A DNA stretch of 64,000 bases from Acidimicrobiia bacterium (GTDB lineage: Bacteria; Actinomycetota; Acidimicrobiia; Acidimicrobiales; Bin134). The notes beneath the pieces are model-generated. The model was not told the origin of the DNA and ran no database searches. It worked only from the letters and a program-made list of their open reading frames with translations. How positions within the stretch are numbered: the stretch's first letter is position 1; each line of letters begins with the position of its first letter. Location of the stretch: assembly GCA_009842675.1 (NCBI GenBank), contig VYEX01000005.1, forward strand, positions 1-64,000, given 5' to 3'. A program made the translations under genes and the position numbers. Below are positions 1 through 64,000 of this stretch, piece after piece.

Positions 1-480
1 GATTGGGAGGTGGCCGGGGGAGTGGTGCTGCGCGGGGATCAGTTGCTTTTGGTGCGCAACCGGCGCCGAAACGACTCGGTGGAATGGAGCACGCCCGGCG
101 GGGTGGTCGATCCGGGTGAGACCATGCTGGAGGCGCTGGGCCGGGAGGTGCAGGAGGAGACCGGGATCCAGGTTCATCTCTGGGAAGGCCCGCTGTATGA
201 GATAACCGTGGATTTCACCGACCTCGGTTGGCGGCTTCGGGTGGAGACCCACCTGGCGGTGGATTGGAACGGCGAGATCGTGCTGGAAGACCCCGACGGC
301 ATCGTGGAGCACGCCGACTTCTACCACCCCGACGAGTGCGAGGTCCGCTTGGTCCAGAGCCCTCGCTGGGTACGGGAGCCGCTGATGGAGTGGTGTCGCC
401 GGCGCCCCGACCAGAAGCTGACCTACCGCTATCAGGTGACTGGCACCGAGATCGACGGCCTAGCGGTCACCAGGCTGTAG
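1..480 (+). CDS. NUDIX hydrolase (5' partial)
   Basis: NUDIX-superfamily pyrophosphohydrolase acting on a nucleoside-diphosphate-linked substrate that cannot be named from sequence. The NUDIX box is complete: GGVVDPGETMLEALGREVQE runs into ETGI, matching GX5EX7REVXEEXG. The reading frame is open to base 1, and the residues before the first GTG (base 10) read DWEV, which is typical of the first beta strand of these proteins, so the true start probably lies upstream of the window. The stop at 478-480 is 8 bp before the polymerase IV start, suggesting co-transcription. The family call is secure; the substrate is unknown. Confidence 0.85.
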   Translation, partial: DWEVAGGVVLRGDQLLLVRNRRRNDSVEWSTPGGVVDPGETMLEALGREVQEETGIQVHLWEGPLYEITVDFTDLGWRLRVETHLAVDWNGEIVLEDPDGIVEHADFYHPDECEVRLVQSPRWVREPLMEWCRRRPDQKLTYRYQVTGTEIDGLAVTRL

Positions 481-488
481 TCGCAGCA

Positions 489-1733
489 ATGGGGAACTCG
501 AGCGGCGCCGGTGGGAATGCCCGTTCGGGGTCCATCTTGCACGTGGACATGGATGCCTTCTTCGTGTCAGTGGAACAGCTTCGCCGCCCCGAATTGCGAG
601 GTCTGCCGCTGGCGGTGGGCGGTCCGGGCACCCGGGGGGTGGTGGCGTCTGCCTCCTACGAAGCCCGGTCCTTCGGGGTGCATTCAGCCATGCCGGCGGT
701 TCAAGCCCGCCGCCTGTGTCCAGAGATTGTGTTCTTGCCCGGCGACCACGAGCTGTACTCCGAAGTGAGCGACCGCATCATGGTCATTTTGCGGTCGTTC
801 ACACCTCTGGTGGAGCCCTTGTCGGTGGACGAGGCGTTCTTGGACGTGTCTGGCGCCCATGACTCACCGGTGGCAATCGGCCATTTGATCAGACGTCAGG
901 TCCGCGATGACGAGGGCATCAATTGCGCGGTAGGGGTGGCCGCGGTCAAGTTCTTGGCCAAGCTGGGGTCCAAGCTGGCCAAACCTGAGCCCACACCCCA
1001 AGGGCCCACAGGCGGCGTTGGGGTGTTTGAGGTGCCGGTCGGCGAGGAACGGGCGTTCTTGGCCCCCCGCCCGGTGAGCGACATCTGGGGAGTGGGTCCG
1101 GCCACGCTGGCCCATCTCAGCCGCATCGGAATATCCACCATTGGAGAGTTGGCCGAATATCCCCTCGACCGGCTGGCCGCGGTCGTCGGCAACGCTCACA
1201 GCCGGCATCTTCACGATCTGGCCAACGCAGTCGACCCCCGACCGGTTGTTCCCAACACGGCGCCCAAGTCAATGAGCCGGGAACAGACGTTTTCCCGCGA
1301 TCTGCACACCCACGAGGACCTTGGCGCGGCGATAGTGGCTCTGAGCGACTCAGTGGCATCCCGCCTTCGGGCCGCCGAATTGGCGGGACGTACGGTCACC
1401 CTCAAGATCCGCTTCGGGGACTTCAACACCATCACCCGGTCTCACACGCTGGCCAGCCCGGTTGACTCCGGAGTGGTGCTGGCCCGGGAGGCCAAGCGGC
1501 TGCTGGAAGCGGTGGATGTCGCCTCCGGCGTGCGCCTCATTGGGGTGGGGGTGTCGGAGTTGGAGGATCCCGGTCAACGCCAGTTGTCCCTGGAGGACGC
1601 CAGTGCCCCGTCCTGGCACGACGTCGACCGGGCCGTTGACCGCATCAGGGGACGCTTCGGCACCGAGGCCATTCAAACCGGAGGAACTGCCGACGAGCGT
1701 CCCAGGGGCGTCGGTTGGACCCGCCCAAATTGA
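489..1733 (+). CDS. dinB: DNA polymerase IV (Y-family translesion polymerase)
   Basis: Error-prone Y-family polymerase for lesion bypass, 414 aa. The palm carries HVDMDAFFVSVEQ near residue 18, with Asp20 as metal ligand, and SVDEAFLDV near residue 112 (Asp114, Glu115 catalytic carboxylates). SYEAR SFGVHSAMPA is the nucleotide-binding finger region, and a helix-hairpin-helix thumb follows (DIWGVGPATLAHLSRIGI). A QLSLED segment near the C-terminus resembles a sliding-clamp binding peptide. I chose ATG at 489 because the open frame further upstream only overlaps the NUDIX gene in another frame and lacks family similarity. It lies just after the NUDIX gene, so both may share a transcript. Confidence 0.93.
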   Translation: MGNSSGAGGNARSGSILHVDMDAFFVSVEQLRRPELRGLPLAVGGPGTRGVVASASYEARSFGVHSAMPAVQARRLCPEIVFLPGDHELYSEVSDRIMVILRSFTPLVEPLSVDEAFLDVSGAHDSPVAIGHLIRRQVRDDEGINCAVGVAAVKFLAKLGSKLAKPEPTPQGPTGGVGVFEVPVGEERAFLAPRPVSDIWGVGPATLAHLSRIGISTIGELAEYPLDRLAAVVGNAHSRHLHDLANAVDPRPVVPNTAPKSMSREQTFSRDLHTHEDLGAAIVALSDSVASRLRAAELAGRTVTLKIRFGDFNTITRSHTLASPVDSGVVLAREAKRLLEAVDVASGVRLIGVGVSELEDPGQRQLSLEDASAPSWHDVDRAVDRIRGRFGTEAIQTGGTADERPRGVGWTRPN

Positions 1734-1801
1734 GTGACTGGGGCGGTGCATCGCTGGTCGCTGGCATTGTCTGACAGGTCGGCCTGTGAGACACTTAGAC
1801 A

Positions 1802-2188
1802 GTGCCACTTTCCGAGGACGAGCAACGCATCCTTAGCGAAATAGAGGAACGGCTCTATGAAACCGACCCTGCGCTGGCACGCGAGGTCGGCCGAACCACG
1901 GTGTTCACCCACCCTGCCCGCAATCTCCGCCTCGCGATTCTGGGCTGCATTGTCGGGTTGATATTCATGATCGTGACCCTTTCCACTTCGTATTGGCTCT
2001 CATTCCTGGGCTTTTTGGTCATGCTGGCCGCCTCGCTGTGGGGGTGGAGCAATCTGCGCCAATTGGGGCGATTCGGCCTTCAGCAGATAAGCAACAGCAT
2101 CAACCGAGGCGACGTGAGCACCTTTCTACGGTCGCCTGGCCGCCGCATTCTCAACCGCTTGCGCCGCGGCGACGCCGAGCGCCCCTGA
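1802..2188 (+). CDS. DUF3040 small membrane protein
   Basis: 128-residue protein of the actinobacterial DUF3040 family; its molecular role is unknown. The N-terminus MPLSEDEQRILSEIEERLYE is the family signature. Two adjacent hydrophobic helices follow at roughly residues 42-80 (LRLAILGCIVGLIFMIVTL and YWLSFLGFLVMLAASLW). The C-terminal third is basic and likely cytoplasmic. It starts with GTG at 1802 and ends 20 bp from the convergent transglutaminase gene, with no clear terminator between them. In other actinobacteria, members often sit near cell-division or dinB genes, and dinB is directly upstream here. Start codon moderately sure: there is no strong ribosome binding site. Confidence 0.8.
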   Translation: MPLSEDEQRILSEIEERLYETDPALAREVGRTTVFTHPARNLRLAILGCIVGLIFMIVTLSTSYWLSFLGFLVMLAASLWGWSNLRQLGRFGLQQISNSINRGDVSTFLRSPGRRILNRLRRGDAERP

Positions 2189-2208
2189 ACACCCGCTCTC
2201 AACTGCGG

Positions 2209-4542
2209 TCAGGGGCCAATAGTCCAGCTGGGCCTGCGCCGTGGCCGACGCCGTGAACTCAAGAGCGGCCGAGGATTGAATGCTGCGGCGAGTCTCTGCC
2301 ACCACCTCACCCTGAAGTTGACCTCGGAGCGCACCGACAGCGACCAGGTCCGGGCCAGCCACTGATTGTGGTCGGTGGGCTCCGATGGGGCGAAACTCGC
2401 GGCTGCGGCCAACTCGCCCAGTTGCCGTAAGTCGGGGCTGTGAAGCGGGACTTGCTCAATGGTCCGGCGGGCGAATTCGGAATAGGTCTCGTCGGGCCGG
2501 GGGTTCATGTTGATGAGCGCCAACGCCTCCACGGTCTCGGTCCACATCAGCCTGATCTTTCCCCGGTTCCCGGTGATCTTCAGGAATCGCCGCCGGCTTT
2601 GGAACTTGCGGAGCCAGGGAATTAGCAAGATCAGCACGACGGCCAGCGAGGGGGCCAGAATGGCAATCCACGTCTTCCAGGTGAAGCCGCCCCGGTCGCC
2701 GGAGGACTCGGCCCGCGTGTCGCCGAACTCCGGTAAGTCAGGGGGGAACAGGCTCTCGAAATCGGTCGAAGGCTCTAGAGGACCGAAGGGTTCGGGGGCC
2801 GGTTCTTCGTCGAGGCCTTGCAGATCGGGGCCGCTGACCGCTTGGGCCTCGGCCAAACCGGTGTAGTTCTGGGCGCCGGGGGCGCCCCGGCCCGGCGTGG
2901 GCTCGAAGGCCACCCACCCTGCGCCGGCCAAGTACACCTCGGGCCAGGCATGGGCGTGTTTCCCCTGAACCAGGTAGAGGTTGGGATCGGCCGGATCGGC
3001 CTCTCCCACGGTGAAGCCCACCGCGACCCTGGCTGGCAGGCCCACCGAACGGGCCATGGCCGCGAAGGTACCGGCGAACTGCTCGCAATAGCCCCTTCGG
3101 GTGCTCAGGAACTCTTCGATCCGGTTCCCAGAATGGCCGGGGGCCACTCTTGCGTCGTACACGAAGCCCCCACTGCGGAAGAAGCTCTGAAGGGCCAAAG
3201 CCTGCTCGTAGCCCGATCCGGCTCCGTCGGTCAGCTGGGCGGCCAGTTCCCGAACCCGGGGGCTGAAATCCGAAGGCAGCGATGTAAATGATTCCACTGA
3301 TGATTCCAAATCAGTTTGAAGGGGGATGGCTTTGAGGGCCTCGGGATCGAATCGAGGCAGGGCTGAGGTGACGGTATAGGTGAGGTCGTTGGAGTTGGCC
3401 AGGGAGCGACCTACGATGAGCGTCGAGGACAAGGGTTCATAGCTGATGTCCCCACTGCCAACCTCACTAGTGGCCGAGACCATCGACCGGGGTTCGAAAG
3501 CCGCGGGCAGCCAAACCGCGCCGAGTTGTTCGATGCTGAACTCCTGAACTGACTCCTGCACGCTGGAACCCGACTGGAACAGTGATGGCAACTGCGTCGG
3601 GCGAGCGGCGTAGTCGGCCCGAGAGGTCCAAACTTGCCCGTCGAATTGGTCTAGGGCGGTGAGGCGCCAGTAGGACCGCTCCTCAGCTCTCACCTGGAAC
3701 ATGACCGTGTCGGCCTGGCTCACCAGTCGGCCCCTGATGTCCACCAGCGGGCTGAGCACCACCCGGCCCGAGCTTCGCCGGCCCCGCTCGACAGCCTCGC
3801 TCAAGTCGACCAGTGGGTCGTCGTTGCTGCCGAGAACCGGACCTGCGGCCAGCGCACCTGCCAATGCCACCGCAGCGACGGCGGCGCCACCGCCCAACAG
3901 TGCCCGGCGGCCGCTAGAAGCCCGGCCCTCGCCCCCCAGCCATGCCGCGCCTGCGGTGCGGCCCACCACACGGTGAATCGTGGCGAACAGCAGCAGGGCC
4001 GCGGTGAACAACCCGATGGTAAGAAAGCGGTGCTCATCGGTGCCCACCAGCCCGGTGAAGCCGATGGCGACAATCGGCAGCACCATGGGCTCGAACAGGG
4101 CCCGCATTCTCATCGCCATCCAGTCGTTGAAGAATGCCAGCAGCCAGACTGCCACCATGGCGCTCACGGTGAACCCGTCAACCGGCTCCACCGGCGGGCT
4201 GAGCTCACCGAAATTGGTCCAGGCTCGCTCCAGATCGTCGGCCAATGCCGATTGGGTGTCTGCGGCGGGCAGACCCCAATAGGCAGTGTCCCAATATCGA
4301 ATCCAGGTGACCGCCAGGATCAGCCCGACAGCGCTGGACAAAGCCGAAACCAGCATTCCCCAGCCGATGCGGCGCACCACCAGGGCCAGCAGATGGCCCG
4401 CGGCCGCGGCAATGAACACGGGCAAGACCCAGCCGTCGCTCTCGAAGACTCGGATGAGGCTGAAGGCAGTGGCCGCCGTCAGGATCGGCCCAGTCACCTC
4501 CAATGCGGCCTCCCATCCATTGGCGGCTCGAGGGGCGGTCAT
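2209..4542 (-). CDS. TgpA-like membrane transglutaminase
   Basis: 777-residue membrane protein. Residues 1-235 hold several transmembrane helices of the TgpA N-terminal (DUF3488) type. A periplasmic/extracellular region carries the transglutaminase-like core: Cys486 in RRGYCEQFAGTF, His531 in KHAHAWPEV, and an acidic third residue, Glu547, in WVAFEPTPG, where the family often has Asp. A further helix near residue 630 (IAILAPSLAVVLILLIPWL) precedes a DUF4129-like cytoplasmic tail. It is last of four co-directional genes; its ATG overlaps the stop of the DUF58 gene by 4 bp (ATGA), so translation is coupled. The target protein or cell-wall substrate is unknown. Confidence 0.87.
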   Translation of the reverse strand: MTAPRAANGWEAALEVTGPILTAATAFSLIRVFESDGWVLPVFIAAAAGHLLALVVRRIGWGMLVSALSSAVGLILAVTWIRYWDTAYWGLPAADTQSALADDLERAWTNFGELSPPVEPVDGFTVSAMVAVWLLAFFNDWMAMRMRALFEPMVLPIVAIGFTGLVGTDEHRFLTIGLFTAALLLFATIHRVVGRTAGAAWLGGEGRASSGRRALLGGGAAVAAVALAGALAAGPVLGSNDDPLVDLSEAVERGRRSSGRVVLSPLVDIRGRLVSQADTVMFQVRAEERSYWRLTALDQFDGQVWTSRADYAARPTQLPSLFQSGSSVQESVQEFSIEQLGAVWLPAAFEPRSMVSATSEVGSGDISYEPLSSTLIVGRSLANSNDLTYTVTSALPRFDPEALKAIPLQTDLESSVESFTSLPSDFSPRVRELAAQLTDGAGSGYEQALALQSFFRSGGFVYDARVAPGHSGNRIEEFLSTRRGYCEQFAGTFAAMARSVGLPARVAVGFTVGEADPADPNLYLVQGKHAHAWPEVYLAGAGWVAFEPTPGRGAPGAQNYTGLAEAQAVSGPDLQGLDEEPAPEPFGPLEPSTDFESLFPPDLPEFGDTRAESSGDRGGFTWKTWIAILAPSLAVVLILLIPWLRKFQSRRRFLKITGNRGKIRLMWTETVEALALINMNPRPDETYSEFARRTIEQVPLHSPDLRQLGELAAAASFAPSEPTDHNQWLARTWSLSVRSEVNFRVRWWQRLAAAFNPRPLLSSRRRPRRRPSWTIGP

Positions 4543-5798
4543 GGACGGTGCCCAGCGGTACTAGGGGCGGTTGGGCCCTGGGTGGCCAAGGGCTCATCGC
4601 CGGTGGCCGTATGCGCTGACCACGAATCGGTGAATTCCATGGCCCCATCCACCATCAGCACGGTCGTCCCGGGGATGAACTGGCGGGGCAGCTGCCCCGG
4701 ATGGGCCGGATCGAAACCAGCGAACAGCACCACTGTCTTGGAGCTGAATTGGGAGCCCAAGGGCATCAAGGAACCGGACTCGGTACCGTCGACGGCGGCG
4801 GCCAGTGCCACGATGAGTCCCCCGCCGTGCTCCCGTCCCAGCTGCTCCACTGCGCCGACCAGGCTGCCGATGTCCGGGCTGACCAGGGCCAAGTGCTCAT
4901 AAATCTTGTACAGATGAGCGGAATCGGCACCAAAGCCGCTGTCGAAATCCGCGGTGGTGGTCAAGCGGATCTGGTCTCCCCGATTCTGGCTTGCCCGGCA
5001 GATGCTGGCCGCGGCCGACACCATGGCCTCGAAACGCTCCAAGCCAGCTTCGGTGTCCAACTGTGCGCTCCGGGTGTCAAGCAGAACGGTGGTGTGGGTG
5101 TGGGAGAACTCCTCGTATTGGCGCACGATCAACTCGTCGTGGTGGGCCGACGACCGCCAGTGGATGCGCCGGGGGTCGTCGCCCCTTTGAAACGGACGCA
5201 GGCCGTAGAGTTCCTCGCCGCTTTGGGCCATGGGGCTGCGCCGAACGGCGTCGAACGAACTACCCGGCAAGCGTGGGGGAGGCCCGATGGGGTACATCGC
5301 AGGGTAGACCAGCGCCTCTGCCTGACCGCCGAGCTGAAATCGTCGAGCTGACATGCCCAGCGGATCGGTCACTGTCAGCGCAAGCGGTCCCACTTTGACC
5401 CGACCCCGCTCCTCGGTGGGAAGCCGGTAGGCAACGGTCAGCCCCTCATCGGTCCGAACCGGAGCCACCAGCAGTTCGGGTGACTGAAAGGAGCTGGTTG
5501 AACGCCTGGTGGTGAAAGAGATGTCATCAGCCAGGCGCAGCACCGGGGTGCGAACCCGTCCGGGGTTGGCCATCTCCAGTCTCACCTGGCAGTCGTCGCC
5601 GACGTGTACTTCCTGGGGTTTGAGCGAGCGGGTGACCACTCGCAGCGGCTGGCGGACTTTGACGTACGCCACCGAGAGGGCTGCCACGGCCAGCCCGGCG
5701 ACCCCCACCGCCAGCAATTCGTCCGAGCCGAATATCCAACCAGCTGCCACCAGCAACGCCGATCCGATTAGGAGCAGCCATCCTGAGGTGGTGAGCAC
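4539..5798 (-). CDS. DUF58 domain protein
   Basis: 419 aa. Two N-terminal transmembrane helices (residues 5-50) are followed by a beta-rich region and the DUF58 signature LRPFQRGDDPRRIHWRSSAH near residue 200, then a von Willebrand A-like C-terminal part (TTVLLDTRSAQLD). DUF58 proteins are usual partners of MoxR ATPases and of TgpA-type transglutaminases, and the gene is flanked by exactly those: 13 bp after moxR and overlapping the transglutaminase by 4 bp. The proposed role is chaperone-assisted assembly or regulation of a surface complex; this is context inference rather than demonstrated function. Confidence 0.87.
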   Translation of the reverse strand: MLTTSGWLLLIGSALLVAAGWIFGSDELLAVGVAGLAVAALSVAYVKVRQPLRVVTRSLKPQEVHVGDDCQVRLEMANPGRVRTPVLRLADDISFTTRRSTSSFQSPELLVAPVRTDEGLTVAYRLPTEERGRVKVGPLALTVTDPLGMSARRFQLGGQAEALVYPAMYPIGPPPRLPGSSFDAVRRSPMAQSGEELYGLRPFQRGDDPRRIHWRSSAHHDELIVRQYEEFSHTHTTVLLDTRSAQLDTEAGLERFEAMVSAAASICRASQNRGDQIRLTTTADFDSGFGADSAHLYKIYEHLALVSPDIGSLVGAVEQLGREHGGGLIVALAAAVDGTESGSLMPLGSQFSSKTVVLFAGFDPAHPGQLPRQFIPGTTVLMVDGAMEFTDSWSAHTATGDEPLATQGPTAPSTAGHRP

Positions 5799-5811
5799 GG
5801 TGAACGAGGAG

Positions 5812-6771
5812 CTATTCGACCGGCGCTGGAACCGAGCCCATGACCTCGTCCACGATCTGCGCAGGTGGCGTGCCCCGGGCCCGAGCCTGGGGATTCAGCA
5901 GCAGTCGGTGGGCCAGCACCGGCACGGCCAGCTGCTTCACGTCGTCGGGGAGCACGTAGTCGCGCCCTTGGGAAGCGGCCCGCACCCGGCTGGCCCGTTG
6001 CAGCGCGAGGGTGGCCCGGGTGGACATTCCCAATACGAGGCTGGGGTGGTTTCTGGTGGCGTTGGCGATCTGCACCAGGTAGCGCTTGATCCCCGGGGCG
6101 GTGAACACGGCGCTGGCGTGATCGGCCAGAGCATTGACGGCCTGCGAATCGAGCGCGGGACGAAGGGAGTCCAGTGGGTTTTCGGCTCCGTGGGCATCGA
6201 GGATGTCCAGCTCAGCTTGTTTCGAGGGATAGCCCACCTCGATCCGCATCAAAAAGCGGTCGAGCTGGCTCTCGGGCAGAGGGTAGGTGCCTTCGTGCTC
6301 CAGCGGGTTCTGGGTGGCGATCACCATGAACGGCCGGGGGAGGGCGTGGGTGGTTCCGTCGACGGTTACCTGCCGCTCGGCCATGGCCTCCAACAGCGCC
6401 GACTGCGTTTTCGGGGAAGCCCGGTTGATCTCGTCGGCCACCACGATGCCGGAAAACACCGGTCCAGGCTGGAAATCCAAGGTGTTGGCCGCACGGTTCC
6501 AGATGGTCGCTCCCACGACGTCGGACGGGAGCAGGTCGGGGGTGAACTGAATGCGGCCGAACTCAGCCTGCACGGTGATGGCCAGGGCCTTGGCCAGGCT
6601 GGTCTTGCCGACGCCGGGGGCATCTTCGATCAGCAGGTGCCCTTCGGCCAGCAGGCAAGTCACCGCCAAGTCAAGAACATCGGCCTTGCCCATGATGGCT
6701 CGGCCGATGTTGGCGGTGATGGATTGGAACTGCTCGGCGAACAGTCCTTCCTCCGGTTCTTGCAAAGCCAT
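5812..6771 (-). CDS. MoxR-family AAA+ ATPase
   Basis: 319-residue AAA+ ATPase of the MoxR/RavA class. Walker A is DAPGVGKTSLAKALA, Walker B is VVADEINRASPKTQSALLEAM, and sensor 1 lies in MVIATQNPLEHEGTYPLPE; the latter two strings are the usual MoxR signatures. The start is ATG 6771 (MALQEPEEGLFAEQF); further upstream the frame only overlaps the DUF2889 gene antisense-free and shows no homology. It sits 13 bp after the DUF2889 gene and 13 bp before DUF58. MoxR proteins act as chaperones that load cofactors or assemble complexes; the client here is probably the DUF58/transglutaminase pair. Confidence 0.9.
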   Translation of the reverse strand: MALQEPEEGLFAEQFQSITANIGRAIMGKADVLDLAVTCLLAEGHLLIEDAPGVGKTSLAKALAITVQAEFGRIQFTPDLLPSDVVGATIWNRAANTLDFQPGPVFSGIVVADEINRASPKTQSALLEAMAERQVTVDGTTHALPRPFMVIATQNPLEHEGTYPLPESQLDRFLMRIEVGYPSKQAELDILDAHGAENPLDSLRPALDSQAVNALADHASAVFTAPGIKRYLVQIANATRNHPSLVLGMSTRATLALQRASRVRAASQGRDYVLPDDVKQLAVPVLAHRLLLNPQARARGTPPAQIVDEVMGSVPAPVE

Positions 6772-6784
6772 ATCTTCGATTCTC

Positions 6785-7588
6785 TCAGGTGTTGTGAAGC
6801 TGCGGCCAACGGCTTGGCATGTCGACGAGCATCCCGTCGGAATTGGGGCCGTGGTCGCGCAGCGTTCCCCGGCGGCGGAAAGCGACGTGGTAGCGCTCAG
6901 GCTGCGACGTCCAGCACACGTCCGCCACCAAACCCGACTCGATGGCATCGTCGCAGTCCTCTAGCTCGCTGAGCCGTGCGCCTGAGAGCCAGGTGGTGCG
7001 TTGGAGAACCCATGCGGCCTCGGCCTCTTCGGGATCCAGAACCTGTTCGCACCAGCGGACGAAGCCGCCCCTGATCGCACGACCGGAAAACGGCTCAGGC
7101 GATTCGATCTCCAGGCGGGCGGCCATCCGCCAACGGAGCATTTCAACTCCGTCCCTTTTGATCCAAGCGTCAAATGGGGGTTCGTCCCAGTCGGGCACGG
7201 TGGCGTCGTACTGGCGGGTGCCGGATTCCCCTCGGGCGGCGTGAAGCACCCCGAGGACGGCCGCATCGTAGAGGTGAGTGCACTGTTGGCGGACATCGGT
7301 CCAGGCGAAGACCTCGGAAGCGGAGGTGGTCAGCGGGCAGCCAACCAGGAGTTGGAGTTGGTCGAGCGCCCCCTCGCACGGCTCCCAGGGCATCCGGGGT
7401 CCGGCTGCGTCCGCTCCGGTGATTCGCTGTCCGTCGTGGGTCAATGCGGCTTCGTAGTGGTGCATGTCGTCTTCGAGCCCCACAATCACCGTCTTGTCGT
7501 CGGGGGCAATCATGCGCAGCCGTCGGCGGAATGCTCCACTGCCATGGCGATTGCGGACCAACATGGGCTCAGATTCATGTTGGGGCAT
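6785..7588 (-). CDS. DUF2889 family protein
   Basis: 267 aa soluble protein of unknown function. The N-terminal 125 residues match the DUF2889 pattern: LEDDMHHYEAALTHDGQRI, then RMPWEPCEGALDQLQLLVG and QQCTHLYDAAVLGVLHA. The C-terminal half is rich in Trp and charged residues and shows nothing I recognise. ATG 7588 (MPQHESEP) was chosen over an upstream start because the family-like region begins about 20 residues later and the extension would run into the divergent promoter region. It heads the operon that continues with moxR 13 bp downstream, an association I do not recall as standard. A divergent MFS gene starts 68 bp away. Confidence 0.72.
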   Translation of the reverse strand: MPQHESEPMLVRNRHGSGAFRRRLRMIAPDDKTVIVGLEDDMHHYEAALTHDGQRITGADAAGPRMPWEPCEGALDQLQLLVGCPLTTSASEVFAWTDVRQQCTHLYDAAVLGVLHAARGESGTRQYDATVPDWDEPPFDAWIKRDGVEMLRWRMAARLEIESPEPFSGRAIRGGFVRWCEQVLDPEEAEAAWVLQRTTWLSGARLSELEDCDDAIESGLVADVCWTSQPERYHVAFRRRGTLRDHGPNSDGMLVDMPSRWPQLHNT

Positions 7589-7656
7589 TGGTCGATGTTG
7601 GCATATCAGCGTCAGACGACCAGCTTTGTCGCCAGGGCAAGTACTGTCGGCTGATC

Positions 7657-8886
7657 GTGCCCGCCCCGACCTCTGCACTCCGCGCCCTGTCACATCGCTC
7701 GTTTCTGCTCTTCTTCATCGGGGTCTCCATCGCCACCACCGGGCAGTTCATGCAGTCGCTGGCCGTGCCCTTCTACATGAACGAGGTGACCGACTCGAAT
7801 GCCTGGGTGGGAGCCTCGGCGTTCGCGGTGCTGATCCCCTCGCTGTTCATGACTCCGGTGGCTGGTATCTGGAGCGATCGGATCAGCCGCAAGGCCATCT
7901 TGTTCGGATCGTTCTTCACCCAGCTGGCTTGCTCGGTGGCGTTCTTGGTGCTCTACACTTCCGACCTCCTCACCCCGTGGCTGATCCTCGGGCTCCAAGT
8001 GGTGGTGGGGGTGGCGTCGGGATTTCAGTGGGCGCCTACCCAGGCAATGACCGCGCAGTTGGTGCCCCCCGAAGACCTTCTGCCGGCGGTGCGCTTCGTG
8101 TCGCTGTCGTTCACCGCCGGGCGGGCGCTGGGCCCGGCCCTGGCCGGGCTCACCTTGCTGTATTGGGGGCCAGGCCCGGCGTTTGCGGTGACCATTGTCG
8201 GCTTCGTCTTGGGTTTGGCCTTTATGGCCCCGATAAGGCTGCGGTATACGGAGCCGGTTGAGCAGGAGCCGTTCTTGTTGCAATTCCGCCACGGTCTGGA
8301 ATACGTCAGGCGCCGTCCCGCCATGCGCTTGGCGATGGTCACCTCTTTCGTGGTGGCCTGCGTTGGAGCGGTTTTCGCATTCGCCCTCGTGGCCAGCGTG
8401 GCCGACGACGTGGTTTCGTTCGGCGATGCAAGCCTGGGCTGGCTCACCGCAACATTCGGATTCGGATCGCTGGTGGTGGGCTTGTATGTGACCCGCCACG
8501 GCGACCGCCATCTTCGTTCCCGGGTGGAGATGGCCGCCGTCGGGGTGTACGCCGTGGGGGTGCTGCTGGTCGGGTTCTCACCGTGGGTGGCGATCGGGCT
8601 GTTGGGTTACTTCGTGTTCGGGGCGGCTCACATGGCCCACGGGGTCACGATGAACAGCGCCCTGCAAGTGCAGGTTGACGAGCAATATCGAGGCCGGGTG
8701 ATGTCGGTGTGGCTGATGTCGGTGCTGTCCGGGCTGCCGATCGGCTCGCTGATCGGCGGTTTCTTGGGCGATCTCGTGTCGATGCGATTCGTGCTGCTCC
8801 TCTACGGCGGGCTGCTGGCCGTGTTCTGGGCCATCACCGTGGTTCGATCCAACGGTTTCGCCAGCCTCGATCTCGGCTCCAACTGA
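7657..8886 (+). CDS. MFS transporter (MFS_3/EntS-like exporter)
   Basis: 409-residue major facilitator protein with about twelve hydrophobic helices. The N-terminal RALSHRSFLLFFIGVSIATT and the loop GIWSDRISRKAILFGSF correspond to the MFS_3 group that includes enterobactin-type exporters and many drug exporters; a second conserved loop is VQVDEQYRGRVMSVWLM. The GTG at 7657 gives a short cytoplasmic N-terminus and was preferred to an upstream ATG, which would add a long non-hydrophobic, arginine/cysteine-rich stretch antisense to DUF2889. The substrate cannot be predicted. The gene is divergent from the DUF2889 operon and 76 bp upstream of the alcohol dehydrogenase. Confidence 0.85.
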   Translation: MPAPTSALRALSHRSFLLFFIGVSIATTGQFMQSLAVPFYMNEVTDSNAWVGASAFAVLIPSLFMTPVAGIWSDRISRKAILFGSFFTQLACSVAFLVLYTSDLLTPWLILGLQVVVGVASGFQWAPTQAMTAQLVPPEDLLPAVRFVSLSFTAGRALGPALAGLTLLYWGPGPAFAVTIVGFVLGLAFMAPIRLRYTEPVEQEPFLLQFRHGLEYVRRRPAMRLAMVTSFVVACVGAVFAFALVASVADDVVSFGDASLGWLTATFGFGSLVVGLYVTRHGDRHLRSRVEMAAVGVYAVGVLLVGFSPWVAIGLLGYFVFGAAHMAHGVTMNSALQVQVDEQYRGRVMSVWLMSVLSGLPIGSLIGGFLGDLVSMRFVLLLYGGLLAVFWAITVVRSNGFASLDLGSN

Positions 8887-8962
8887 CCGGAAGGTTTGGG
8901 AGAAGACTCCACTAGTACCGTTGTAAGGGCTGCGGAGACAGCTGATATTGGGAGGCGAATCA

Positions 8963-10069
8963 ATGAAGACACGGGCGGCGGTGTACCGGGAGCCGAATGC
9001 GCCGTTGGACATCGTGGAGCTGGACATCTGCAACCTGGCCCCCCAAGACGTGCTGGTGCGAATCACCCACAGCGGCATATGCCACAGCGACCTGCACGTC
9101 TACCACGGCAACCGCGATTGGGAAACCCCCATGATCCTCGGTCACGAAGGCGCCGGTGTGGTGGAGCATGTGGGGGAGGGCGTCACCGGGGTAAAGCCTG
9201 GCGACCGGGTGGTGCTGTCGCTGGTGGCCAGCTGCGGGCGTTGCCGTTCATGTGCTGCGGGCTTCGCCAACCGCTGCCAGGTGCTGCCCGCCTTTCCCAT
9301 CGGCACCTACTACGACGGTGGCCACCGCTTCGAGCGGAACGGTGAGGTCCACCACTCGTTCTGCACGGTGGGATCATTTGCCGAGCACGCCGTGGTCCAC
9401 TTCTCCAAAGCAGTGGCGGTGCCCGACGATGTGGGTTTGGACGTGGCCTGTTTGGTGGGCTGCGGGGTGCCCACCGGGGTGGGCTCGGCGGTCAACACCG
9501 CCAAGGTCCGCCGGGGGAGCACGTGCGTGGTCTACGGCTGCGGAGGGGTGGGCCTCAACGTGATCCAGGGTTGCCGCCTGATGGGCGCGGCCGAGATCGT
9601 GGCGGTGGACTTGCTGGCCGACAAGTTGGCCCTGGCCGAGAGATTCGGGGCCACCCATACCCTGAACGCGGCCAACGACGATCCGGTGGCCGCGGTGATG
9701 GAGATGACCGGGGGCCGAGGCGCCGACTATGCCTTCGAGGTGATCGGCACCGGGGCCACCTACATGAATGCCTGGAACTCAATCGGCATGGGCGGCTTAG
9801 CGGTGATGGTGGGGGGGCCGCCGCCGGGAACCCCGTTCCACGTCGACGCTAACGAGATCTACTTCGGCAAGGCGCTCACCGGCAGCATGTACGGCAACTC
9901 CTCGCCCGCTCGGGACTTCCCGTGGATCTTCGACCTCTACCGATCCGGCGAGCTCCTGCTGGACGAGCTAATAACCCAGCACCGCTCCCTCGAAGACGTC
10001 ACCGCCGCTCTCGACGAATTGGACACCGGCGGCGTTGTCCGCACTGTTCTGGACATCGGTCAGGAGTGA
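8963..10069 (+). CDS. Zinc-dependent alcohol dehydrogenase
   Basis: 368-residue medium-chain dehydrogenase/reductase, class III-like. Catalytic zinc ligands are Cys40 (SGICHSD) and His61-Glu62 (GHEGAGVV). The structural zinc lobe has four cysteines, Cys91, 94, 97 and 105, in CGRCRSCAAGFANRC. The Rossmann glycine motif is YGCGGVGLNVIQG near residue 196, followed by an acidic residue (VAVDLL), which favours NAD over NADP. GGGAGG-like ribosome binding sequence at 8949-8954 fixes the ATG at 8963. The substrate is some alcohol or aldehyde; formaldehyde (mycothiol-dependent) is possible but not shown. Convergent with an LLM oxidoreductase gene across two hairpins. Confidence 0.88.
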   Translation: MKTRAAVYREPNAPLDIVELDICNLAPQDVLVRITHSGICHSDLHVYHGNRDWETPMILGHEGAGVVEHVGEGVTGVKPGDRVVLSLVASCGRCRSCAAGFANRCQVLPAFPIGTYYDGGHRFERNGEVHHSFCTVGSFAEHAVVHFSKAVAVPDDVGLDVACLVGCGVPTGVGSAVNTAKVRRGSTCVVYGCGGVGLNVIQGCRLMGAAEIVAVDLLADKLALAERFGATHTLNAANDDPVAAVMEMTGGRGADYAFEVIGTGATYMNAWNSIGMGGLAVMVGGPPPGTPFHVDANEIYFGKALTGSMYGNSSPARDFPWIFDLYRSGELLLDELITQHRSLEDVTAALDELDTGGVVRTVLDIGQE

Positions 10070-10081
10070 GGGGTTAGATCA

Positions 10082-10141
10082 GCCCGGCGGATTATCGCCG
10101 GGCCATCAGACACAGCGCCCGGCGGATTATCGCCGGGCCAT
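10082..10141. terminator. Tandem identical hairpins between convergent genes
   Basis: Two perfect copies of a 25-nt unit occupy 10082-10106 and 10117-10141, separated by 10 nt. Each contains the inverted repeat GCCCGGCG / CGCCGGGC with loop GATTAT, so each RNA strand would form an 8-bp GC-only stem. They lie between the stop of the alcohol dehydrogenase (10069) and the stop of the minus-strand LLM gene (10141-10143), so a bidirectional, rho-independent-like terminator is the simplest reading. There is no U tract, which is common in GC-rich actinobacteria. The exact duplication suggests a mobile or slippage-generated repeat unit. Confidence 0.7.
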
Positions 10142-10995
10142 TAGGGAGAGCCAAATTCCTCAATCCAGCGGGTGTAGTCGTCGAGCACCGGCAGCACTTC
10201 GTCGGCTGAGCCGCCGTGGGGGAACCGCAGCACCACCTCGGTGATGCCGATGTCTCGGTAGTAGGCCAGCTTTCCGGGGTCGGGGTGGGTTCCGTAGGTG
10301 ACCAGTTCCAATTCGTCGATGCTTCGCCCGGCTTCTGCCATGGTCTCGGCTAGGTCAGCCAGGGCGGCCCTTATCCCGGCCCCACCGATCGGCATCCAGC
10401 CGTCGCCGAACTCGGCGATGTGGGCAAACGTGGTGGGGCCAGGTGCGGCGCCGATAATGGTGCGGATGCGGGGCTGTTGAATGGGTTTGGGCCAGCACCA
10501 CGAAGGTTCCATGTGAACGAATTCGCCGTGAAACTCGGCGACCTCCTGGCCCCACAGCGCCTGGGCGCACAGCATGTGCTCGCGTACTCGGGCGCGGCGG
10601 CGGGGCACGTCGATCCCGTGGTTTTCCATCTCCTCGTGATTCCAGCCGTAGCCCACGCCCAGCACCAAACGACCACCGCTCATCCAATCGAGGGTGGCGC
10701 ACTGCTTGGCGAAGGCTATGGGGTCGTGTTGGGCGGGCAATGCGACCCCCACTCCCAGTCCCACGGTTGTGGTGGCCTGGGCGCAGGCCGCCAAGGCGAT
10801 ATAGGGGTCGAGCGTGCGCAAGTAGGTCTCGGGCAGAACCTCCTCGCCGGTGGGCGGCGGGGTGCGCCTGCTGGTCGGGATGTGGGTGTGCTCGGGCAGG
10901 TAGATGCAGGCGTAGCCTCGGGCTTCTGCCTCTTGGGCCAGACGCATAGGCGACATGGACCGGTCGGTGGTCTGCATCATCACGCCAAATCGCAT
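10141..10995 (-). CDS. LLM class F420-dependent oxidoreductase
   Basis: 284-residue TIM-barrel enzyme of the luciferase-like monooxygenase superfamily, close to the TIGR03619 F420-dependent group. It begins MRFGVMMQTTDRSMSPMRLA. Other family marks are LTTVGLGVGVALPAQHDPI-like strands, SGGRLVLGVGYGWNHEE, and IIGAAPGPTTFAHIAEFGDGWMP near the C-terminus. The ATG at 10995 was preferred because everything upstream in that frame is antisense to ribA. Such proteins use reduced F420 or FMN; the substrate is unknown. The 3' end is convergent with the alcohol dehydrogenase gene, and the start is 123 bp from the divergent ribA. Confidence 0.85.
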   Translation of the reverse strand: MRFGVMMQTTDRSMSPMRLAQEAEARGYACIYLPEHTHIPTSRRTPPPTGEEVLPETYLRTLDPYIALAACAQATTTVGLGVGVALPAQHDPIAFAKQCATLDWMSGGRLVLGVGYGWNHEEMENHGIDVPRRRARVREHMLCAQALWGQEVAEFHGEFVHMEPSWCWPKPIQQPRIRTIIGAAPGPTTFAHIAEFGDGWMPIGGAGIRAALADLAETMAEAGRSIDELELVTYGTHPDPGKLAYYRDIGITEVVLRFPHGGSADEVLPVLDDYTRWIEEFGSP

Positions 10996-11118
10996 GGACA
11001 AAGCGTATGCCTTTCGGGCTATCTCCCTGCTTGGCCGTGCCAATGTGTCCCTTGCCAGCACATACTCCTCTTGGGCTGCCTGTTTGACTGCTCGCGGCGG
11101 TACTCTCAGGGCAGTCTC

Positions 11119-11727
11119 ATGAGACACCAACCCGAGATCAGGTTGATAGCCACCACCGAGGTACCCATGAATTGGGGTCGCTTCACCTGCCACGCCTTCG
11201 AATCGATGGACGATGGTGAGGAGCATGTGGCGTTCGCCCTCGGCGACATAGACAGTGCCGACGAGGTCTTGGTACGGGTACACAGCGAGTGCCTCACCGG
11301 CGATGTGTTCGGCTCGTGGCGCTGCGATTGCGGGGCACAACTGCACGCGGCCATGGATGCCATTGCCGACTGCGGCACTGGTGTATTGGTGTATCTGCGA
11401 GGCCATGAGGGCCGAGGTATCGGAATTGGCCACAAGGTCCAGGCCTACGCCCTTCAAGACAAGGGCCACGACACCGTGGACGCCAACCTGGAATTGGGCC
11501 TGCCGGTGGACGCTCGCACCTACGGCATCGGTGCCGCCATCCTGGCCGAGTTGGGTGTGAAGCGGGTCGCGCTGATGACCAACAACCCAACCAAGCACGA
11601 CGGATTGGCCTCATTCGGCCTGGAGATAGCTCGCCGGATTCCCCTCGAAGTGGCCCCCCGAACCGAAAACGTGGACTACCTCCGCACCAAACAGCAGCGC
11701 CTCGGCCATCTGCTCGATTTGGTGTAG
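11119..11727 (+). CDS. ribA: GTP cyclohydrolase II, stand-alone
   Basis: Converts GTP to 2,5-diamino-6-ribosylamino-4(3H)-pyrimidinone 5'-phosphate, the first step of riboflavin synthesis. 202 aa. Zinc ligands are in the motif SECLTGDVFGSWRCDCGAQL, and the GTP-binding loop is YLRGHEGRGIGIGHKVQAY; NVDYLRTKQQRLGH ends the family core. Many actinobacteria have RibA fused to RibB; here the RibB domain is absent, so this is a single-domain form. The ATG at 11119 gives a start only a few residues before the conserved region. It lies beside an LLM gene; LLM enzymes use FMN or F420, whose deazaflavin part also derives from this branch. No FMN riboswitch is visible upstream. Confidence 0.9.
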   Translation: MRHQPEIRLIATTEVPMNWGRFTCHAFESMDDGEEHVAFALGDIDSADEVLVRVHSECLTGDVFGSWRCDCGAQLHAAMDAIADCGTGVLVYLRGHEGRGIGIGHKVQAYALQDKGHDTVDANLELGLPVDARTYGIGAAILAELGVKRVALMTNNPTKHDGLASFGLEIARRIPLEVAPRTENVDYLRTKQQRLGHLLDLV

Positions 11728-11733
11728 AGAAAA

Positions 11734-12477
11734 TCAGCCCTCTGGTCTCGCAGTCGACAAAAGCGAGGCCGCCTCGCGATCGACAACCACGGAGACATCG
11801 GCGTGCAGTTGAACTGCGGAGGCCGGAGTCTCAACCGACACCGGTCCTTCGAGGGCATCACGGATCGGACGGGCCTTGTGTTTGCCAAGGGCGACGAGAA
11901 GGATCTTCTTCGCCTGCAAGATGGTTCCGATTCCCTGGGTAATCGCCAGGCTAGGGACGTCATCGATCGAGTCGAAGAACCGAGCATTGTCACTTCGCGT
12001 CTGCTCACAGAGCGCAACAACGCTTGATGGCTCGTCGAATGGAGTGCCCGGTTCGTTGAATGCGATGTGACCGTTGCTCCCGATGCCGAGAAGTTGGATG
12101 TCGATTCGAGCCTTGGTCACCAGTTGGTCGTAGCGCCAGGCCTCAGCCTCAAGGTCGGGTGCTCTCCCATCGGGCCCGAACACCGCGTCATCGCCCAGGT
12201 CGACATGATCGGCAAGACCCGTCCTGATCACGTTTCGGAAGGCCTGAGGGTGCCTGGGTTCAAGGCCGACGTACTCGTCAAGCAAGTAGACAGACGTTCC
12301 AGAGAAGCTGAGCGCGCCGGCTTGGTACCGATCAACCAGAGATCGATAGATGCCGACCATCGTGCTGCCGGTCGCCATACCGATGCGGGGCCGGAGTCTT
12401 GACCGGACGACGCCCTCTACGATGTCGGCTGCCTTTACGGCAGCCGCTGCGGCATCTTTGGCGATAAACACCTGCAC
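11734..12477 (-). CDS. nagB: Glucosamine-6-phosphate deaminase-like protein
   Basis: 247 aa, NagB/RpiA superfamily. Predicted to convert an amino-sugar 6-phosphate to ketose phosphate plus ammonia. Family motifs: phosphate loop GMATGSTMVGIY, catalytic YLLDEYVGL, QLLGIGSNGHIAFNEPGT with Asn in the DGH position as in Gram-positive enzymes, and LLVALGKHKA. No ATG is available; GTG 12477 fits the length of the family. It is the last gene of the seven-gene operon starting at 19212, 17 bp after the ABC ATPase. No nagA or separate sugar kinase is present, so the true substrate may differ from GlcN-6-P. Confidence 0.82.
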   Translation of the reverse strand: MQVFIAKDAAAAAVKAADIVEGVVRSRLRPRIGMATGSTMVGIYRSLVDRYQAGALSFSGTSVYLLDEYVGLEPRHPQAFRNVIRTGLADHVDLGDDAVFGPDGRAPDLEAEAWRYDQLVTKARIDIQLLGIGSNGHIAFNEPGTPFDEPSSVVALCEQTRSDNARFFDSIDDVPSLAITQGIGTILQAKKILLVALGKHKARPIRDALEGPVSVETPASAVQLHADVSVVVDREAASLLSTARPEG

Positions 12478-12494
12478 GGACGGAATCCGATGCT

Positions 12495-13256
12495 TCAGCC
12501 GGTGCCGCGGGCCCCGGTGATGTATGACACAAGGTCGTCCTTGGTGACGTCGGCCACGTTGACTTCGGCGCACTTACGTCCTTGGTAGAGCACCACTGCT
12601 TGGTCGCACACTGCCAGCACCCGGTCCATGTTGTGGGTGATAAGCAGTACCGCTACTCCCTGGTCTCGCAGATTGACTATGAGGTCGAGAACCCGTTGGG
12701 TTTGCTCTACGCCGAGGGCGGCAGCAGGCTCATCGAGCAGCACAATCTGCTGGCCCCAGGCTACCGCCCGCCCAATGGCGACAGCCTGGCGCTGTCCGCC
12801 GGAGAGCGAGCCGACTGAACGCCTCAGCGACGGAATTCGGATGTCGAGGCGAGCCAGCGTGGAAGCACATTCCTGGCGCATGCGCCGTTTGTCGAGCAAG
12901 CCGATGCGGGCCCCCAGCCATCCCCCTCGGGTGTGCTCGCGGTTCAAGAAGAGGTTCTCGGCCACATCGAGCGGATCGATAACCGACAACGTCTGATGAA
13001 CGGTCTCGATGCCCAGCTCTCGTGCGTGGCGTGAAGAGCTGATGCGGTGCTCTGTCCCCTGGACGAAGATGTGGCCCGCGTCGGGTTGGTAGAGGCCGGA
13101 GATGCATTTCACCAGGGTCGACTTCCCCGCCCCGTTGTCGCCCAACAAAGCGGTGACCCGACCGTGGTGCAATTCAATGGAAACGTCGTCAAGGGCTTGT
13201 ACAGCCCGAAACGACTTCGAGATGCCAGAGGCGACCAACGCGGGGGCACTGCTCAT
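12495..13256 (-). CDS. Sugar-type (CUT2) ABC transporter ATPase, single domain
   Basis: 253 aa cytoplasmic ATPase. Walker A GDNGAGKST, signature SVGSLSGGQRQAVAIGRA, Walker B QIVLLDEPAAALG and H-loop LLITHNMDRV are intact. RbsA/MglA-type ATPases of this class normally contain two nucleotide-binding domains in about 500 aa; this one has one, like FrcA, and would act as a homodimer. ATG 13256 is favoured over 13286 because GGGAGGG stands 5-6 nt upstream of it. It works with the permease at 14510 and the binding protein at 15549. Unusually, the PLP enzyme gene separates ATPase and permease within the operon. Confidence 0.88.
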   Translation of the reverse strand: MSSAPALVASGISKSFRAVQALDDVSIELHHGRVTALLGDNGAGKSTLVKCISGLYQPDAGHIFVQGTEHRISSSRHARELGIETVHQTLSVIDPLDVAENLFLNREHTRGGWLGARIGLLDKRRMRQECASTLARLDIRIPSLRRSVGSLSGGQRQAVAIGRAVAWGQQIVLLDEPAAALGVEQTQRVLDLIVNLRDQGVAVLLITHNMDRVLAVCDQAVVLYQGRKCAEVNVADVTKDDLVSYITGARGTG

Positions 13257-13292
13257 GGTCTGCCCTCCCTGCTCATCGACTGCCATCCCCGC

Positions 13293-14507
13293 TCATCGGG
13301 AGCCCTTCCAGGCGACCGGATTGCCCAGCACGTCCCAGACGCCGGCCACCGATGGGTTGTCCGAGCGCACTCCAGCCACACCGACAACAAATGCCCTGGT
13401 CACGAAGGCTTGGATGCGAAAACCGAAGACGACAGTATCGCCCTCGCTGACGGTGCGACCCGGTTCAAGCCTCAATTTGGCGTAGTAGTCGATGGCGGCG
13501 GGTTCGGGCATGTCCACGGGCACGGGCTCAGTCACCGCCTCGCTGGGGTCGTGGGCAACGACGGCGGTGGTCTGGTAGTCCCCGAATACGGGGTCGATAT
13601 AGAGACCCCCGCCAAAGCAGAACGGGATGCCCTGATGGATGTGGGCGATCTCGCTGACGTAGCAGACCGCAGGTTGTTCGGGCAGGTCGCCCACCGCATG
13701 CAGGGGAGTGGTTCCGGTGAGCCCATGCCCCGGCTCAACTTGCGTGGCCCCTGCCTCGGCGAGCTTCGACAGCACTGCTGTAGATGTTGTGCCCGGCGCG
13801 TTGATCTGGAGCATGTCTTGGTCTTCGCCGCCCAAATGTTGCCGGGCAGACTCAGCGGCTCGAGCCAGGGTTGCCATGTTGGGAGTGACCCGAGCGCCTC
13901 CAGTATGCGGATCGAAAAGCAGGGCGGGAAACGTCGTGAGGCCGGCGAACCGAACGCCGGGGAGGCCGCCGATATGGTCGATCATGGCGCTCAGCTCTTC
14001 GATGGGGACGCCGCCCTCATGGCCGGTGTAGAACTCGTCGCCGTCAGCGAACACCCTCACCAGCAGTTTCTGGACCCGCCCGAGGCGAGCGGCCGCGGCC
14101 GAGGCCTCAGCCGCCTTGTTGGGCGAGAACACCGTCCAATAGTCGGGTTCCATGGCAATGGCCTCACCGGTCTCGGCCGCAGCTACTTGCACGAGGTGGC
14201 CGATGTGTCCGAGGTTGTGCCCGTTGGCGGTTATGGGTCGAGCGCAGGCCATGTCGACAGCCACGTATCCGTCGACACCAGCTCCTGTTATGGCATTGAG
14301 AGCACTTGGCGCCCTACCCAATTGCTTGGTCATGGCGTACACAGTCAAACCCAGTGCCTTGGCTTCGCCCACGAGGTGGGCGGTGTTGGCGGACACGGCA
14401 TCGAGGTCCACCGCATAGCTGTTGGCTGGGATGGCGCCAGCCTGGTGCAGCGCCACTGCCGATTCCACGAAGGCCGGGTTCTTGCTCCGAAGCGATTGCA
14501 GGAACAC
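13293..14507 (-). CDS. YhfX-like PLP-dependent enzyme (alanine racemase fold)
   Basis: 404-residue fold-type III PLP protein resembling YhfX: an alanine-racemase-like barrel with Lys61 in VYAMTKQLGRAP as the expected PLP lysine, followed by a C-terminal beta domain. Other conserved-looking stretches are FAGLTTFPALLFD, QINAPGTTSTAVLSKLAEAG and ATQVEPGHGLTGTTPLHA. No reaction is firmly assigned for the YhfX family; racemisation or retro-aldol cleavage of an amino acid are the usual suggestions. It is embedded between permease (2 bp away) and ATPase (36 bp) genes of a CUT2 importer, so it very probably acts on the imported compound or its deacylated product. Confidence 0.78.
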   Translation of the reverse strand: MFLQSLRSKNPAFVESAVALHQAGAIPANSYAVDLDAVSANTAHLVGEAKALGLTVYAMTKQLGRAPSALNAITGAGVDGYVAVDMACARPITANGHNLGHIGHLVQVAAAETGEAIAMEPDYWTVFSPNKAAEASAAAARLGRVQKLLVRVFADGDEFYTGHEGGVPIEELSAMIDHIGGLPGVRFAGLTTFPALLFDPHTGGARVTPNMATLARAAESARQHLGGEDQDMLQINAPGTTSTAVLSKLAEAGATQVEPGHGLTGTTPLHAVGDLPEQPAVCYVSEIAHIHQGIPFCFGGGLYIDPVFGDYQTTAVVAHDPSEAVTEPVPVDMPEPAAIDYYAKLRLEPGRTVSEGDTVVFGFRIQAFVTRAFVVGVAGVRSDNPSVAGVWDVLGNPVAWKGSR

Positions 14508-14509
14508 CG

Positions 14510-15520
14510 TCAGGTCTCCTTGGCTTCTCGCATGCTCAGGGCCACGGCCAAGATGATGATCACACCCCGGGCGATGAGCTGGTCGGCCACTTCCAACCCC
14601 ATGAGGATGAGGCCGTTGTTGAGCATGGCCATGATCAGGGCGCCGGTGACGGCTCCCAGTATCGACGCCCGACCGCCGAACAAATTCGTTCCGCCGATCA
14701 CCACCGCGGCGATGACGGTGAGAAGGTAGTCCTCTCCGAGGTCATGGCGGCCGATGCTGAGGCGGCCGGCGAGGAGAATCCCGGCGAATCCCGCCGCGGT
14801 GGCGCTCACCACCAGAGCGGAGATCTTCACCCGGGCCGTGTTGATCCCCGCTGCGTTGGCTGCATCTCGATCTGCTCCGGTAGACAACACATGGCGTCCC
14901 CAGCGCAGGTGGTGCAGCGCAAAGTGCCCGAGTATCCCGACGACGACGATCCAGATCAGCAGCGAGGAGACCGGGCCCAGTCCGCCGGCGCCGAAAATCC
15001 CGCTAAACCGATCGTTGCGGATGGGCAGCGACTGCAAGTCGTTCCAATTTCGGGCAATACCGCTGATGATGCCCAGCATTCCCAGCGTCACCAGAAACGA
15101 CGGGATTCGCACCTTCACGGTGATGAGCCCGTTTACGATCCCGACCAGCGCCGATGCCCCGAGAGCCGCCAGTGCGCCAGCCAGAAAGCCGTGGTTTCCC
15201 ACGATTTCTGCGGCCACCAGCGACGAGAGCGCAACCACCGAGCCGACCGAGAGGTCGATCTCGCCTGCGGCCAGAGCGAATGCCATGCCCACCGCCATGA
15301 CCGCGATCGGTGCAGCCTGTCGACCGATGTTGAGCAGGTTGGAGGAGCTGAGGAACCCGTCGTCGTGCAGGATGATGCTAAACGTGGCCAGGATCAGGGC
15401 GAACGCCAGGTAGACGACGTACTGGCGAAGCCCGCCGTTATGACGGTAGCGGTCGATCCAGGCCTCGACCGGGGAGGGGAGACCGGCCGAGGCCTGTTTG
15501 CTGATCGACTTTCTAATCAC
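14510..15520 (-). CDS. Sugar-type (CUT2) ABC transporter permease
   Basis: 336-residue integral membrane protein of the RbsC/BPD_transp_2 type, with about eight to ten hydrophobic helices. Typical stretches include VMAVGMAFALAAGEIDLSVG, which is the conserved substrate-path motif of ribose-type permeases, and VIAAVVIGGTNLFGGRASIL. It starts at GTG 15520, 28 bp after the binding-protein stop. Together with the binding protein (15549) and ATPase (12495) it forms one importer. CUT2 systems take up monosaccharides, nucleosides or autoinducer-like molecules; neighbours NagB and a deacylase suggest an amino-sugar-like or N-acylated ligand. Confidence 0.9.
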   Translation of the reverse strand: MIRKSISKQASAGLPSPVEAWIDRYRHNGGLRQYVVYLAFALILATFSIILHDDGFLSSSNLLNIGRQAAPIAVMAVGMAFALAAGEIDLSVGSVVALSSLVAAEIVGNHGFLAGALAALGASALVGIVNGLITVKVRIPSFLVTLGMLGIISGIARNWNDLQSLPIRNDRFSGIFGAGGLGPVSSLLIWIVVVGILGHFALHHLRWGRHVLSTGADRDAANAAGINTARVKISALVVSATAAGFAGILLAGRLSIGRHDLGEDYLLTVIAAVVIGGTNLFGGRASILGAVTGALIMAMLNNGLILMGLEVADQLIARGVIIILAVALSMREAKET

Positions 15521-15548
15521 CTGTGCAGGTTATTTCTCCGTCAGACCA

Positions 15549-16769
15549 CTAGCCGCCGAGGGCGTCAAGCACCTCTTGCGGCGGGTCGGCGGCCAGCGAC
15601 ACCCGGTATGCCTCGACGATGTTGGCAGCAGTTACCTCGATGGCAGGTACAACCACGAATGGAGGCGCTTGCTTCCCGAGCAGGCCATAGGCGCCCTCGG
15701 TGGCCATTGTCCGGCCTATCTCGTAGGCCTCGTCAGCGGCGATGCCCACGATGTTGCCGCCTTCCACGAGGTCGAGGGAGACGTTGGTGTCCAAGTCCAT
15801 GGTCACCACCGCCACATCGCTGGCCCCCGCGGCTCGAAGCGCCGCCAGCACGCCGTCGGCGGGGCCGGCCGACCACGGGGCGTAGATGCCGTCGAGGCCG
15901 GGATTGCGGGTCAACATGGTGGAGGCGATGTCCTCGGCAGTGGCCGGGTCGGCCAGACCCTGCTCGGCCACGATCTGGATCCCGGGGAAGTTGATCTCGA
16001 TCCAAGCCTTGAAGGCCTGGTCGCGCTGGTTGGTCACATAGAACGGGGCATCGTGGAAGATGAATCCGATCTCGCCTTCTCCGCCCAGCGCGTTGCCGAG
16101 CAAATTGGCGGCGGCGATGCCCATTGCGGCCAGGTCATCGGTCACCACTCCGACGAATTCTTGACCCTGCGTGTACCCCTCCGGGGTCGTGGACAAGAAC
16201 ACCAGCTGCACGCCGGCATCGACGGCGGGCCGGAAGCCTTCTGCCGCGGACACCGGGTCGATGGTGAGGCTGAGGATGATGTCGGGGTTGAGCGCCATTG
16301 CCGTTTCGACGTCGTTGGCCTGCTGGGCGGGGTCGAAACCAGCCTCGGTTTCTACCACTACGTCGATGCCCATCTCGGCGAAGGCATCGCGCGCCCCCTG
16401 GCTCACCGCATCGGTAAAGGCCCCGGAGATGTGCCAGAGCAAGGCGGCGGTGTAGCCGCCCTCTTGGATCTGGGCCAGCTCATCGGCGGTGAGAACGATC
16501 TCTCCTGACGGGCTAGCCGGCTCTCCGTTCGGCCCTTGGGTTACCGGGGCTTCCCTAGCCGGAGCTTCCTCTTCGGTGGGCTCGGGCTCAGGCTCGGGTT
16601 CGGGTTCGTCAGGCGGTTCGGGGGCCGCGGTGGGCGCGGCGGTTGCCGGCGCAGCCGTGGCTTCGCTGCTGCTGTCATCGTCGTCGTTGCCGCACGCCGC
16701 GGCCACCAAGACGAAAACGGCAAGAAGTGCGCTCAGTACGAGCCATCGCGATCTCTTTCGTGGTTGCAT
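15549..16769 (-). CDS. Substrate-binding lipoprotein of CUT2 ABC transporter
   Basis: 406 aa. Signal peptide with lipobox LVAAACGNDDDD near residue 30, so lipid-anchored outside the membrane. A low-complexity linker of Ala/Pro then Glu-Pro repeats (about residues 40-80) precedes a periplasmic-binding-protein type I domain (Peripla_BP_4, RbsB/LacI-like), e.g. DIILSLTIDPVSAAEGFRPA and LDGIYAPWSAGPADGVLAAL. ATG 16769 has GAGGAGA 8 nt upstream. It follows the M20 gene by 14 bp. The ligand is unknown. Its mature N-terminus CGNDDDD is shared with two unrelated binding proteins in this window. Confidence 0.9.
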   Translation of the reverse strand: MQPRKRSRWLVLSALLAVFVLVAAACGNDDDDSSSEATAAPATAAPTAAPEPPDEPEPEPEPEPTEEEAPAREAPVTQGPNGEPASPSGEIVLTADELAQIQEGGYTAALLWHISGAFTDAVSQGARDAFAEMGIDVVVETEAGFDPAQQANDVETAMALNPDIILSLTIDPVSAAEGFRPAVDAGVQLVFLSTTPEGYTQGQEFVGVVTDDLAAMGIAAANLLGNALGGEGEIGFIFHDAPFYVTNQRDQAFKAWIEINFPGIQIVAEQGLADPATAEDIASTMLTRNPGLDGIYAPWSAGPADGVLAALRAAGASDVAVVTMDLDTNVSLDLVEGGNIVGIAADEAYEIGRTMATEGAYGLLGKQAPPFVVVPAIEVTAANIVEAYRVSLAADPPQEVLDALGG

Positions 16770-16783
16770 GGGTATCTCCTCTT

Positions 16784-18031
16784 TCAGTTGGTGGTTGGGG
16801 CTGGTTCGAGTCCGCACCACGACGCCACGAAATGGGCGAGGGTGCGGGTGGCGGCTACGAGTTCGTCGATCTCCACGCGTTCGAACGGCGTGTGGGCGTG
16901 CGAGATGTCCCCGGGCGCGAAGTACACCCCGGGCACGCCAATGGCGGAGAGGAACGACTTCTCCGACCAATACGGCGCAGCCTCGATTCGGGGTGCATCG
17001 CCGGTGATCGCTGTTATCGACGCGCCCAGGGCTTGCACGGCGGGGTGGTCGACAGGGGTCTCGTCGGGGGTGCCCCCCACCGGATGGTCCCGGGGGGCGG
17101 TGAACTCCACCGAGGCGTCGACCCCATTATCTGCGGCCACTCGATCGGCGATGTCTCGGATGGATTGTGCCGCGGCGTCAAGGCTCTCCTGGGGTAGGAC
17201 TTTGCGGATCAAAGACAGATCGAACCGCCCGGGCACGGCGATGCTCTCTCCCGAGCGGACTTCGGTGACCAGCAGGAATGCCTCTCCAATCAGCGGATGT
17301 GCTGGTTGGGTGCGGAGACTCTCGGAATGCTCCCAGAGAGCCGTCAGGAGGTGGTGTCCGGCCTTCAAGGCGTCCACTCCCAACTCTGGCCGTCCGAAGT
17401 AGGCCGACTGTCCAGTGAGAGTGATGTTGGCGATGAGGAAGCCCATCTGCGCGGTGTAGATGGCCGAGGTGGTGGGCTCGGTGTAGACCAGGAAGTCCGG
17501 CACCTGGTCTTGCTGGATAGTTCCGTCGGCTAACGCCGCTCTCATGCCGGCGGAAACGCCGCTGCCGGGTTGGCCCGATTCCTCGTCACTTACGAAGAGA
17601 GCGGTCACCGAGCCTCTTGGCCGGCACCCAGACCGGCCGATGGCCCGGAGTGCCTCCAAGATGGCGCAAATGCCGGCTTTCTGGTCAGCGGACCCTCGGC
17701 CCCAGATCTCTCGGTCGATGATCGAGGCAGCAAAGGGATCGGCTCGCTCGGTCCCGGCCCAGTGCCTTGTCCAGTCGTCGGCATGCACGGTGTCGAGATG
17801 CCCCGCCAAAACCAGCGATGGGCGACCATGGCCGACACCGGCATAGACATTGGCCCGGGTGTCGTCGAATGAGACCAGCGCCCTTTGTTCCCAAGAGTCG
17901 TCCAGCTGATCGTGTACCCATCGGGCGAAATCCCCTTCTTGGGGTGTCACGCTGGGTATGGCGATGGCCTGTTGGAGGAGCTCCACCAGCGCGTCGGCAT
18001 CCACCGACTCGGCGACGGCCTCGGGGTTCAT
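16784..18031 (-). CDS. M20-family metallo-deacylase/peptidase (ArgE/DapE type)
   Basis: 415-residue two-zinc hydrolase of the ArgE/DapE/CPG2 group. Metal-binding and catalytic residues: His78 and Asp80 in VLAGHLDTVHADD, Asp116 in GRGSADQKAG, Glu150-Glu151 in FVSDEESGQ, and a late His in SHAHTPFERV. Such enzymes remove acyl groups or amino acids from N-acyl compounds. ATG 18031 overlaps the ROK regulator stop in ATGA, so it is translationally coupled. Its place between regulator and importer argues that it processes the imported substrate, most simply by N-deacylation. Confidence 0.87.
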   Translation of the reverse strand: MNPEAVAESVDADALVELLQQAIAIPSVTPQEGDFARWVHDQLDDSWEQRALVSFDDTRANVYAGVGHGRPSLVLAGHLDTVHADDWTRHWAGTERADPFAASIIDREIWGRGSADQKAGICAILEALRAIGRSGCRPRGSVTALFVSDEESGQPGSGVSAGMRAALADGTIQQDQVPDFLVYTEPTTSAIYTAQMGFLIANITLTGQSAYFGRPELGVDALKAGHHLLTALWEHSESLRTQPAHPLIGEAFLLVTEVRSGESIAVPGRFDLSLIRKVLPQESLDAAAQSIRDIADRVAADNGVDASVEFTAPRDHPVGGTPDETPVDHPAVQALGASITAITGDAPRIEAAPYWSEKSFLSAIGVPGVYFAPGDISHAHTPFERVEIDELVAATRTLAHFVASWCGLEPAPTTN

Positions 18032-19212
18032 CGAGGGCGCCCCAATGAGTCGGTCACCAGCGACTCGTGCAGCTCGTCGAGTGCTCGCGACACAGCCCCA
18101 AGAAACGTGGCCCGCCGCCCAAGTGTCGAGGCAAAGACCTCCACTGGCTGGGGGAGCCGTCGGCGCAACTCGGCATTGACGGCTTCCACGAACACTGGAT
18201 TGGCGCCCACTCCACCGCCGAAGACAATCCGCTCCGGGTCTGTCAAAAGGCACACCTGCATGACGGCGCTCGCCATGGCCTCCGCCGCGCTTTCCAAGAC
18301 ATGAGCGGCTGCCGAGTCTCCCCGGGCAGCGGCGTCAAAGATCTCGGGCACGTCGGCGCTGCCATGCAGCTTGGTCGTGAATCCGGATTCGGCGGCCTGT
18401 CCGAATTGCTTGCGGATGGCTGGTGCCGATGAAACGTCTTCCAAGATGAGGGGGGCGCTTGAATCGTCAGGGGAGTAGTTGAGCACCAGCGATCCCACCT
18501 CCCCGGCGGCACCAGTTCCTCCGCGGTACAGCTCCCCGCCCACGATGATGCCCATACCGATTCCGGTGCCGATCGAGATGGCCGCAAAGTTGGTCTGGTC
18601 GATGTCCAGGTCGGCTTCGGCCAGCGCCGCCAGGTTCACATCGTTGTCCACGTGGACATCCATCTTGAGAAGCTCTTCGAGCTTTGCTCGTACTCGCAGA
18701 CCCTCGAATCCCGGCAGATTCAAGGCCTGTTCGACACTGTCAGAATGCGGGCGGTAGATGCCGGGGATGCCGATACAGGCCGAACCGGCTTGGCCTCCGA
18801 TCTCTGACAGCATCTGATGAGCCGTTTCCGCGACCCGGTTGAGAGCGGTCTCGGCGTTCGGTCCGGTCTCCAGCTCCTGTTCGGAGACCACGGTCCCCAA
18901 GAGGTTTGCCACACCGACGATGATCTTTGTGGCGCCGACATCGGCCGCCACCACGAACCCGGCCTCCGGCACGAACTCGTAAAGCATGGCCGGGCGGCCC
19001 ACATTCCCGGAGGTGGTGGGCGTGTTGGCCAGGCGGATCAAACCCGATGACTCCAAATCGGCCACCAGATTGGAGACCGTTGGCTTGGACAACCCGGTTA
19101 CACGGGCAATGTCGGCCCGGGAAATGCCCTGGGGTGCAGCATCGAACATGGCATCGACGATGCGCTGCCCGTTCAACAGCCGAAGCAGTCGGGAGTCGGA
19201 GGCCCCTCTCAC
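18028..19212 (-). CDS. ROK-family transcriptional regulator
   Basis: 394 aa. An N-terminal winged helix-turn-helix (ISRADIARVTGLSKPTVSNL, residues 29-48) is joined to a ROK sugar-kinase-like domain: ADVGATKIIVGVANLLG, then VDNDVNLAALAEADL with the catalytic-type Asp, and ISIGTGIGMGIIVGGELYRG. The usual ROK zinc motif CXCGXXGC is absent: after GEVGSLVLNYS come no cysteines. It leads the seven-gene operon and probably represses it until a sugar ligand binds. The start is GTG 19212, with no Shine-Dalgarno; a good promoter places the transcript start almost on the GTG (see promoter entry). Kinase activity cannot be excluded. Confidence 0.88.
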   Translation of the reverse strand: MRGASDSRLLRLLNGQRIVDAMFDAAPQGISRADIARVTGLSKPTVSNLVADLESSGLIRLANTPTTSGNVGRPAMLYEFVPEAGFVVAADVGATKIIVGVANLLGTVVSEQELETGPNAETALNRVAETAHQMLSEIGGQAGSACIGIPGIYRPHSDSVEQALNLPGFEGLRVRAKLEELLKMDVHVDNDVNLAALAEADLDIDQTNFAAISIGTGIGMGIIVGGELYRGGTGAAGEVGSLVLNYSPDDSSAPLILEDVSSAPAIRKQFGQAAESGFTTKLHGSADVPEIFDAAARGDSAAAHVLESAAEAMASAVMQVCLLTDPERIVFGGGVGANPVFVEAVNAELRRRLPQPVEVFASTLGRRATFLGAVSRALDELHESLVTDSLGRPR

Positions 19213-19250
19213 TAGTTTGTAAGCATAACTAACAAAGAAACCCCATGCAA
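19213..19250 (-). promoter_or_regulatory. Promoter and likely operator of the ROK operon
   Basis: Reading the minus strand, TTGCAT (19245-19250) and TATGCT (19222-19227) are separated by exactly 17 bp and resemble -35 and -10 boxes. The GTG of the ROK gene lies 9-10 nt after the -10 box, so the mRNA would be leaderless or nearly so. An inverted repeat TAGTT-N9-AACTA (19213-19231) covers the -10 box and would be a natural site for autorepression by the ROK protein. Based on sequence only. Confidence 0.5.
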
Positions 19251-19306
19251 GAGCCTCTCAGTGGAATTCTTGGGAATTGGAGAAGTCTTGCCGGGCAGCC
19301 CAGGGA

Positions 19307-20326
19307 TCAGCAGAACACGGGGGCGATGACGTCGGCGAAGGTGCGCATCCAGCCCTCTTTGTCCTCCATGAACTGGGCCAAGACCATCTTGTTGACGCCC
19401 CGCTCGGCCAACTCGGTCAAGCGGTCAATGCAGTATTCGGGCGGGCCGGCAATGGTGCCCCGACTGGCCAGGAACTCGGTGAGGCCATGCTTGTCGGCCA
19501 GCCCGGCGTTCACGTTGGCGCCGTCGGCGAAGGCGTGGTGGCGGCTGTCGTACTCGGCCATCATGGCGGCTACCCGCGGTTTGATGTCCTCCGGCAGTCC
19601 TTTGCCGTCCATGTGGAACCGGTAGACGTGGTTGGCGGTGCCCGCGATCAGGAACTTGATCTGCTCCAGGCCGGCCTCCTCCGACTCGGCGAACAGCAGG
19701 TTGGCGAACCACCACACCTCGATCTCGTCGGGGTCTCGGCCCACGGAGCGGGCCCCTTGGGCGATGTTGTCCAACACGATTTCGCACACGTCAGCGGGCA
19801 GGCTGTTGGAGAGGATCACTCCGTCGGCAATCTGGCCGGCCATGTACTGGGTGCGGGGGCCTTCGGCGGCTATCCACACCGGGACAGGGGCGGGACCCCA
19901 GCGCATGTGCAGGTCCTTGCCCTGCCAGCGGGCAGTCTCGCGGTTGCTGAGCGCTTTGACCGCCGCGGTGTAGTCCCGGAGGTAGTCCACCGATGCCGGT
20001 TTCTCTCCGATGTTGAGCAGCGCGCTGTCGCCTGAGGCGATCCCGTAGCGGAACCGCCCACCGGAGATCTGTTGGAGCGCCATGGCCGTCGATGCAGCCG
20101 CCGCCGGGTGGCGGGTGACGGGATTGGTAACGGTGGTGGCCAGCAGAGCATTCTCGGTGTGGTTGGCGGCCACTGAAAGGGTGAGGAAGGGGTCGGCCCA
20201 CAGCGACTGGGAATCGCCCGCCACCACCATGGAGAACCCGGAGCTCTCCACTTGGCGAGCCCAAGCTCCGTAGGTGGTGAGGTCTTCGGGGACCTTCCCG
20301 GTGCCGAATGCGATGGATGCGCTCAT
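19307..20326 (-). CDS. LLM class flavin/F420-dependent oxidoreductase
   Basis: 339-residue luciferase-like TIM-barrel enzyme. Family stretches include FSMVVAGDSQSLWADPF, LATTVTNPVTRHPAAAASTA, ISGGRFRYGIASGDSAL and VPVWIAAEGPRTQYMAGQIA, the latter three close to 5,10-methylene-tetrahydromethanopterin-reductase-like proteins. ATG 20326 (MSASIAFG) is preferred; an in-frame start 24 bp upstream is possible. Divergent from an acyl-CoA ligase starting 35 bp away, which suggests a shared promoter region and perhaps a shared lipid or xenobiotic substrate. The cofactor, F420 or FMN, is not decided by sequence. Confidence 0.84.
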   Translation of the reverse strand: MSASIAFGTGKVPEDLTTYGAWARQVESSGFSMVVAGDSQSLWADPFLTLSVAANHTENALLATTVTNPVTRHPAAAASTAMALQQISGGRFRYGIASGDSALLNIGEKPASVDYLRDYTAAVKALSNRETARWQGKDLHMRWGPAPVPVWIAAEGPRTQYMAGQIADGVILSNSLPADVCEIVLDNIAQGARSVGRDPDEIEVWWFANLLFAESEEAGLEQIKFLIAGTANHVYRFHMDGKGLPEDIKPRVAAMMAEYDSRHHAFADGANVNAGLADKHGLTEFLASRGTIAGPPEYCIDRLTELAERGVNKMVLAQFMEDKEGWMRTFADVIAPVFC

Positions 20327-20361
20327 GGCTTGAGGATAGAGGCCTCTCATAGCATGGGCCG

Positions 20362-21888
20362 GTGCAGGACGTCGCTCCGATCGACTTCAGCGACCCCCTG
20401 TCGCTGGGGCCGCTGCTGGAACGGGCGGTGGTCGCAGTTCCCGACAAGACCGCCCTGGTGGGAGCGCGGGGACGGCATACGTATGCCGAACTAGTCGACG
20501 AGGTGTCCCGGACCGCCGCTGCCCTACACGAATTGGGGGTGCGAGCCGGCGACCGGGTGGCGGTATCGCTGGCCAACGACATAGACATCGTGACCGCCCT
20601 CATGGGCATCTGGGCCCAGGGGGCGGTGTTCGTGGGGGTTCACACCGTGCTGGCCCCACCGGAGAAGCGCTATCTGATCGATGACTGCGAGCCCTCGCTA
20701 TACATCACTGCGGATGCCGATGAACGTGTTGGTATTCCCCGGGTGGTTGGCCTGGACGAATGGCGGTTGAGGGTGGCCGAGGCAGAGCCCCTGGACCCCT
20801 GGCCCGAGTGCGATCCATTGGCGGTGGCGGCCATCGCCTATACCTCGGGCACCACCGGCAACCCCAAAGGAGTGATGCACAGCCAGCACAATGCCCTGTT
20901 GCCGGGGGCGGTGGCCGTTGCCCGGGGAAGCTACAACGCCAACGATGTGTTCCTGTGCGTCCAGCCCTTGACGATTTTGAACTTGCAAGTGCTCAACCCG
21001 CTGACCACCGTCCAAGCCCAGGCCACCTGCGCCCTTGCCGATCGCCACGACCCGGTTTCGCTGGCCCGCTGGATCAAGCGGGAGGGGGTTACCCATTTTG
21101 CGGTGGTGCCCACGGTGGCTTACGACCTGCTGACCCACCCCGATGTCCATCCCGACGATCTGGCCACCGTTACCAAGCCCCGGGTGGGGGGCGCGGCGAT
21201 GTCCGAGTCGGTCAAGCTGCTGTTCGAGGAGAGGTTTGGGATCAAACCGGCCACCAGCTACGCCCTCACCGAGGGACCCACGCTGGTGACCCGCCAAGAC
21301 ACCGGCCGGCCAATCATCGAGGGAAGCTGCGGGCGGCCGCTGCCCCACATCCAAGTTCTGGTGCTTGACGACGACGATCGGCCAGTGCCACCCGGGGAAG
21401 TGGGGGAGATCTGCTTTGGCCCCCGCCAGGACGGCCCTTGGGCTGGGGTCTACCGCACCATGCTGGGCTACTGGGGCCGTTCCGAGCTGTCGGCCGACGC
21501 GCTGCGAGGCGGAATAGTCCACTCCGGCGACTTGGGACGATTCGACGCCGACGGCGAGCTGTGCATCGTGGAGCGTCGCAGCCAGCTGATCATTCGGGGT
21601 GGCAACAACATCTATCCCGCCGAGATCGAGCGGGTGCTGGGGGCCGACAGCCGGGTAGCCGAATGCTGCGTGGTCGGCCGTCCCGACGACCGCCTCGGTG
21701 AGGCGGTTTTGGCTTTCGTGCAGCCCGCCCCTGATGTGGAGGTCGGGGTCGAAGACCTGATGGCGTTGTGCCGGGCCAACCTTGCCCCCTACAAGGTCCC
21801 CGATGAGGTCTGCTTTGTGGAAGCCTTTCCCCGCAGCCCCTTGGGCAAGATCGCTCGATCCCAAGTACAGGCGATGGCCGCGATGTAA
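20362..21888 (+). CDS. AMP-dependent acyl-CoA synthetase/ligase
   Basis: 508-residue adenylate-forming enzyme (ANL superfamily). Phosphate loop YTSGTTGNPKGVMHSQ, adenine motif YALTEGPTLV, SGDLGRFDADGELCIVERRS and hinge, IIRGGNNIYPAEIERVLG, and C-terminal catalytic Lys in SPLGKIARSQ are all present. It activates a carboxylic acid as an acyl-AMP and passes it to CoA; chain type is unknown. GTG start at 20362. Divergent from the LLM oxidoreductase. Downstream GC content and codon use change abruptly at the next gene. Confidence 0.88.
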   Translation: MQDVAPIDFSDPLSLGPLLERAVVAVPDKTALVGARGRHTYAELVDEVSRTAAALHELGVRAGDRVAVSLANDIDIVTALMGIWAQGAVFVGVHTVLAPPEKRYLIDDCEPSLYITADADERVGIPRVVGLDEWRLRVAEAEPLDPWPECDPLAVAAIAYTSGTTGNPKGVMHSQHNALLPGAVAVARGSYNANDVFLCVQPLTILNLQVLNPLTTVQAQATCALADRHDPVSLARWIKREGVTHFAVVPTVAYDLLTHPDVHPDDLATVTKPRVGGAAMSESVKLLFEERFGIKPATSYALTEGPTLVTRQDTGRPIIEGSCGRPLPHIQVLVLDDDDRPVPPGEVGEICFGPRQDGPWAGVYRTMLGYWGRSELSADALRGGIVHSGDLGRFDADGELCIVERRSQLIIRGGNNIYPAEIERVLGADSRVAECCVVGRPDDRLGEAVLAFVQPAPDVEVGVEDLMALCRANLAPYKVPDEVCFVEAFPRSPLGKIARSQVQAMAAM

Positions 21889-21946
21889 GGTCTGTCCCGT
21901 ATTCTGGTTGACTGACGGCATTTCTCCTGCAAAATGGGGTATTTGG

Positions 21947-23317
21947 ATGTACGACCTAACCAACGAGTCGGGCCTGACATTTGCCCTACTAGATGACATG
22001 AGGGCATGGCGACAGCGCGCCGTTATCGAGCTTGAGCTCAGTGATAGTGACCATGTTTCTGTGGAGTCCACCTACCAGATGCGAATCCCCCTCAGCTTGA
22101 TTCGGAGGTTTCAGCAGGGTGTCAACCTAGGAGATCCCGTCAGACTGGTCTTGCCGTTCATGGTTCGACCCAAGGGGGAACTGCTCCTTGATGTCAATGT
22201 TGTGGGACCAGGGCGTAGTTCGGCATTCATCTTGCTTCGACAAGATGCGGCCAAGATACAAACTGCATATCTGGCTCATCTCAGTGAGTCGACCGGGGAT
22301 ATGAAAGGTCGAATCAGCAACCTCTTGGCAGGCATCTGCGCTTATACATCTGATGCCTGGGAGAGGACTCTGGAAGGCCGGCCGCAGTCAAGGCTTGGCT
22401 GGCAAAGGAAACGCCGCAGAGTGGGGCAGGAAAAAATCCTGGCAGGATATTTGCAGACTGACTTGGGATTCAACATTCAGCCGTCTGACATCCTGAAGTG
22501 CCTGGAGGTTCTTGAGGAACCTCGCCTCAAGCTTGTGGAGGCTTTGGGGGAGGGCGAAGTTCAAGACTCTGCTTCTGAGTGCATGCTCCTCGCCATTCCG
22601 TTCATGGCAGACCCACCACGGAATCTGGCTGAGTTGCATCAACTTGCGGAGTCCTTCCAAGAAGCTGTCCACAATCTGAGCGATGACGGTTTAACCGTTC
22701 TGGCCGAGTACGGACGACGGTGGGAGATGTTCATCGACACGGTGGTGCCAGCAGGACAGCTTTGCTCGGTCAAACTGTCTGAGCGAAGGCCATGGCCGAA
22801 TGCTCCGTCGCGGGTCATGAGCCAGGAGGTCGCATTTGGGGATGCTGCCACTTCCCATGTCGAAATCCGGGCTGCCGACCACGGGGTAGTGATTCGGAAG
22901 CCAAAGATCTACGACCTAGCCGAAAAGAAGAGTGGCTTTGAAGTGGTAGATGCAACTCGTGTGACCGCCGACGCTGTGGCGTTCTATGCGTCGAACGATG
23001 ATCGCCCCTACCGAGCCAAGATCAGTGTGGAGGTGTGGCCTCGACGATTTAGCCGTCTGCTGGTTAACTGGCTACTTGTCTTGATCGTTCTTGCCGGTGT
23101 AGCGGTTGCAAGGATGACTGGTGGTAACGACCTCGTAGACGCGCTGGCACTGATGGCGTTCCCGCTCACTCTGGCAGGTGCTGTCGTGCTGGCTCGGGAG
23201 ACCACCCCATTAGCGGAGAGGCTTCTTCGCCGGTCCAGATATCGGCTTGGGCTATTCATTTCTGGGCTATGGGTTGTCATCCTTGTGCGTATGCTCTTGA
23301 GTGCCGATCTGTTTTGA
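21947..23317 (+). CDS. Unknown protein with three C-terminal membrane helices
   Basis: 456 residues; I recognise no family. The N-terminal 370 residues are soluble, mixed alpha/beta, starting MYDLTNESGLTFALLDDMRA. Three hydrophobic segments close the protein: LLVNWLLVLIVLAGVAVARM, a LALMAFPLTLAGAVVLAR stretch, and LGLFISGLWVVILVRMLL, so it is anchored tail-in. A basic segment RLGWQRKRRRVG lies near residue 150. ATG 21947 was chosen; further upstream the frame is antisense-free but overlaps the ligase. Codons are visibly less GC-biased than in neighbours (frequent ctt, gat, act), pointing to recent acquisition together with the small gene at 23394. Confidence 0.6.
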   Translation: MYDLTNESGLTFALLDDMRAWRQRAVIELELSDSDHVSVESTYQMRIPLSLIRRFQQGVNLGDPVRLVLPFMVRPKGELLLDVNVVGPGRSSAFILLRQDAAKIQTAYLAHLSESTGDMKGRISNLLAGICAYTSDAWERTLEGRPQSRLGWQRKRRRVGQEKILAGYLQTDLGFNIQPSDILKCLEVLEEPRLKLVEALGEGEVQDSASECMLLAIPFMADPPRNLAELHQLAESFQEAVHNLSDDGLTVLAEYGRRWEMFIDTVVPAGQLCSVKLSERRPWPNAPSRVMSQEVAFGDAATSHVEIRAADHGVVIRKPKIYDLAEKKSGFEVVDATRVTADAVAFYASNDDRPYRAKISVEVWPRRFSRLLVNWLLVLIVLAGVAVARMTGGNDLVDALALMAFPLTLAGAVVLARETTPLAERLLRRSRYRLGLFISGLWVVILVRMLLSADLF

Positions 23318-23393
23318 TCGAGAGCGTCAAGCGCAGTCTTGCAGCTTGTAGGGTGACTGTAGGCCAATTGGTTTTAGGGGATAGGAGTTCGAC

Positions 23394-23564
23394 ATGGCCA
23401 AGAATGGAGCTAAGGGGGGAGGCCGTGTCGGAGCAGTAACGGGGCGCAGTCAGGTGCGTAACCCCCAAACTGGGCTGTGGGTCAAGCGCGATTCTTCAAC
23501 TGGGCGCTTTAAGGCCGTGAAGAGAAGCGGCGGGCAGTTTAAAGGCGTGCGTAGAGAGGTATGA
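23394..23564 (+). CDS. Small basic Gly/Lys/Arg-rich protein, 56 aa
   Basis: A 57-codon gene with a clear ribosome binding site (ATAGGAG, 23379-23386 region) before ATG 23394. The product begins MAKNGAKGGGRVGAVTGRSQ and ends KGVRREV; the middle reads VRNPQTGLWVKRDSSTGRFK. The pattern NPxTGxWVKRDxxTGRF...KGVRRE is one I recall from short uncharacterised bacterial proteins, but I cannot assign a function. It is strongly positive and Gly-rich, as expected for a nucleic-acid-binding or intrinsically disordered protein. It shares the atypical composition of the gene 76 bp upstream. Confidence 0.62.
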   Translation: MAKNGAKGGGRVGAVTGRSQVRNPQTGLWVKRDSSTGRFKAVKRSGGQFKGVRREV

Positions 23565-23603
23565 CAGCAACCTAGATATCAACCTGGCATTAGGCAGCCA
23601 GCA

Positions 23604-24137
23604 GTGCCCGCTAGTCACCAACGCCAATCGGATAAGGAACCGGCTGACTTCGAGGACGTGACGGAGTGGTGGCTGGACCCAGAGGCGGAGGAGGCCATGC
23701 TGGCCGCCCAGACCGAGTGCACCTTCATCTGGGCCAACAAGGAGGGGTGGCCGGTGGGGGTCATCATGAGCTTCATTTGGCGCCGGGGACGGTTTTGGCT
23801 CACGGCCAGTGGCCAGCGGGCCCGCATCGCCGCGGTGCGCCGAGACCCCCGAGTGTGCTTGGTGGTGACCAGCACCGGCGCGGCGGGGGTGCCCCGCAGG
23901 CAGACGGTGACCTACAAGGGCATATGCCGCCTCCACGACGATGACGAGACCAAAGCCTGGTTCTACCCGGAGCTGGCCGCTGCACTGCACCCTGATGAGG
24001 AGATGCAGAGCCACTTCACCCGGTTCCTGGACTCTCCCCGGCGGGTGATCCTCGAGGTGGAACCCACCCAGCGCATCTCATTCGACGGCACCAAGCAGTC
24101 GGCCGCCACCGCAGCGTGGATTGAGGACACTCGCTGA
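23604..24137 (+). CDS. Pyridoxamine 5'-phosphate oxidase-like (FMN/F420-binding split barrel) protein
   Basis: 177 aa. A split beta-barrel of the PNPOx-like superfamily: CTFIWANKEGWPVGVIMSFI, RFWLTASGQRARIAAVRRDP and RVCLVVTSTGAAGVPRRQTV are the barrel strands and the flavin phosphate-binding Arg/Ser region. Actinobacterial members often bind F420 or heme rather than FMN. GTG 23604 gives the family length. It is convergent with the betaine permease gene (27 bp between stops). The substrate is unknown. Confidence 0.78.
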   Translation: MPASHQRQSDKEPADFEDVTEWWLDPEAEEAMLAAQTECTFIWANKEGWPVGVIMSFIWRRGRFWLTASGQRARIAAVRRDPRVCLVVTSTGAAGVPRRQTVTYKGICRLHDDDETKAWFYPELAAALHPDEEMQSHFTRFLDSPRRVILEVEPTQRISFDGTKQSAATAAWIEDTR

Positions 24138-24164
24138 TCTAGAGGATCTGCGCCGCTGGGAAGC

Positions 24165-26114
24165 TCAGACCGCGGCAGGAGGGCGGAGGCGGTCGGCAAT
24201 GGCCCGGGTGAGTCGGTCGAGGATGCTGGCCAGCAGCACGATGGCAATGCCGGCCTCGAAGCCCCGGCCCACCGCGTCGCTGCGTCGCAGGCCCCGGACG
24301 GCCTCCAGGCCCAGTCCGCCACCGCCGACCAGTCCGGCGATAACCACCATGGCCAGGATCAGCATGATCACCTGGTTCACCGCCACCATCAGCTCCGGTG
24401 CGGCCAGCGGCATCTCAACCCGGCGCAAACGCTGGCCGCGAGTGGCGCCAAAGCTCTCGGCGGCCTCGTGGATCTCTGCTGGTACTCGGCGCAATCCCAG
24501 GTCGGTGTAGTGGACCGCAGCAGGAAGGGCGTAGATCACCGAAGCGATGATGCCGGGGATGCGGCCCACGTGGAAGAGGGTGATCACCGGTACCAGCAGC
24601 ACAAAGCTGGGGATGGTCTGGAAGAAGTCCAGCACCGGCTTCAAGGCCGTTCGGAGCAGATCATTGTGGGAGCTCATTATCCCCACCGGCACACCGATGA
24701 TCAGCGTGATGGCCACCCCCACGATGGTCTGAGCCAAAGTGTCCATGGACAGAGCCCACATGCCTAAGAACCCGATGGCGAACAACGCTGCTCCGATGCC
24801 GATGGCCAAACGGATGCCCCGAGCCCACAGACCAAGGACCACGCCGATCCCGATCATGGCTGGCCACGGGATGTCGGACGCGAGCAGTTCTCGAAGCGGG
24901 GTGACGAATTCGAGGGTGACGAAGTCGCTGAACGGACCGGTGCCTATGCCCGAGCCGCCGATGTCGTACAGGTTGTCCCGCGCCCAATCAGTGGCGTCGT
25001 CCACATAGGGGGCGAACTGCCAATTCAGCGACTCGGGGAACTTGTTGTGGCCCAGCAAACCGCCGACGATGCCCACTGCCGAGACCGCTAGGGCGAGCCA
25101 CTTGATGGGCCGGGCATCGCGACCGGGGTCGGCGGTGGCGATGCCGGTGGAGAAGCGATCGAGCACGATGGCCATGATCACGATGGCGATGCCGGCCTCC
25201 GATGCCTTTCCCACCTCGATGCTCTGCATGGCCCGCAGCACCACTTGGCCCAGTCCGCCCGCGCCGATGAAGGCGGCGATGACCACCATGCTCATGGCCA
25301 GCATGGTGGTCTGGTTCATGCCCGCAAAAATGGCTGGTCGGGCTTGGGGTAGGCGCACTAGCCGCAGCGTCTGGCGCTCGGTGGCCCCGAACATCTCTGA
25401 TGCTTCAACGGTGACTTGGGGAACGGTCCGAAGCCCCACCTCGGTGAGCCTCACCACCGGAGCGAGGGCGAAGATCACTGTGGAGATCAACGCCGGAACC
25501 CGTCCGACCCCAAAAAGCAGTACGAACGGAATCAAATAGACAAACCCCGGCATGGTCTGCATGGCGTCCAAGGTGGGGCGGACCACCCTGGCCACCGCGT
25601 CACTGCGCCAGGCTGCGATGCCCAGCGGAATGCCGATGACCATGGATATGAGAACCGACACTCCCATCAGAGCAAGGGTGGCGAAGGACTCCTCCCAAAG
25701 GTCGATCACTCCAATCAGCGACACACTGGCCAGGCCCAGCACTCCGGCCACCCGCCCCCGGGTCCACCACAGACCAACACCGGTGAACAGCGGGTAGGAG
25801 TACCACGGGAACCACCTGAGGATGGATTCCAACCGGCGGATGCCCCAGTCGATGACGTCGGTGATGGGGTTCAAGAAGACGGTGTACAGCCAGTGGGAAG
25901 TTTGGTTGTTGATCAGCCATCGTCGGGCCCGGTCGATGGGGTCGGCCAGCCCGATGTCCCAGGACTCCGGAAAGACGTCGAAATTGGTAAACAGCCGGAA
26001 GAGCAGAACCAGCACCACGATGGCGCCGACGGCCAGGATGAAACGCGCCAGCCGGCTGTCTGACGCGGTTAGAAGCCCGTTGGCCTTGCGGCGGGCCTCG
26101 GTCACATTTGTCAT
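24165..26114 (-). CDS. Glycine betaine/proline ABC permease, fused tandem domains
   Basis: 649 residues with two complete BPD_transp_1 permease domains in one chain, at roughly residues 120-330 and 420-640. Each has its own EAA loop: EASEMFGATERQTLRLVRLP and EAAESFGATRGQRLRRVEMP. The proteobacterial ProW and OpuAB proteins carry one such domain; here an internal duplication or fusion makes a heterodimer-in-one. Extra N-terminal helices precede the first domain. It lies 10 bp after the ATPase gene (26125-27168). Function: uptake of glycine betaine or related osmoprotectants, inferred from subunit type and from the choline dehydrogenase next door. Confidence 0.9.
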   Translation of the reverse strand: MTNVTEARRKANGLLTASDSRLARFILAVGAIVVLVLLFRLFTNFDVFPESWDIGLADPIDRARRWLINNQTSHWLYTVFLNPITDVIDWGIRRLESILRWFPWYSYPLFTGVGLWWTRGRVAGVLGLASVSLIGVIDLWEESFATLALMGVSVLISMVIGIPLGIAAWRSDAVARVVRPTLDAMQTMPGFVYLIPFVLLFGVGRVPALISTVIFALAPVVRLTEVGLRTVPQVTVEASEMFGATERQTLRLVRLPQARPAIFAGMNQTTMLAMSMVVIAAFIGAGGLGQVVLRAMQSIEVGKASEAGIAIVIMAIVLDRFSTGIATADPGRDARPIKWLALAVSAVGIVGGLLGHNKFPESLNWQFAPYVDDATDWARDNLYDIGGSGIGTGPFSDFVTLEFVTPLRELLASDIPWPAMIGIGVVLGLWARGIRLAIGIGAALFAIGFLGMWALSMDTLAQTIVGVAITLIIGVPVGIMSSHNDLLRTALKPVLDFFQTIPSFVLLVPVITLFHVGRIPGIIASVIYALPAAVHYTDLGLRRVPAEIHEAAESFGATRGQRLRRVEMPLAAPELMVAVNQVIMLILAMVVIAGLVGGGGLGLEAVRGLRRSDAVGRGFEAGIAIVLLASILDRLTRAIADRLRPPAAV

Positions 26115-26124
26115 GGCACCATTG

Positions 26125-27168
26125 TCATAGGCGGTTCTCAGAAATCACGCTTGCCACGTCGTCCCCGTGGAGCAATCCCACGGGCGGCCCATCCTCGTCG
26201 CACACCACCACAGGGGACGTGGATCCGAGCAAGTGGGGGAGCGCGGCCTCCAGCGGCGTTGTTGACGAGACCCGCGGCCAGCCGGGGTCGACGGCGGCAC
26301 CATCGAGGGGCCGCATCAGCGAACAGGCCTGCAAAACCTTGGCCACCGGAGCATCCTGGGTGAATGCCCGCACATAGTCATCGGCCGGGTTGGTGAGAAT
26401 CTCCACCGGGGTGCCGACCTGAACGAAGGCCCCGTCGTTCATGATGGCGATCCGGTCGGCCAGCTTCAGCGCTTCGGCAAAATCATGGGTGATGAACACC
26501 AGGGTCCGCTGGAGTTTCATCTGGAGGTCGATGAGCTCGTCCTGCATATCTCGGCGGATGAGCGGGTCGAGGGCAGAAAACGGCTCGTCGAAGAACAGCA
26601 CCTCGGGATCGACGGCGAGGGCTCGGGCCAAGCCCACCCGTTGCTGCATGCCGCCGCTGAGCTGTTGGGGAAAGTGGTCGCCCCAACCCTCCAATCCGAC
26701 CGTGTCCAGCAGCTCCCGGGCTCGGTCTTGGCGGTCTTGGCGATCCACACCCTGCACCTCGAGTCCGTAGGCCACGTTGTCCACCACCTTGCGATGGGGG
26801 AACAGACCGAAATGCTGGAACACCATGGCCATCTTCTGGCGGCGTAACTGACGCAGTTTGGCGCTGTCAGCTTGGGTGAGTTCTGTGCCGCACAACTCGA
26901 CGGTTCCCTCGGTCGGTGCCACCAAATGGGAAACGCACCGGATGAGGGTGGATTTGCCCGACCCGGAGAGCCCCATAACCACGAACGTCTCCCCGGCGTC
27001 CACGTGGAAGCTGACGTCGCGGACGGCAACCACGCTTCCCGTGGCAGTTTGGATCTTCTCACGGGTGGCCCCCGCTTCGGCCATCTCCCTTGCTTCGCGT
27101 GGCTTTCTTCCGAAGACCTTCCAGACGCCCTCAACTCGGACTTGGACTGTTTCGCTGGCTGTGTCCAT
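26125..27168 (-). CDS. Glycine betaine/proline ABC transporter ATPase (ProV/OpuAA type)
   Basis: 347 aa. The N-terminal extension GRKPREAREMAEAGATREKI before the strand VAVRDVSFHV is diagnostic of ProV-type ATPases. Walker A is GLSGSGKST, signature QQLSGGMQQRVGLARA, Walker B EVLFFDEPFSALDP, H-loop FITHDFAEAL. The C-terminus (from about residue 275) has a shortened CBS-like region (TSPVVVCDEDGPPVGLLHGD), the domain that senses ionic strength in OpuA; only one repeat is recognisable. Starts at ATG 27168, divergent from the TetR gene by 67 bp. Confidence 0.9.
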   Translation of the reverse strand: MDTASETVQVRVEGVWKVFGRKPREAREMAEAGATREKIQTATGSVVAVRDVSFHVDAGETFVVMGLSGSGKSTLIRCVSHLVAPTEGTVELCGTELTQADSAKLRQLRRQKMAMVFQHFGLFPHRKVVDNVAYGLEVQGVDRQDRQDRARELLDTVGLEGWGDHFPQQLSGGMQQRVGLARALAVDPEVLFFDEPFSALDPLIRRDMQDELIDLQMKLQRTLVFITHDFAEALKLADRIAIMNDGAFVQVGTPVEILTNPADDYVRAFTQDAPVAKVLQACSLMRPLDGAAVDPGWPRVSSTTPLEAALPHLLGSTSPVVVCDEDGPPVGLLHGDDVASVISENRL

Positions 27169-27235
27169 TGCGCCCCAGTCCTAGACCTTACCGTCCGCTC
27201 AGACGGGTATCGGCTTGGAGTACCCTGACTCCGCA

Positions 27236-27853
27236 ATGGCGGAATCGAAGGGGCGGACCAGGAATCTGCCGGTGCAGGAGCGGGCGGTGCTGACCCGTGA
27301 CCGGATTCTGCAAGCGGCCGCCGAAGTGATCAAACAGGAGGGTGTGTCCTCGCTGACCCTCGACAAGGTGGCGGCCCAAGCGGGGGTGAGCAAGGGCGGC
27401 TTCCTTTATCACTTCGGCTCCAAAGACGCGTTGATCATCGGGCTGCTCAACCAGGTGATGGGAGTCCTTGACAACGAGCTCAATGTGTTGGCCGATGGCA
27501 TTGACGCCCGCCGGGGAGCGTTCGCACTGGCCTATCTCGATTACGTTCGGGAGCCGACTCAGGCGGCCACCGATACAGCGGTGTCGATACTGGCCGCAGC
27601 TGCGGTAGACGACGATCTGCTGGACAGCACGCGGGAGACTTTTGAACTCTGGCAAGACCGGCTTCGCCATGACGACGGTCTCGACGATGTGGTGGCGCTG
27701 TTGGCCCGGATCGTGGGCGACGGTCTCTGGCTTATCGATCTGTTCGGACTGGCACCGCCCACCGCGGAGGAACGCAGGAAGGTGATCGACCTGGTTTCCG
27801 ACCTGATTGGCGATCATGGAGCGGCTCGGGACCTGATCAGTTCAGCGGAATAG
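27236..27853 (+). CDS. TetR-family transcriptional regulator
   Basis: 205 aa. The helix-turn-helix spans about residues 19-65: [20 protein letters not shown] then [20 protein letters not shown], a standard TetR DNA-binding domain. The C-terminal ligand domain is alpha-helical ([20 protein letters not shown]). ATG 27236 is preferred to an in-frame TTG at 27215. Placement between betaine transporter genes and choline dehydrogenase suggests a BetI-like role, but the C-terminal domain is not clearly BetI. Its last 40 bp overlap the end of the convergent choline dehydrogenase gene. Confidence 0.85.
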
Positions 27854-29466
27854 ACCGGGACGTCCTCGGGGGGAAGCGGCTCGCTCCCCAGTATGAGGTC
27901 AGCTGCCTTCTCGGCAATCATCATCACCGGCGCATAGATGTTGCCGTTGGTGACGGTGGGCATCACAGAGGCATCCACCACCATCAGCCCGCTGGTGCCG
28001 TGAACCTCCATTGTCTTGGGATGCACGACCGATTGGTCATCGGTGCCCATCCGGGCCGTTCCGGCCGGATGCAGCGCGGTCTCGGCATCGTGGGCCACCC
28101 AGTCCATGATCTGCTGATCAGTGGAGACATCGGGCCCGGGTGACAACTCGCCGGCGTTGTAGGGGGCGAACGCCGGTTGGTTCATGATGGTACGGGTCAC
28201 TCGTATGGTTTCAACCCACTCGCGGCGGTCTTGCTCGGTGGAGAGGTAATTGAATTGAAGGGCAGGCTTGGATTTGGGATCACGCGACTTGATCCGCAAT
28301 TGGCCTCGGGCATCCGAGTACATGGGTCCAACATGAACCTGATACCCGTGACCGCTGCTTGGCGATGAGCCGTCATAGCGGATGGCCAGCGGCAAGAAGT
28401 GGAACATGAGATTCGGGTAAGCCTCGTTGGGGTTGGAGCGCACGAAGCCACCCCCCTCGAAGTGGTTGGTGGCTCCCGGACCCCTCCGGGCCAGCCATTG
28501 CAGGCCGATCCAGGGCCGGCGCCACAGCTTGAGGGCTGGTTGCATGGACACTGGTTGGCTCGAGGCGTATTGGATGTACACCTCCAAGTGGTCCTGAAGG
28601 TTCTCGCCCACGCCGGGAAGATCAGCCACCACCGGGATGTCCAGCGATTCCAGCAGGTCGGCCGGACCCACACCGGAGAGTTGCAGAAGCTGGGCCGAGC
28701 CGAAGGCCCCCGCGCATAGCAGAATGTGGGCCCCCCGGGCGGTGTGGGTGCGTCCCCTTCGCCGGTACTCCACGCCCACTGCCCGGTTCTGATCGAACAG
28801 CACCCGGCTGATGAGGGTGCCGGTCTCCACCTCAAGGTTCTTGCGATCGATCACTGGATGCAGGTAGGCCCGAGATGCTGAGAGCCGTCGGCCTTTGTGG
28901 ACGTTGCGGTCGAACGCCGCAAATCCCTCTTGGCGATACCCGTTGACGTCGTCGCTCAACTCGTAACCGGCTTCTTGCACCGCCTTGAAGAATGCGGTGA
29001 ACAGTGGGCTGTCGGCCGGTCCCCGCTCCAACACCAGCGGTCCCTCATCACCCCGCCATTGGTCTCCTCCGGCCAGACAGGTCTCCATGCGCTTGAAGTA
29101 CGGCAGACAGTGGCGGTAGTCCCAATTCTCCATGCCGGGCTCGGTGGCCCATTTGTCGTAATCGGCGGGATTTCCCCGCTGGAAGATCATGCCGTTGATG
29201 GAACTGGAGCCGCCCAGCACCTTCCCACGGGCGTGGTAGACCCGTCGTCCACCCATGTGGGGCTCGGGCTCGCTCTCGTATTTCCAGTCGTAGAAACGAC
29301 TGCCGATGGGAAACGCCAGGGCCGCGGGCATGTGAATGAACACATCCCACTTGTAATCCCGGCGCCCTGCTTCCAACACCAGAACGCTGCTGTCGGCATC
29401 CGCGCTCAGTCGGTTAGCCAACGCGCAGCCCGCAGAGCCGCCTCCGACGATGATGAAGTCGTACAA
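27814..29466 (-). CDS. betA: GMC-family oxidoreductase, choline dehydrogenase-like
   Basis: 550-residue FAD enzyme. N-terminal FAD-binding loop [17 protein letters not shown], then the GMC signatures [20 protein letters not shown] and [20 protein letters not shown], and the C-terminal catalytic region [20 protein letters not shown] with the His. This matches choline dehydrogenase (choline to betaine aldehyde) well, and the neighbourhood of betaine uptake genes supports it; other alcohols remain possible. Start is TTG 29466, supported by AGGAG 6 nt upstream. No betB (betaine aldehyde dehydrogenase) occurs in the window. It follows the broken binding-protein gene across a strong hairpin. Confidence 0.85.
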
Positions 29467-29490
29467 CGACTGCTCCTAAAGAGAGGAAGA

Positions 29491-29535
29491 GAGAACCGGT
29501 GTCGGCGACTCCCGCAGCCGCCGACACCGGTTCTC
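29491..29535 (-). terminator. Perfect 17-bp hairpin between binding-protein gene and betA
   Basis: The arms GAGAACCGGTGTCGGCG (29491-29507) and its exact complement (29519-29535) enclose an 11-nt loop. It lies 10 bp after the stop of the betaine-binding protein gene and 24 bp before the TTG of betA, both on the minus strand. It may be a partial terminator or an mRNA-stabilising stem lowering betA expression relative to the binding protein. The minus strand after the stem is pyrimidine-rich (TCTTCCTCTC). Confidence 0.72.
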
Positions 29536-29544
29536 AGCTGGAGC

Positions 29545-30524
29545 CTAGGAGGGGAGCCAAGCGCTCCAGACGCTCTCGTTGGCCTCGATCCACTGAGCTG
29601 CGGCGTCTTCCACGGACATTCCGTCGTTCTCAATGGCAGCCAGCATCGAGATCTGGTCGGCGGTGGAGTAGCTCATAGCCCGCAGGAAGTGATCCGCATC
29701 AGGAGCGTTCTCTGCCAGGTCGGCATTGACGATCTTGAACAGAGCGTCTTCGGGATAGTCGCAATCGATGCCTCCATCGGCATCCCGGGCATAGCACTCA
29801 TCGCTGTAGGCGGGCAGGGCCACCCTGGTGAGGTCATAGGTGCCGAATGCCGAGTGCGGTGTCCAGAAGTAGAACAGCACCGGGTCTTCGCGGCTGTAGG
29901 CGGCGTCCAAAGAAGCCAGGATGCCGGCCTCAGAGCCGACGTAGACAATCTCCAGCGGTAGACCGAGATTGGCGATGATCTGCTCGTCATAGATCGTCCA
30001 GCTGGGATCGCCGCTGAGGAACTGCCCTTTGTCGCCGGTTTCGGCGGTGGCGAACAATCCGGCTAGGGCAGGATCAGCGAAGCCTTCCCATGTGGCCAGG
30101 GCTGGCTCGCGATCCACCATGTAGGAGGGCATGAACCAACCGATTTCGCCGACAGGGCCGATCAAACCGGCGTTGTCCACGTTGCCGTCGGAGCTATCGA
30201 TGTAGTCAGCCACGTTGTCGGCGTGACCCGATGGCCACACCTCCAGCGACGCGTCGATGTCTCCGGTGTTTATGGCGGCCCACTGGGCGTTCTCGTCAAT
30301 GTCAACAATTCGACGGTGTAGCCGAGTTCGCTCTCCAGCAATTGGGCGGCTACCGCCACGTTGGCCGCTGAGCCGTTCCACGGGTTGACCGCCAACGTGA
30401 TTGTCGACTGAGAGCCTCGGGAGTCGTCGTCGTTGCCGCAGCTGACGGCGACGAGTGCCAGGACCGCCAAAAGCAAGGCCATGACCCTCCAGCCTCGGGT
30501 TGACTTGGTGTTTTCTGTCCGCAT
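29545..30524 (-). pseudogene. Glycine betaine-binding lipoprotein (OpuAC-like), frameshifted
   Basis: The first 72 codons from ATG 30524 encode a lipoprotein signal (LALVAVSCGNDDD) and the start of an OpuAC-type domain (TITLAVNPWNGSAANVAVAA), reading to ESELGYTVEL. The same domain then continues in the -1 related frame from about 30306 as VDIDENAQWAAINTGDIDAS down to the TAG at 29545 (254 codons with no stop). Restoring one G near 30306, giving EL-VDIDENAQ, yields a normal protein of about 327 aa. No slippery heptamer is seen, so this is either a real inactivating deletion or a one-base sequence error. Ligand: betaine or proline betaine. Confidence 0.85.
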
Positions 30525-30548
30525 GGGATCCCCCTAAATTCAATTGCC

Positions 30549-30574
30549 GAAAACAGGCTAGCTGGACTGTTTTC
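30549..30574. promoter_or_regulatory. Inverted repeat in divergent intergenic region
   Basis: GAAAACAG-N10-CTGTTTTC is a perfect 8-bp inverted repeat with 10-bp spacer, centred 38 bp upstream of the betaine-binding protein start, in the 167-bp region shared with the divergent epoxide-hydrolase-like gene. Size and symmetry fit a dimeric repressor site, for instance for the TetR protein at 27236. The same repeat was not seen in the 67-bp TetR/ATPase intergenic region. Confidence 0.4.
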
Positions 30575-30691
30575 TAAGATAGCACATCCCTACGCCGTGC
30601 GCTAGAGGGTCTTGGCCATTTGGCAAAGCAGGCATGCTGAGGGCCATGCTGGGCATCCCGACAAGACGATTCGACGATAGGAGAGAGAGCG

Positions 30692-31066
30692 ATGTCTGAT
30701 CTGCCGACCGATCCCAGCGAACTGGTGAGTGCGTTTTGCGCCGCGTGGGCCAACGGCGATGCCGATGAGCTGATGGCCTACTTCACCGACGACGCCGTCT
30801 ATCACAACGTGCCGATGGATCCCTTGGAGGGAGCCGAGGCGATTCGGGCATTCTTGGAGGGGTTCTTCGCCACATCTGGAGGCATCGTGTTCGAGACCCA
30901 CAAACAAGCGGCCAATGGCAATGTGGTTCTGAACGAGCGAACCGACTACATCAACACCGGCGACGGCCAGCTGGCATTGCCGGTGTGCGGCGTGTTCGAA
31001 GTGAGCGACGGGCGCATCGCCCGCTGGTCGGACTACTTCGACATGGGACAGTTCGCCGGCGGCTGA
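30692..31066 (+). CDS. Limonene-1,2-epoxide hydrolase-like (NTF2-fold) protein
   Basis: 124-residue NTF2-like cone fold. All five residues known from limonene epoxide hydrolase appear in matching contexts: Tyr37 and Asn39 (DDAVYHNVPM), Arg83 and Asp85 (NERTDYI), and Asp114 (ARWSDYFDMGQF). This makes epoxide hydrolysis more likely than a generic SnoaL-like role. GGAGAGAG precedes ATG 30692 by about 6 nt. It stands alone, divergent from the betaine-binding protein gene and convergent with the DegT-family gene (36 bp). Confidence 0.78.
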   Translation: MSDLPTDPSELVSAFCAAWANGDADELMAYFTDDAVYHNVPMDPLEGAEAIRAFLEGFFATSGGIVFETHKQAANGNVVLNERTDYINTGDGQLALPVCGVFEVSDGRIARWSDYFDMGQFAGG

Positions 31067-31102
31067 GAGCGTCGCCGGCCCGGCGTCGAACCAGCGGGCG
31101 GC

Positions 31103-32314
31103 TCAGTCGCCGAATAGCTCGGAGAGGGTATCGACCACGTACCCGACGTCGTCTGACCCCAGCCCGTGGTGGGTGGGGATGCACAGCGCATGGCTCATCA
31201 CCAAGTCGGCGTTGGGGAAGCCGTCGGCCGGGGCCCGGTGATCAATGCCCGAGAAGCCGGGCTGGCGAAGGATATTCCCGGTCCAGACCATTCGGGACTG
31301 CACATTGCGGTCTTCGAGGAAGTTCTGCACATCGGTGCGGTCGTACCCCGACTCGGGCCGCAGGATGAACCCGTAGCGCATCCAGGTGGTCTCCAGTTCG
31401 GGTGTGGTGCGGGGCAAGATCACCTTGTCGGTGTGGTTCACCAGCAGATCGTTGTAGCGATTGAAGGCGTGCTGACGGCGGGCGTTGAACTCTTGGAGTT
31501 TGGCGAATTGCACCAGCCCGTAGGCCGCCCCCAGCTCGGAGGGCTCGAAGTTGTAGCCCAGGTCGTCGAAGATGAAGATCTGGTCGTACATGGTGCCGTC
31601 GTCCAACGGGCCCCAGCGAGTGTCCTGCCCCTTGCGGGAGCCGTAGAGGTACGACTCTGACCGCCGTCCCCAGCGGCGCCGGGTCAGGCACTTGTCGTGC
31701 ATCTCGGGATCGTCCATGGCCACCAAACCACCGTTGCCCGCGCAGGTGAGCGAGTGGGAGATGGCGAAGCTGGTGAGGCTGATGTCGCTGCGGGCGCCAA
31801 TCCGGGAGCCCCGCAGCCTGGTGTCCAGCACGTCACAGGAATCTTCGATCACCTTCAGCCCGTGCTCGTCGGCAATGGCCCGGATGACGTCCCAGTCAGG
31901 GCAATTGCCCATCAGGTTGGGGGTCATGATGGCCTTGGTGCGGGGTCCGATCATCTCGGTGATGCGGTTCACGTCGATCTGGAAAGTGTCGGGCTCCACA
32001 TCTACAAAGACCGGCACCAGGCCCAGTTGCACGATGGAGGACACGTCGGTGGAGAAGGTGAGCACCGAGGTGATGATCTCGTCACCGGGTTCCAAGTCGA
32101 GCAGTCCAATCCCCAGCAGCAGAGCCGAGGAGCCGGAGTTGACCATCACCCCCAGCTCCTTGCCCAGCACCGTGGAGACCTCATCCTCGAAGCGGGCCAC
32201 GTTCTCGCCGATGTTGAGGTCGCCCGAGCGCAGCACCGCGAGCACGGCTTCGATCTCGCGCTCGTCTTGGATGGCCCCGGCGGGCGGCAGGGTGCGGACT
32301 GGTTGATTCGCCAT
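31103..32314 (-). CDS. DegT/DnrJ/EryC1-family protein with His in place of PLP lysine
   Basis: 403-residue fold-type I PLP protein. The cofactor aspartate is Asp158 (KVIEDSCDVLD), and the segment that normally holds the Schiff-base lysine reads TSFAISHSLTCAGNGGLVAM, with His187 at that position. In ColD and the E1/RfbH 3-dehydrases a histidine likewise replaces this lysine and the enzyme removes a 3-hydroxyl from a keto-sugar using PMP. I therefore expect a dehydrase-type reaction rather than a plain aminotransferase. It is last in the operon starting at 34959, 11 bp after the F420-type reductase. No other deoxysugar genes are nearby, so the substrate may not be a nucleotide sugar. Confidence 0.8.
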   Translation of the reverse strand: MANQPVRTLPPAGAIQDEREIEAVLAVLRSGDLNIGENVARFEDEVSTVLGKELGVMVNSGSSALLLGIGLLDLEPGDEIITSVLTFSTDVSSIVQLGLVPVFVDVEPDTFQIDVNRITEMIGPRTKAIMTPNLMGNCPDWDVIRAIADEHGLKVIEDSCDVLDTRLRGSRIGARSDISLTSFAISHSLTCAGNGGLVAMDDPEMHDKCLTRRRWGRRSESYLYGSRKGQDTRWGPLDDGTMYDQIFIFDDLGYNFEPSELGAAYGLVQFAKLQEFNARRQHAFNRYNDLLVNHTDKVILPRTTPELETTWMRYGFILRPESGYDRTDVQNFLEDRNVQSRMVWTGNILRQPGFSGIDHRAPADGFPNADLVMSHALCIPTHHGLGSDDVGYVVDTLSELFGD

Positions 32315-32325
32315 GGCCGACGATC

Positions 32326-32805
32326 CTACGCCGGTCGCTGCTCTACCAGCCGCACCAGGGGAATGCGGCGGTGGGGGGCTTTGTCCTGATAGTCGGCGTA
32401 CCAGGCCCGGTCGGCCACCAGGCCTTCCCAGGTGGCCCGGTAGTCGTCGCCGTCGCAGATGTCGGCCACCGCCCAGAAATTCCGCCCTTCATCGGTGACC
32501 AGCAGTTCGGGGTTGGCCTCTTTGTCGGCCAGGTTGAAATACCAGGACGGGTGGGCTTTGGCCCCGGCATACGACGCCACCACAATGCGATGGCCATCAG
32601 GATCTCTCCAGTAGGGCAGGGCCACTTTGTGCTCATTGCCCGAGCGCCGCCCGATAGTCCGGATGAGCACATGGTGCATGCCCGCGACGCCCCAGACAGC
32701 GGGGTCGTCGCTGGACTCCATGGCCTCCACATGCATCTTCGTGATGACTGGGATTTCCTCCAGCGACGGGGTCTCCCAGTCTTGTTCCACTCGTTGATCG
32801 CTCAT
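32326..32805 (-). CDS. Deazaflavin (F420)-dependent nitroreductase/quinone reductase-like
   Basis: 159 aa, DDN-type split barrel. The core reads HHVLIRTIGRRSGNEHKVAL followed by PYWRDPDGHRIVVASYAGAK and HPSWYFNLADKEANPELLVT, closely following the mycobacterial Ddn/F420H2-dependent quinone reductase pattern (TxGRxSG...NP). Predicted to use reduced F420. It sits between an amidohydrolase (28 bp upstream) and the DegT-family gene (11 bp downstream) in one operon. Confidence 0.82.
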   Translation of the reverse strand: MSDQRVEQDWETPSLEEIPVITKMHVEAMESSDDPAVWGVAGMHHVLIRTIGRRSGNEHKVALPYWRDPDGHRIVVASYAGAKAHPSWYFNLADKEANPELLVTDEGRNFWAVADICDGDDYRATWEGLVADRAWYADYQDKAPHRRIPLVRLVEQRPA

Positions 32806-32833
32806 CGGCTATCTCCTCTATTGGGTCGAGTAC

Positions 32834-33700
32834 TCAGTCCAGTTTCAATACCCGGCGGGCATTCTCCCGCAGGAATCCGGGCCATACTTTGTCCCGGAAG
32901 GGAACGTCTTTCATGTCGGTCATGATCCGCTCCAGCGACAGGCCCATGGGGAAGTAGCCGGCGTAGACGACCTTTTCGGCGCCCCGGGTGTTGGCGTAGC
33001 GGATGATGGCCTCGGGGTAGTGCTTGGGGGCGAACGCCGAGGTTGAATAATGCAGCCCGGGCCACTTCAACATGAGCTTCACGGCCAAGTCCTCCCACGG
33101 CTCGCAGCCGTGGCGGGTGACGAAGGTGAGCTCGGGGAAGTCGTACATCACCCGGTCGATGCGCTCCACGTGCTGGGGTGAGAACGGGAATCGGGGGCCG
33201 GGCACGCCGGCGCATACGAAGATGGGCAGGTCGAGCTCCACACACTTGGCGTAGATCGGATAGAACTTGGCGTCGTCGATCGGCACCTGGGGGAAGCAGC
33301 CCGCGGGGAATGCCCCCACCGCTTTGACGCCCCACTCCCGGTGGAGTTGGTCGATGCGGCGCACTTCTCCCATTACGTCGTTGGGGTCGACGCTCATGGA
33401 AGGGATGAACCTCTCTGGGAAGTCCTTCAGTGCCCGCTGGCCGGAATCGTCCTCGCAGGAAATCAGCGCCAGCTCGATGTTGAACCGGTCCATTTCCTTG
33501 AGCGTTACCTGAACGGGGTCGTCATCGGTGCCGTACAGCTCCTTGGGCACGCCTTTGAACATGTACTCCACCGGAAAGTCGAACTCCTCAGACGACTGGG
33601 CGTCCTTGGTTTGGGTCCGGATGAAGTCGTAAGTGGAGAAGTCGGGCTTGGGGAACCCGATCATCGTGTCGATGATCGGTATGTCGGCGGGCATGGCCAT
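32834..33700 (-). CDS. Amidohydrolase_2-family metal-dependent hydrolase/decarboxylase
   Basis: 288-residue TIM-barrel protein of the ACMSD-like amidohydrolase group. It starts MAMPADIPIIDTMIGFPKPD, lacking the N-terminal HxH metal motif, while FVTRHGCEPWEDLAVKLMLK keeps a conserved His, and the C-terminal GYFPMGLSLERIM occupies the place of the usual catalytic Asp. Members hydrolyse or decarboxylate ring compounds. With a missing HxH, metal content is uncertain. 56 bp after the other amidohydrolase gene and 28 bp before the F420-type reductase. Confidence 0.8.
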   Translation of the reverse strand: MAMPADIPIIDTMIGFPKPDFSTYDFIRTQTKDAQSSEEFDFPVEYMFKGVPKELYGTDDDPVQVTLKEMDRFNIELALISCEDDSGQRALKDFPERFIPSMSVDPNDVMGEVRRIDQLHREWGVKAVGAFPAGCFPQVPIDDAKFYPIYAKCVELDLPIFVCAGVPGPRFPFSPQHVERIDRVMYDFPELTFVTRHGCEPWEDLAVKLMLKWPGLHYSTSAFAPKHYPEAIIRYANTRGAEKVVYAGYFPMGLSLERIMTDMKDVPFRDKVWPGFLRENARRVLKLD

Positions 33701-33756
33701 GATGTTGGTCCCTTTCGGTCGGCTGGTCGGGTGGGCGATGCTCAGGCGGCCAATCC

Positions 33757-34959
33757 TCAGGCGGCCAGTGCGGAGCGGGGGGTGATCACATCCCAGGCGT
33801 TGTCCCGCATCATGGCTTTGGCCTCTGAGTCGGTGAAGTTGGGAATGTCGTATATGAAGTCGGTGGGAACCTCCAGCCCCTCGGCGTGGGGGTAGTCGGA
33901 GCCGAACAGCATGTGGTCGGCGCCCATCGTCTCTTTGATCAGGTCGATGTCGTCCTCGTAATAGGGCGATACCCAGACATGGGCCAAGAACTGGTCAACC
34001 GGGTCGGTCTGGAACTCGTTGGGCATTTTGCCGTAGGCGATCTTGAGCTCCTCCACCAGCCGGGGAGCGAACATCCCCCCGTTCTCAATGCAGGCGATCC
34101 GCAGGTTGGGGTGGCGGTCGTACAGCCCATGGCACACCATGGCCGCCATGGTGTCGAAGATCTGGCGGTCGTGGCCGGTGACCTGCTTGAACGTGGAAGT
34201 TCGGAACGACTGGAAGTCCTCGGTCGGCTCCCACATCTCGTTGTATTCGTGCAGGCCGCCGTCGCCGCCGTGCATCCCCACGGTGATGCCAGCCTCAGCG
34301 AGGCGGGCCCACACCGGGTCGTAGTCGGGCATTCCCGGCGATTGGCTCCCGCCGTCGGCGGTGGGCACCGGCCCGGGCACCATCACCACCATGCGGGCGT
34401 CGTTTTCCAAGGCCCACTCCACTTCGGAAACGGCCCAGTCCACGTTGATCATCGAGATCACCGGAGCGGCGAATATGCGCTCCTGATAGGCGAAGCCCCA
34501 GTCCTCGGCCAGCCAGCGGTTGAATGCGGTAAAGGCCGCCACCACCGCCGGAGGGTCGTGGCGCAGGGATTGCTCCATGCCCACGCCCAGAGTGGGGAAG
34601 AACAGGGCGGCTTCGATGTTCTGGGCGTCCATGAGCTCGAGGCGCTTGTCCCGATCTCGATACTCGGGCCGCTCGGAGATGGGGTCGAGTTCGCCGAACA
34701 TAGTCTTCACGTCCACACCGTCTTTGTTGCGGCCCCGGAAGAAGTCCTGGAGCGCCCCCGGCTTGGACACCGGGTCGAACGTGGGGTTGGGGATGAACCG
34801 GTTGATCTTGCCCGCCACCAGCAAGCGCTGCTTGCCGTCGATGTTGGCCCACTGCATGCAGCGTTTCTTCATGGTCGGGTCGATGTAGCGAATGAAGGCG
34901 TCGGTGGCCTCGTAGTAGTGGTTGTCGGCGTCGAACACCTTGAAGGGCAGGTCTGCCAT
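33757..34959 (-). CDS. Amidohydrolase_2-family protein
   Basis: 400 aa. The N-terminus MADLPFKVFDADNHYYEATD has the DxDNHYYE form common in actinobacterial members. TVGMHGGDGGLHEYNE and RIACIENGGMFAPRLVEEL follow, and the C-terminal LFGSDYPHAEGL carries the Asp expected of this family's active site. ATG 34959 has GAGGTGC upstream; the longer open frame is antisense to the mutA region. First gene of the four-gene minus-strand operon, divergent from mutA by 141 bp. The substrate is unknown; carboxylated rings are typical for the family. Confidence 0.83.
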   Translation of the reverse strand: MADLPFKVFDADNHYYEATDAFIRYIDPTMKKRCMQWANIDGKQRLLVAGKINRFIPNPTFDPVSKPGALQDFFRGRNKDGVDVKTMFGELDPISERPEYRDRDKRLELMDAQNIEAALFFPTLGVGMEQSLRHDPPAVVAAFTAFNRWLAEDWGFAYQERIFAAPVISMINVDWAVSEVEWALENDARMVVMVPGPVPTADGGSQSPGMPDYDPVWARLAEAGITVGMHGGDGGLHEYNEMWEPTEDFQSFRTSTFKQVTGHDRQIFDTMAAMVCHGLYDRHPNLRIACIENGGMFAPRLVEELKIAYGKMPNEFQTDPVDQFLAHVWVSPYYEDDIDLIKETMGADHMLFGSDYPHAEGLEVPTDFIYDIPNFTDSEAKAMMRDNAWDVITPRSALAA

Positions 34960-35100
34960 TTTGCACCTCTGGATGGGGGAGAGAACGCCTTGATTGTCCT
35001 CCTCATCGGGAATCGGCCACAAGTTGCGCTGCGAAAAGCGACAGCCAGGCTTCTTTTCCAAGGCGGGAAGATTGAGGGCCAGGACGTACCATTCAGAGTT

Positions 35101-36804
35101 GTGAGCGACGCCGTAATGAGCCTGGCCGCCGATTTCGATCCGGCCGGGCGGGACCAGTGGATGGAACTGGTGGAGCAAGTGCTGCGGGGAGCGCCGTTCG
35201 ACAAGAAGCTGGTGGGCACCACCTACGACGACATTCGGATTCAACCTCTCTACACCGGTGACGATCACCCCGGAGACTCGAGCCTCCCCGGAGCCGCGCC
35301 ATTCACCCGAGGCAGCAGGGTTGCGGGCGGGGCGTGGCAGGTTCGCCAGGCCCACAGCCGTGCTACCGGCAACCGGGCTGTGCTGGATGACTTGCGCGGG
35401 GGAGCTGATGCCATAGAGCTCCACATCGACGGTGAAACCAGCCTGGAAGAACTCGAAGAGCTACTGGATGGTGTTCCCGCCACGGTGCCCATCATGCTGG
35501 CGCCGGGGAGCGAGGCCGCGATATGGCACTTGGTCGATCTGTGGGACAGCAGGGGAGTGGCCAGGGACAAGGCTCTCGGCGGTTTTGGGATGGACCCCCG
35601 AGATCCTGCGGTTGCTGAGGCAGTGGCCAATACCTTGAGTCGGAACTACCGCAACGTGTTGGTCGCGGCTGTCAACGGGGCGCGACTGGCAGATCAGGGT
35701 GCCACCGAAGCCCAGGAGCTGGCCGGATCTCTGGCCGACGGAGTTGCCTACCTGCGGGCCTGTGAGCAGGCGGGCCTAGACCTGGCACCGGCGGCCGACA
35801 GGCTGGAATTCCGCTACGCCGCGGGAGTGGATCAGTTCTTGACCATGGCCAAGCTGCGCGCCGCTCGCCGGCTGTGGGCCCGGGTGACCGAGGCTTGTGG
35901 CATCGAGCCCGCCGCTCAGCGCCAGCACGCGGTGACTGCCGAAGCCATGATGACCCGCCGCGACCCATGGGTGAACATGATTCGCACCACCGTGGCGTGC
36001 TTTGCCGCCGCGGCGGGTGGGGCCGATGCCATCACTGTGAGCCCCTATGACTCAGCCATTGGTGTGCCTGACCCATTGGGGCTGCGTATCGCCCGCAATA
36101 CTCAGCTGCTGCTTCGGGAGGAGTCCCACCTCTATCAGGTGATCGACCCATCGGGCGGCTCCTACTACATCGAATCGCTCACCGATGCCCTGACGACCGC
36201 GGCTTGGGGTCTGTTCCAGGAGCTGGAATCGGGTGCAAGCCTCTCAGAGAGTATTGATGCCGCCCACGAGGCCCGCAGCCGGGATGTGGCCACCCGCCGT
36301 TTGCCGCTCACCGGTGTGAGCGAGTTTCCCGACTTGGATGAGCCGGCCGTCGATCGGCCACCGGTGGCGCCCGATTCCAGAGTGCGCCGCCTGGCCGAGC
36401 CATTCGAGGTATTGCGCGACGCCGCTGAGGCCAGCCCTTCTCTCCTGACCGCGTTCTTGGCCAGTCTGGGCACCATCACCGTCCACACGGCCCGGACTGC
36501 ATTTTCCGCCAATCTGCTGGCTGCCGGCGGAATCGGTGCCGTTGGCGGAGATGGATACGACACACCGTCAGAAGCGGCCTCGGCGTGGAAAGCGTCGGGC
36601 ACGCCCATCGCGGTGGTGTGCTCTTCTGACCAAATGTACGAAGAGCATGCCGCTGCCGCAGTGTCCGCCCTGAGAGAGGCCGGATGCGGCTACGTGCTGC
36701 TGGCTGGCCGTCCCGATGATCGGTGGGGAGCCGACGGCTATATCTACATGGGCTGTGACGCGCTGGCCGCCCTGTGCGCCATCCACGAGAGGCTGGGCCT
36801 ATGA
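35101..36804 (+). CDS. mutA: Methylmalonyl-CoA mutase small subunit
   Basis: 567 aa, non-catalytic subunit of the heterodimeric mutase, which interconverts (R)-methylmalonyl-CoA and succinyl-CoA. It carries the mutase barrel ([13 protein letters not shown]-like start, [40 protein letters not shown]) and a degenerate C-terminal cobalamin-type domain without the DxHxxG motif. GTG 35101 is chosen; ATG 35116 is an alternative. The frame stays open another 405 codons upstream but this is antisense to the amidohydrolase. Its stop overlaps mutB in ATGA. Confidence 0.92.
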
Positions 36805-38999
36805 CTGTCCCCGACTTCTCCGGCGTCGACCTCCATGTTTCGCCGGTCTCCGGCGCCAACGGCATGAACTGGGCCGACCTGGTGGCTGCGCAGACCGGGG
36901 AGAGCCCCGACCGCCTCACCTGGGCTACCCCCGAGGGATTCGGCGTGCGCCGGCTTTACACCGCCGAGGACCGGGCGCCGCTGGACTTCTGCGACACCTA
37001 CCCCGGGCTGGAGCCGTATCTGCGGGGTCCCTACGCCACGATGTACGCCACCCAGCCGTGGACCATTCGCCAATATGCCGGATTCTCCACCGCTGAGGAT
37101 TCCAACGCCTTTTACCGCCGCAACCTGGCTGCCGGCCAGAAGGGCCTGTCGGTGGCCTTCGACCTGGCCACCCATCGGGGCTACGACTCCGACAACCAGC
37201 GGGTGAGCGGTGATGTGGGCATGGCCGGGGTGGCCATCGACTCCATTCTCGACATGCAGATCCTGTTCGACGGCATCCCGCTGGACCAGATGACCGTGTC
37301 GATGACCATGAACGGAGCAGTACTGCCAATCCTGGCCATGTACATCGTGGCCGGCGAGGAGCAGGGGGTAGCGCCGGAGAAACTGGCCGGGACCATCCAG
37401 AACGACATCTTGAAGGAGTTCATGGTCCGCAACACCTTCATATACCCGCCGACACCGTCGATGCGGATCATCTCCGACATATTCGCCTTCACCTCGGCCA
37501 ACATGCCCAAGTTCAACTCCATCTCCATCTCCGGCTACCACATGCAAGAGGCCGGGGCCACCCTCGACCTTGAGCTGGCCTACACCCTGGCCGACGGGGT
37601 TGAGTACGTGCGGGCCGGACTGGACTCGGGGCTGGATATTGACGCCTTTGCCCCTCGGCTCAGCTTCTTCTGGTGCATCGGCATGAACTTCTTCATGGAG
37701 GTGGCCAAGCTGCGCGCCGCCCGCCTGCTGTGGGCCAAGCTCATGCGGCCATTCAATCCGTCCAATCCCCGGTCGCTATCGCTTCGCACCCACAGCCAGA
37801 CCTCGGGGTGGAGCCTCACCGCCCAAGACGTATTCAACAACGTGGTCCGCACCACCATCGAGGCCATGGCCGCCACCCAAGGCCATACCCAGTCGCTGCA
37901 CACCAACGCATTGGATGAAGCCCTGGCCCTACCCACCGATTTCTCAGCCCGGATCGCCCGCAACACCCAGCTCTTATTGCAGCACGAGTCGGGCACCTGC
38001 CGGGTGGCCGACCCCTGGGGCGGTTCGTACTACGTGGAGCGCCTTACCCACGACCTGGCCCAGCGGGCGTGGGAGCACATCAGCGAGGTGGAGGCGGCCG
38101 GCGGCATGGCCGAAGCCATCGAGGCGGGGATTCCCAAGATGCGCATTGAAGAGGCGGCGGCCCGTACTCAGGCCCGAATCGACTCCGGTGCTCAGACGGT
38201 GGTGGGCGTGAACCGCTACCAGGTGGACGGTGAAGAGGGCATTGAGGTCCTCAAGGTGGACAACGCCGAAGTCCGGGCTTCCCAGATCGCCCGCCTTGAG
38301 CGGCTGCGGGCCGAGCGGGACAACGAGGCCTGTAGTCGGGCCTTGGATGCGTTGACGGCGGGCGCCGACCGCCCAGTCGGCAGCGCGGACTCCAACTTGC
38401 TAGCCCTAGCGGTGGATGCCGCCCGGGCGCGGGCCACGGTGGGAGAGATCAGCGACGCACTGGAGAAGGTGTATGGTCGCCATGCGCCCCGGATCCGAAC
38501 GATCTCCGGGGTATACCAATCTGAGATGGGACAGAGCGACGGCAATGGCAGCGGCACTGGCAAAGTGCGGGATGCAGTGGCTGGTTTCGCGTCCCGAACC
38601 GGGCGCCGGCCCCGCATTTTGGTGGCCAAGATGGGCCAAGACGGCCATGACCGGGGCCAGAAGGTGATTGCCACCGCGTTTGCCGACCTCGGTTTTGACG
38701 TGGATGTCGGACCGCTGTTCCAAACCCCGGCCGAGGTGGCCCGCCAGGCGGTGGAGGCCGACGTTCACATAGTGGGGGCATCATCGCTGGCCGCCGGGCA
38801 CATGACCTTGGTGCCCGAACTGCGGGCTGAGCTGAAGCAGCTGGGGCGGGCCGACATCATGATCGTGGTCGGCGGGGTCATTCCGCACAGCGACCACGAC
38901 GAGCTGCGGGCCGCGGGGGCCGAGGCCATCTTCGGCCCCGGCACCGTGATTGCCGTCGCCGCCCTGGAACTGCTGGCCGCCTTGGACGACCGCAAGTGA
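36801..38999 (+). CDS. mutB: Methylmalonyl-CoA mutase large (catalytic) subunit
   Basis: 732-residue adenosylcobalamin-dependent mutase. Substrate barrel: [40 protein letters not shown] and [21 protein letters not shown]-terminal B12-binding domain [20 protein letters not shown] with the base-off motif DGHDRG. Length and motifs are normal for MutB. ATG 36801 overlaps the mutA stop (ATGA), and its own TGA overlaps the meaB GTG (GTGA), so the three are translationally coupled. Works in propionyl-CoA, odd-chain fatty acid and branched amino acid breakdown. Confidence 0.96.
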
Positions 39000-39970
39000 T
39001 CGACCTCGACGCCTGTGTCGAGGGGGTGCTAGGGGCCGACCGCACTTGGCTGGGCCGGGCGGTCACCCTGATGGAGAGCACCAAGCCCGATGATCGGGAG
39101 TCGGCTACCGAGCTTCTTCAGCGGCTCTTGCCCCACACCGGCGGCGCTCGCCGGGTGGGCATCACCGGCGTGCCCGGAGTGGGGAAGTCAACCTTCATCG
39201 ACGCGTTGGGTACCCACCTCACCTCCCAAGACCACCGGGTGGCGGTGCTGGCGGTGGACCCGTCTTCGTCGGTCTCGGGGGGCAGCATCCTCGGCGACAA
39301 GACCCGGATGCCCAACCTGGCAATTGACGATGCTGCCTACATCCGTCCGTCGCCGTCCTCCGGTTCGCTGGGCGGGGTGACCCGCACCACCCGCGAGACC
39401 ATGACCGTGGTGGAGGCGGCCGGATTCGACGTGGTTCTGGTGGAGACGGTGGGAGTGGGTCAGTCGGAGATTGCGGTTGCCGACATGGTGGACTTCTTTC
39501 TGGTGATGATGCTGCCCGGTGCCGGCGACGAGCTCCAGGGCATCAAGAAGGGCGTGTTGGAATTGGCCGACGCCTTGGTGGTGAACAAGGCCGACGGCGG
39601 CAACGAGATTGCCGCTCAGCGGGCGGTGCGGGACTATCGGGCTGCGCTGGCCATGACCGCTCCGGACAATCCCAATTGGGTTCCCCCGGTGCTGGCGGTC
39701 AGCGCTATCGAGGGCACCGGCCTCGACCAGGTGTGGGACCAGATCCAGGCCTACTTCCAGGTGCTGGCCGACTCCGGCGAACTCGCCGGCCAGCGTGCTG
39801 GCCAGCAAGTGCGGTGGATGTGGGCCATGGTGGAGAATCGCCTCCGCGATCGCCTACAGGCCTCGCGTGCCGTTGGCGATCTGGCTGCTCAGCTTGAGCA
39901 GCAGGTTGCCGCCGGTCAGACCGCCCCTGCGGCCGCGGCGGACCAAATCTTGGCTGCTTTCGATAGCTAG
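38996..39970 (+). CDS. meaB: Methylmalonyl-CoA mutase-associated GTPase (MeaB/ArgK)
   Basis: 324-residue G3E GTPase that protects and reloads methylmalonyl-CoA mutase with its cobalamin cofactor. Walker A is [15 protein letters not shown], switch region [14 protein letters not shown], base recognition motif NKADGG, and the signature [15 protein letters not shown] is present. GTG 38996 overlaps the mutB stop. It ends the operon; a strong hairpin follows at 40003. Confidence 0.95.
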
Positions 39971-40002
39971 TTGATCTCAAGTCCGGGCGGCGGGTCCTGT
40001 CA

Positions 40003-40046
40003 CCGGAAGCGGACCTGGCCGTCGGTGCGGCCAGGTCCGCCTCCGG
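40003..40046. terminator. Bidirectional terminator hairpin
   Basis: An 18-bp stem with a single A-C mismatch (17/18 pairs; G-U on the minus strand) closes an 8-nt loop GTCGGTGC; the core arm is GCGGACCTGGCC. It lies between the converging meaB (stop 39970) and citrate synthase (stop 40093) genes, the expected place for a shared terminator. Confidence 0.8.
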
Positions 40047-40092
40047 CGCCACCCCCCGCCCTCTCGGGGTGATCCAACGGGGGATCCACCAT

Positions 40093-41235
40093 CTAGGTGG
40101 AGTTGTAAAGGGGCCCGGTGTAGCGGGCGCTGGGGCGCATGATCTTGTTGTTGGCGGCTTGCTCAAGCAGATGGGCGCCCCAGCCGACGACCCGGCTGGT
40201 GGTGAAGGTGGGGGTGAAGGCCTCTTGGGGCAATCCGGCCAGGTGGAGCACCACACCGGCGTAGAACTCCACGTTGGTGACGATCACCGCATCAGGCTTC
40301 CACTCGGCCAGATAGGCCAGGATGCGGCTCTCGATGTCGAGGGCCCGGTCCACCAGCTCTCCTCCCAGCTCAATGGCCACGGCTTTCAGTGTCTCGGATC
40401 GCGGGTCAGCCGCTCGGTAGACAGCGTGACCAAACCCCATGATCTTTTGGCCAGCGTCGAGCTCGGCGGCGATCCAGGGCACCGCGTTGTCGGGATGGCC
40501 GATGGCATGCAGCATGTCCAGCACCCGGCCTGGCGCCCCGCCGTGGAGTGGGCCGGCCAAGGCGGCCAGCGCACCGCCTATGGCCCCGGCCACGTCGGTG
40601 CCGGTGCTGGTAATGACCCGGGCAGTGAACGTGGAGGCGTTGAAGCCGTGGTCGGCGGTCAAGCACAGGTAGGTCTCCACTGCCCGGGCATGCTCGGGGT
40701 GAGGGGCCTTGCCCAGGGTCATGCGCAGGTAGTCGGCACTGTGGGACAGCGACTCTTCGGGTTCCAGCGGCTCAGCCCCTGAGCGAATGCGGTTGACCGC
40801 CGCCAACACAGTTGGGGTTATCCCAATGGCCCGCATGACCGCAGCTCGCCGCTCGTCCGAGCCGAGGTCCAAGGTGGGCCGGGGATCCACTTCCACTCCC
40901 AGAACACTTCGCAAGACCGACATTGGCGGCAGATCGGTCTTGGCCAGGGCAGAAACCATCTCTGCGGCCTCCGGCGTCAGACGACGGGCGGTGGCCAGCT
41001 CGGCTCGGAAGTCCTCCTCGGCTGTGCGGTCGGGAAGGGTGCCGTTCAAGAGCAGGTAGGCCACCGCCTCAAAGGAGTGATCACGGGCCAGTGCCGCCGC
41101 ACTATGACCCCGATAGTGGTACCACCCCTCATCCCCGCGAACCGAGCCCACCTCCGTGTCGGCCACGATCAAGCCCTTCAGGCCAGGAGGAGCAATGTTC
41201 TTAGTCAACGGGGACACAGCATTCATGTCGCCCAT
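40093..41235 (-). CDS. Citrate synthase / 2-methylcitrate synthase
   Basis: 380 aa, condensing acetyl-CoA or propionyl-CoA with oxaloacetate. Active-site histidines: His196 (ADHGFNAS), His231 (GPLHGGAP) and His270 (MGFGHAVYR). The usual catalytic Asp is Glu323 (TNVEFYAG), a change I believe also occurs in some mycobacterial citrate synthase 2 proteins. ATG 41235 or 41226 may be the start. Neighbouring mutAB-meaB suggests a link to propionyl-CoA metabolism, so methylcitrate synthase is possible. Divergent from the DNA-binding citrate synthase at 41310. Confidence 0.88.
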   Translation of the reverse strand: MGDMNAVSPLTKNIAPPGLKGLIVADTEVGSVRGDEGWYHYRGHSAAALARDHSFEAVAYLLLNGTLPDRTAEEDFRAELATARRLTPEAAEMVSALAKTDLPPMSVLRSVLGVEVDPRPTLDLGSDERRAAVMRAIGITPTVLAAVNRIRSGAEPLEPEESLSHSADYLRMTLGKAPHPEHARAVETYLCLTADHGFNASTFTARVITSTGTDVAGAIGGALAALAGPLHGGAPGRVLDMLHAIGHPDNAVPWIAAELDAGQKIMGFGHAVYRAADPRSETLKAVAIELGGELVDRALDIESRILAYLAEWKPDAVIVTNVEFYAGVVLHLAGLPQEAFTPTFTTSRVVGWGAHLLEQAANNKIMRPSARYTGPLYNST

Positions 41236-41247
41236 TATCCACTAGTA

Positions 41248-41297
41248 TTGATATATTGACTACATTGATCAATATCTACATTGATTAGTCAATATAT
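41248..41297. promoter_or_regulatory. AT-rich palindromic operator/promoter between two citrate synthase genes
   Basis: In the 74-bp gap between divergent citrate synthase genes, ATATATTGACTA (41251-41262) and its exact complement TAGTCAATATAT (41286-41297) form a 12-bp inverted repeat. Inside it sits a second palindrome, ATTGATCAAT (41264-41273), and the word TTGAT recurs. The stretch is far more AT-rich than anything nearby. It fits a binding site for the helix-turn-helix domain of the neighbouring citrate synthase fusion, controlling both genes. Confidence 0.6.
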
Positions 41298-41309
41298 GGG
41301 GGTGTCGGT

Positions 41310-42488
41310 ATGGACAATTGGCTGACCAGTTCTGAGGCAGCCGCCCGTCTCGGCGTCAAGCGGGCCACCCTCTACTCCTATGTGAGCCGCGGTCTGCTGG
41401 AGCGAGCAGTCGACTTGGACGGACGCAGTTCGCGTTTCGACCCCGAAGGGGTGGATCGCCTTCGCACTCGTTCCAGAAATCGAGGTGATGGCGAGGTCGG
41501 TGTTCTGGTCTCTTCTGGCATTACCCAGGTAGCTGACGGAGAGTTGCGAGTGCGGGGCCGCAATCTGATCGGAATGTCAGCCGATACCCGATTTGAAGGA
41601 GCCGCCGATTGGGTTTGGGGCGCAGAGCCAGATGGCCAATGGTCCCAAAGCGAAGAGGCCGGAGACGTTGCCCGTCGTGTCCAGGATCTATTGCCGGATA
41701 GCGCACCGATGATTGATCGTCTTCGAGTCGCGGTGAGCGTTGCATCGGCCACCGACCCCCTTCGCAACGATCTCTCGCCTTCATCGGTTCGGGGTGTGGG
41801 GAGACGGGTAATCGACTTGATGGTGGATTCGCTTCCCGTGTTTGCCGGTAGACGAGATGGCGATCTGGCTGACAGGCTGTGGTGCCGACTGGCACCGGGG
41901 CGATCCAATGCCCGCCAGCGGGCTGTTCTCAACCGGGCCCTGGTTCTGTTGCTGGACCACGGGCTGGCCAGTTCCACCCTCGGTGTTCGAGTGGCGGCAT
42001 CAGTGCGAGCCGATCCCTATTCGGCGGTGGCCGCTGGTCTCGGAATCCTGGGTGGACGGCTGCACGGCGCGGCCAGCGCTCCCGTTCATCAGATCTTCCA
42101 GGAAGCGGTTACCAGCGGCGATCCAGCCGGGGCGCTGGGGGAGGCCCAGCGTCGCTCGGGCCGCACCCCCGGATTCGGCCATTCGATCTACCGCCGGAAC
42201 GATCCTCGATACAGCGCACTCATGGAGTCCATTGCTGGGGCATGGGCAACGCACGAGCATCTTCCCCTGGTGCTGACGGTGCAGAGCCTGGCGTCAGAGC
42301 GTACCGATGCGCCCGCCACCATCGACTTCGCATTGGGCGCCCTTACTTTCCTGGCCGGAATGCGCCCCGAAGCCGGCGAGGCTGTCTTTGCCATCGCCCG
42401 CACCGCGGGTTGGATCGCCCACGCCCTAGAGGAATACGACGAAGACCCGCTCCGCTTCCGCTTCAGAGCCCGCTACACGGGGAGCTAG
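41310..42488 (+). CDS. Citrate synthase with N-terminal helix-turn-helix domain
   Basis: 392 aa. Residues 4-50 form a MerR/excisionase-type DNA-binding domain ([29 protein letters not shown]). After a linker of about 80 residues comes a citrate synthase core: His217 (LLDHGLASS), His252 (GRLHGAASA), His291 ([15 protein letters not shown]) and Asp339 (ATIDFALGA), i.e. the full catalytic triad. So it may be both enzyme and regulator, sensing acyl-CoA or oxaloacetate. ATG 41310 follows GGGGGTG. Its stop codon shares the palindrome CTAG (42485-42488) with the stop of the convergent ABC gene. Confidence 0.85.
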
Positions 42489-43270
42489 AGGATCTGGGAC
42501 AGGAAGAGTTGGGTGCGCTCTTCTCGGGGGTTGGTGAAGAAGTGCTCGGGCTCGCCGACTTCGACGATCTCGCCGTCGGCCATGAAGATGACCCGGTCGG
42601 CGGCCTCCCGGGCGAATCCCATCTCGTGGGTGACCACGATCAGGGTCATGCCCGTTTGCGAGAGTTCGAGGATCACCTCGAGCACTTCTGAGATCATCTC
42701 TGGGTCGAGGGCTGAGGTGGGCTCGTCGAACAGCATGATCTTGGGTTGCATGGCCAGCGAGCGGGCAATGGCCACCCGCTGCTGCTGTCCGCCGGAGAGC
42801 TGACCAGGGAATTTCCGGGCCTGCTCGGGGATCTTGACCCGCTCCAAGAGCTCCATGGCTCGATCCTCGGCCTGCTTCTTGGGCATTTTCAGCACCTGGC
42901 GAGGGCCCAGGGTGATGTTGTCGATCACGGTGATGTGGGGGAACAGGTTGAACTGCTGGAAGACCATGCCGGTCTCCCGGCGGATGAGGGCGATGTTGCG
43001 CACGTCGTCGGTGAGCTCAACTCCGTCCACCACGATTCGGCCTCGGTCATGATGTTCCAGCCGGTTAATGCAGCGGATGAGGGTGGACTTGCCAGATCCG
43101 GAAGGCCCGATCACCACCACCACTTCGCCCGTGCCCACCTTCATGTCGATGTTGGATAGGGCTTGGAAGGTTCCGAAGAACTTATCGACGCCGGACATCT
43201 CGACGATGAGATCCCGGCCGCCGATTTGGGTGGCGTCGCTGTAGACGTTGGATGTTGTTGTGTCTGTCAT
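42485..43270 (-). CDS. Polar amino acid ABC transporter ATPase (AapP/GlnQ type)
   Basis: 261 aa. Walker [12 protein letters not shown]-loop [17 protein letters not shown], signature [18 protein letters not shown], Walker [17 protein letters not shown]-loop [11 protein letters not shown]; all are typical of the glutamine/general amino acid family. ATG 43270 overlaps the upstream permease stop by 4 bp. It is the last of four transporter genes. Its TAG uses the same CTAG as the convergent citrate synthase gene. Confidence 0.93.
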
Positions 43271-44766
43271 CGTTCTCCGACTCCGAGGTGGCGCTCAAGG
43301 CGCTGGCTTTCCTTTGACATGGTGTAGCTGATGGCCCAGTAGGCGAAGGCCACGAAAACCAGGGTTTCCGCAATAGCGGTGGTTGAGAATTCCTGCTGGG
43401 AGTGGATGAGCTCCCGAGCCCGATAGAACTCCACCACGCTGATAAAGGCGAAGAGAGTGCTGTCTTTGTACAAGCTGATGAACTGGCCCACCATGGCGGG
43501 GATCACCGCCCTCAGAGCCTGGGGAAGCACGATGAGGCGCATGACCCCGGGGGGTTGAAGCCCCACGGCTTGACCGGCCTCGATCTGGCCCCTGGGTACG
43601 GCTTGTAGGCCACCGCGCACCACCTCGGCCAGATAGGCCGAGCTGAAAATGGTGAAGACGATGACCGTTCGGGTTGTCAGGGAGAGCGGCGTGTCGACGT
43701 TGAGGAAAAAGTCGATGAAGATCTTGGCGATGAACAGCAGAGCGATGAATGGCACGCCCCGGAACAGCTCGATGTAGCCCACGCAGAGCCAGCGAATCGC
43801 GGGAAGCGAGGAACGCCGTCCTACTGCCAGCAGCAAGGCCAGCGGGAATGACAAAATAATTGCCGCCCCGGAAGCCACCAACGTGAGGTACAGGCCTGAC
43901 CAGTCGTCCCAACTCACGCTGGAGGTGTCGCCGATTAGCCAGTAGACCACCCTCACGGCAACGACTGCGGCGACTACGGCCACGATCTGGGCTGCCCGCT
44001 TGAGCCACAAGAGATCTCTGGCGGTTACCAGTCGCGCCCGGCCGAATATCGGCCAGGCCATCGTCGTTCCCAGGTATCTGGTGAGATCTCTTGCGCCGGC
44101 GATTTGGAAGGCGGCGAATGCGAACAGCGCACTCATCCACCACCATGCGTTTCCATTTGCGCCCGAGACCACCTGGAAGGACACGATGGCCATGAAGGCC
44201 GCCGCATACCAACAGAGGCGCCGGGAGGAGCGAGGCAAGCGCATGGCCCCGGCACGCACCGCGAGTCCAATCGCGATGGTGGAAAGGGTGAATAGAGTCG
44301 GCCAAATGGTTCGGGTGAATACGAGGATGACGGCGAGCAGCAAGAGGATGGACCAGTAGCGGCGTAGCAGATCGAGGGGACTGGGGCGCTGGGCCACAAC
44401 GCCAGTTTCCTCTGACCGGTCTTGGCTTCTGGCGGTGACTGTTCCCCAGGCCAACCCTAGAGCCGAGGCCACGATGTACATCTGGGCCACGAGCCGCCAC
44501 TGCTCGTCGCGGGGATATACGCCCATCATGAGGAGCGTGAGGTTTTTGCGCACCGCCTCCCACTGGCCGGTTACGAATATGAAGCGCCCCCCGTAGTAGA
44601 GGAGGATCGCTCCGACCACCGCGGCAATCACGGTGATCAGGGAGTTGTACCAGTTGTTGAACAGGTTCTTGCGCAGCCAAGTCCTGGGCGAGACTCGCAA
44701 ATCGGGCGGCAGGCGGGATGGGTCGCCCTGCGGGCTTGTCTCGGGGGGAGGCAGGGTGGCGGTCAT
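43267..44766 (-). CDS. Polar amino acid ABC permease (AapM-like)
   Basis: 499-residue membrane protein with multiple helices over the N-terminal two thirds, and the HisM/GlnP-type permease domain at the C-terminus: [40 protein letters not shown] and the EAA-type loop [20 protein letters not shown]. The length, about twice that of GlnP, matches the AapM class of general L-amino acid transporters. ATG 44766 lies 4 bp after the partner permease stop, and its 3' end overlaps the ATPase gene in ATGA. Confidence 0.9.
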
Positions 44767-44770
44767 CGGC

Positions 44771-46318
44771 TCATCGCTCTTTGAGCTGGATGGATCGGTT
44801 GTACACGTTTAATAGGGCCGACACGATGAGGTTTATGGTCAGGTACACAATCATGATGATGAGGATGAGCTGGGGAGCGGGGAAGTTGATGCCCCATGCG
44901 GTGACGGCCACGAGGAAGAGGTCGGGATAGGCCACCGCGAGTCCCAATGAGGTGTTCTTGATGAGGTTGGCGCATTCGCTGATGTAGGGGGGAATGGCGA
45001 TCCGCTGGGCTTGGGGAAGGACGACATGGCGGTATCGCTGGCCAGATTTGAGTGCCACCGACGTTGCCGCTTCAGTCTGGCCCTTGGGGACGGCCAGAAT
45101 TGACCCGCGGATGATCTCTGCCACGAAGCTGGCCGTGTAGAGGCCCAAGCCCAGGGTCAGCGCCATGTAGCCCGAGTTGGTGCTGAACCCCCCGACCACT
45201 CGCCGCCCGTTTTCCGACACTGCGGGCCACGACCAAGAGTAGGGGCCGCCCAGGGCTGCGAAGCACACCACCACGATCACTGTGAAGACGCCCAGCGACC
45301 ACAGCACCCGGTGATGGGGCTCGCCGGTGGCGTTATTGCGGCGAGTCCGCCATTGCCACACCGCCACGGCGACGACAGCCGCGGCCAATACAAATAGCCA
45401 GAAGATGCCTACGTTGCTCTCAGAAGCCAGCGAAGGAATGGCCCATCGGTCTCGGCTGACAATGATCCAATTGCTGTCGGAGCCGAAGAAAGTACCTTGC
45501 CACGGAGGGCTGGTCGGGTTGAATCGGGGAAACGGGCCGAAGGTGAAGAGGGCAAAGCCGAAGAAGACGATGACGACCAGCGGGGGGATGTTGCGCAGGC
45601 TCTCCACGTAGAGGCTGGCACCCTTGGCCACCAGCCAGTTGGAGGAGAGTCGTGCTATGCCCACGAACAGCCCCACAACGGTGGCAATGAAGATTCCCAC
45701 GACCGACGCCACCAATGTGTTTTGGAGGCCGATCAGCAGCCCTCTCCAGACCGGATCACGCACGTCAAAGCCATGGGCGTCTCGCAGGGCGACCCCATAG
45801 GGGGAGTCGAGGAAGTCGAAGCCCTTGGGCAGGCCGATTTCGTCCATGCTCACGATGAGGTTGTGGAACATCCATCGAATGAGGGCCACGACAACAATCA
45901 CAGCCAGCAGCTGTGCGGCCAATCGAAGAATTCGTACATCGCGCCAAAGCGCGGGGATACCGGGTTCGGGGACCCTCGGGTCACTGGTGGGGAGAACCCG
46001 CTTCGTCGTGCCGTCAAAAATGGAGCGAATGCCGACGGCTGCCATTCCCGGCGTCTGGCCGATACGCACCGCGTCGATTACCAAAATGGCAACAATGGCG
46101 GCGGGAACTGCGGCGGCGAATACCCAGGCGAGGGCCAACTCGGGAATATCGCTGTAGTTGTCGAGTAGTCGCAACCCCAGCTGCCAAACCGAGATGATCC
46201 CCACGAGGACCAGAATCAGCAGGTCGGCCAAAAGCGCCAGCACCCGGCAGCTGAAGGGCGCGGAGGGCACTGCGGTGAGATCAGCTTGTGTACTGGTGAT
46301 ATCAGCCGGGCTGCTCAT
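44771..46318 (-). CDS. Polar amino acid ABC permease (AapQ-like) with RDD-type N-terminal domain
   Basis: 515 aa. The C-terminal 330 residues are an AapQ-like permease (WRGLLIGLQNTLVASVVGIF, YVESLRNIPPLVVIVFFGFA, ATSVALKSGQRYRHVVLPQA). The first 125 residues look like an RDD domain: Arg25 and Asp32 in CRVLALLADLLILVLVG, then RIGQTPGMAAVGIRSI at 85-100, the RDD C-terminal signature. I am not aware of RDD domains being usual in amino acid permeases. It is 4 bp upstream of the second permease; a hairpin separates it from the binding-protein gene. Confidence 0.85.
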   Translation of the reverse strand: MSSPADITSTQADLTAVPSAPFSCRVLALLADLLILVLVGIISVWQLGLRLLDNYSDIPELALAWVFAAAVPAAIVAILVIDAVRIGQTPGMAAVGIRSIFDGTTKRVLPTSDPRVPEPGIPALWRDVRILRLAAQLLAVIVVVALIRWMFHNLIVSMDEIGLPKGFDFLDSPYGVALRDAHGFDVRDPVWRGLLIGLQNTLVASVVGIFIATVVGLFVGIARLSSNWLVAKGASLYVESLRNIPPLVVIVFFGFALFTFGPFPRFNPTSPPWQGTFFGSDSNWIIVSRDRWAIPSLASESNVGIFWLFVLAAAVVAVAVWQWRTRRNNATGEPHHRVLWSLGVFTVIVVVCFAALGGPYSWSWPAVSENGRRVVGGFSTNSGYMALTLGLGLYTASFVAEIIRGSILAVPKGQTEAATSVALKSGQRYRHVVLPQAQRIAIPPYISECANLIKNTSLGLAVAYPDLFLVAVTAWGINFPAPQLILIIMIVYLTINLIVSALLNVYNRSIQLKER

Positions 46319-46345
46319 AGCAGTGTGAACTTGAACACTAGACGA

Positions 46346-46380
46346 GAGCGGCCCACTGGTCGGTGACCGGTGGGCCGCTC
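46346..46380 (-). terminator. 16-bp hairpin between binding-protein and permease genes
   Basis: GAGCGGCCCACTGGTC (46346-46361) pairs with GACCGGTGGGCCGCTC (46365-46380) with one G-U pair and a 3-nt loop. It sits between the binding-protein stop (46424) and the permease start (46318) on the minus strand. There is no following U tract, so partial termination or protection of the upstream binding-protein mRNA from 3' decay is likely, giving excess binding protein. Confidence 0.75.
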
Positions 46381-46423
46381 ATCATGTCAGTTGCTGCCCG
46401 TCACGAGACGAGCGGAAATTTCC

Positions 46424-47560
46424 CTAGCGGTAGGGCGGGACGTACATGAGCCCGCCATTTGACCAGAGGTCGTTGACGCTGCCGGCGAGGACTCCCAACT
46501 GCGGATAGCGGTTGAAGATTTCCTCGTAGTTACCGACCTGCTCCACCACGTTGACGGCGAAGTCAGTGGGGAGGCCGAGGCCGGGATCGAAGCCGTCGCG
46601 GCCCAGGAAATTCAAGATGTTGGGATCGGTGCCGTCGTAGCTGCCGATGTTGGAGGAGTCGAGTCCGAACTCCCAAGCCTGAACGGTAGCCATGGTGGCC
46701 CAGTTCACAACCTGCGCCCATTCGGTATCGCCGTCGCGCACCACAGTGCCGAGGGGCTCCTTGGAGATGAGCTCGGCCATGATGTGCTGGTCGGGGCCGC
46801 CTTTGCCCTCGATCTCGAACTTGAACACTCCTAGAACGCTGCTGTCAGCAGTCATCGCTTCGCACTGGCCCTCTTCGTAGGCCGGCACCAGGGTGTCGAA
46901 GCCCTCGAACGTGACCGGGTTGAAGGGGATTCCCCGAGCGGCGAACACCGCGGTGAGGTTCAGTTCGGTGGTGGTACCGGTGCTCACGCAGATGTTGGCG
47001 TCGGCGAGGTCGTCCAGGGTGGTGAAACCGGTGGAGGCTGGCACCATGAGGCCTTGGCCGTCGTAGTAGGTGGTGAACAAGAAGTTGGCGCCCTCGGTAC
47101 CGTCACGGGTGGCGGTCCAAGTGGTGTTGCGGTTCATCACCTCGAACTGGCCTGATGCCAGTGCGGTAAAGCGCTCGGCGCTGGTGACCGGCACGATCTC
47201 AACGGCATCGGCATCGCCGAAGATGGCGGCTGCCACCACACGGCACATATCGATGTCGAAGCCTTCGTACTCACCATCCGCATTCAATAGGGCGAATCCG
47301 GGCACGTCGTCACGGGAGCCGCACAGCACATGGCCGCGATCCAAGACAGCCTGCAAGGTTCCGCCGTCGTCTTGAGAGGGAACAACCTCGACAGTTTCCA
47401 CGGGTGTTGCCTCTGGCGCTTCTGGAGCTGTCTCGGTGGCCTCTGGCGCTGGGGCAGGGGCGGCGCCGTCGTCATCGTCGTTGCCGCACGATGCGGCAAT
47501 CAGCGAGAAGACCAGCACCAACCCGAGTAGGGCCAGCAAGCGGTGAACGGACTTTTGCAT
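46424..47560 (-). CDS. Polar amino acid-binding lipoprotein (AapJ-like)
   Basis: 378 aa. Signal peptide and lipobox SLIAASCGNDDDDG, an Ala/Pro/Glu-rich linker (residues 32-65), then a solute-binding protein family 3 domain: TLQAVLDRGHVLCGSRDDVP, FDIDMCRVVAAAIFGDADAV and FEVMNRNTTWTATRDGTEGA, the last being characteristic of AapJ/BztA general amino acid binding proteins. GGGAG precedes ATG 47560. First gene of the four-gene amino acid transporter operon; a hairpin follows. Confidence 0.92.
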   Translation of the reverse strand: MQKSVHRLLALLGLVLVFSLIAASCGNDDDDGAAPAPAPEATETAPEAPEATPVETVEVVPSQDDGGTLQAVLDRGHVLCGSRDDVPGFALLNADGEYEGFDIDMCRVVAAAIFGDADAVEIVPVTSAERFTALASGQFEVMNRNTTWTATRDGTEGANFLFTTYYDGQGLMVPASTGFTTLDDLADANICVSTGTTTELNLTAVFAARGIPFNPVTFEGFDTLVPAYEEGQCEAMTADSSVLGVFKFEIEGKGGPDQHIMAELISKEPLGTVVRDGDTEWAQVVNWATMATVQAWEFGLDSSNIGSYDGTDPNILNFLGRDGFDPGLGLPTDFAVNVVEQVGNYEEIFNRYPQLGVLAGSVNDLWSNGGLMYVPPYR

Positions 47561-47632
47561 GTCAATGCTCCCAACGTTGGACTTAAGGGACGGACAAGAC
47601 GCTAGCGGCTGAATCGCGGCCTGACTAGGCCC

Positions 47633-47660
47633 GTCTAAGAAATTTAGATGAAGTTTTCAA
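47633..47660 (-). promoter_or_regulatory. Possible promoter of the amino acid transporter operon
   Basis: On the minus strand TTGAAA (47655-47660) and TTAGAC (47633-47638) are separated by 16 bp, about 70 nt upstream of the binding-protein ATG. The surrounding 40 bp are clearly AT-rich compared with the rest of the region. The -10 match is mediocre. Confidence 0.35.
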
Positions 47661-47686
47661 TGACTTTCGACTGTTGATCAGACGCA

Positions 47687-48850
47687 CTATTGCGATGCCA
47701 AAGCCGCCTCGCGCTGACGGGTGGAGCGGTGCACTGGGTCGGTGTCGATCACCGGGATGACGTGCTTGCCGAAGTTCACAATGGTCTCGCGCACCACATC
47801 CATGGGCAACGTCGAGGTAAGGGGGCTGATCACGTACTGGTCGGCGCCCACTCGCTCGTATTGCCGGGAGACGTGGACGCAGTCCTCGGCGTTGCCCACA
47901 CACAGCGACCCGCCTTCGATGGCCATTTTCACGTCGTCATGGGTGGGCTCGGGGATGACTGCGGGCCACTCGGGAATGCCGTCGGGCTTGGGGAAAGTGT
48001 CCAGCCAGCGGTACACGAGGCACTGGTAGTAGTACATGTGGCTGCGGGTGGCCAGATCGATGGCCATCTCCCGGTCGTCCAGGCAGATGCCGAACCCCAC
48101 GCACATGACGTTGTCGTGGACGAAGTCGCCCACAGGGTTCTTGCAGCTGGCCACCTCGTTCTTGTAGATCTCGATCAGCGGGGCGATCTCGTCGGGGGTG
48201 CCGATGGTGAAGCACAGCACCCCGATGCCCAGCTTGCCGGCCTTCTCAAAGGTGCCCGGGCTGCCGCACGCCACCCACAGCGGGGGATGGGGCTTGGTAA
48301 CCGGCTTGGGGAAGATCTCTCGGGCCGGCATCGAGAAGCTGTCGCCTTCGTAGCTGTAGGCGCCCTCTCGCCACATGTGGGGGATTTGGCGGATGGCCTC
48401 GTCCCACAGGCCGCGGGTGATCTCGGTATCGGCCAGGCCGGTCTCCGGGTCGCGTGGCGAGCCCGGCATGCCGAAGCCCATCACCTCGGTGGACGAGGAG
48501 CCCCGCCCGGTGCCCAGCTCGAAGCGCCCATTCGACAGCACATCGATCATGGCAGCCCGCTCGGCCGATCGGGCGGGATGGTTCACCGGGGCGGTGATGT
48601 TGAAGATGGCCGAACCCAGATGCACGTTCTCGGTTGTCGACGCCACCGCCGACAAGAACACCTCGGGGCAGGACATGTGGGAGTACTCCCGCAAGAAGTG
48701 GTGCTCAGACGACCAGATGTATTTGAACCCGTGCTTGTCGCACAGCTGGGAGATCTCCAGGTTGTCGCGGATGCGCTGGGCCTCCCAGTCGGGATTGCCC
48801 TCGTAGCCGAAGTCGGGCACGAAGCACTGGGCGAAATATCCGAATTCCAT
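47687..48850 (-). CDS. LLM class F420/flavin-dependent oxidoreductase
   Basis: 387-residue luciferase-like enzyme similar to alkanal monooxygenase alpha-like actinobacterial proteins. Characteristic stretches: KYIWSSEHHFLREYSHMSCP, LGSAIFNITAPVNHPARSAE, LSNGRFELGTGRGSSSTEVM and PPLWVACGSPGTFEKAGKLG. ATG 48850 is preferred; an in-frame TTG at 48859 would add three residues. It is upstream of, and co-directional with, the amino acid transporter operon but separated by 126 bp holding a promoter-like sequence. The substrate is unknown. Confidence 0.84.
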   Translation of the reverse strand: MEFGYFAQCFVPDFGYEGNPDWEAQRIRDNLEISQLCDKHGFKYIWSSEHHFLREYSHMSCPEVFLSAVASTTENVHLGSAIFNITAPVNHPARSAERAAMIDVLSNGRFELGTGRGSSSTEVMGFGMPGSPRDPETGLADTEITRGLWDEAIRQIPHMWREGAYSYEGDSFSMPAREIFPKPVTKPHPPLWVACGSPGTFEKAGKLGIGVLCFTIGTPDEIAPLIEIYKNEVASCKNPVGDFVHDNVMCVGFGICLDDREMAIDLATRSHMYYYQCLVYRWLDTFPKPDGIPEWPAVIPEPTHDDVKMAIEGGSLCVGNAEDCVHVSRQYERVGADQYVISPLTSTLPMDVVRETIVNFGKHVIPVIDTDPVHRSTRQREAALASQ

Positions 48851-48977
48851 CTTTTGCAACCCTTGGTTAGCGGTATGTCGAGCGGGACTGTACCGGCGTT
48901 CGCCCTTTGCGATCTATACAAGGGTCAAATCGGCTGCACTGCGGCCCTCGCTGCCCTGGCGGGTAGGGTCGGCGCCC

Positions 48978-49466
48978 ATGGCATGGACTCTGCGCCGCCC
49001 CGCAGCCCGAGTGGTGCTGCTGGACCGGCACGGGCGCATCTTTCTGATGCAGGCCAGCGATCCCATCGACCCCCGCAAGGGGCCGTGGTGGGAGATTCCC
49101 GGGGGTGGACTGGGGCCGGGGGAGGATTCGGCCCAAGGCGCTCGTCGCGAGCTGTGGGAAGAGGCGGGGTTCGCCGACGTAGAGGTGGGTCCGTGCATCT
49201 GGACCCAGCATGTGGAATTCGATTTCGCGGGCATCCACTTCGACTCAGATGAGCGCATTCATGTGGCCTGGTGCGCCGATGGTGGCGAGTGGAACCCCCA
49301 GCATCTCGAAGCGCTGGAGGCCGCGGCGTTCGAGGACGCGCGCTGGTGGACGTTGGAAGAGCTGCTGGCTTCTGATGATCAGGTGTTGCCGGAGCGGTTG
49401 CGGGAGTTTCTGCCTGACGTGGTTGCCGGTCGGCTGCCCGATGAGCCGATTGATATAAGCCCTTAG
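48978..49466 (+). CDS. NUDIX hydrolase
   Basis: 162 aa. The NUDIX box is GGGLGPGEDSAQGARRELWE followed by EAGF, matching GX5EX7REXWEEXG; a preceding RVVLLDRHGRIFLMQASDP strand is typical. Long loop variants of this kind often act on ADP-sugars or oxidised nucleotides, but no choice can be made. Its TAG overlaps the TAA of the convergent small membrane protein gene by 3-4 bp (49463-49466). Confidence 0.87.
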   Translation: MAWTLRRPAARVVLLDRHGRIFLMQASDPIDPRKGPWWEIPGGGLGPGEDSAQGARRELWEEAGFADVEVGPCIWTQHVEFDFAGIHFDSDERIHVAWCADGGEWNPQHLEALEAAAFEDARWWTLEELLASDDQVLPERLREFLPDVVAGRLPDEPIDISP

Positions 49467-49711
49467 TTCAACGGCTCTTCGCGGTCGGCGGCCCTTACCG
49501 CGTAGGAGAAGATGATGGCGGGGGCCAAGACCAGGGAGCCGACGATGAGGCAGACGATGATGGCGGTGACCAAGGGGCTGTTGAACCTGGTGGCAAAGCC
49601 GGTGAAGAACAAGGCGGCCGCCGCCAGGTACAGGAGATAGCCCAGCCTCTGGCCGGTTGCGGTCAACCGGGCGATGCGGCGGCGGCGGGCGGCAAGGTCG
49701 TCGTCGCTCAC
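49463..49711 (-). CDS. Small two-helix membrane protein
   Basis: 82 residues with GTG start at 49711 overlapping the glycosyltransferase stop (GTGA). A charged N-terminus (SDDDLAARRRRIARL) is followed by two helices, LGYLLYLAAAALFFTGFA and LVTAIIVCLIVGSLVLAPAI, and a short acidic tail. I do not recognise the family. Translational coupling suggests it works with the glycosyltransferase, perhaps as a membrane anchor. Confidence 0.65.
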   Translation of the reverse strand: MSDDDLAARRRRIARLTATGQRLGYLLYLAAAALFFTGFATRFNSPLVTAIIVCLIVGSLVLAPAIIFSYAVRAADREEPLN

Positions 49712-50742
49712 GGAAGCCACCCGGCGTCGTCCAAGAGGGCGACTAGGTCGGATCGCACCCGTTCCAGGGAGAAGTGCTGCTGGGCGATGGCCTGATTCTG
49801 GTCCAGCAGGTCGGCGTCGGGGCAGCTGAGGAAGTCGCGAACCTCGTCGAGGCGCTGGGGTGAGAACCACCGGAACCCGAAATCGGCTAACTCATCGGCC
49901 ACCGGGTAGCCGCCCACCACGCACGGCCGCCTCCAAATGGCCGCTTCCACCGGAGGGTTGCCGAATCCTTCCCATAGAGAGGGGAACACCACCAGATCGG
50001 CCGCCGCGTAGATGTCGGGGGTGCGGGCCACCGGCCGGTGGATCACCGGGCAGCGGGCATTGTCCAGCAGTTCGTCCAAGGTGTCGTCGTAGTCCTCCTC
50101 AGCTTGACCCATCAGCCAATAGGTACCCCCCAGAGCCTCGGCGATGGCTATGGCCGTCGGGATGTTTTTGCGGGGAATGGCTCGGACAGGATGGACCACC
50201 AGCAGAGTCTCGTCGGCTACTCCCAATCTGGTTCGCATCGCGTTCCGGTCGCCGGCGGCGCTGTTGGTGTCGAAGCCGTTGTAGATCACCACCGCCTCGA
50301 GCCCCCGTTGGGCAAACTGTTCGGCGGTAAGCCGGTTGATCACCACATGGCGCCAGGCGGGATCGTCGGGGGGCAGCTCGGTTACCGACGCGAATCTCTC
50401 CCGCTGCCACGGGGGATCGTGGTGGTGGAGTATCGCCGGCCGACTGGCCAGCGTGTGGGCCACGGTGCGAGCTGCTGCAAGGTTCAGCGGAATGGTGCAG
50501 AGGTTCTCCACCACCACCAAGTCGACGTCGTCCACCGCGGCTGAGAGCTGTTCTGGGTCGGGCCCGTCAAGCTGGTCGATGCCCAAGCCGGGCACCAGCC
50601 GGTCGACCGGACCCTCGGCGGCCACCGTCACCATGTCGAAACCGATATCGCTCAGCATCTCCTGCCAGAGCCGGGCGACGATGGACACCCCGTCGCTCAG
50701 CCCCAGTCGAAAGGAGACGATCGCAGCCCGGGCCATTCCCAT
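49708..50742 (-). CDS. GT4-like glycosyltransferase
   Basis: 344-residue GT-B fold enzyme. The C-terminal nucleotide-sugar site is recognisable: VHPVRAIPRKNIPTAIAIAE and SLWEGFGNPPVEAAIWRRPC, giving the EX7E motif of family GT4 retaining enzymes. The N-terminal half binds the acceptor, which is unknown. The start is ATG 50742 or 50736. It is divergent from a six-hairpin glycoside hydrolase gene 40 bp away, which suggests synthesis and breakdown of one glycoside, such as a compatible solute. Confidence 0.8.
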   Translation of the reverse strand: MGMARAAIVSFRLGLSDGVSIVARLWQEMLSDIGFDMVTVAAEGPVDRLVPGLGIDQLDGPDPEQLSAAVDDVDLVVVENLCTIPLNLAAARTVAHTLASRPAILHHHDPPWQRERFASVTELPPDDPAWRHVVINRLTAEQFAQRGLEAVVIYNGFDTNSAAGDRNAMRTRLGVADETLLVVHPVRAIPRKNIPTAIAIAEALGGTYWLMGQAEEDYDDTLDELLDNARCPVIHRPVARTPDIYAAADLVVFPSLWEGFGNPPVEAAIWRRPCVVGGYPVADELADFGFRWFSPQRLDEVRDFLSCPDADLLDQNQAIAQQHFSLERVRSDLVALLDDAGWLP

Positions 50743-50782
50743 GAGGTAACCAGATAACCCGGTTTTGTGAGACCTTGGAGGC

Positions 50783-51940
50783 ATGGAAGGCCCTGATAGC
50801 TCTGACCGCTCGGCGGTTCGGGCGGCGGCGCGAGCGGTTTTGGAGACGCACTGGGTTCGGGATGGCTACACCGCTCCGAACCACGCCACCTATCCCTGGC
50901 AGTGGCTGTGGGATTCGTGCTTCCACGCGATTTGCTGGGCCGAGCTCGGCGACGACCGCGGTCTGACCGAGCTTCGCACTGCGCTGTCAGTACAGGCCGA
51001 GGATGGGTTCGTTCCCCATATGAACTATGTCCGCAATCCCGGAGTGGCCGCCGATCTGTGGGGGAGGGACGACGCTTCTTCCATTACCCAGCCCCCTATG
51101 TACGGCCATGCGGTGGCGGAACTCGTGCGCCGGGGTGTGGACGTTGACGAGGAAACGGTGGCCAAGGCGGAGAGCGGTCTGAAGTTCTTGCTCATCGACC
51201 GCCACCGTCTTCCCGGCGGCCTGGTGGCGCTGTGCCATCCGTGGGAAAGCGGAGCCGACGACAGTCCCCGCTGGGATGACTTCTGCCCCGGGGGGTTCTC
51301 GCTGGAGTCCTGGCGGCCGATCAAGAACCAATTGGTGACCTCGATCGAGCGCAGCCCAACCGGCTCTCCGGTGGCCAATCCGGCCTTCGAGTCCGCCTCC
51401 GCGGGATTCAACGCCCTCGTGGTGTTCAACGCTTGGGAGTTGGCCGCGGTCACCGGTCGAACGGCGACCACCGACCGAGCCGACGAGTTGGCCAGTTGCC
51501 TGCCTGGTCAGTGGGACGAGTCCCGCCGAACCTGGATCGATGCCGGGGCGTCGGAGGCGGGCTCGGGAAGGGCGCGCACACTAGACGGCCTGCTGCCGAT
51601 GCTGGTCTCCGGCGACCCGGGGCGAATCGATGCGGTCGCGGCCGACCTGGCCGACCCCTCGGCCTACGGCGGATGGTGCGGCCCCGCGGGCGTTCATCGA
51701 CAAGAGCCCGGTTTCGATCCTCGGTCGTATTGGCGGGGACCAGCGTGGCCCCAGCTCGGCTATCTGCTCTGGCAAGGGCTGCTTCGACACGGCCGGTATG
51801 GGGCAGCCGAACAGCTGGCCTCGACCACGGTCAGGGGTGCCATGAGGAGCGGCTTTGCCGAGTATTGGGATCCCGACGACGGTTCGGGCGGCGGGGCGGT
51901 GCCGCAGTCGTGGACGGCTTTGGCCACGCTGATGGCTTGA
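50783..51940 (+). CDS. Six-hairpin glycoside hydrolase (GH63/mannosyl- or glucosylglycerate hydrolase-like)
   Basis: 385 aa (alpha/alpha)6-barrel protein. YPWQWLWDSCFHAICWAELG and SYWRGPAWPQLGYLLWQGLL resemble mannosylglycerate and glucosylglycerate hydrolases and bacterial GH63 proteins; Asp in LWDSCFH fits the catalytic acid. The C-terminus FAEYWDPDDGSG GGAVPQSWTAL holds the other conserved region, but with no obvious glutamate base in the usual place. ATG 50783 follows GGAGG very closely. Divergent from the glycosyltransferase at 50742, so a glycosylglycerate-type osmolyte cycle is possible. Confidence 0.72.
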   Translation: MEGPDSSDRSAVRAAARAVLETHWVRDGYTAPNHATYPWQWLWDSCFHAICWAELGDDRGLTELRTALSVQAEDGFVPHMNYVRNPGVAADLWGRDDASSITQPPMYGHAVAELVRRGVDVDEETVAKAESGLKFLLIDRHRLPGGLVALCHPWESGADDSPRWDDFCPGGFSLESWRPIKNQLVTSIERSPTGSPVANPAFESASAGFNALVVFNAWELAAVTGRTATTDRADELASCLPGQWDESRRTWIDAGASEAGSGRARTLDGLLPMLVSGDPGRIDAVAADLADPSAYGGWCGPAGVHRQEPGFDPRSYWRGPAWPQLGYLLWQGLLRHGRYGAAEQLASTTVRGAMRSGFAEYWDPDDGSGGGAVPQSWTALATLMA

Positions 51941-51945
51941 TCAAC

Positions 51946-52512
51946 TCAGAGAGCGATGTCCTTCATGGTGCCGACTATGAGGAGTCGCTTGCGGCTGAAC
52001 ACGTAGCAGGAGACGCTCCGGAGGCTGTCCTCGCCTTCCCAATCGGTCCGGCTGGGGGTGATCACGCCGATGTCAAGCTCAGATTTCTCGTATTCGAGAC
52101 CCACGAACGGCTCGAACTGCTCGTAGCACTGAAGCACGCCCCAGGTGTTGACCGCCTCTTCACCGGGGTAGGGGGCACCGGGGGGTGCGTTGTGGATCAA
52201 GATGGCGTACACCTGGCCGTTGTGGGGACGGTTACAGCCGATATCGGTGGTCAGCTGGGCGGGGAGGTCGTTGCGATCCAGGTAGGTGTACTGGTTGAAG
52301 CATGTCCCCACCAACAGGTCGTAGGGGTCGGTGACGGTCCCTTCGAACCGGTCTCGCAGGTCCTCTTCGGTGGGCAGGAGGTCGGGCTCGGCTGTGGGCA
52401 CAACGAATATCTCGTCGAGCACGGATTCCTCGGGCTCCTCGCCTCCGCATCCGGCCGCGGCAATGGCCAGCACGAGGACTACGGGCATCCAGATTCGCCT
52501 GATGGTCAGCAC
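51946..52512 (-). CDS. Septum-formation-domain lipoprotein
   Basis: 188 aa. Signal peptide with lipobox LAIAAAGCGGEEPEES, then a Septum_form-like domain: LLVGTCFNQYTYLDRND, IGCNRPHNGQVYAI, LQCYEQFEPFVGLEYEKSEL and PSRTDWEGEDSLRSVSCYVF, with four cysteines in the pattern of that family. Likely a cell-surface protein; the link to septation comes from the family name only. GTG 52512 was chosen to start just before the signal peptide. It lies 13 bp after the sortase gene on the same strand. Confidence 0.75.
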   Translation of the reverse strand: MLTIRRIWMPVVLVLAIAAAGCGGEEPEESVLDEIFVVPTAEPDLLPTEEDLRDRFEGTVTDPYDLLVGTCFNQYTYLDRNDLPAQLTTDIGCNRPHNGQVYAILIHNAPPGAPYPGEEAVNTWGVLQCYEQFEPFVGLEYEKSELDIGVITPSRTDWEGEDSLRSVSCYVFSRKRLLIVGTMKDIAL

Positions 52513-52525
52513 CGTTTTTCCAGCA

Positions 52526-53938
52526 TCAGTAGGAGGGTAGGACTCGATCAATGTGCCAGAAGGCCATGAACATGACAATCAAGAAGGGCAATGCCGATAG
52601 AGCGTAGGCCGGGAGTCTCTTCCAGCGCTGCCCGGCGAACAGGGCGAAGAACCAGATGGCCAGGGCGGCCAATCCCCACAGGATGGCGGGGATCAGCCCG
52701 TCGGAGTCACCGTCAAGGCCTTCGCCAAAGGAGCCAGCCGACTCGGCCTCTTGGGGTGCCTCGGGTAGCGGCATTGGGTCGGGCGGATCGTCGTTCGGTG
52801 CCGAGACCGGCGCCGCTGCAACCGCGGCCTCGGTGGGCTCGGTCGTTGTAGCGGGAGTCGGCGCCGCCTGCTCGGTGGGCTCGGGCGTGGCAGTGGGTGC
52901 TGTAGCCGCCTGTTCGGTGGGCTCGGTCGTTGTAGCGGGAGTCGGCGCCGCCTGCTCGGTGGGCTCTGGAGCGGGAGTCGCGGTGATCGTCTGCTGGGAA
53001 TCGATTGCCTCTTCCAGGTTCTCAGTGGCCAGCTCGACGGTCGGCAGTGATTCCTGCCCCGGTCGCGGATAAGTGGGTGCGGGCTCGCCTACCAGCTCAG
53101 CAATGACGATTATCCGCTGGCGGGCTGATCCCTTGGGATGGCATGCCGTGAGGGTGAGCCGGTTGGGATGCACGCTGAAGTCCTGGTCGAGTACCTCTAC
53201 CGCGGTGGGGGACACAATGAGGTGCCCGTGGCCTTCTCCTTGGGGCAGCACTCGGTAGGTGAACTCTCCTTGGATAGTGGTGATGATGATCTCGTCATCA
53301 GGCAGCAACTTGTCGATCTCCCCGAATGGGGCGCCGTAGGTAGTGCGGTGCCCGGCGATGGCTGCGTTTCCGGCCTGACCGGGAAAGGCAGTCGTCGGGT
53401 AGTGGCCGGGGCCCTTGCGGAGATCGCCCACCCGGACGCCTTCCACCACGGTCTTGTCCACGTCGATGGCGGGGAGTTGGATCCGGGCGATGGCCGATCC
53501 ATTGTCCCGGTAGAGCATGGCCAGCCAGGCGGGATCGGGTTGTAGGGGGTCCCCGACCGGTTCGGGAGTGGCCGCTGGGGTTGGAATCGGGGTGGCGCCG
53601 GGGGCTGTCGAGGCTGGTAGGGAACCCTCGGCAGGTAGTTCGTCCGTCGGCTCAGAGACAGAAGCAGTTGGCGTGGGTGCCGGAGTGGCCGGGGCGACCG
53701 GGACGGCCGGAGCGACCGGGGCCGCGGGTCCCAGGGCGCTGGAGGCTTCCAGCAGATCGGCGAACTCGTTGTCCAGGCTCTGCTGGGCTCTGGCTTCGAT
53801 GATGCCGGTACCCCAGAGCTGGAATATCCCGAACAGCAGAATCATGAGCCCGAGCGCGATGACGGTCTTGCCCAGTGTTCCCAAGACCCGCGCTACCGTC
53901 ACGGCGCGAATTCTACGAGTAGTAGGTGGCGAACCCAT
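52526..53938 (-). CDS. Class E sortase with extended C-terminal tail
   Basis: 470 aa. N-terminal helix (residues 23-44), a Pro/Ala/Thr linker to about residue 130, then the sortase barrel: His197 (IAGHRTTYG), Cys266 (LTLTACHPKG) and Arg275 (SARQRIIV). Class E enzymes attach LAXTG-type surface proteins to the cell wall. Unusually, the barrel is followed by a 130-residue Thr/Pro/Glu repeat linker and two more hydrophobic helices (about 415-435 and 443-462), giving a sortase held at both ends. Co-directional with the septum-formation lipoprotein. Confidence 0.9.
   Translation of the reverse strand: MGSPPTTRRIRAVTVARVLGTLGKTVIALGLMILLFGIFQLWGTGIIEARAQQSLDNEFADLLEASSALGPAAPVAPAVPVAPATPAPTPTASVSEPTDELPAEGSLPASTAPGATPIPTPAATPEPVGDPLQPDPAWLAMLYRDNGSAIARIQLPAIDVDKTVVEGVRVGDLRKGPGHYPTTAFPGQAGNAAIAGHRTTYGAPFGEIDKLLPDDEIIITTIQGEFTYRVLPQGEGHGHLIVSPTAVEVLDQDFSVHPNRLTLTACHPKGSARQRIIVIAELVGEPAPTYPRPGQESLPTVELATENLEEAIDSQQTITATPAPEPTEQAAPTPATTTEPTEQAATAPTATPEPTEQAAPTPATTTEPTEAAVAAAPVSAPNDDPPDPMPLPEAPQEAESAGSFGEGLDGDSDGLIPAILWGLAALAIWFFALFAGQRWKRLPAYALSALPFLIVMFMAFWHIDRVLPSY
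52830..52966. repeat. Direct repeat inside the sortase gene
   Basis: A 53-bp sequence at 52830-52882 recurs exactly at 52914-52966, period 84 bp (28 codons). It encodes the EPTEQAAPTPATTTEPTE linker repeats of the sortase tail. Identical bases, including third positions, point to a recent internal duplication, and copy number may vary between strains. Confidence 0.85.
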
Positions 53939-54029
53939 GTTGGCCGGAGGTCTTCGGTTGGCCTCGGGTCCAAGGGGGAGTCAGTGGGCCGCTATGTAGA
54001 GGTGACGGCGGGCTGGGTACGGTGGGGCA

Positions 54030-55565
54030 ATGAAGGTAGCTCTGAGCGTGCGGGACTTCCTGGATCGGGCCGAGACGGTTTACGGCGATCGGGTGGGGAT
54101 CATTGACGAGCCGGAACAGCCGGCCGAAGGCTGGGGCGAGTTGACCTACTCCCGGATGGGCGAGTTGTCCCGGGCCCAGGCCGCCGGCTTGGACGAACAC
54201 GGGATCGGATTCGGCGAGCGGGTGGCCATCGTCTCCCACAACGCCGCCCGGCTGATGGTCTCCTTATTCGGCGTCAGCGGGTACGGCCGGGTGTGCGTGC
54301 CCATCAACTTCCGGCTCAACCAGGAGGAGATCAGCTACATCGTGGAGCACTGCGGGGCGACGATGCTGCTGATCGACCCCGAGCTGGTCGACACTCTGGC
54401 CGGCGTTGACTGCCGTCATCGCTACGTGCTGGGCGCGGAATCCGACGAAGCCCTTTATCGATTCGACGCTGAGTCCGTGCCGTGGACCCCGGACGAGGAC
54501 GCCACCGCCACCATCAACTACACGTCGGGCACCACCGCCCGCCCCAAGGGCGTTCAGATGACCCACCGCTCGTTGTGGCTCAACGCCGCCACATTCGGCT
54601 GGGCTGCCGGGGTGAGCGACCGGGACGTGTACCTCCACACTCTCCCTATGTTCCATTGCAACGGTTGGGGTATGCCCTACGCCGTGAGCGGTGCCGGGGC
54701 ACGCCACATCGTGCTGCGCAAGGTGGACGGGGCGGAGATCTTGCGCCGGGTCGAGCAGCACGGCGTGACGTACTTGTGCGGCGCGCCGGCCGTGGTGGCC
54801 GCAGTGCTGGATGCGGCCCAAAGCTGGGAGGGGGATATACCCGGCGCGGGACGAGTGCGCATGACGGTGGCGGGAGCGCCCCCGCCCACCCGGACCATAG
54901 AGCGGATGGAGACCGAGTTGGGCTGGGAGTTCATGCAGCTCTACGGCCTGACCGAAACCGCGCCCTATCTGACCATCAATCGCCGCCGGGCCGAGTGGGA
55001 CCACCTCAGCCCGGCCGAGCGAGCGGTCAAGCTCTCCCGTCAGGGCGTTCCGGCTCTTGGCATCTCATTAGATGTGGACGACTCCGGCGAGGTGCTGGCC
55101 CGGGGCAACCACGTTTTGGCGGGATATTGGGAGCAGCCGGACGCCTCGGCCGAGGCCCTGGCCGGCGGCTGGTTCCATACCGGCGACGGCGGACTCATCG
55201 ATGAGGAGGGCTACCTCACTCTGTCGGACCGCAAGAAGGACGTGATCATTTCCGGCGGCGAGAACGTGTCATCCATCGAGGTGGAGGATGCTTTGTTCGC
55301 CCACGAGGCGGTGGCCGAGGTTGCGGTTATCGGGGTGCCCGACGAGAAGTGGGGCGAGACGGTGAAGGCCCTAGTGGTGCTGGCACCGGGGGCGTCGGCC
55401 TCTGATGCTGAGCTGATTGAGCACTGCCGCAGCCGCTTGGCTCACTACAAGTGCCCGACGTCGGTGGAGTTCCGTGATGAGCTGGCCCGCACTGCCACCG
55501 GCAAGCTCCAGAAATACCGCCTGCGCGAGCCCTACTGGTCGGGCCACGACCGCCAGATCAACTGA
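54030..55565 (+). CDS. AMP-dependent synthetase / acyl-CoA ligase
   Basis: 511-residue ANL enzyme: YTSGTTARPKGVQMTHRS, QLYGLTETAPYLTI, WFHTGDGGLIDEEGYLTLSD, RKKDVIISGGENVSSIEVED and C-terminal Lys in RTATGKLQKY. This set, especially GGENVSSIEVE, is typical of medium- or long-chain fatty-acid-CoA ligases and of dimethylmalonyl/acrylyl-type DmdB-like ligases. Substrate not determined. It is transcribed alone, divergent from the sortase and convergent with the fumarase gene (37 bp apart). Confidence 0.88.
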   Translation: MKVALSVRDFLDRAETVYGDRVGIIDEPEQPAEGWGELTYSRMGELSRAQAAGLDEHGIGFGERVAIVSHNAARLMVSLFGVSGYGRVCVPINFRLNQEEISYIVEHCGATMLLIDPELVDTLAGVDCRHRYVLGAESDEALYRFDAESVPWTPDEDATATINYTSGTTARPKGVQMTHRSLWLNAATFGWAAGVSDRDVYLHTLPMFHCNGWGMPYAVSGAGARHIVLRKVDGAEILRRVEQHGVTYLCGAPAVVAAVLDAAQSWEGDIPGAGRVRMTVAGAPPPTRTIERMETELGWEFMQLYGLTETAPYLTINRRRAEWDHLSPAERAVKLSRQGVPALGISLDVDDSGEVLARGNHVLAGYWEQPDASAEALAGGWFHTGDGGLIDEEGYLTLSDRKKDVIISGGENVSSIEVEDALFAHEAVAEVAVIGVPDEKWGETVKALVVLAPGASASDAELIEHCRSRLAHYKCPTSVEFRDELARTATGKLQKYRLREPYWSGHDRQIN

Positions 55566-55602
55566 CCGACAGGTCCCGCCGCCCGAATACCCGCAGGCCC
55601 CG

Positions 55603-57237
<1,635 letters not shown>

Positions 57238-57267
57238 TTTGTTGAGCCATTCAGCGCGGGGTTCTAC

Positions 57268-57756
57268 TCAGCCTAACGCCGGGGTTCCGGCGAACGGCGA
57301 TGGGTCGCCGGTGTCGGGAATTACTGGGGGGTGCCAGCTCATGACCTGGCCAAGCTGGTTTGCGAAGTCACGCCAGTCCGGAGGATTCCAGCCTTCGGCC
57401 GAGGCCCGAAGGTTTAGCTGGTGGTCCAAATGGACAATGGCGGGCAGCGACTCCAGCCCCAGGGCTCTCACTACGGAGCGGTCTTCGTCGGCGAACGTCA
57501 GGAATTCTTCGCACCACGGACCGAGAAACTCCTCGGCCTCTTGAGCTGAGGCGGTGACCATGAAGGACACCCGGCAGTCGGCTCCGACGAAGTTCCGCAG
57601 AATGCGACCGGCGGTGTCGATCATCCACGAGCTCTCATAGGTATAGGGATCGAGCACGACGATGACCAGATGGAAGACGGTGACCCAGTCGCCAATTGGG
57701 CGGGGCTCGCCGTTCAGAGGTGTCAGGTTCACATCGGCGTCAAGCGTGGTGGACAT
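57268..57756 (-). CDS. Hypothetical protein with thioredoxin-like features
   Basis: 162 aa; no family assigned. The order of strands and the segment LESLPAIVHLDHQLNLRAS, with a probable cis-proline, followed by WNPPDWRDFANQLGQ, resembles the second half of a thioredoxin fold. The CXXC motif is missing: the corresponding place reads DPYTYESSW. So a redox role is unlikely and a binding or scaffold role more likely. ATG 57756 chosen. Upstream of fumarase by 30 bp on the same strand, and divergent from an eIF-2B-like gene by 42 bp. Confidence 0.6.
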   Translation of the reverse strand: MSTTLDADVNLTPLNGEPRPIGDWVTVFHLVIVVLDPYTYESSWMIDTAGRILRNFVGADCRVSFMVTASAQEAEEFLGPWCEEFLTFADEDRSVVRALGLESLPAIVHLDHQLNLRASAEGWNPPDWRDFANQLGQVMSWHPPVIPDTGDPSPFAGTPALG

Positions 57757-57798
57757 CGCATTTGAAAATAGCCCAGTGGGAGGTAGGAACCCGGTGTC

Positions 57799-58638
57799 GT
57801 GGCTGATGATCAGATTGCCGTCGCGTACGCTTTGGCGGTGCACCCGATCGAGCATCTGCGCTATGTGGCCCGGTCTTCGGGCGTGGGACAGGAGTCACTG
57901 GTGCGGGAGACGGCCGGGGCGCTGTTGAGTTTCGGTCACGACCCGGCCGGGCTGGTTACCACCTGTCGGCGGATGCTCGCTCGGCAGCCTTCTTCTGGTC
58001 CGCTGATGTGGCTGGCCTCACGGGTCCTCACTGCGGCTGATCCCCGGTCTGAAGTCCGGGCGTGCATGGAGGCGATCTCCGATGACAAGACTGCCCGCCT
58101 GTTGTCGCGCCAACTTCCCGTCGAGGCCTCGGTCTGCGTACTCGGATGGCCCGATCTGATCGGTCGGGCTCTCCGGCTTCGAGGCGATCTTCGGGTACTG
58201 GTGGTGGACGTGCTGGGGGAGGGCCAGCATTTCGTGCGGCGATTATCGGAACAGGACGGTTGGGTGGACGAGGTGGCCGAGAGCGGGCTGGGTGCGGCGG
58301 CGGCCTCAGCCGACGTCGTGCTGTTGGAGACCGCTGCGGTGGGTCCGGACGGATGTCTCGCCGTTGCCGGGTCTCGTGCGGCCGCGGCGGTGGCCCACGC
58401 CGCCGGCGTGCCGGTTTGGCTGATCGCCGGCAGGGGAACAGTCCTTCCCGGTCCCATGTGGGACTCGCTGATCGAGCGGGCATTGGGAATGGTGGAACCG
58501 TGGGATGCCGACGAAGAGGTTGTGCCACTCGCACTGGTGGACAAAGTGGCCGGCCCCGATGGACTGGTCACAGTGGCCGAGGCAATCTCGAGCACCGACT
58601 GCCCCGTAACCCCTGAACTGTTCTGCGCCGCCATTTGA
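57799..58638 (+). CDS. eIF-2B alpha/beta/delta-like protein
   Basis: 279 aa. The C-terminal half follows the pattern of the eIF-2B/methylthioribose-1-phosphate isomerase family: LRVLVVDVLGEGQHFVRRLS, ADVVLLETAAVGPDGCLAVA and GSRAAAAVAHAAGVPVWLIA. The N-terminal half is helical. Bacterial relatives are isomerases of sugar-1-phosphates, but the family's Cys/Asp catalytic residues are not evident. GTG 57799 is used; GTG 57838 (VHPIEHLRYVARS) is a plausible later start. Its TGA overlaps the next gene's TTG. Confidence 0.68.
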   Translation: MADDQIAVAYALAVHPIEHLRYVARSSGVGQESLVRETAGALLSFGHDPAGLVTTCRRMLARQPSSGPLMWLASRVLTAADPRSEVRACMEAISDDKTARLLSRQLPVEASVCVLGWPDLIGRALRLRGDLRVLVVDVLGEGQHFVRRLSEQDGWVDEVAESGLGAAAASADVVLLETAAVGPDGCLAVAGSRAAAAVAHAAGVPVWLIAGRGTVLPGPMWDSLIERALGMVEPWDADEEVVPLALVDKVAGPDGLVTVAEAISSTDCPVTPELFCAAI

Positions 58639-60014
58639 CTGGTATCCGCCTGATCGGTTGCACCGGTCGCCGGGCCGCGGCGGCCTTGCTTGCTGCGGTG
58701 GCCTTGTGGGCAAGTGGTTGCGGTGACGGCGGCACGGCTCCCGCGGCTATTCCCGATCCCACACCAGACATCTCAACGCCGGTTCCCGTGGCCGCTCCTG
58801 CTCCCATTGCCACGCTTGCTCCTCCGGCGACTCCTTCAGCCACGCCTGCTCCCTCGGCCACGCCAGAAGTCACTCCTGCTCCCATCGCTTCGCCAACTGC
58901 CACTAGCACTTTTGCTCCCACAGCCACACCCATCCCTACGGCTTCGTCGACTCCAGATCCTTCTCCCTCGGCCGAGCCGGAGTCCTGGCATGCCCGGTTG
59001 GCCTTTACTGGCGACCTCTTGTCACACGGTCCGGTGTTCAGGCAGGCGCAGGCCAATGGGGGCGAAGACTTGGCCTACGACTACCGCCCCATGTTCGAGT
59101 TGGTGAAGGACACCCTGAGCGATGCCGATTTGGCGATCTGCCACTTGGAAACTCCTCTCTCGCCCAACAACCGCAACCTTTCCGGCTACCCCTTGTTCAA
59201 TGCCCCCGGCGACCTGGTTGTTGCCATTGCCCATGTGGGCTATGACGGTTGCTCGACCGCTTCGAATCACTCCCTGGACCAGGGGATCACCGGCATCAAC
59301 GACACCCTCGACCTATTCGACCAGGCGGGCCTGGGCCACGCCGGCATGGCTCGCACTGCTTTGGAGGGGGCAATCCCGAGGTTGTATTCGGTAAACGGCG
59401 TCACCATCGGGCACTTGTCCTACACCTACGGCCTCAATGGGCTCATCCTCCCGGATGACAAGCCGTGGGCAGTGGACATCAATTCTGTCCAGGACATTCT
59501 CGGAGAGGCTCGGGCGGCCATCGAGCTCGGGGCCGAGTTCATAGTGCTGAGCATCCATTGGGGCGCGGAATATCAGGTGGCACCGACTTCGCGGCAGAGG
59601 ACACTGGCCAAAGAGCTCCTCGCCGGCGACGAGATCGACCTCATCGTCGGCACGCACGCCCATGTGATTCAACCGGTGGAGCGACTCGGCGGCAACCTCG
59701 TGATCTATGGACTCGGGAACTTCTTGTCCAACCAGTCACCCCAGTCATGCCGGTCATGTCCGCCGGAAAGCACCGATGGTGTCATCGTGCTGGTTGACTT
59801 GGTGGAAGACGAGACCGGCGCTCTCGATGTGGCCGCGATCAGCGCCGTGCCGACCTGGGTCGATCGGCGGACCTTTACCATCGTGGATGTGGGTGCGGCG
59901 TTGTCCGCCGGAACCAGCTCGGAGCTCACCGGCCAGCTTGAGCAGTCGTGGGCCCGGACGACCGCCACGCTTCGCAGCTACGGCGTGGATGTGATGTTCG
60001 CGAGTCGACCCTAG
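58635..60014 (+). CDS. CapA-family lipoprotein (PGA_cap metallophosphatase fold)
   Basis: 459 aa. Lipobox ALWASGCGDG near residue 26, then an about 85-residue Ala/Pro/Thr-rich linker, then a CapA domain: LAFTGDLLSHGPVF, LAICHLETPLSPNN, TASNHSLDQGITGIND, IHWGAEYQVAPT, IVGTHAHVIQPVERLGGNLV and YGLGNFLSNQ. The Asp/His pattern matches calcineurin-like metal sites. CapA proteins act in poly-gamma-glutamate or related surface polymer handling. TTG 58635 overlaps the preceding stop (TTGA), so the start is a coupled, rare codon. Confidence 0.87.
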   Translation: MTGIRLIGCTGRRAAAALLAAVALWASGCGDGGTAPAAIPDPTPDISTPVPVAAPAPIATLAPPATPSATPAPSATPEVTPAPIASPTATSTFAPTATPIPTASSTPDPSPSAEPESWHARLAFTGDLLSHGPVFRQAQANGGEDLAYDYRPMFELVKDTLSDADLAICHLETPLSPNNRNLSGYPLFNAPGDLVVAIAHVGYDGCSTASNHSLDQGITGINDTLDLFDQAGLGHAGMARTALEGAIPRLYSVNGVTIGHLSYTYGLNGLILPDDKPWAVDINSVQDILGEARAAIELGAEFIVLSIHWGAEYQVAPTSRQRTLAKELLAGDEIDLIVGTHAHVIQPVERLGGNLVIYGLGNFLSNQSPQSCRSCPPESTDGVIVLVDLVEDETGALDVAAISAVPTWVDRRTFTIVDVGAALSAGTSSELTGQLEQSWARTTATLRSYGVDVMFASRP

Positions 60015-60020
60015 AGATCG

Positions 60021-60914
60021 ATGGCGGTGCTAGGGGCAGACCAGCAGGCTGCGCTCTTGGCGTGGGGGGAGCGCCACCGGAGGGATCTTCCCTGGCGGCG
60101 TACCCGAGATCCCTGGGAGATATTGGTGTCAGAGGTCATGCTCCAGCAGACCCAAATTGCCCGGGTGATTCCCCGCTATCAGGCATTCCTTGAGGAGTTT
60201 CCTACCGTTTCCGACTGTGCGGCAGCCCCGGTTGCGGAAGTGATTCGAGCCTGGGACGGATTGGGCTACAACCGCAGAGCCGTGCAGTTGCATCGCTGCG
60301 CTCAGCAGCTCGTGGCGTTGCACGGGGGAAGCCTCCCGCATGATCTCCCGGCTCTGCTGAGGCTGCCCGGCGTCGGTCCCTACACAGCCCGGGCAGTGCT
60401 GGCTTTCGCCTACGAGGACGACGTGGGCGTCGTGGACACCAATGTGGGCCGCGTGCTGGCCCGCTGGTCGGGTCGCAGTTTGGGGGCTGCGGAAGCTCAG
60501 GCGGCCGCAGACGCCATCGTGCTGACCGGTTCGGGATGGTCCTGGAATCAGGCCTTGTTTGATTTCGCCGCTGGGGTTTGCACCCGCCGCTCCCCTCGAT
60601 GCGATCAGTGTCCGATGCGCCCAAGTTGCCGGTGGCAGGGTCAGGGCGATGACCCGGCTGAGGGCTCGGCTCGGGTAAGCGGTGGCCAGTCCCGCTTCGA
60701 GGGATCCGATCGCCAGGGGAGAGGCCGCTTGGTGGCCGCCCTCCGCCGTGGTCCGCTCCTTTCCTCAGAAGTGGCCACCGCCGCAGGATGGCCGGACGAC
60801 CCGGCTCGAGCTATTCGGGTCTTGGCCGGACTGGAATCCGACGGTATAGCCGTCGTCGATGATGCGGGCACGGCGACCCTGCCCGACGCGGGCTTGCTTG
60901 AAGGCAGGCAGTAA
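60021..60914 (+). CDS. mutY: A/G-specific adenine glycosylase
   Basis: 297 aa; removes adenine mispaired with 8-oxoguanine. Glu38 (SEVMLQQTQ), helix-hairpin-helix LPGVGPYTARAVLA, Asp139 (VVDTNVGRV) and the four [4Fe-4S] cysteines 187, 194, 197 and 203 (C-X6-C-X2-C-X5-C). The C-terminal NUDIX-like domain that reads 8-oxoG in the E. coli enzyme is missing; a short winged-helix-like segment (RLVAALRRGPLLSSEVATAA) ends the protein, as in other short actinobacterial forms. 6 bp after the capA gene. Confidence 0.93.
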   Translation: MAVLGADQQAALLAWGERHRRDLPWRRTRDPWEILVSEVMLQQTQIARVIPRYQAFLEEFPTVSDCAAAPVAEVIRAWDGLGYNRRAVQLHRCAQQLVALHGGSLPHDLPALLRLPGVGPYTARAVLAFAYEDDVGVVDTNVGRVLARWSGRSLGAAEAQAAADAIVLTGSGWSWNQALFDFAAGVCTRRSPRCDQCPMRPSCRWQGQGDDPAEGSARVSGGQSRFEGSDRQGRGRLVAALRRGPLLSSEVATAAGWPDDPARAIRVLAGLESDGIAVVDDAGTATLPDAGLLEGRQ

Positions 60915-60961
60915 CGTGCGTTCTGTTGAGGGACGAAGTCTGTTCCTCCCGAGGAGTCCTA

Positions 60962-61459
60962 GTGTCTGACAGTCCGCCGTTCGACTCGGCCTTTTTCCGC
61001 CAAGTGCTCGGACAGTTCCCCACCGGCGTAACCGTGGTCACCGCCGCGGGCTCTGACGGACCCGCCGGGCTGGCCATTGGTTCCTTTGGCTCCGTGTCGC
61101 TCGATCCGCCGCTGGTCATGTTCATGCCGGGCAAGTCGTCCACCAGTTGGCCGGCCATCGAAGCCGCTGGCCATTTCGGCGTGAACATCCTGGCTGAGGA
61201 TCAAGTGGACATGTCCAACCTCTTCGCCTCCAAGGCCGAGGACAAGTTCGCCGGTTTGGAGTGGACCACGAAAGTCACCGGCGCCCCCATCTTCGAGAGC
61301 TCCCTGGCTTGGATCGACTGCGAGATCGACCAGATCGTTGAGGGGGGCGACCACTGGATCGTCCTGGGCCGGGTATTGGATTTGGGCGTGCAGCGAGACG
61401 ACGTGGGGCCACTGGTGTTTTTGGCCGGCAAGTACGGCTCTTTCGACCCGATGGGCTGA
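60962..61459 (+). CDS. Flavin reductase-like domain protein
   Basis: 165 aa FMN-binding split barrel of the HpaC/flavin reductase family. QFPTGVTVVTAAGSDGPAGL, then SFGSVSLDPPLVMFMPGKSS and HFGVNILAEDQVDMSNLFAS, match the family closely. It reduces free flavin or acts as partner of a monooxygenase; LLM-type enzymes in this genome would be candidate partners. GTG 60962 is set by GAGGAG 6-8 nt upstream. Next gene begins 6 bp after the stop. Confidence 0.87.
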   Translation: MSDSPPFDSAFFRQVLGQFPTGVTVVTAAGSDGPAGLAIGSFGSVSLDPPLVMFMPGKSSTSWPAIEAAGHFGVNILAEDQVDMSNLFASKAEDKFAGLEWTTKVTGAPIFESSLAWIDCEIDQIVEGGDHWIVLGRVLDLGVQRDDVGPLVFLAGKYGSFDPMG

Positions 61460-61465
61460 CTGGCC

Positions 61466-61984
61466 GTGCCCATTTACGCACTGGGGGACATCGAGCCCGA
61501 CATCCACCCGGAGGCGTTTGTCCACCCGCAGGCGGTGATCATCGGCCGGGTGAGCATCGGTGCCGAGTCGACCATTTGGCCGGGGACGGTGCTTCGCGGC
61601 GATGGAGCGGGGATCACCATCGGCGACCGCACCTCCATTCAGGACAACGCCGTCATCCACAACACCGATGAGCTGGCCACAGTGGTGGGCAACGACGTCA
61701 CCGTCGGCCATCTGGCCCACCTGGAAGGCTGCACGGTGGAAGACGAGGCGCTCATCGGCGTGGCATCAGTGGTATTGCACGAAGCAGTGGTGGGCCGGGG
61801 GGCGCTGGTGGGAGCTAGTGCGGTGGTCACCAACCACATGAAGATCCCGCCACTGGCCTTGGCCATCGGAGTGCCGGCCAAAATCCGCGAAGGCCACATG
61901 GCCGAGGGGCAGAATCGAGAGGACGCCCAGGGCTATGTGGACCGGTGCCACCGATATCGGGCTGAGATGCGCCTAATGGGCTGA
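61466..61984 (+). CDS. Gamma-carbonic-anhydrase-like hexapeptide protein
   Basis: 172-residue left-handed beta-helix with hexapeptide repeats (IIGRVSIGAESTIWPGTVLR, ITIGDRTSIQDNAV). His65 (VIHNTDE) and His82 (VGHLAHLEGC) fit two zinc ligands. The third ligand usually comes in GHxxxxHGC; here that position is Glu87, and a His is present at 85 instead. Activity as carbonic anhydrase is thus uncertain. GTG 61466. Co-directional with the flavin reductase and 52 bp before sufB. Confidence 0.82.
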   Translation: MPIYALGDIEPDIHPEAFVHPQAVIIGRVSIGAESTIWPGTVLRGDGAGITIGDRTSIQDNAVIHNTDELATVVGNDVTVGHLAHLEGCTVEDEALIGVASVVLHEAVVGRGALVGASAVVTNHMKIPPLALAIGVPAKIREGHMAEGQNREDAQGYVDRCHRYRAEMRLMG

Positions 61985-62036
61985 CCGCCGGTAGTATTCA
62001 GATCAACCACGCCTTCCCTGCAACTAGGATTTGGAT

Positions 62037-63440
62037 ATGTCGTCGGAAGCCCTCGCCTTAGATCTCGGCCGATACAAGCTCGGCTGGAGTGACGAGGAGG
62101 ATTACGTCTTCAAGCCCAAGAAGGGGCTGAACACCGACATCGTGCAGGAGATGTCGTGGATGAAGAGCGAGCCCGAATGGATGCGGAACTTCCGGCTGAA
62201 GTCGCTCTCCCGGTTCGAGAAGCGGCCCATGCCCACGTGGGGCGGCGACATGTCGGGCATCGATTTCGACAACATCTACTACTACATCAAGCCCACCGAA
62301 GAGCAGGTCGACGCTTGGGAGGACCTGCCCGACGCCATCAAGGACACCTACGAGAAGCTGGGAATCCCCGAGGCCGAGCGCAAGTACCTGGCCGGGGTGA
62401 CCGCGCAGTACGAGTCGGAGGTTGTGTTCCACCGCAACCGGGAGGACTTGGAGCGCCAGGGAGTGCTGTTCTGCGACATGGACACCGCGCTCAAGGAGTA
62501 TCCCGAGCTGGTGAAGGAGCACTTCGGCACCATCATTCCGCCGGGCGACAACAAGTTCTCTGCCTTGAACTCGGCGGTGTGGTCGGGGGGCAGCTTTATC
62601 TACGTGCCGCCCGGTGTGACGGTGGAGATGCCGCTTCAGGCCTACTTCCGCATCAATGCCGAGAACATGGGCCAGTTCGAGCGGACCCTCATCATCGCCG
62701 ACGAGGGCTCTCAGGTTCACTACATCGAGGGGTGCTCAGCCCCGGTGTACACCACCGATTCGCTGCACTCCGCGGTGGTGGAGATTCTGGTCAAGAAGTC
62801 GGCCAGGGTCACCTACACCACCATCCAGAACTGGTCCAACAACGTGTACAACCTGGTCACCAAGCGGGCCAAGGTCGAGGCCGAGGGCCACATGGAGTGG
62901 ATCGACGGCAACATCGGCTCCCGGCTGACCATGAAGTACCCGGCAGTGGTGATGGTTGGACCCAAGGCCTCGGGCGAGGTGTTGTCGGTGGCCTACGCCG
63001 GTCCCGACCAGCATCAGGATGCCGGGGCCAAGATGACCCACGCCGCTCCGGAGACCACCTCCAAGATCGTGTCGAAGTCGATCTCCAACGGTGGCGGGCG
63101 AACCAGCTACCGGGGCTTGGTCCGAGTGGAAGACGATGCCTACGGATGCCGCAGCCATGTGCAGTGCGATGCGCTGATCCTGGACGAGGACAGCGTGTCC
63201 GACACCTACCCCTACATGGAGGTGGGCACCCGGGACGCGGAGATCGGCCATGAGGCCACCGTCTCCAAGGTGGCTGATGAGCAGTTGTTCTATCTGATGA
63301 GCCGGGGGCTGACCCAAGAGCAAGCCATGGGCATGATCGTCAACGGCTTCATCGAGCCCATCACCCGCACCCTGCCAATGGAGTACGCCGTGGAGTGGAG
63401 CCGGCTCATCGAGCTGCAGATGGAGGGATCTGTCGGCTAA
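62037..63440 (+). CDS. sufB: SufB, Fe-S cluster scaffold subunit
   Basis: 467 aa, core of the SufBCD scaffold that assembles Fe-S clusters. Family stretches: [76 protein letters not shown] and [18 protein letters not shown] 62037 has AGGA 7-8 nt upstream; a TTG two codons earlier is possible. The stop shares a base with the next start (TAATG). Clusters made here would supply fumarase and MutY nearby. Confidence 0.95.
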
Positions 63441-63811
63441 TGCCCATGCGGCAGGATTGCAAGTACTTCGAGAGCCGGTCGTACCCCAATGGGGAGACCG
63501 TGCGGAAGTGCGATTTGGACTTGGCCCCCGAAGCCCCGTGGCGCTGTCCTGACGACTGCTCGGCCTACGAGCGACGCATGGTGGACGTGAATTGGTCGCA
63601 CGGCACCTTGGTCACGCCGCCCACTCCTGAGGCTCCGGCCAGTGTGGGCAGCGACGAGAGCATCGGCGCCCTGCTGGACGCCGCCGAAGACATCGTGAAC
63701 GAAGCGGGACCCCGGGTGATGGCCGAACTGGAGAAGGAGAAGTCCCGGCGACGGTCGAGAGCTGGCGGCGGCGGAAAGGCGAAACGGCGAAAGCGCCGTC
63801 GGCGTACGTGA
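63440..63811 (+). CDS. Cys-rich small protein with basic tail inside the suf operon
   Basis: 123 aa. The first 45 residues hold four cysteines (QDCKYFESRSYPNGETVRKC, then WRCPDDCSAYERR), a likely zinc or Fe-S binding knot. An acidic helix follows (ESIGALLDAAEDIVNEAG), and the last 25 residues are nearly all Arg, Lys and Gly. I recognise no named family. It is coupled at both ends: TAATG with sufB and GTGA with sufD. A role in cluster delivery or nucleic-acid-linked regulation is only a guess. Confidence 0.72.
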   Translation: MPMRQDCKYFESRSYPNGETVRKCDLDLAPEAPWRCPDDCSAYERRMVDVNWSHGTLVTPPTPEAPASVGSDESIGALLDAAEDIVNEAGPRVMAELEKEKSRRRSRAGGGGKAKRRKRRRRT

Positions 63812-64000
63812 TCGAAACCCAGTTCACCCCCGATGCGGCCGGAGCCATCCCCGGCCCTGATTGGCTGGTCCGCCGACGAGTGGCCGCCGCCGAGCAGGTG
63901 GCTGCTGCGCCTATGCCCTCGGTGGAAGAGGAGGTGTGGCGGTATACGCCGATTGGCCAGTTGGACCTCGGCCGTTATCAGCTGGCGGCTGATCCCGGTG
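63808..64000 (+). CDS. sufD: SufD, N-terminal part (3' end outside window)
   Basis: The visible 64 codons begin at GTG 63808, overlapping the previous stop (GTGA). The pattern MPSVEEEVWRYTPIGQLDLG is the typical N-terminal SufD signature (PSxxEExWRYT). SufD pairs with SufB and SufC. The remainder lies beyond base 64000. Confidence 0.85.
   Translation, partial: MIETQFTPDAAGAIPGPDWLVRRRVAAAEQVAAAPMPSVEEEVWRYTPIGQLDLGRYQLAADPG

Follow-up and report, generated by a model that had tools for sequence, protein, structure and literature searches.

YhfX is a PLP enzyme of the yhf cluster of enterobacteria, fusobacteria and Streptomyces (yhfZ-U-T-PTE-yhfS-yhfX-yhfW), in which it is accompanied by a permease and a hydrolase. 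The structure of the Escherichia coli protein (4kbx) was released in 2014; in the literature searched we found no published function or biochemical report for YhfX, and nothing relevant to the gene cluster described below. Two further systems resemble parts of this cluster: (i) the nag operons (NagC-NagA-NagB, NagK), which share with it a ROK regulator and NagB, as well as a ROK kinase found in relatives, and (ii) CUT2 importers of the Frc type, which likewise consist of a substrate-binding protein (SBP), a permease and a one-domain ATPase.

The locus analysed here, located in a window (the whole stretch of DNA under study) of 64,000 nucleotides, differs from each of these systems. It lacks YhfT, YhfU, PTE, YhfS and YhfW of the yhf cluster, and contains a CUT2 importer, an M20 hydrolase and a ROK regulator instead, which bears out the earlier view of an import/hydrolysis/YhfX unit unlike the enterobacterial one. 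Unlike the nag operons, it has no NagA, either in the operon or in the genome, it adds M20 and YhfX, and NagB is optional. In contrast to Frc-type importers, its transporter is linked to M20 and YhfX, and the SBP is devoid of several canonical ribose contacts. The comparisons presented below indicate that the catabolic unit is real, is shared across phyla and has a known architecture, built around a single enzyme that is uncharacterised, YhfX. The cassette provides YhfX with a defined context: an importer, a hydrolase for amides, and a kinase and a deaminase for amino sugars.

Results

Organization of the operon

Seven co-directional genes occupy positions 11734-19212 of the minus strand, separated by gaps of -4 to 36 bases (Table 1). 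Their open reading frames, order, strand and spacing agree with the sequence-only reading of this DNA, as do the family names proposed there for all seven products, each of which exceeds the Pfam gathering score. The gene starts were chosen by spacing; that of nagB is most likely the GTG at 12477, although 12471 is also possible. No RNA elements or tRNAs were detected, and a promoter scan at strict consensus gave no match.

The operon is convergent with a gene for a stand-alone GTP cyclohydrolase II (RibA), which is syntenic in the genus. It is also flanked by two genes for F420-type luciferase-like oxidoreductases. The latter are syntenic in close relatives and not in other families, and therefore are not part of the unit.

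Table 1. Genes and conserved element of the operon, with flanking genes (window coordinates)
Feature	Position	Strand	Remarks
F420-type luciferase-like oxidoreductase	19307-20350		flanking gene
Conserved, predicted promoter/operator element TTTGTTAGTTATGCTTACAAACTA	19213-19236	-	24 bp; abuts GTG start of HTH-ROK gene
HTH-ROK transcriptional regulator	18028-19212	-	394 aa; PF00480 143.5 bits, MarR_2 (winged helix) 34.9 bits
M20 amidohydrolase/deacylase (ArgE/DapE-like)	16784-18031	-	PF01546 (Peptidase_M20) 101 bits
CUT2 lipoprotein substrate-binding protein (SBP)	15549-16769	-	PF13407 (Peripla_BP_4) 112 bits
CUT2 permease	14510-15520	-	PF02653 (BPD_transp_2) 119.6 bits
YhfX-type PLP enzyme, alanine-racemase fold	13293-14507	-	PF21279 80.8 bits, PF01168 51.1 bits
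Single-domain sugar ABC ATPase	12495-13256	-	253 aa; PF00005 (ABC_tran) 106.8 bits
NagB-family glucosamine-6-phosphate deaminase	11734-12477	-	PF01182 (Glucosamine_iso) 71 bits
RibA (stand-alone GTP cyclohydrolase II)	11059-11727	+	flanking gene
F420-type luciferase-like oxidoreductase	10141-10989		flanking gene

Conservation of a six-gene core in two phyla

Loci were collected with YhfX as the query, which matched in 20 of 248 genomes of the order, in 5 of 396 genomes of the phylum, at 41 loci of a collection of genome contigs and in 19 plasmid records. The proteins of the window were mapped onto these loci to score the content of each neighbourhood. The block ROK-M20-SBP-PERM-YhfX-ATP was present in essentially every locus of the Acidimicrobiales main clade with enough flanking sequence, as well as on plasmids of Ruegeria, Rhizobium, Aminobacter and Nitratireductor, and the same six genes are shared by Inquilinus. 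Among 40 full-context loci (39 distinct ones, since L050 and L081 are apparently the same contig, and many of them related), the permease and the ATPase were found in all, M20 and the SBP in 39 each, and the ROK regulator in 38. NagB was encoded in 25, a PPGK-like kinase in 19, and NagB-II in two.

The core proteins are approx. 35-55% identical to their counterparts in the other phylum, which places the grouping far beyond chance. Moreover, the same genes occur in a different order in Inquilinus (SBP-SBP-PERM-ATP-YhfX-M20) and in genome G213 (ROK-YhfX-ROKkinase-M20-SBP-PERM-ATP). Such rearrangement speaks for a functional link and not just for inheritance of the gene order. Of the association of YhfX, M20, a CUT2 importer and NagB noted earlier, the core recurs across phyla. 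NagB itself, although present in the window, is accessory and lies outside the conserved core, being absent from most of the alphaproteobacterial copies seen.

Reduced sets were also identified. The locus of Kitasatosporales G618 contains only ROK, YhfX and a permease, while the set of Embleya comprises a ROK regulator, an APC permease, YhfX, a ROK kinase and a SIS deaminase, without M20; the amide step is thus not universal. In both cases an amino-acid (APC) permease takes the place of the sugar importer. The six-gene block is carried in nearly unchanged form by actinobacteria associated with sponges and by unrelated bacteria of soil and sea. It therefore very probably serves the catabolism of one specific compound that contains nitrogen, in many cases with an amino-sugar step at the end.

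Several individual loci deviate from the common pattern. On a plasmid of Rhizobium sp. RCAM05350 (L074) the genes for M20, the SBP, YhfX and the ATPase are each split into several pieces, so this copy is decaying or poorly sequenced. The NagB match of L027 is in two pieces. The core is kept without NagB in two close relatives, Ca. Poriferisocius anaerobius (L030) and a CAR3 MAG (L034).

The YhfX enzyme

The only solved relative of the window YhfX found by sequence was E. coli YhfX 4kbx (E 2e-76; 37% identity), with which it also shares its fold (Z 46.9). The next folds (Z 24-28) were those of D-threonine aldolases, a beta-hydroxyaspartate aldolase, diaminopimelate decarboxylase and alanine racemases, with Z of 26-28 for D-threonine aldolase and 25 for alanine racemase; the D-threonine aldolase/D-serine dehydratase family is thus the closest in fold after 4kbx. 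YhfX carries the domains typical of its family, Ala_racemase_N followed by PF21279 (YhfX-like_C), and Pfam reported no other C-terminal family at E 0.001, the metal-dependent C-terminal domain of the D-threonine aldolase/D-serine dehydratase group included. Lys61 and Tyr341 are invariant in 14 diverse YhfX sequences from both types of cluster. By analogy with alanine racemase, the lysine is predicted to bind PLP and the tyrosine to act as the catalytic base on the opposite side.

Phylogenetic analysis separated YhfX proteins linked to ROK, CUT2 or APC genes (16 rows) from those of yhf clusters (6 rows), with support of 99/97. Copies of the yhf type were found in a Streptomycetaceae-type family (f84; L077 and L129-L133 examined), Vibrio and Cetobacterium, and YhfT/U, PTE, YhfS and YhfW all accompany YhfX in L077, L131 and L133. 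Within the yhf-type cluster of Cetobacterium somerae, a gene annotated as an amidase (L070:4994-6025) may be a parallel to M20; at the thresholds applied, its product matched neither Pfam nor NCBIfam models. A new YhfX reaction is possible. D-glucosaminate was considered as a substrate and set aside, because its conversion would need neither a hexosamine kinase nor NagB.

The M20 hydrolase

Besides the PF01546 domain, the metal-site motifs of M20 enzymes (GHxDxV, WGxGxxDxKxG, DEESG, EPT, HT) are kept across 10 diverse homologues. The protein, like NagB, scores below the curated cut-off of the specific NCBIfam model, here that of an ArgE/DapE subfamily (TIGR01910, 172.7 versus 217.6 bits). N-acyl amino acids are the usual substrates of M20 enzymes of the ArgE/DapE-like type, and the amides cleaved by this group mostly lie beside a carboxylate. 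At the family level, the substrate may accordingly be an N-acyl amino acid or an amide between an amino acid and an amino sugar.

The CUT2 importer and its ligand

The combination of Peripla_BP_4, BPD_transp_2 and ABC_tran domains identifies the transporter as a CUT2 importer, with RbsA, AraG and AraH among the best NCBIfam relatives. Its ATPase has one domain, and not the usual two-domain CUT2 form of approx. 500 aa; single-domain CUT2 ATPases such as FrcA are known.

The nearest folds to the predicted SBP model (pLDDT 94) were CUT2 SBPs of the ribose/arabinose type, a comparison that names no ligand. Alignment with the ribose-binding protein 2ioy revealed that the equivalents of R141 and D215 are kept, whereas Ser, Trp and Asp occupy the positions of D89, N190 and Q235 of ribose binders (E. 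coli numbering). With three of the five ribose contacts changed, a plain ribose-like ligand is unlikely. The contact positions are nearly constant in both phyla, and the ligand of the cassette is therefore probably the same in both.

Deaminases and kinases

The window NagB contains the NGHIAFNEP motif and scores 221 bits against NCBIfam nagB (TIGR00502; cut-off 236.9). It is the sole Glucosamine_iso gene found in the window genome, which thus has no 6-phosphogluconolactonase of this family. The absence of nagA noted from the operon extends to the entire genome (95.5% complete), in which no match above the cut-off was detected. Taken together, the single nagB and the missing nagA indicate that NagB does not serve the classical N-acetylglucosamine (GlcNAc) route.

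In most other families of Acidimicrobiia a 260-aa PPGK-like ROK kinase, closest to the polyphosphate/ATP glucomannokinase 1woq, is encoded between the ATPase and NagB. The genus of the window has no kinase in the operon, but all six genomes tested carry an unlinked PPGK homologue (32-36% identical), and the window genome has a further ROK kinase. Judging from these homologues, the kinase seemingly missing from the operon exists, unlinked, in the window genus.

A SIS protein related to NagB-II follows the ATPase in Rhizobium NIBRBAC000502774, NGR234 and genome G564, and Embleya also has a SIS deaminase of the NagB-II type. NagB-II, which is not homologous to NagB, stands where NagB is found in Acidimicrobiia. 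The protein of Rhizobium NIBRBAC000502774 reaches 275 bits with NF046059 (below the cut-off of 430), and 212 bits with the solved deaminase 8eol as against 31 with the fructosyl-amino-acid-6-P deglycase 3eua. A divergent SIS gene lies beside the cassette of G213, which itself holds a ROK kinase. In total, two different ROK kinase subfamilies were found beside YhfX. That deaminases of two unrelated folds and kinases of two subfamilies have been recruited to one neighbourhood is the strongest evidence that an amino-sugar phosphate is processed, and makes the amino-sugar chemistry proposed earlier plausible. However, neither a deaminase nor a kinase adjoins the cassettes of Ruegeria, Aminobacter and Nitratireductor, and since most alphaproteobacterial cassettes are of this kind, the amino-sugar end may not be obligatory. 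Such genomes may supply these enzymes from elsewhere; a NagB-II homologue is encoded on another contig of the Inquilinus genome.

The HTH-ROK regulator and the upstream element

In the HTH-ROK protein the usual His of the ExGH motif is replaced by Ser (GAAGEVGS) and the Zn motif (CxCGxxGC) was not found; it thus shows neither of these marks of a ROK sugar kinase. The sequence-only reading had allowed that this protein doubles as a kinase. Such a role is unnecessary: the same protein, with the same motifs, occurs where the operon holds a separate PPGK-like kinase, and in the window genome kinase homologues are located elsewhere. It is most likely the switch of the operon, in view of the element in front of its gene.

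The 24-bp element preceding this gene is the same, letter for letter, in five genomes of the genus. At up to 3 mismatches each of them contains a single site, and the reversed control gave none; the search for a wider regulon in these five genomes found the site at the operon alone. The element is an imperfect inverted repeat that is not significant by itself in the window genus. Taken singly, most Acidimicrobiia loci gave weak palindrome statistics, and only the repeat of Aminobacter beat all 200 shuffles. A clearer inverted repeat, TTTAGTTCG-N9..11-CGAACTAAA or close variants of it, occupies the same place in alphaproteobacterial loci. XylR-like ROK regulators typically have TTAGTTT-type half-sites. 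A conserved site in this position fits an autoregulated ROK operator, and we predict this role for the 24-bp element.

Discussion

From the gene content, its conservation across phyla, the kinases and the two unrelated deaminase types beside YhfX, and the conserved upstream site, we infer the following order of steps, type of ligand, YhfX reaction and mode of repression. The CUT2 importer would bring in an amide-containing compound, the amide of which would be cleaved by M20 to yield a free alpha-amino compound. This amine would be isomerised or cleaved by YhfX, a fold-III PLP enzyme. The amino-sugar part would be phosphorylated by a ROK-family kinase (encoded in the operon in most relatives, unlinked in the window genus) and then deaminated by NagB to fructose-6-phosphate and ammonia. 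HTH-ROK would repress the operon from the site abutting its own start codon, until released by the substrate or an intermediate. That the locus is an inducible operon for the catabolism of a single, specific compound with an amide bond, and that the amino-sugar part of this compound is deaminated to fructose-6-phosphate, seems to us about evenly balanced between right and wrong. The more ambitious proposal, of a new cross-phylum pathway in which YhfX, by a novel PLP reaction, forms an amino sugar from the deacylated substrate ahead of phosphorylation and deamination, is put forward only tentatively.

The core could instead handle an N-acyl amino acid or a similar conjugate, from which M20 would free a D-amino or beta-hydroxy amino acid to be racemised, cleaved or subjected to elimination by YhfX, with the kinase and NagB as an optional add-on for the sugar part of some substrates. 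The usual substrates of ArgE/DapE-like M20 enzymes, the D-threonine aldolase and alanine racemase folds next to 4kbx, the substitution of an APC permease for the sugar importer (Embleya, G618), and the lack of a deaminase in most alphaproteobacterial copies are all consistent with such a route. We nevertheless consider it rather unlikely, because sugar-linked ROK regulators are found throughout the clade, the binding proteins are of the sugar type, and two unrelated deaminases and two kinase types have been recruited beside YhfX.

Another scheme would make YhfX an amino-sugar 2-epimerase (e.g. mannosamine to glucosamine), acting via a C2 carbanion on an imported N-acyl-mannosamine or a relative of it after deacylation by M20, and followed by phosphorylation and deamination. 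We judge this improbable: we know of no PLP amino-sugar 2-epimerase, deacylation of an amino sugar by an M20 enzyme would be unusual, and yhf clusters have neither kinase nor deaminase. It would fit the missing nagA and the YhfX-ROK kinase-NagB-II set of Embleya, which is devoid of M20. One cultured Acidimicrobiia strain from a sponge appeared solely on plates to which N-acetylmannosamine had been added (PMC12263773), which is a weak lead.

Equally doubtful is an ordinary N-acetylglucosamine/glucosamine route with M20 standing in for NagA and YhfX in a side function. NagB, the glucokinase-like ROK kinase of relatives and the absence of nagA are compatible with it, but the pairing of YhfX with M20 persists in genomes that have no deaminase nearby, the conservation of YhfX is comparable with that of the transporter, and the three changed contact positions of the SBP argue against a plain sugar ligand.

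Least probable is a glycation-product (Amadori/Heyns) route like frl, with a kinase followed by a deglycase-like SIS/NagB step, since NagB is not, to our knowledge, a deglycase family and the SIS protein of Rhizobium resembles NagB-II much more than it does the deglycase. Its attraction lies in the APC permease and SIS enzyme of Embleya and in the yhf names of the E. coli frl genes (frlD=yhfQ, frlB=yhfN; PMC9749803).

For uncultured sponge-associated Acidimicrobiia, the substrate of the cassette would reveal a compound from the host or from seawater on which they feed. The occurrence of the cassette in cultured bacteria (Ruegeria sp. TM1040, Rhizobium) means that the substrate of YhfX can be sought. 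Just upstream of the cassette on the megaplasmid of Ruegeria sp. TM1040 (L065, L147) there are genes for GABA transaminase, succinate-semialdehyde dehydrogenase and 5-oxoprolinase.
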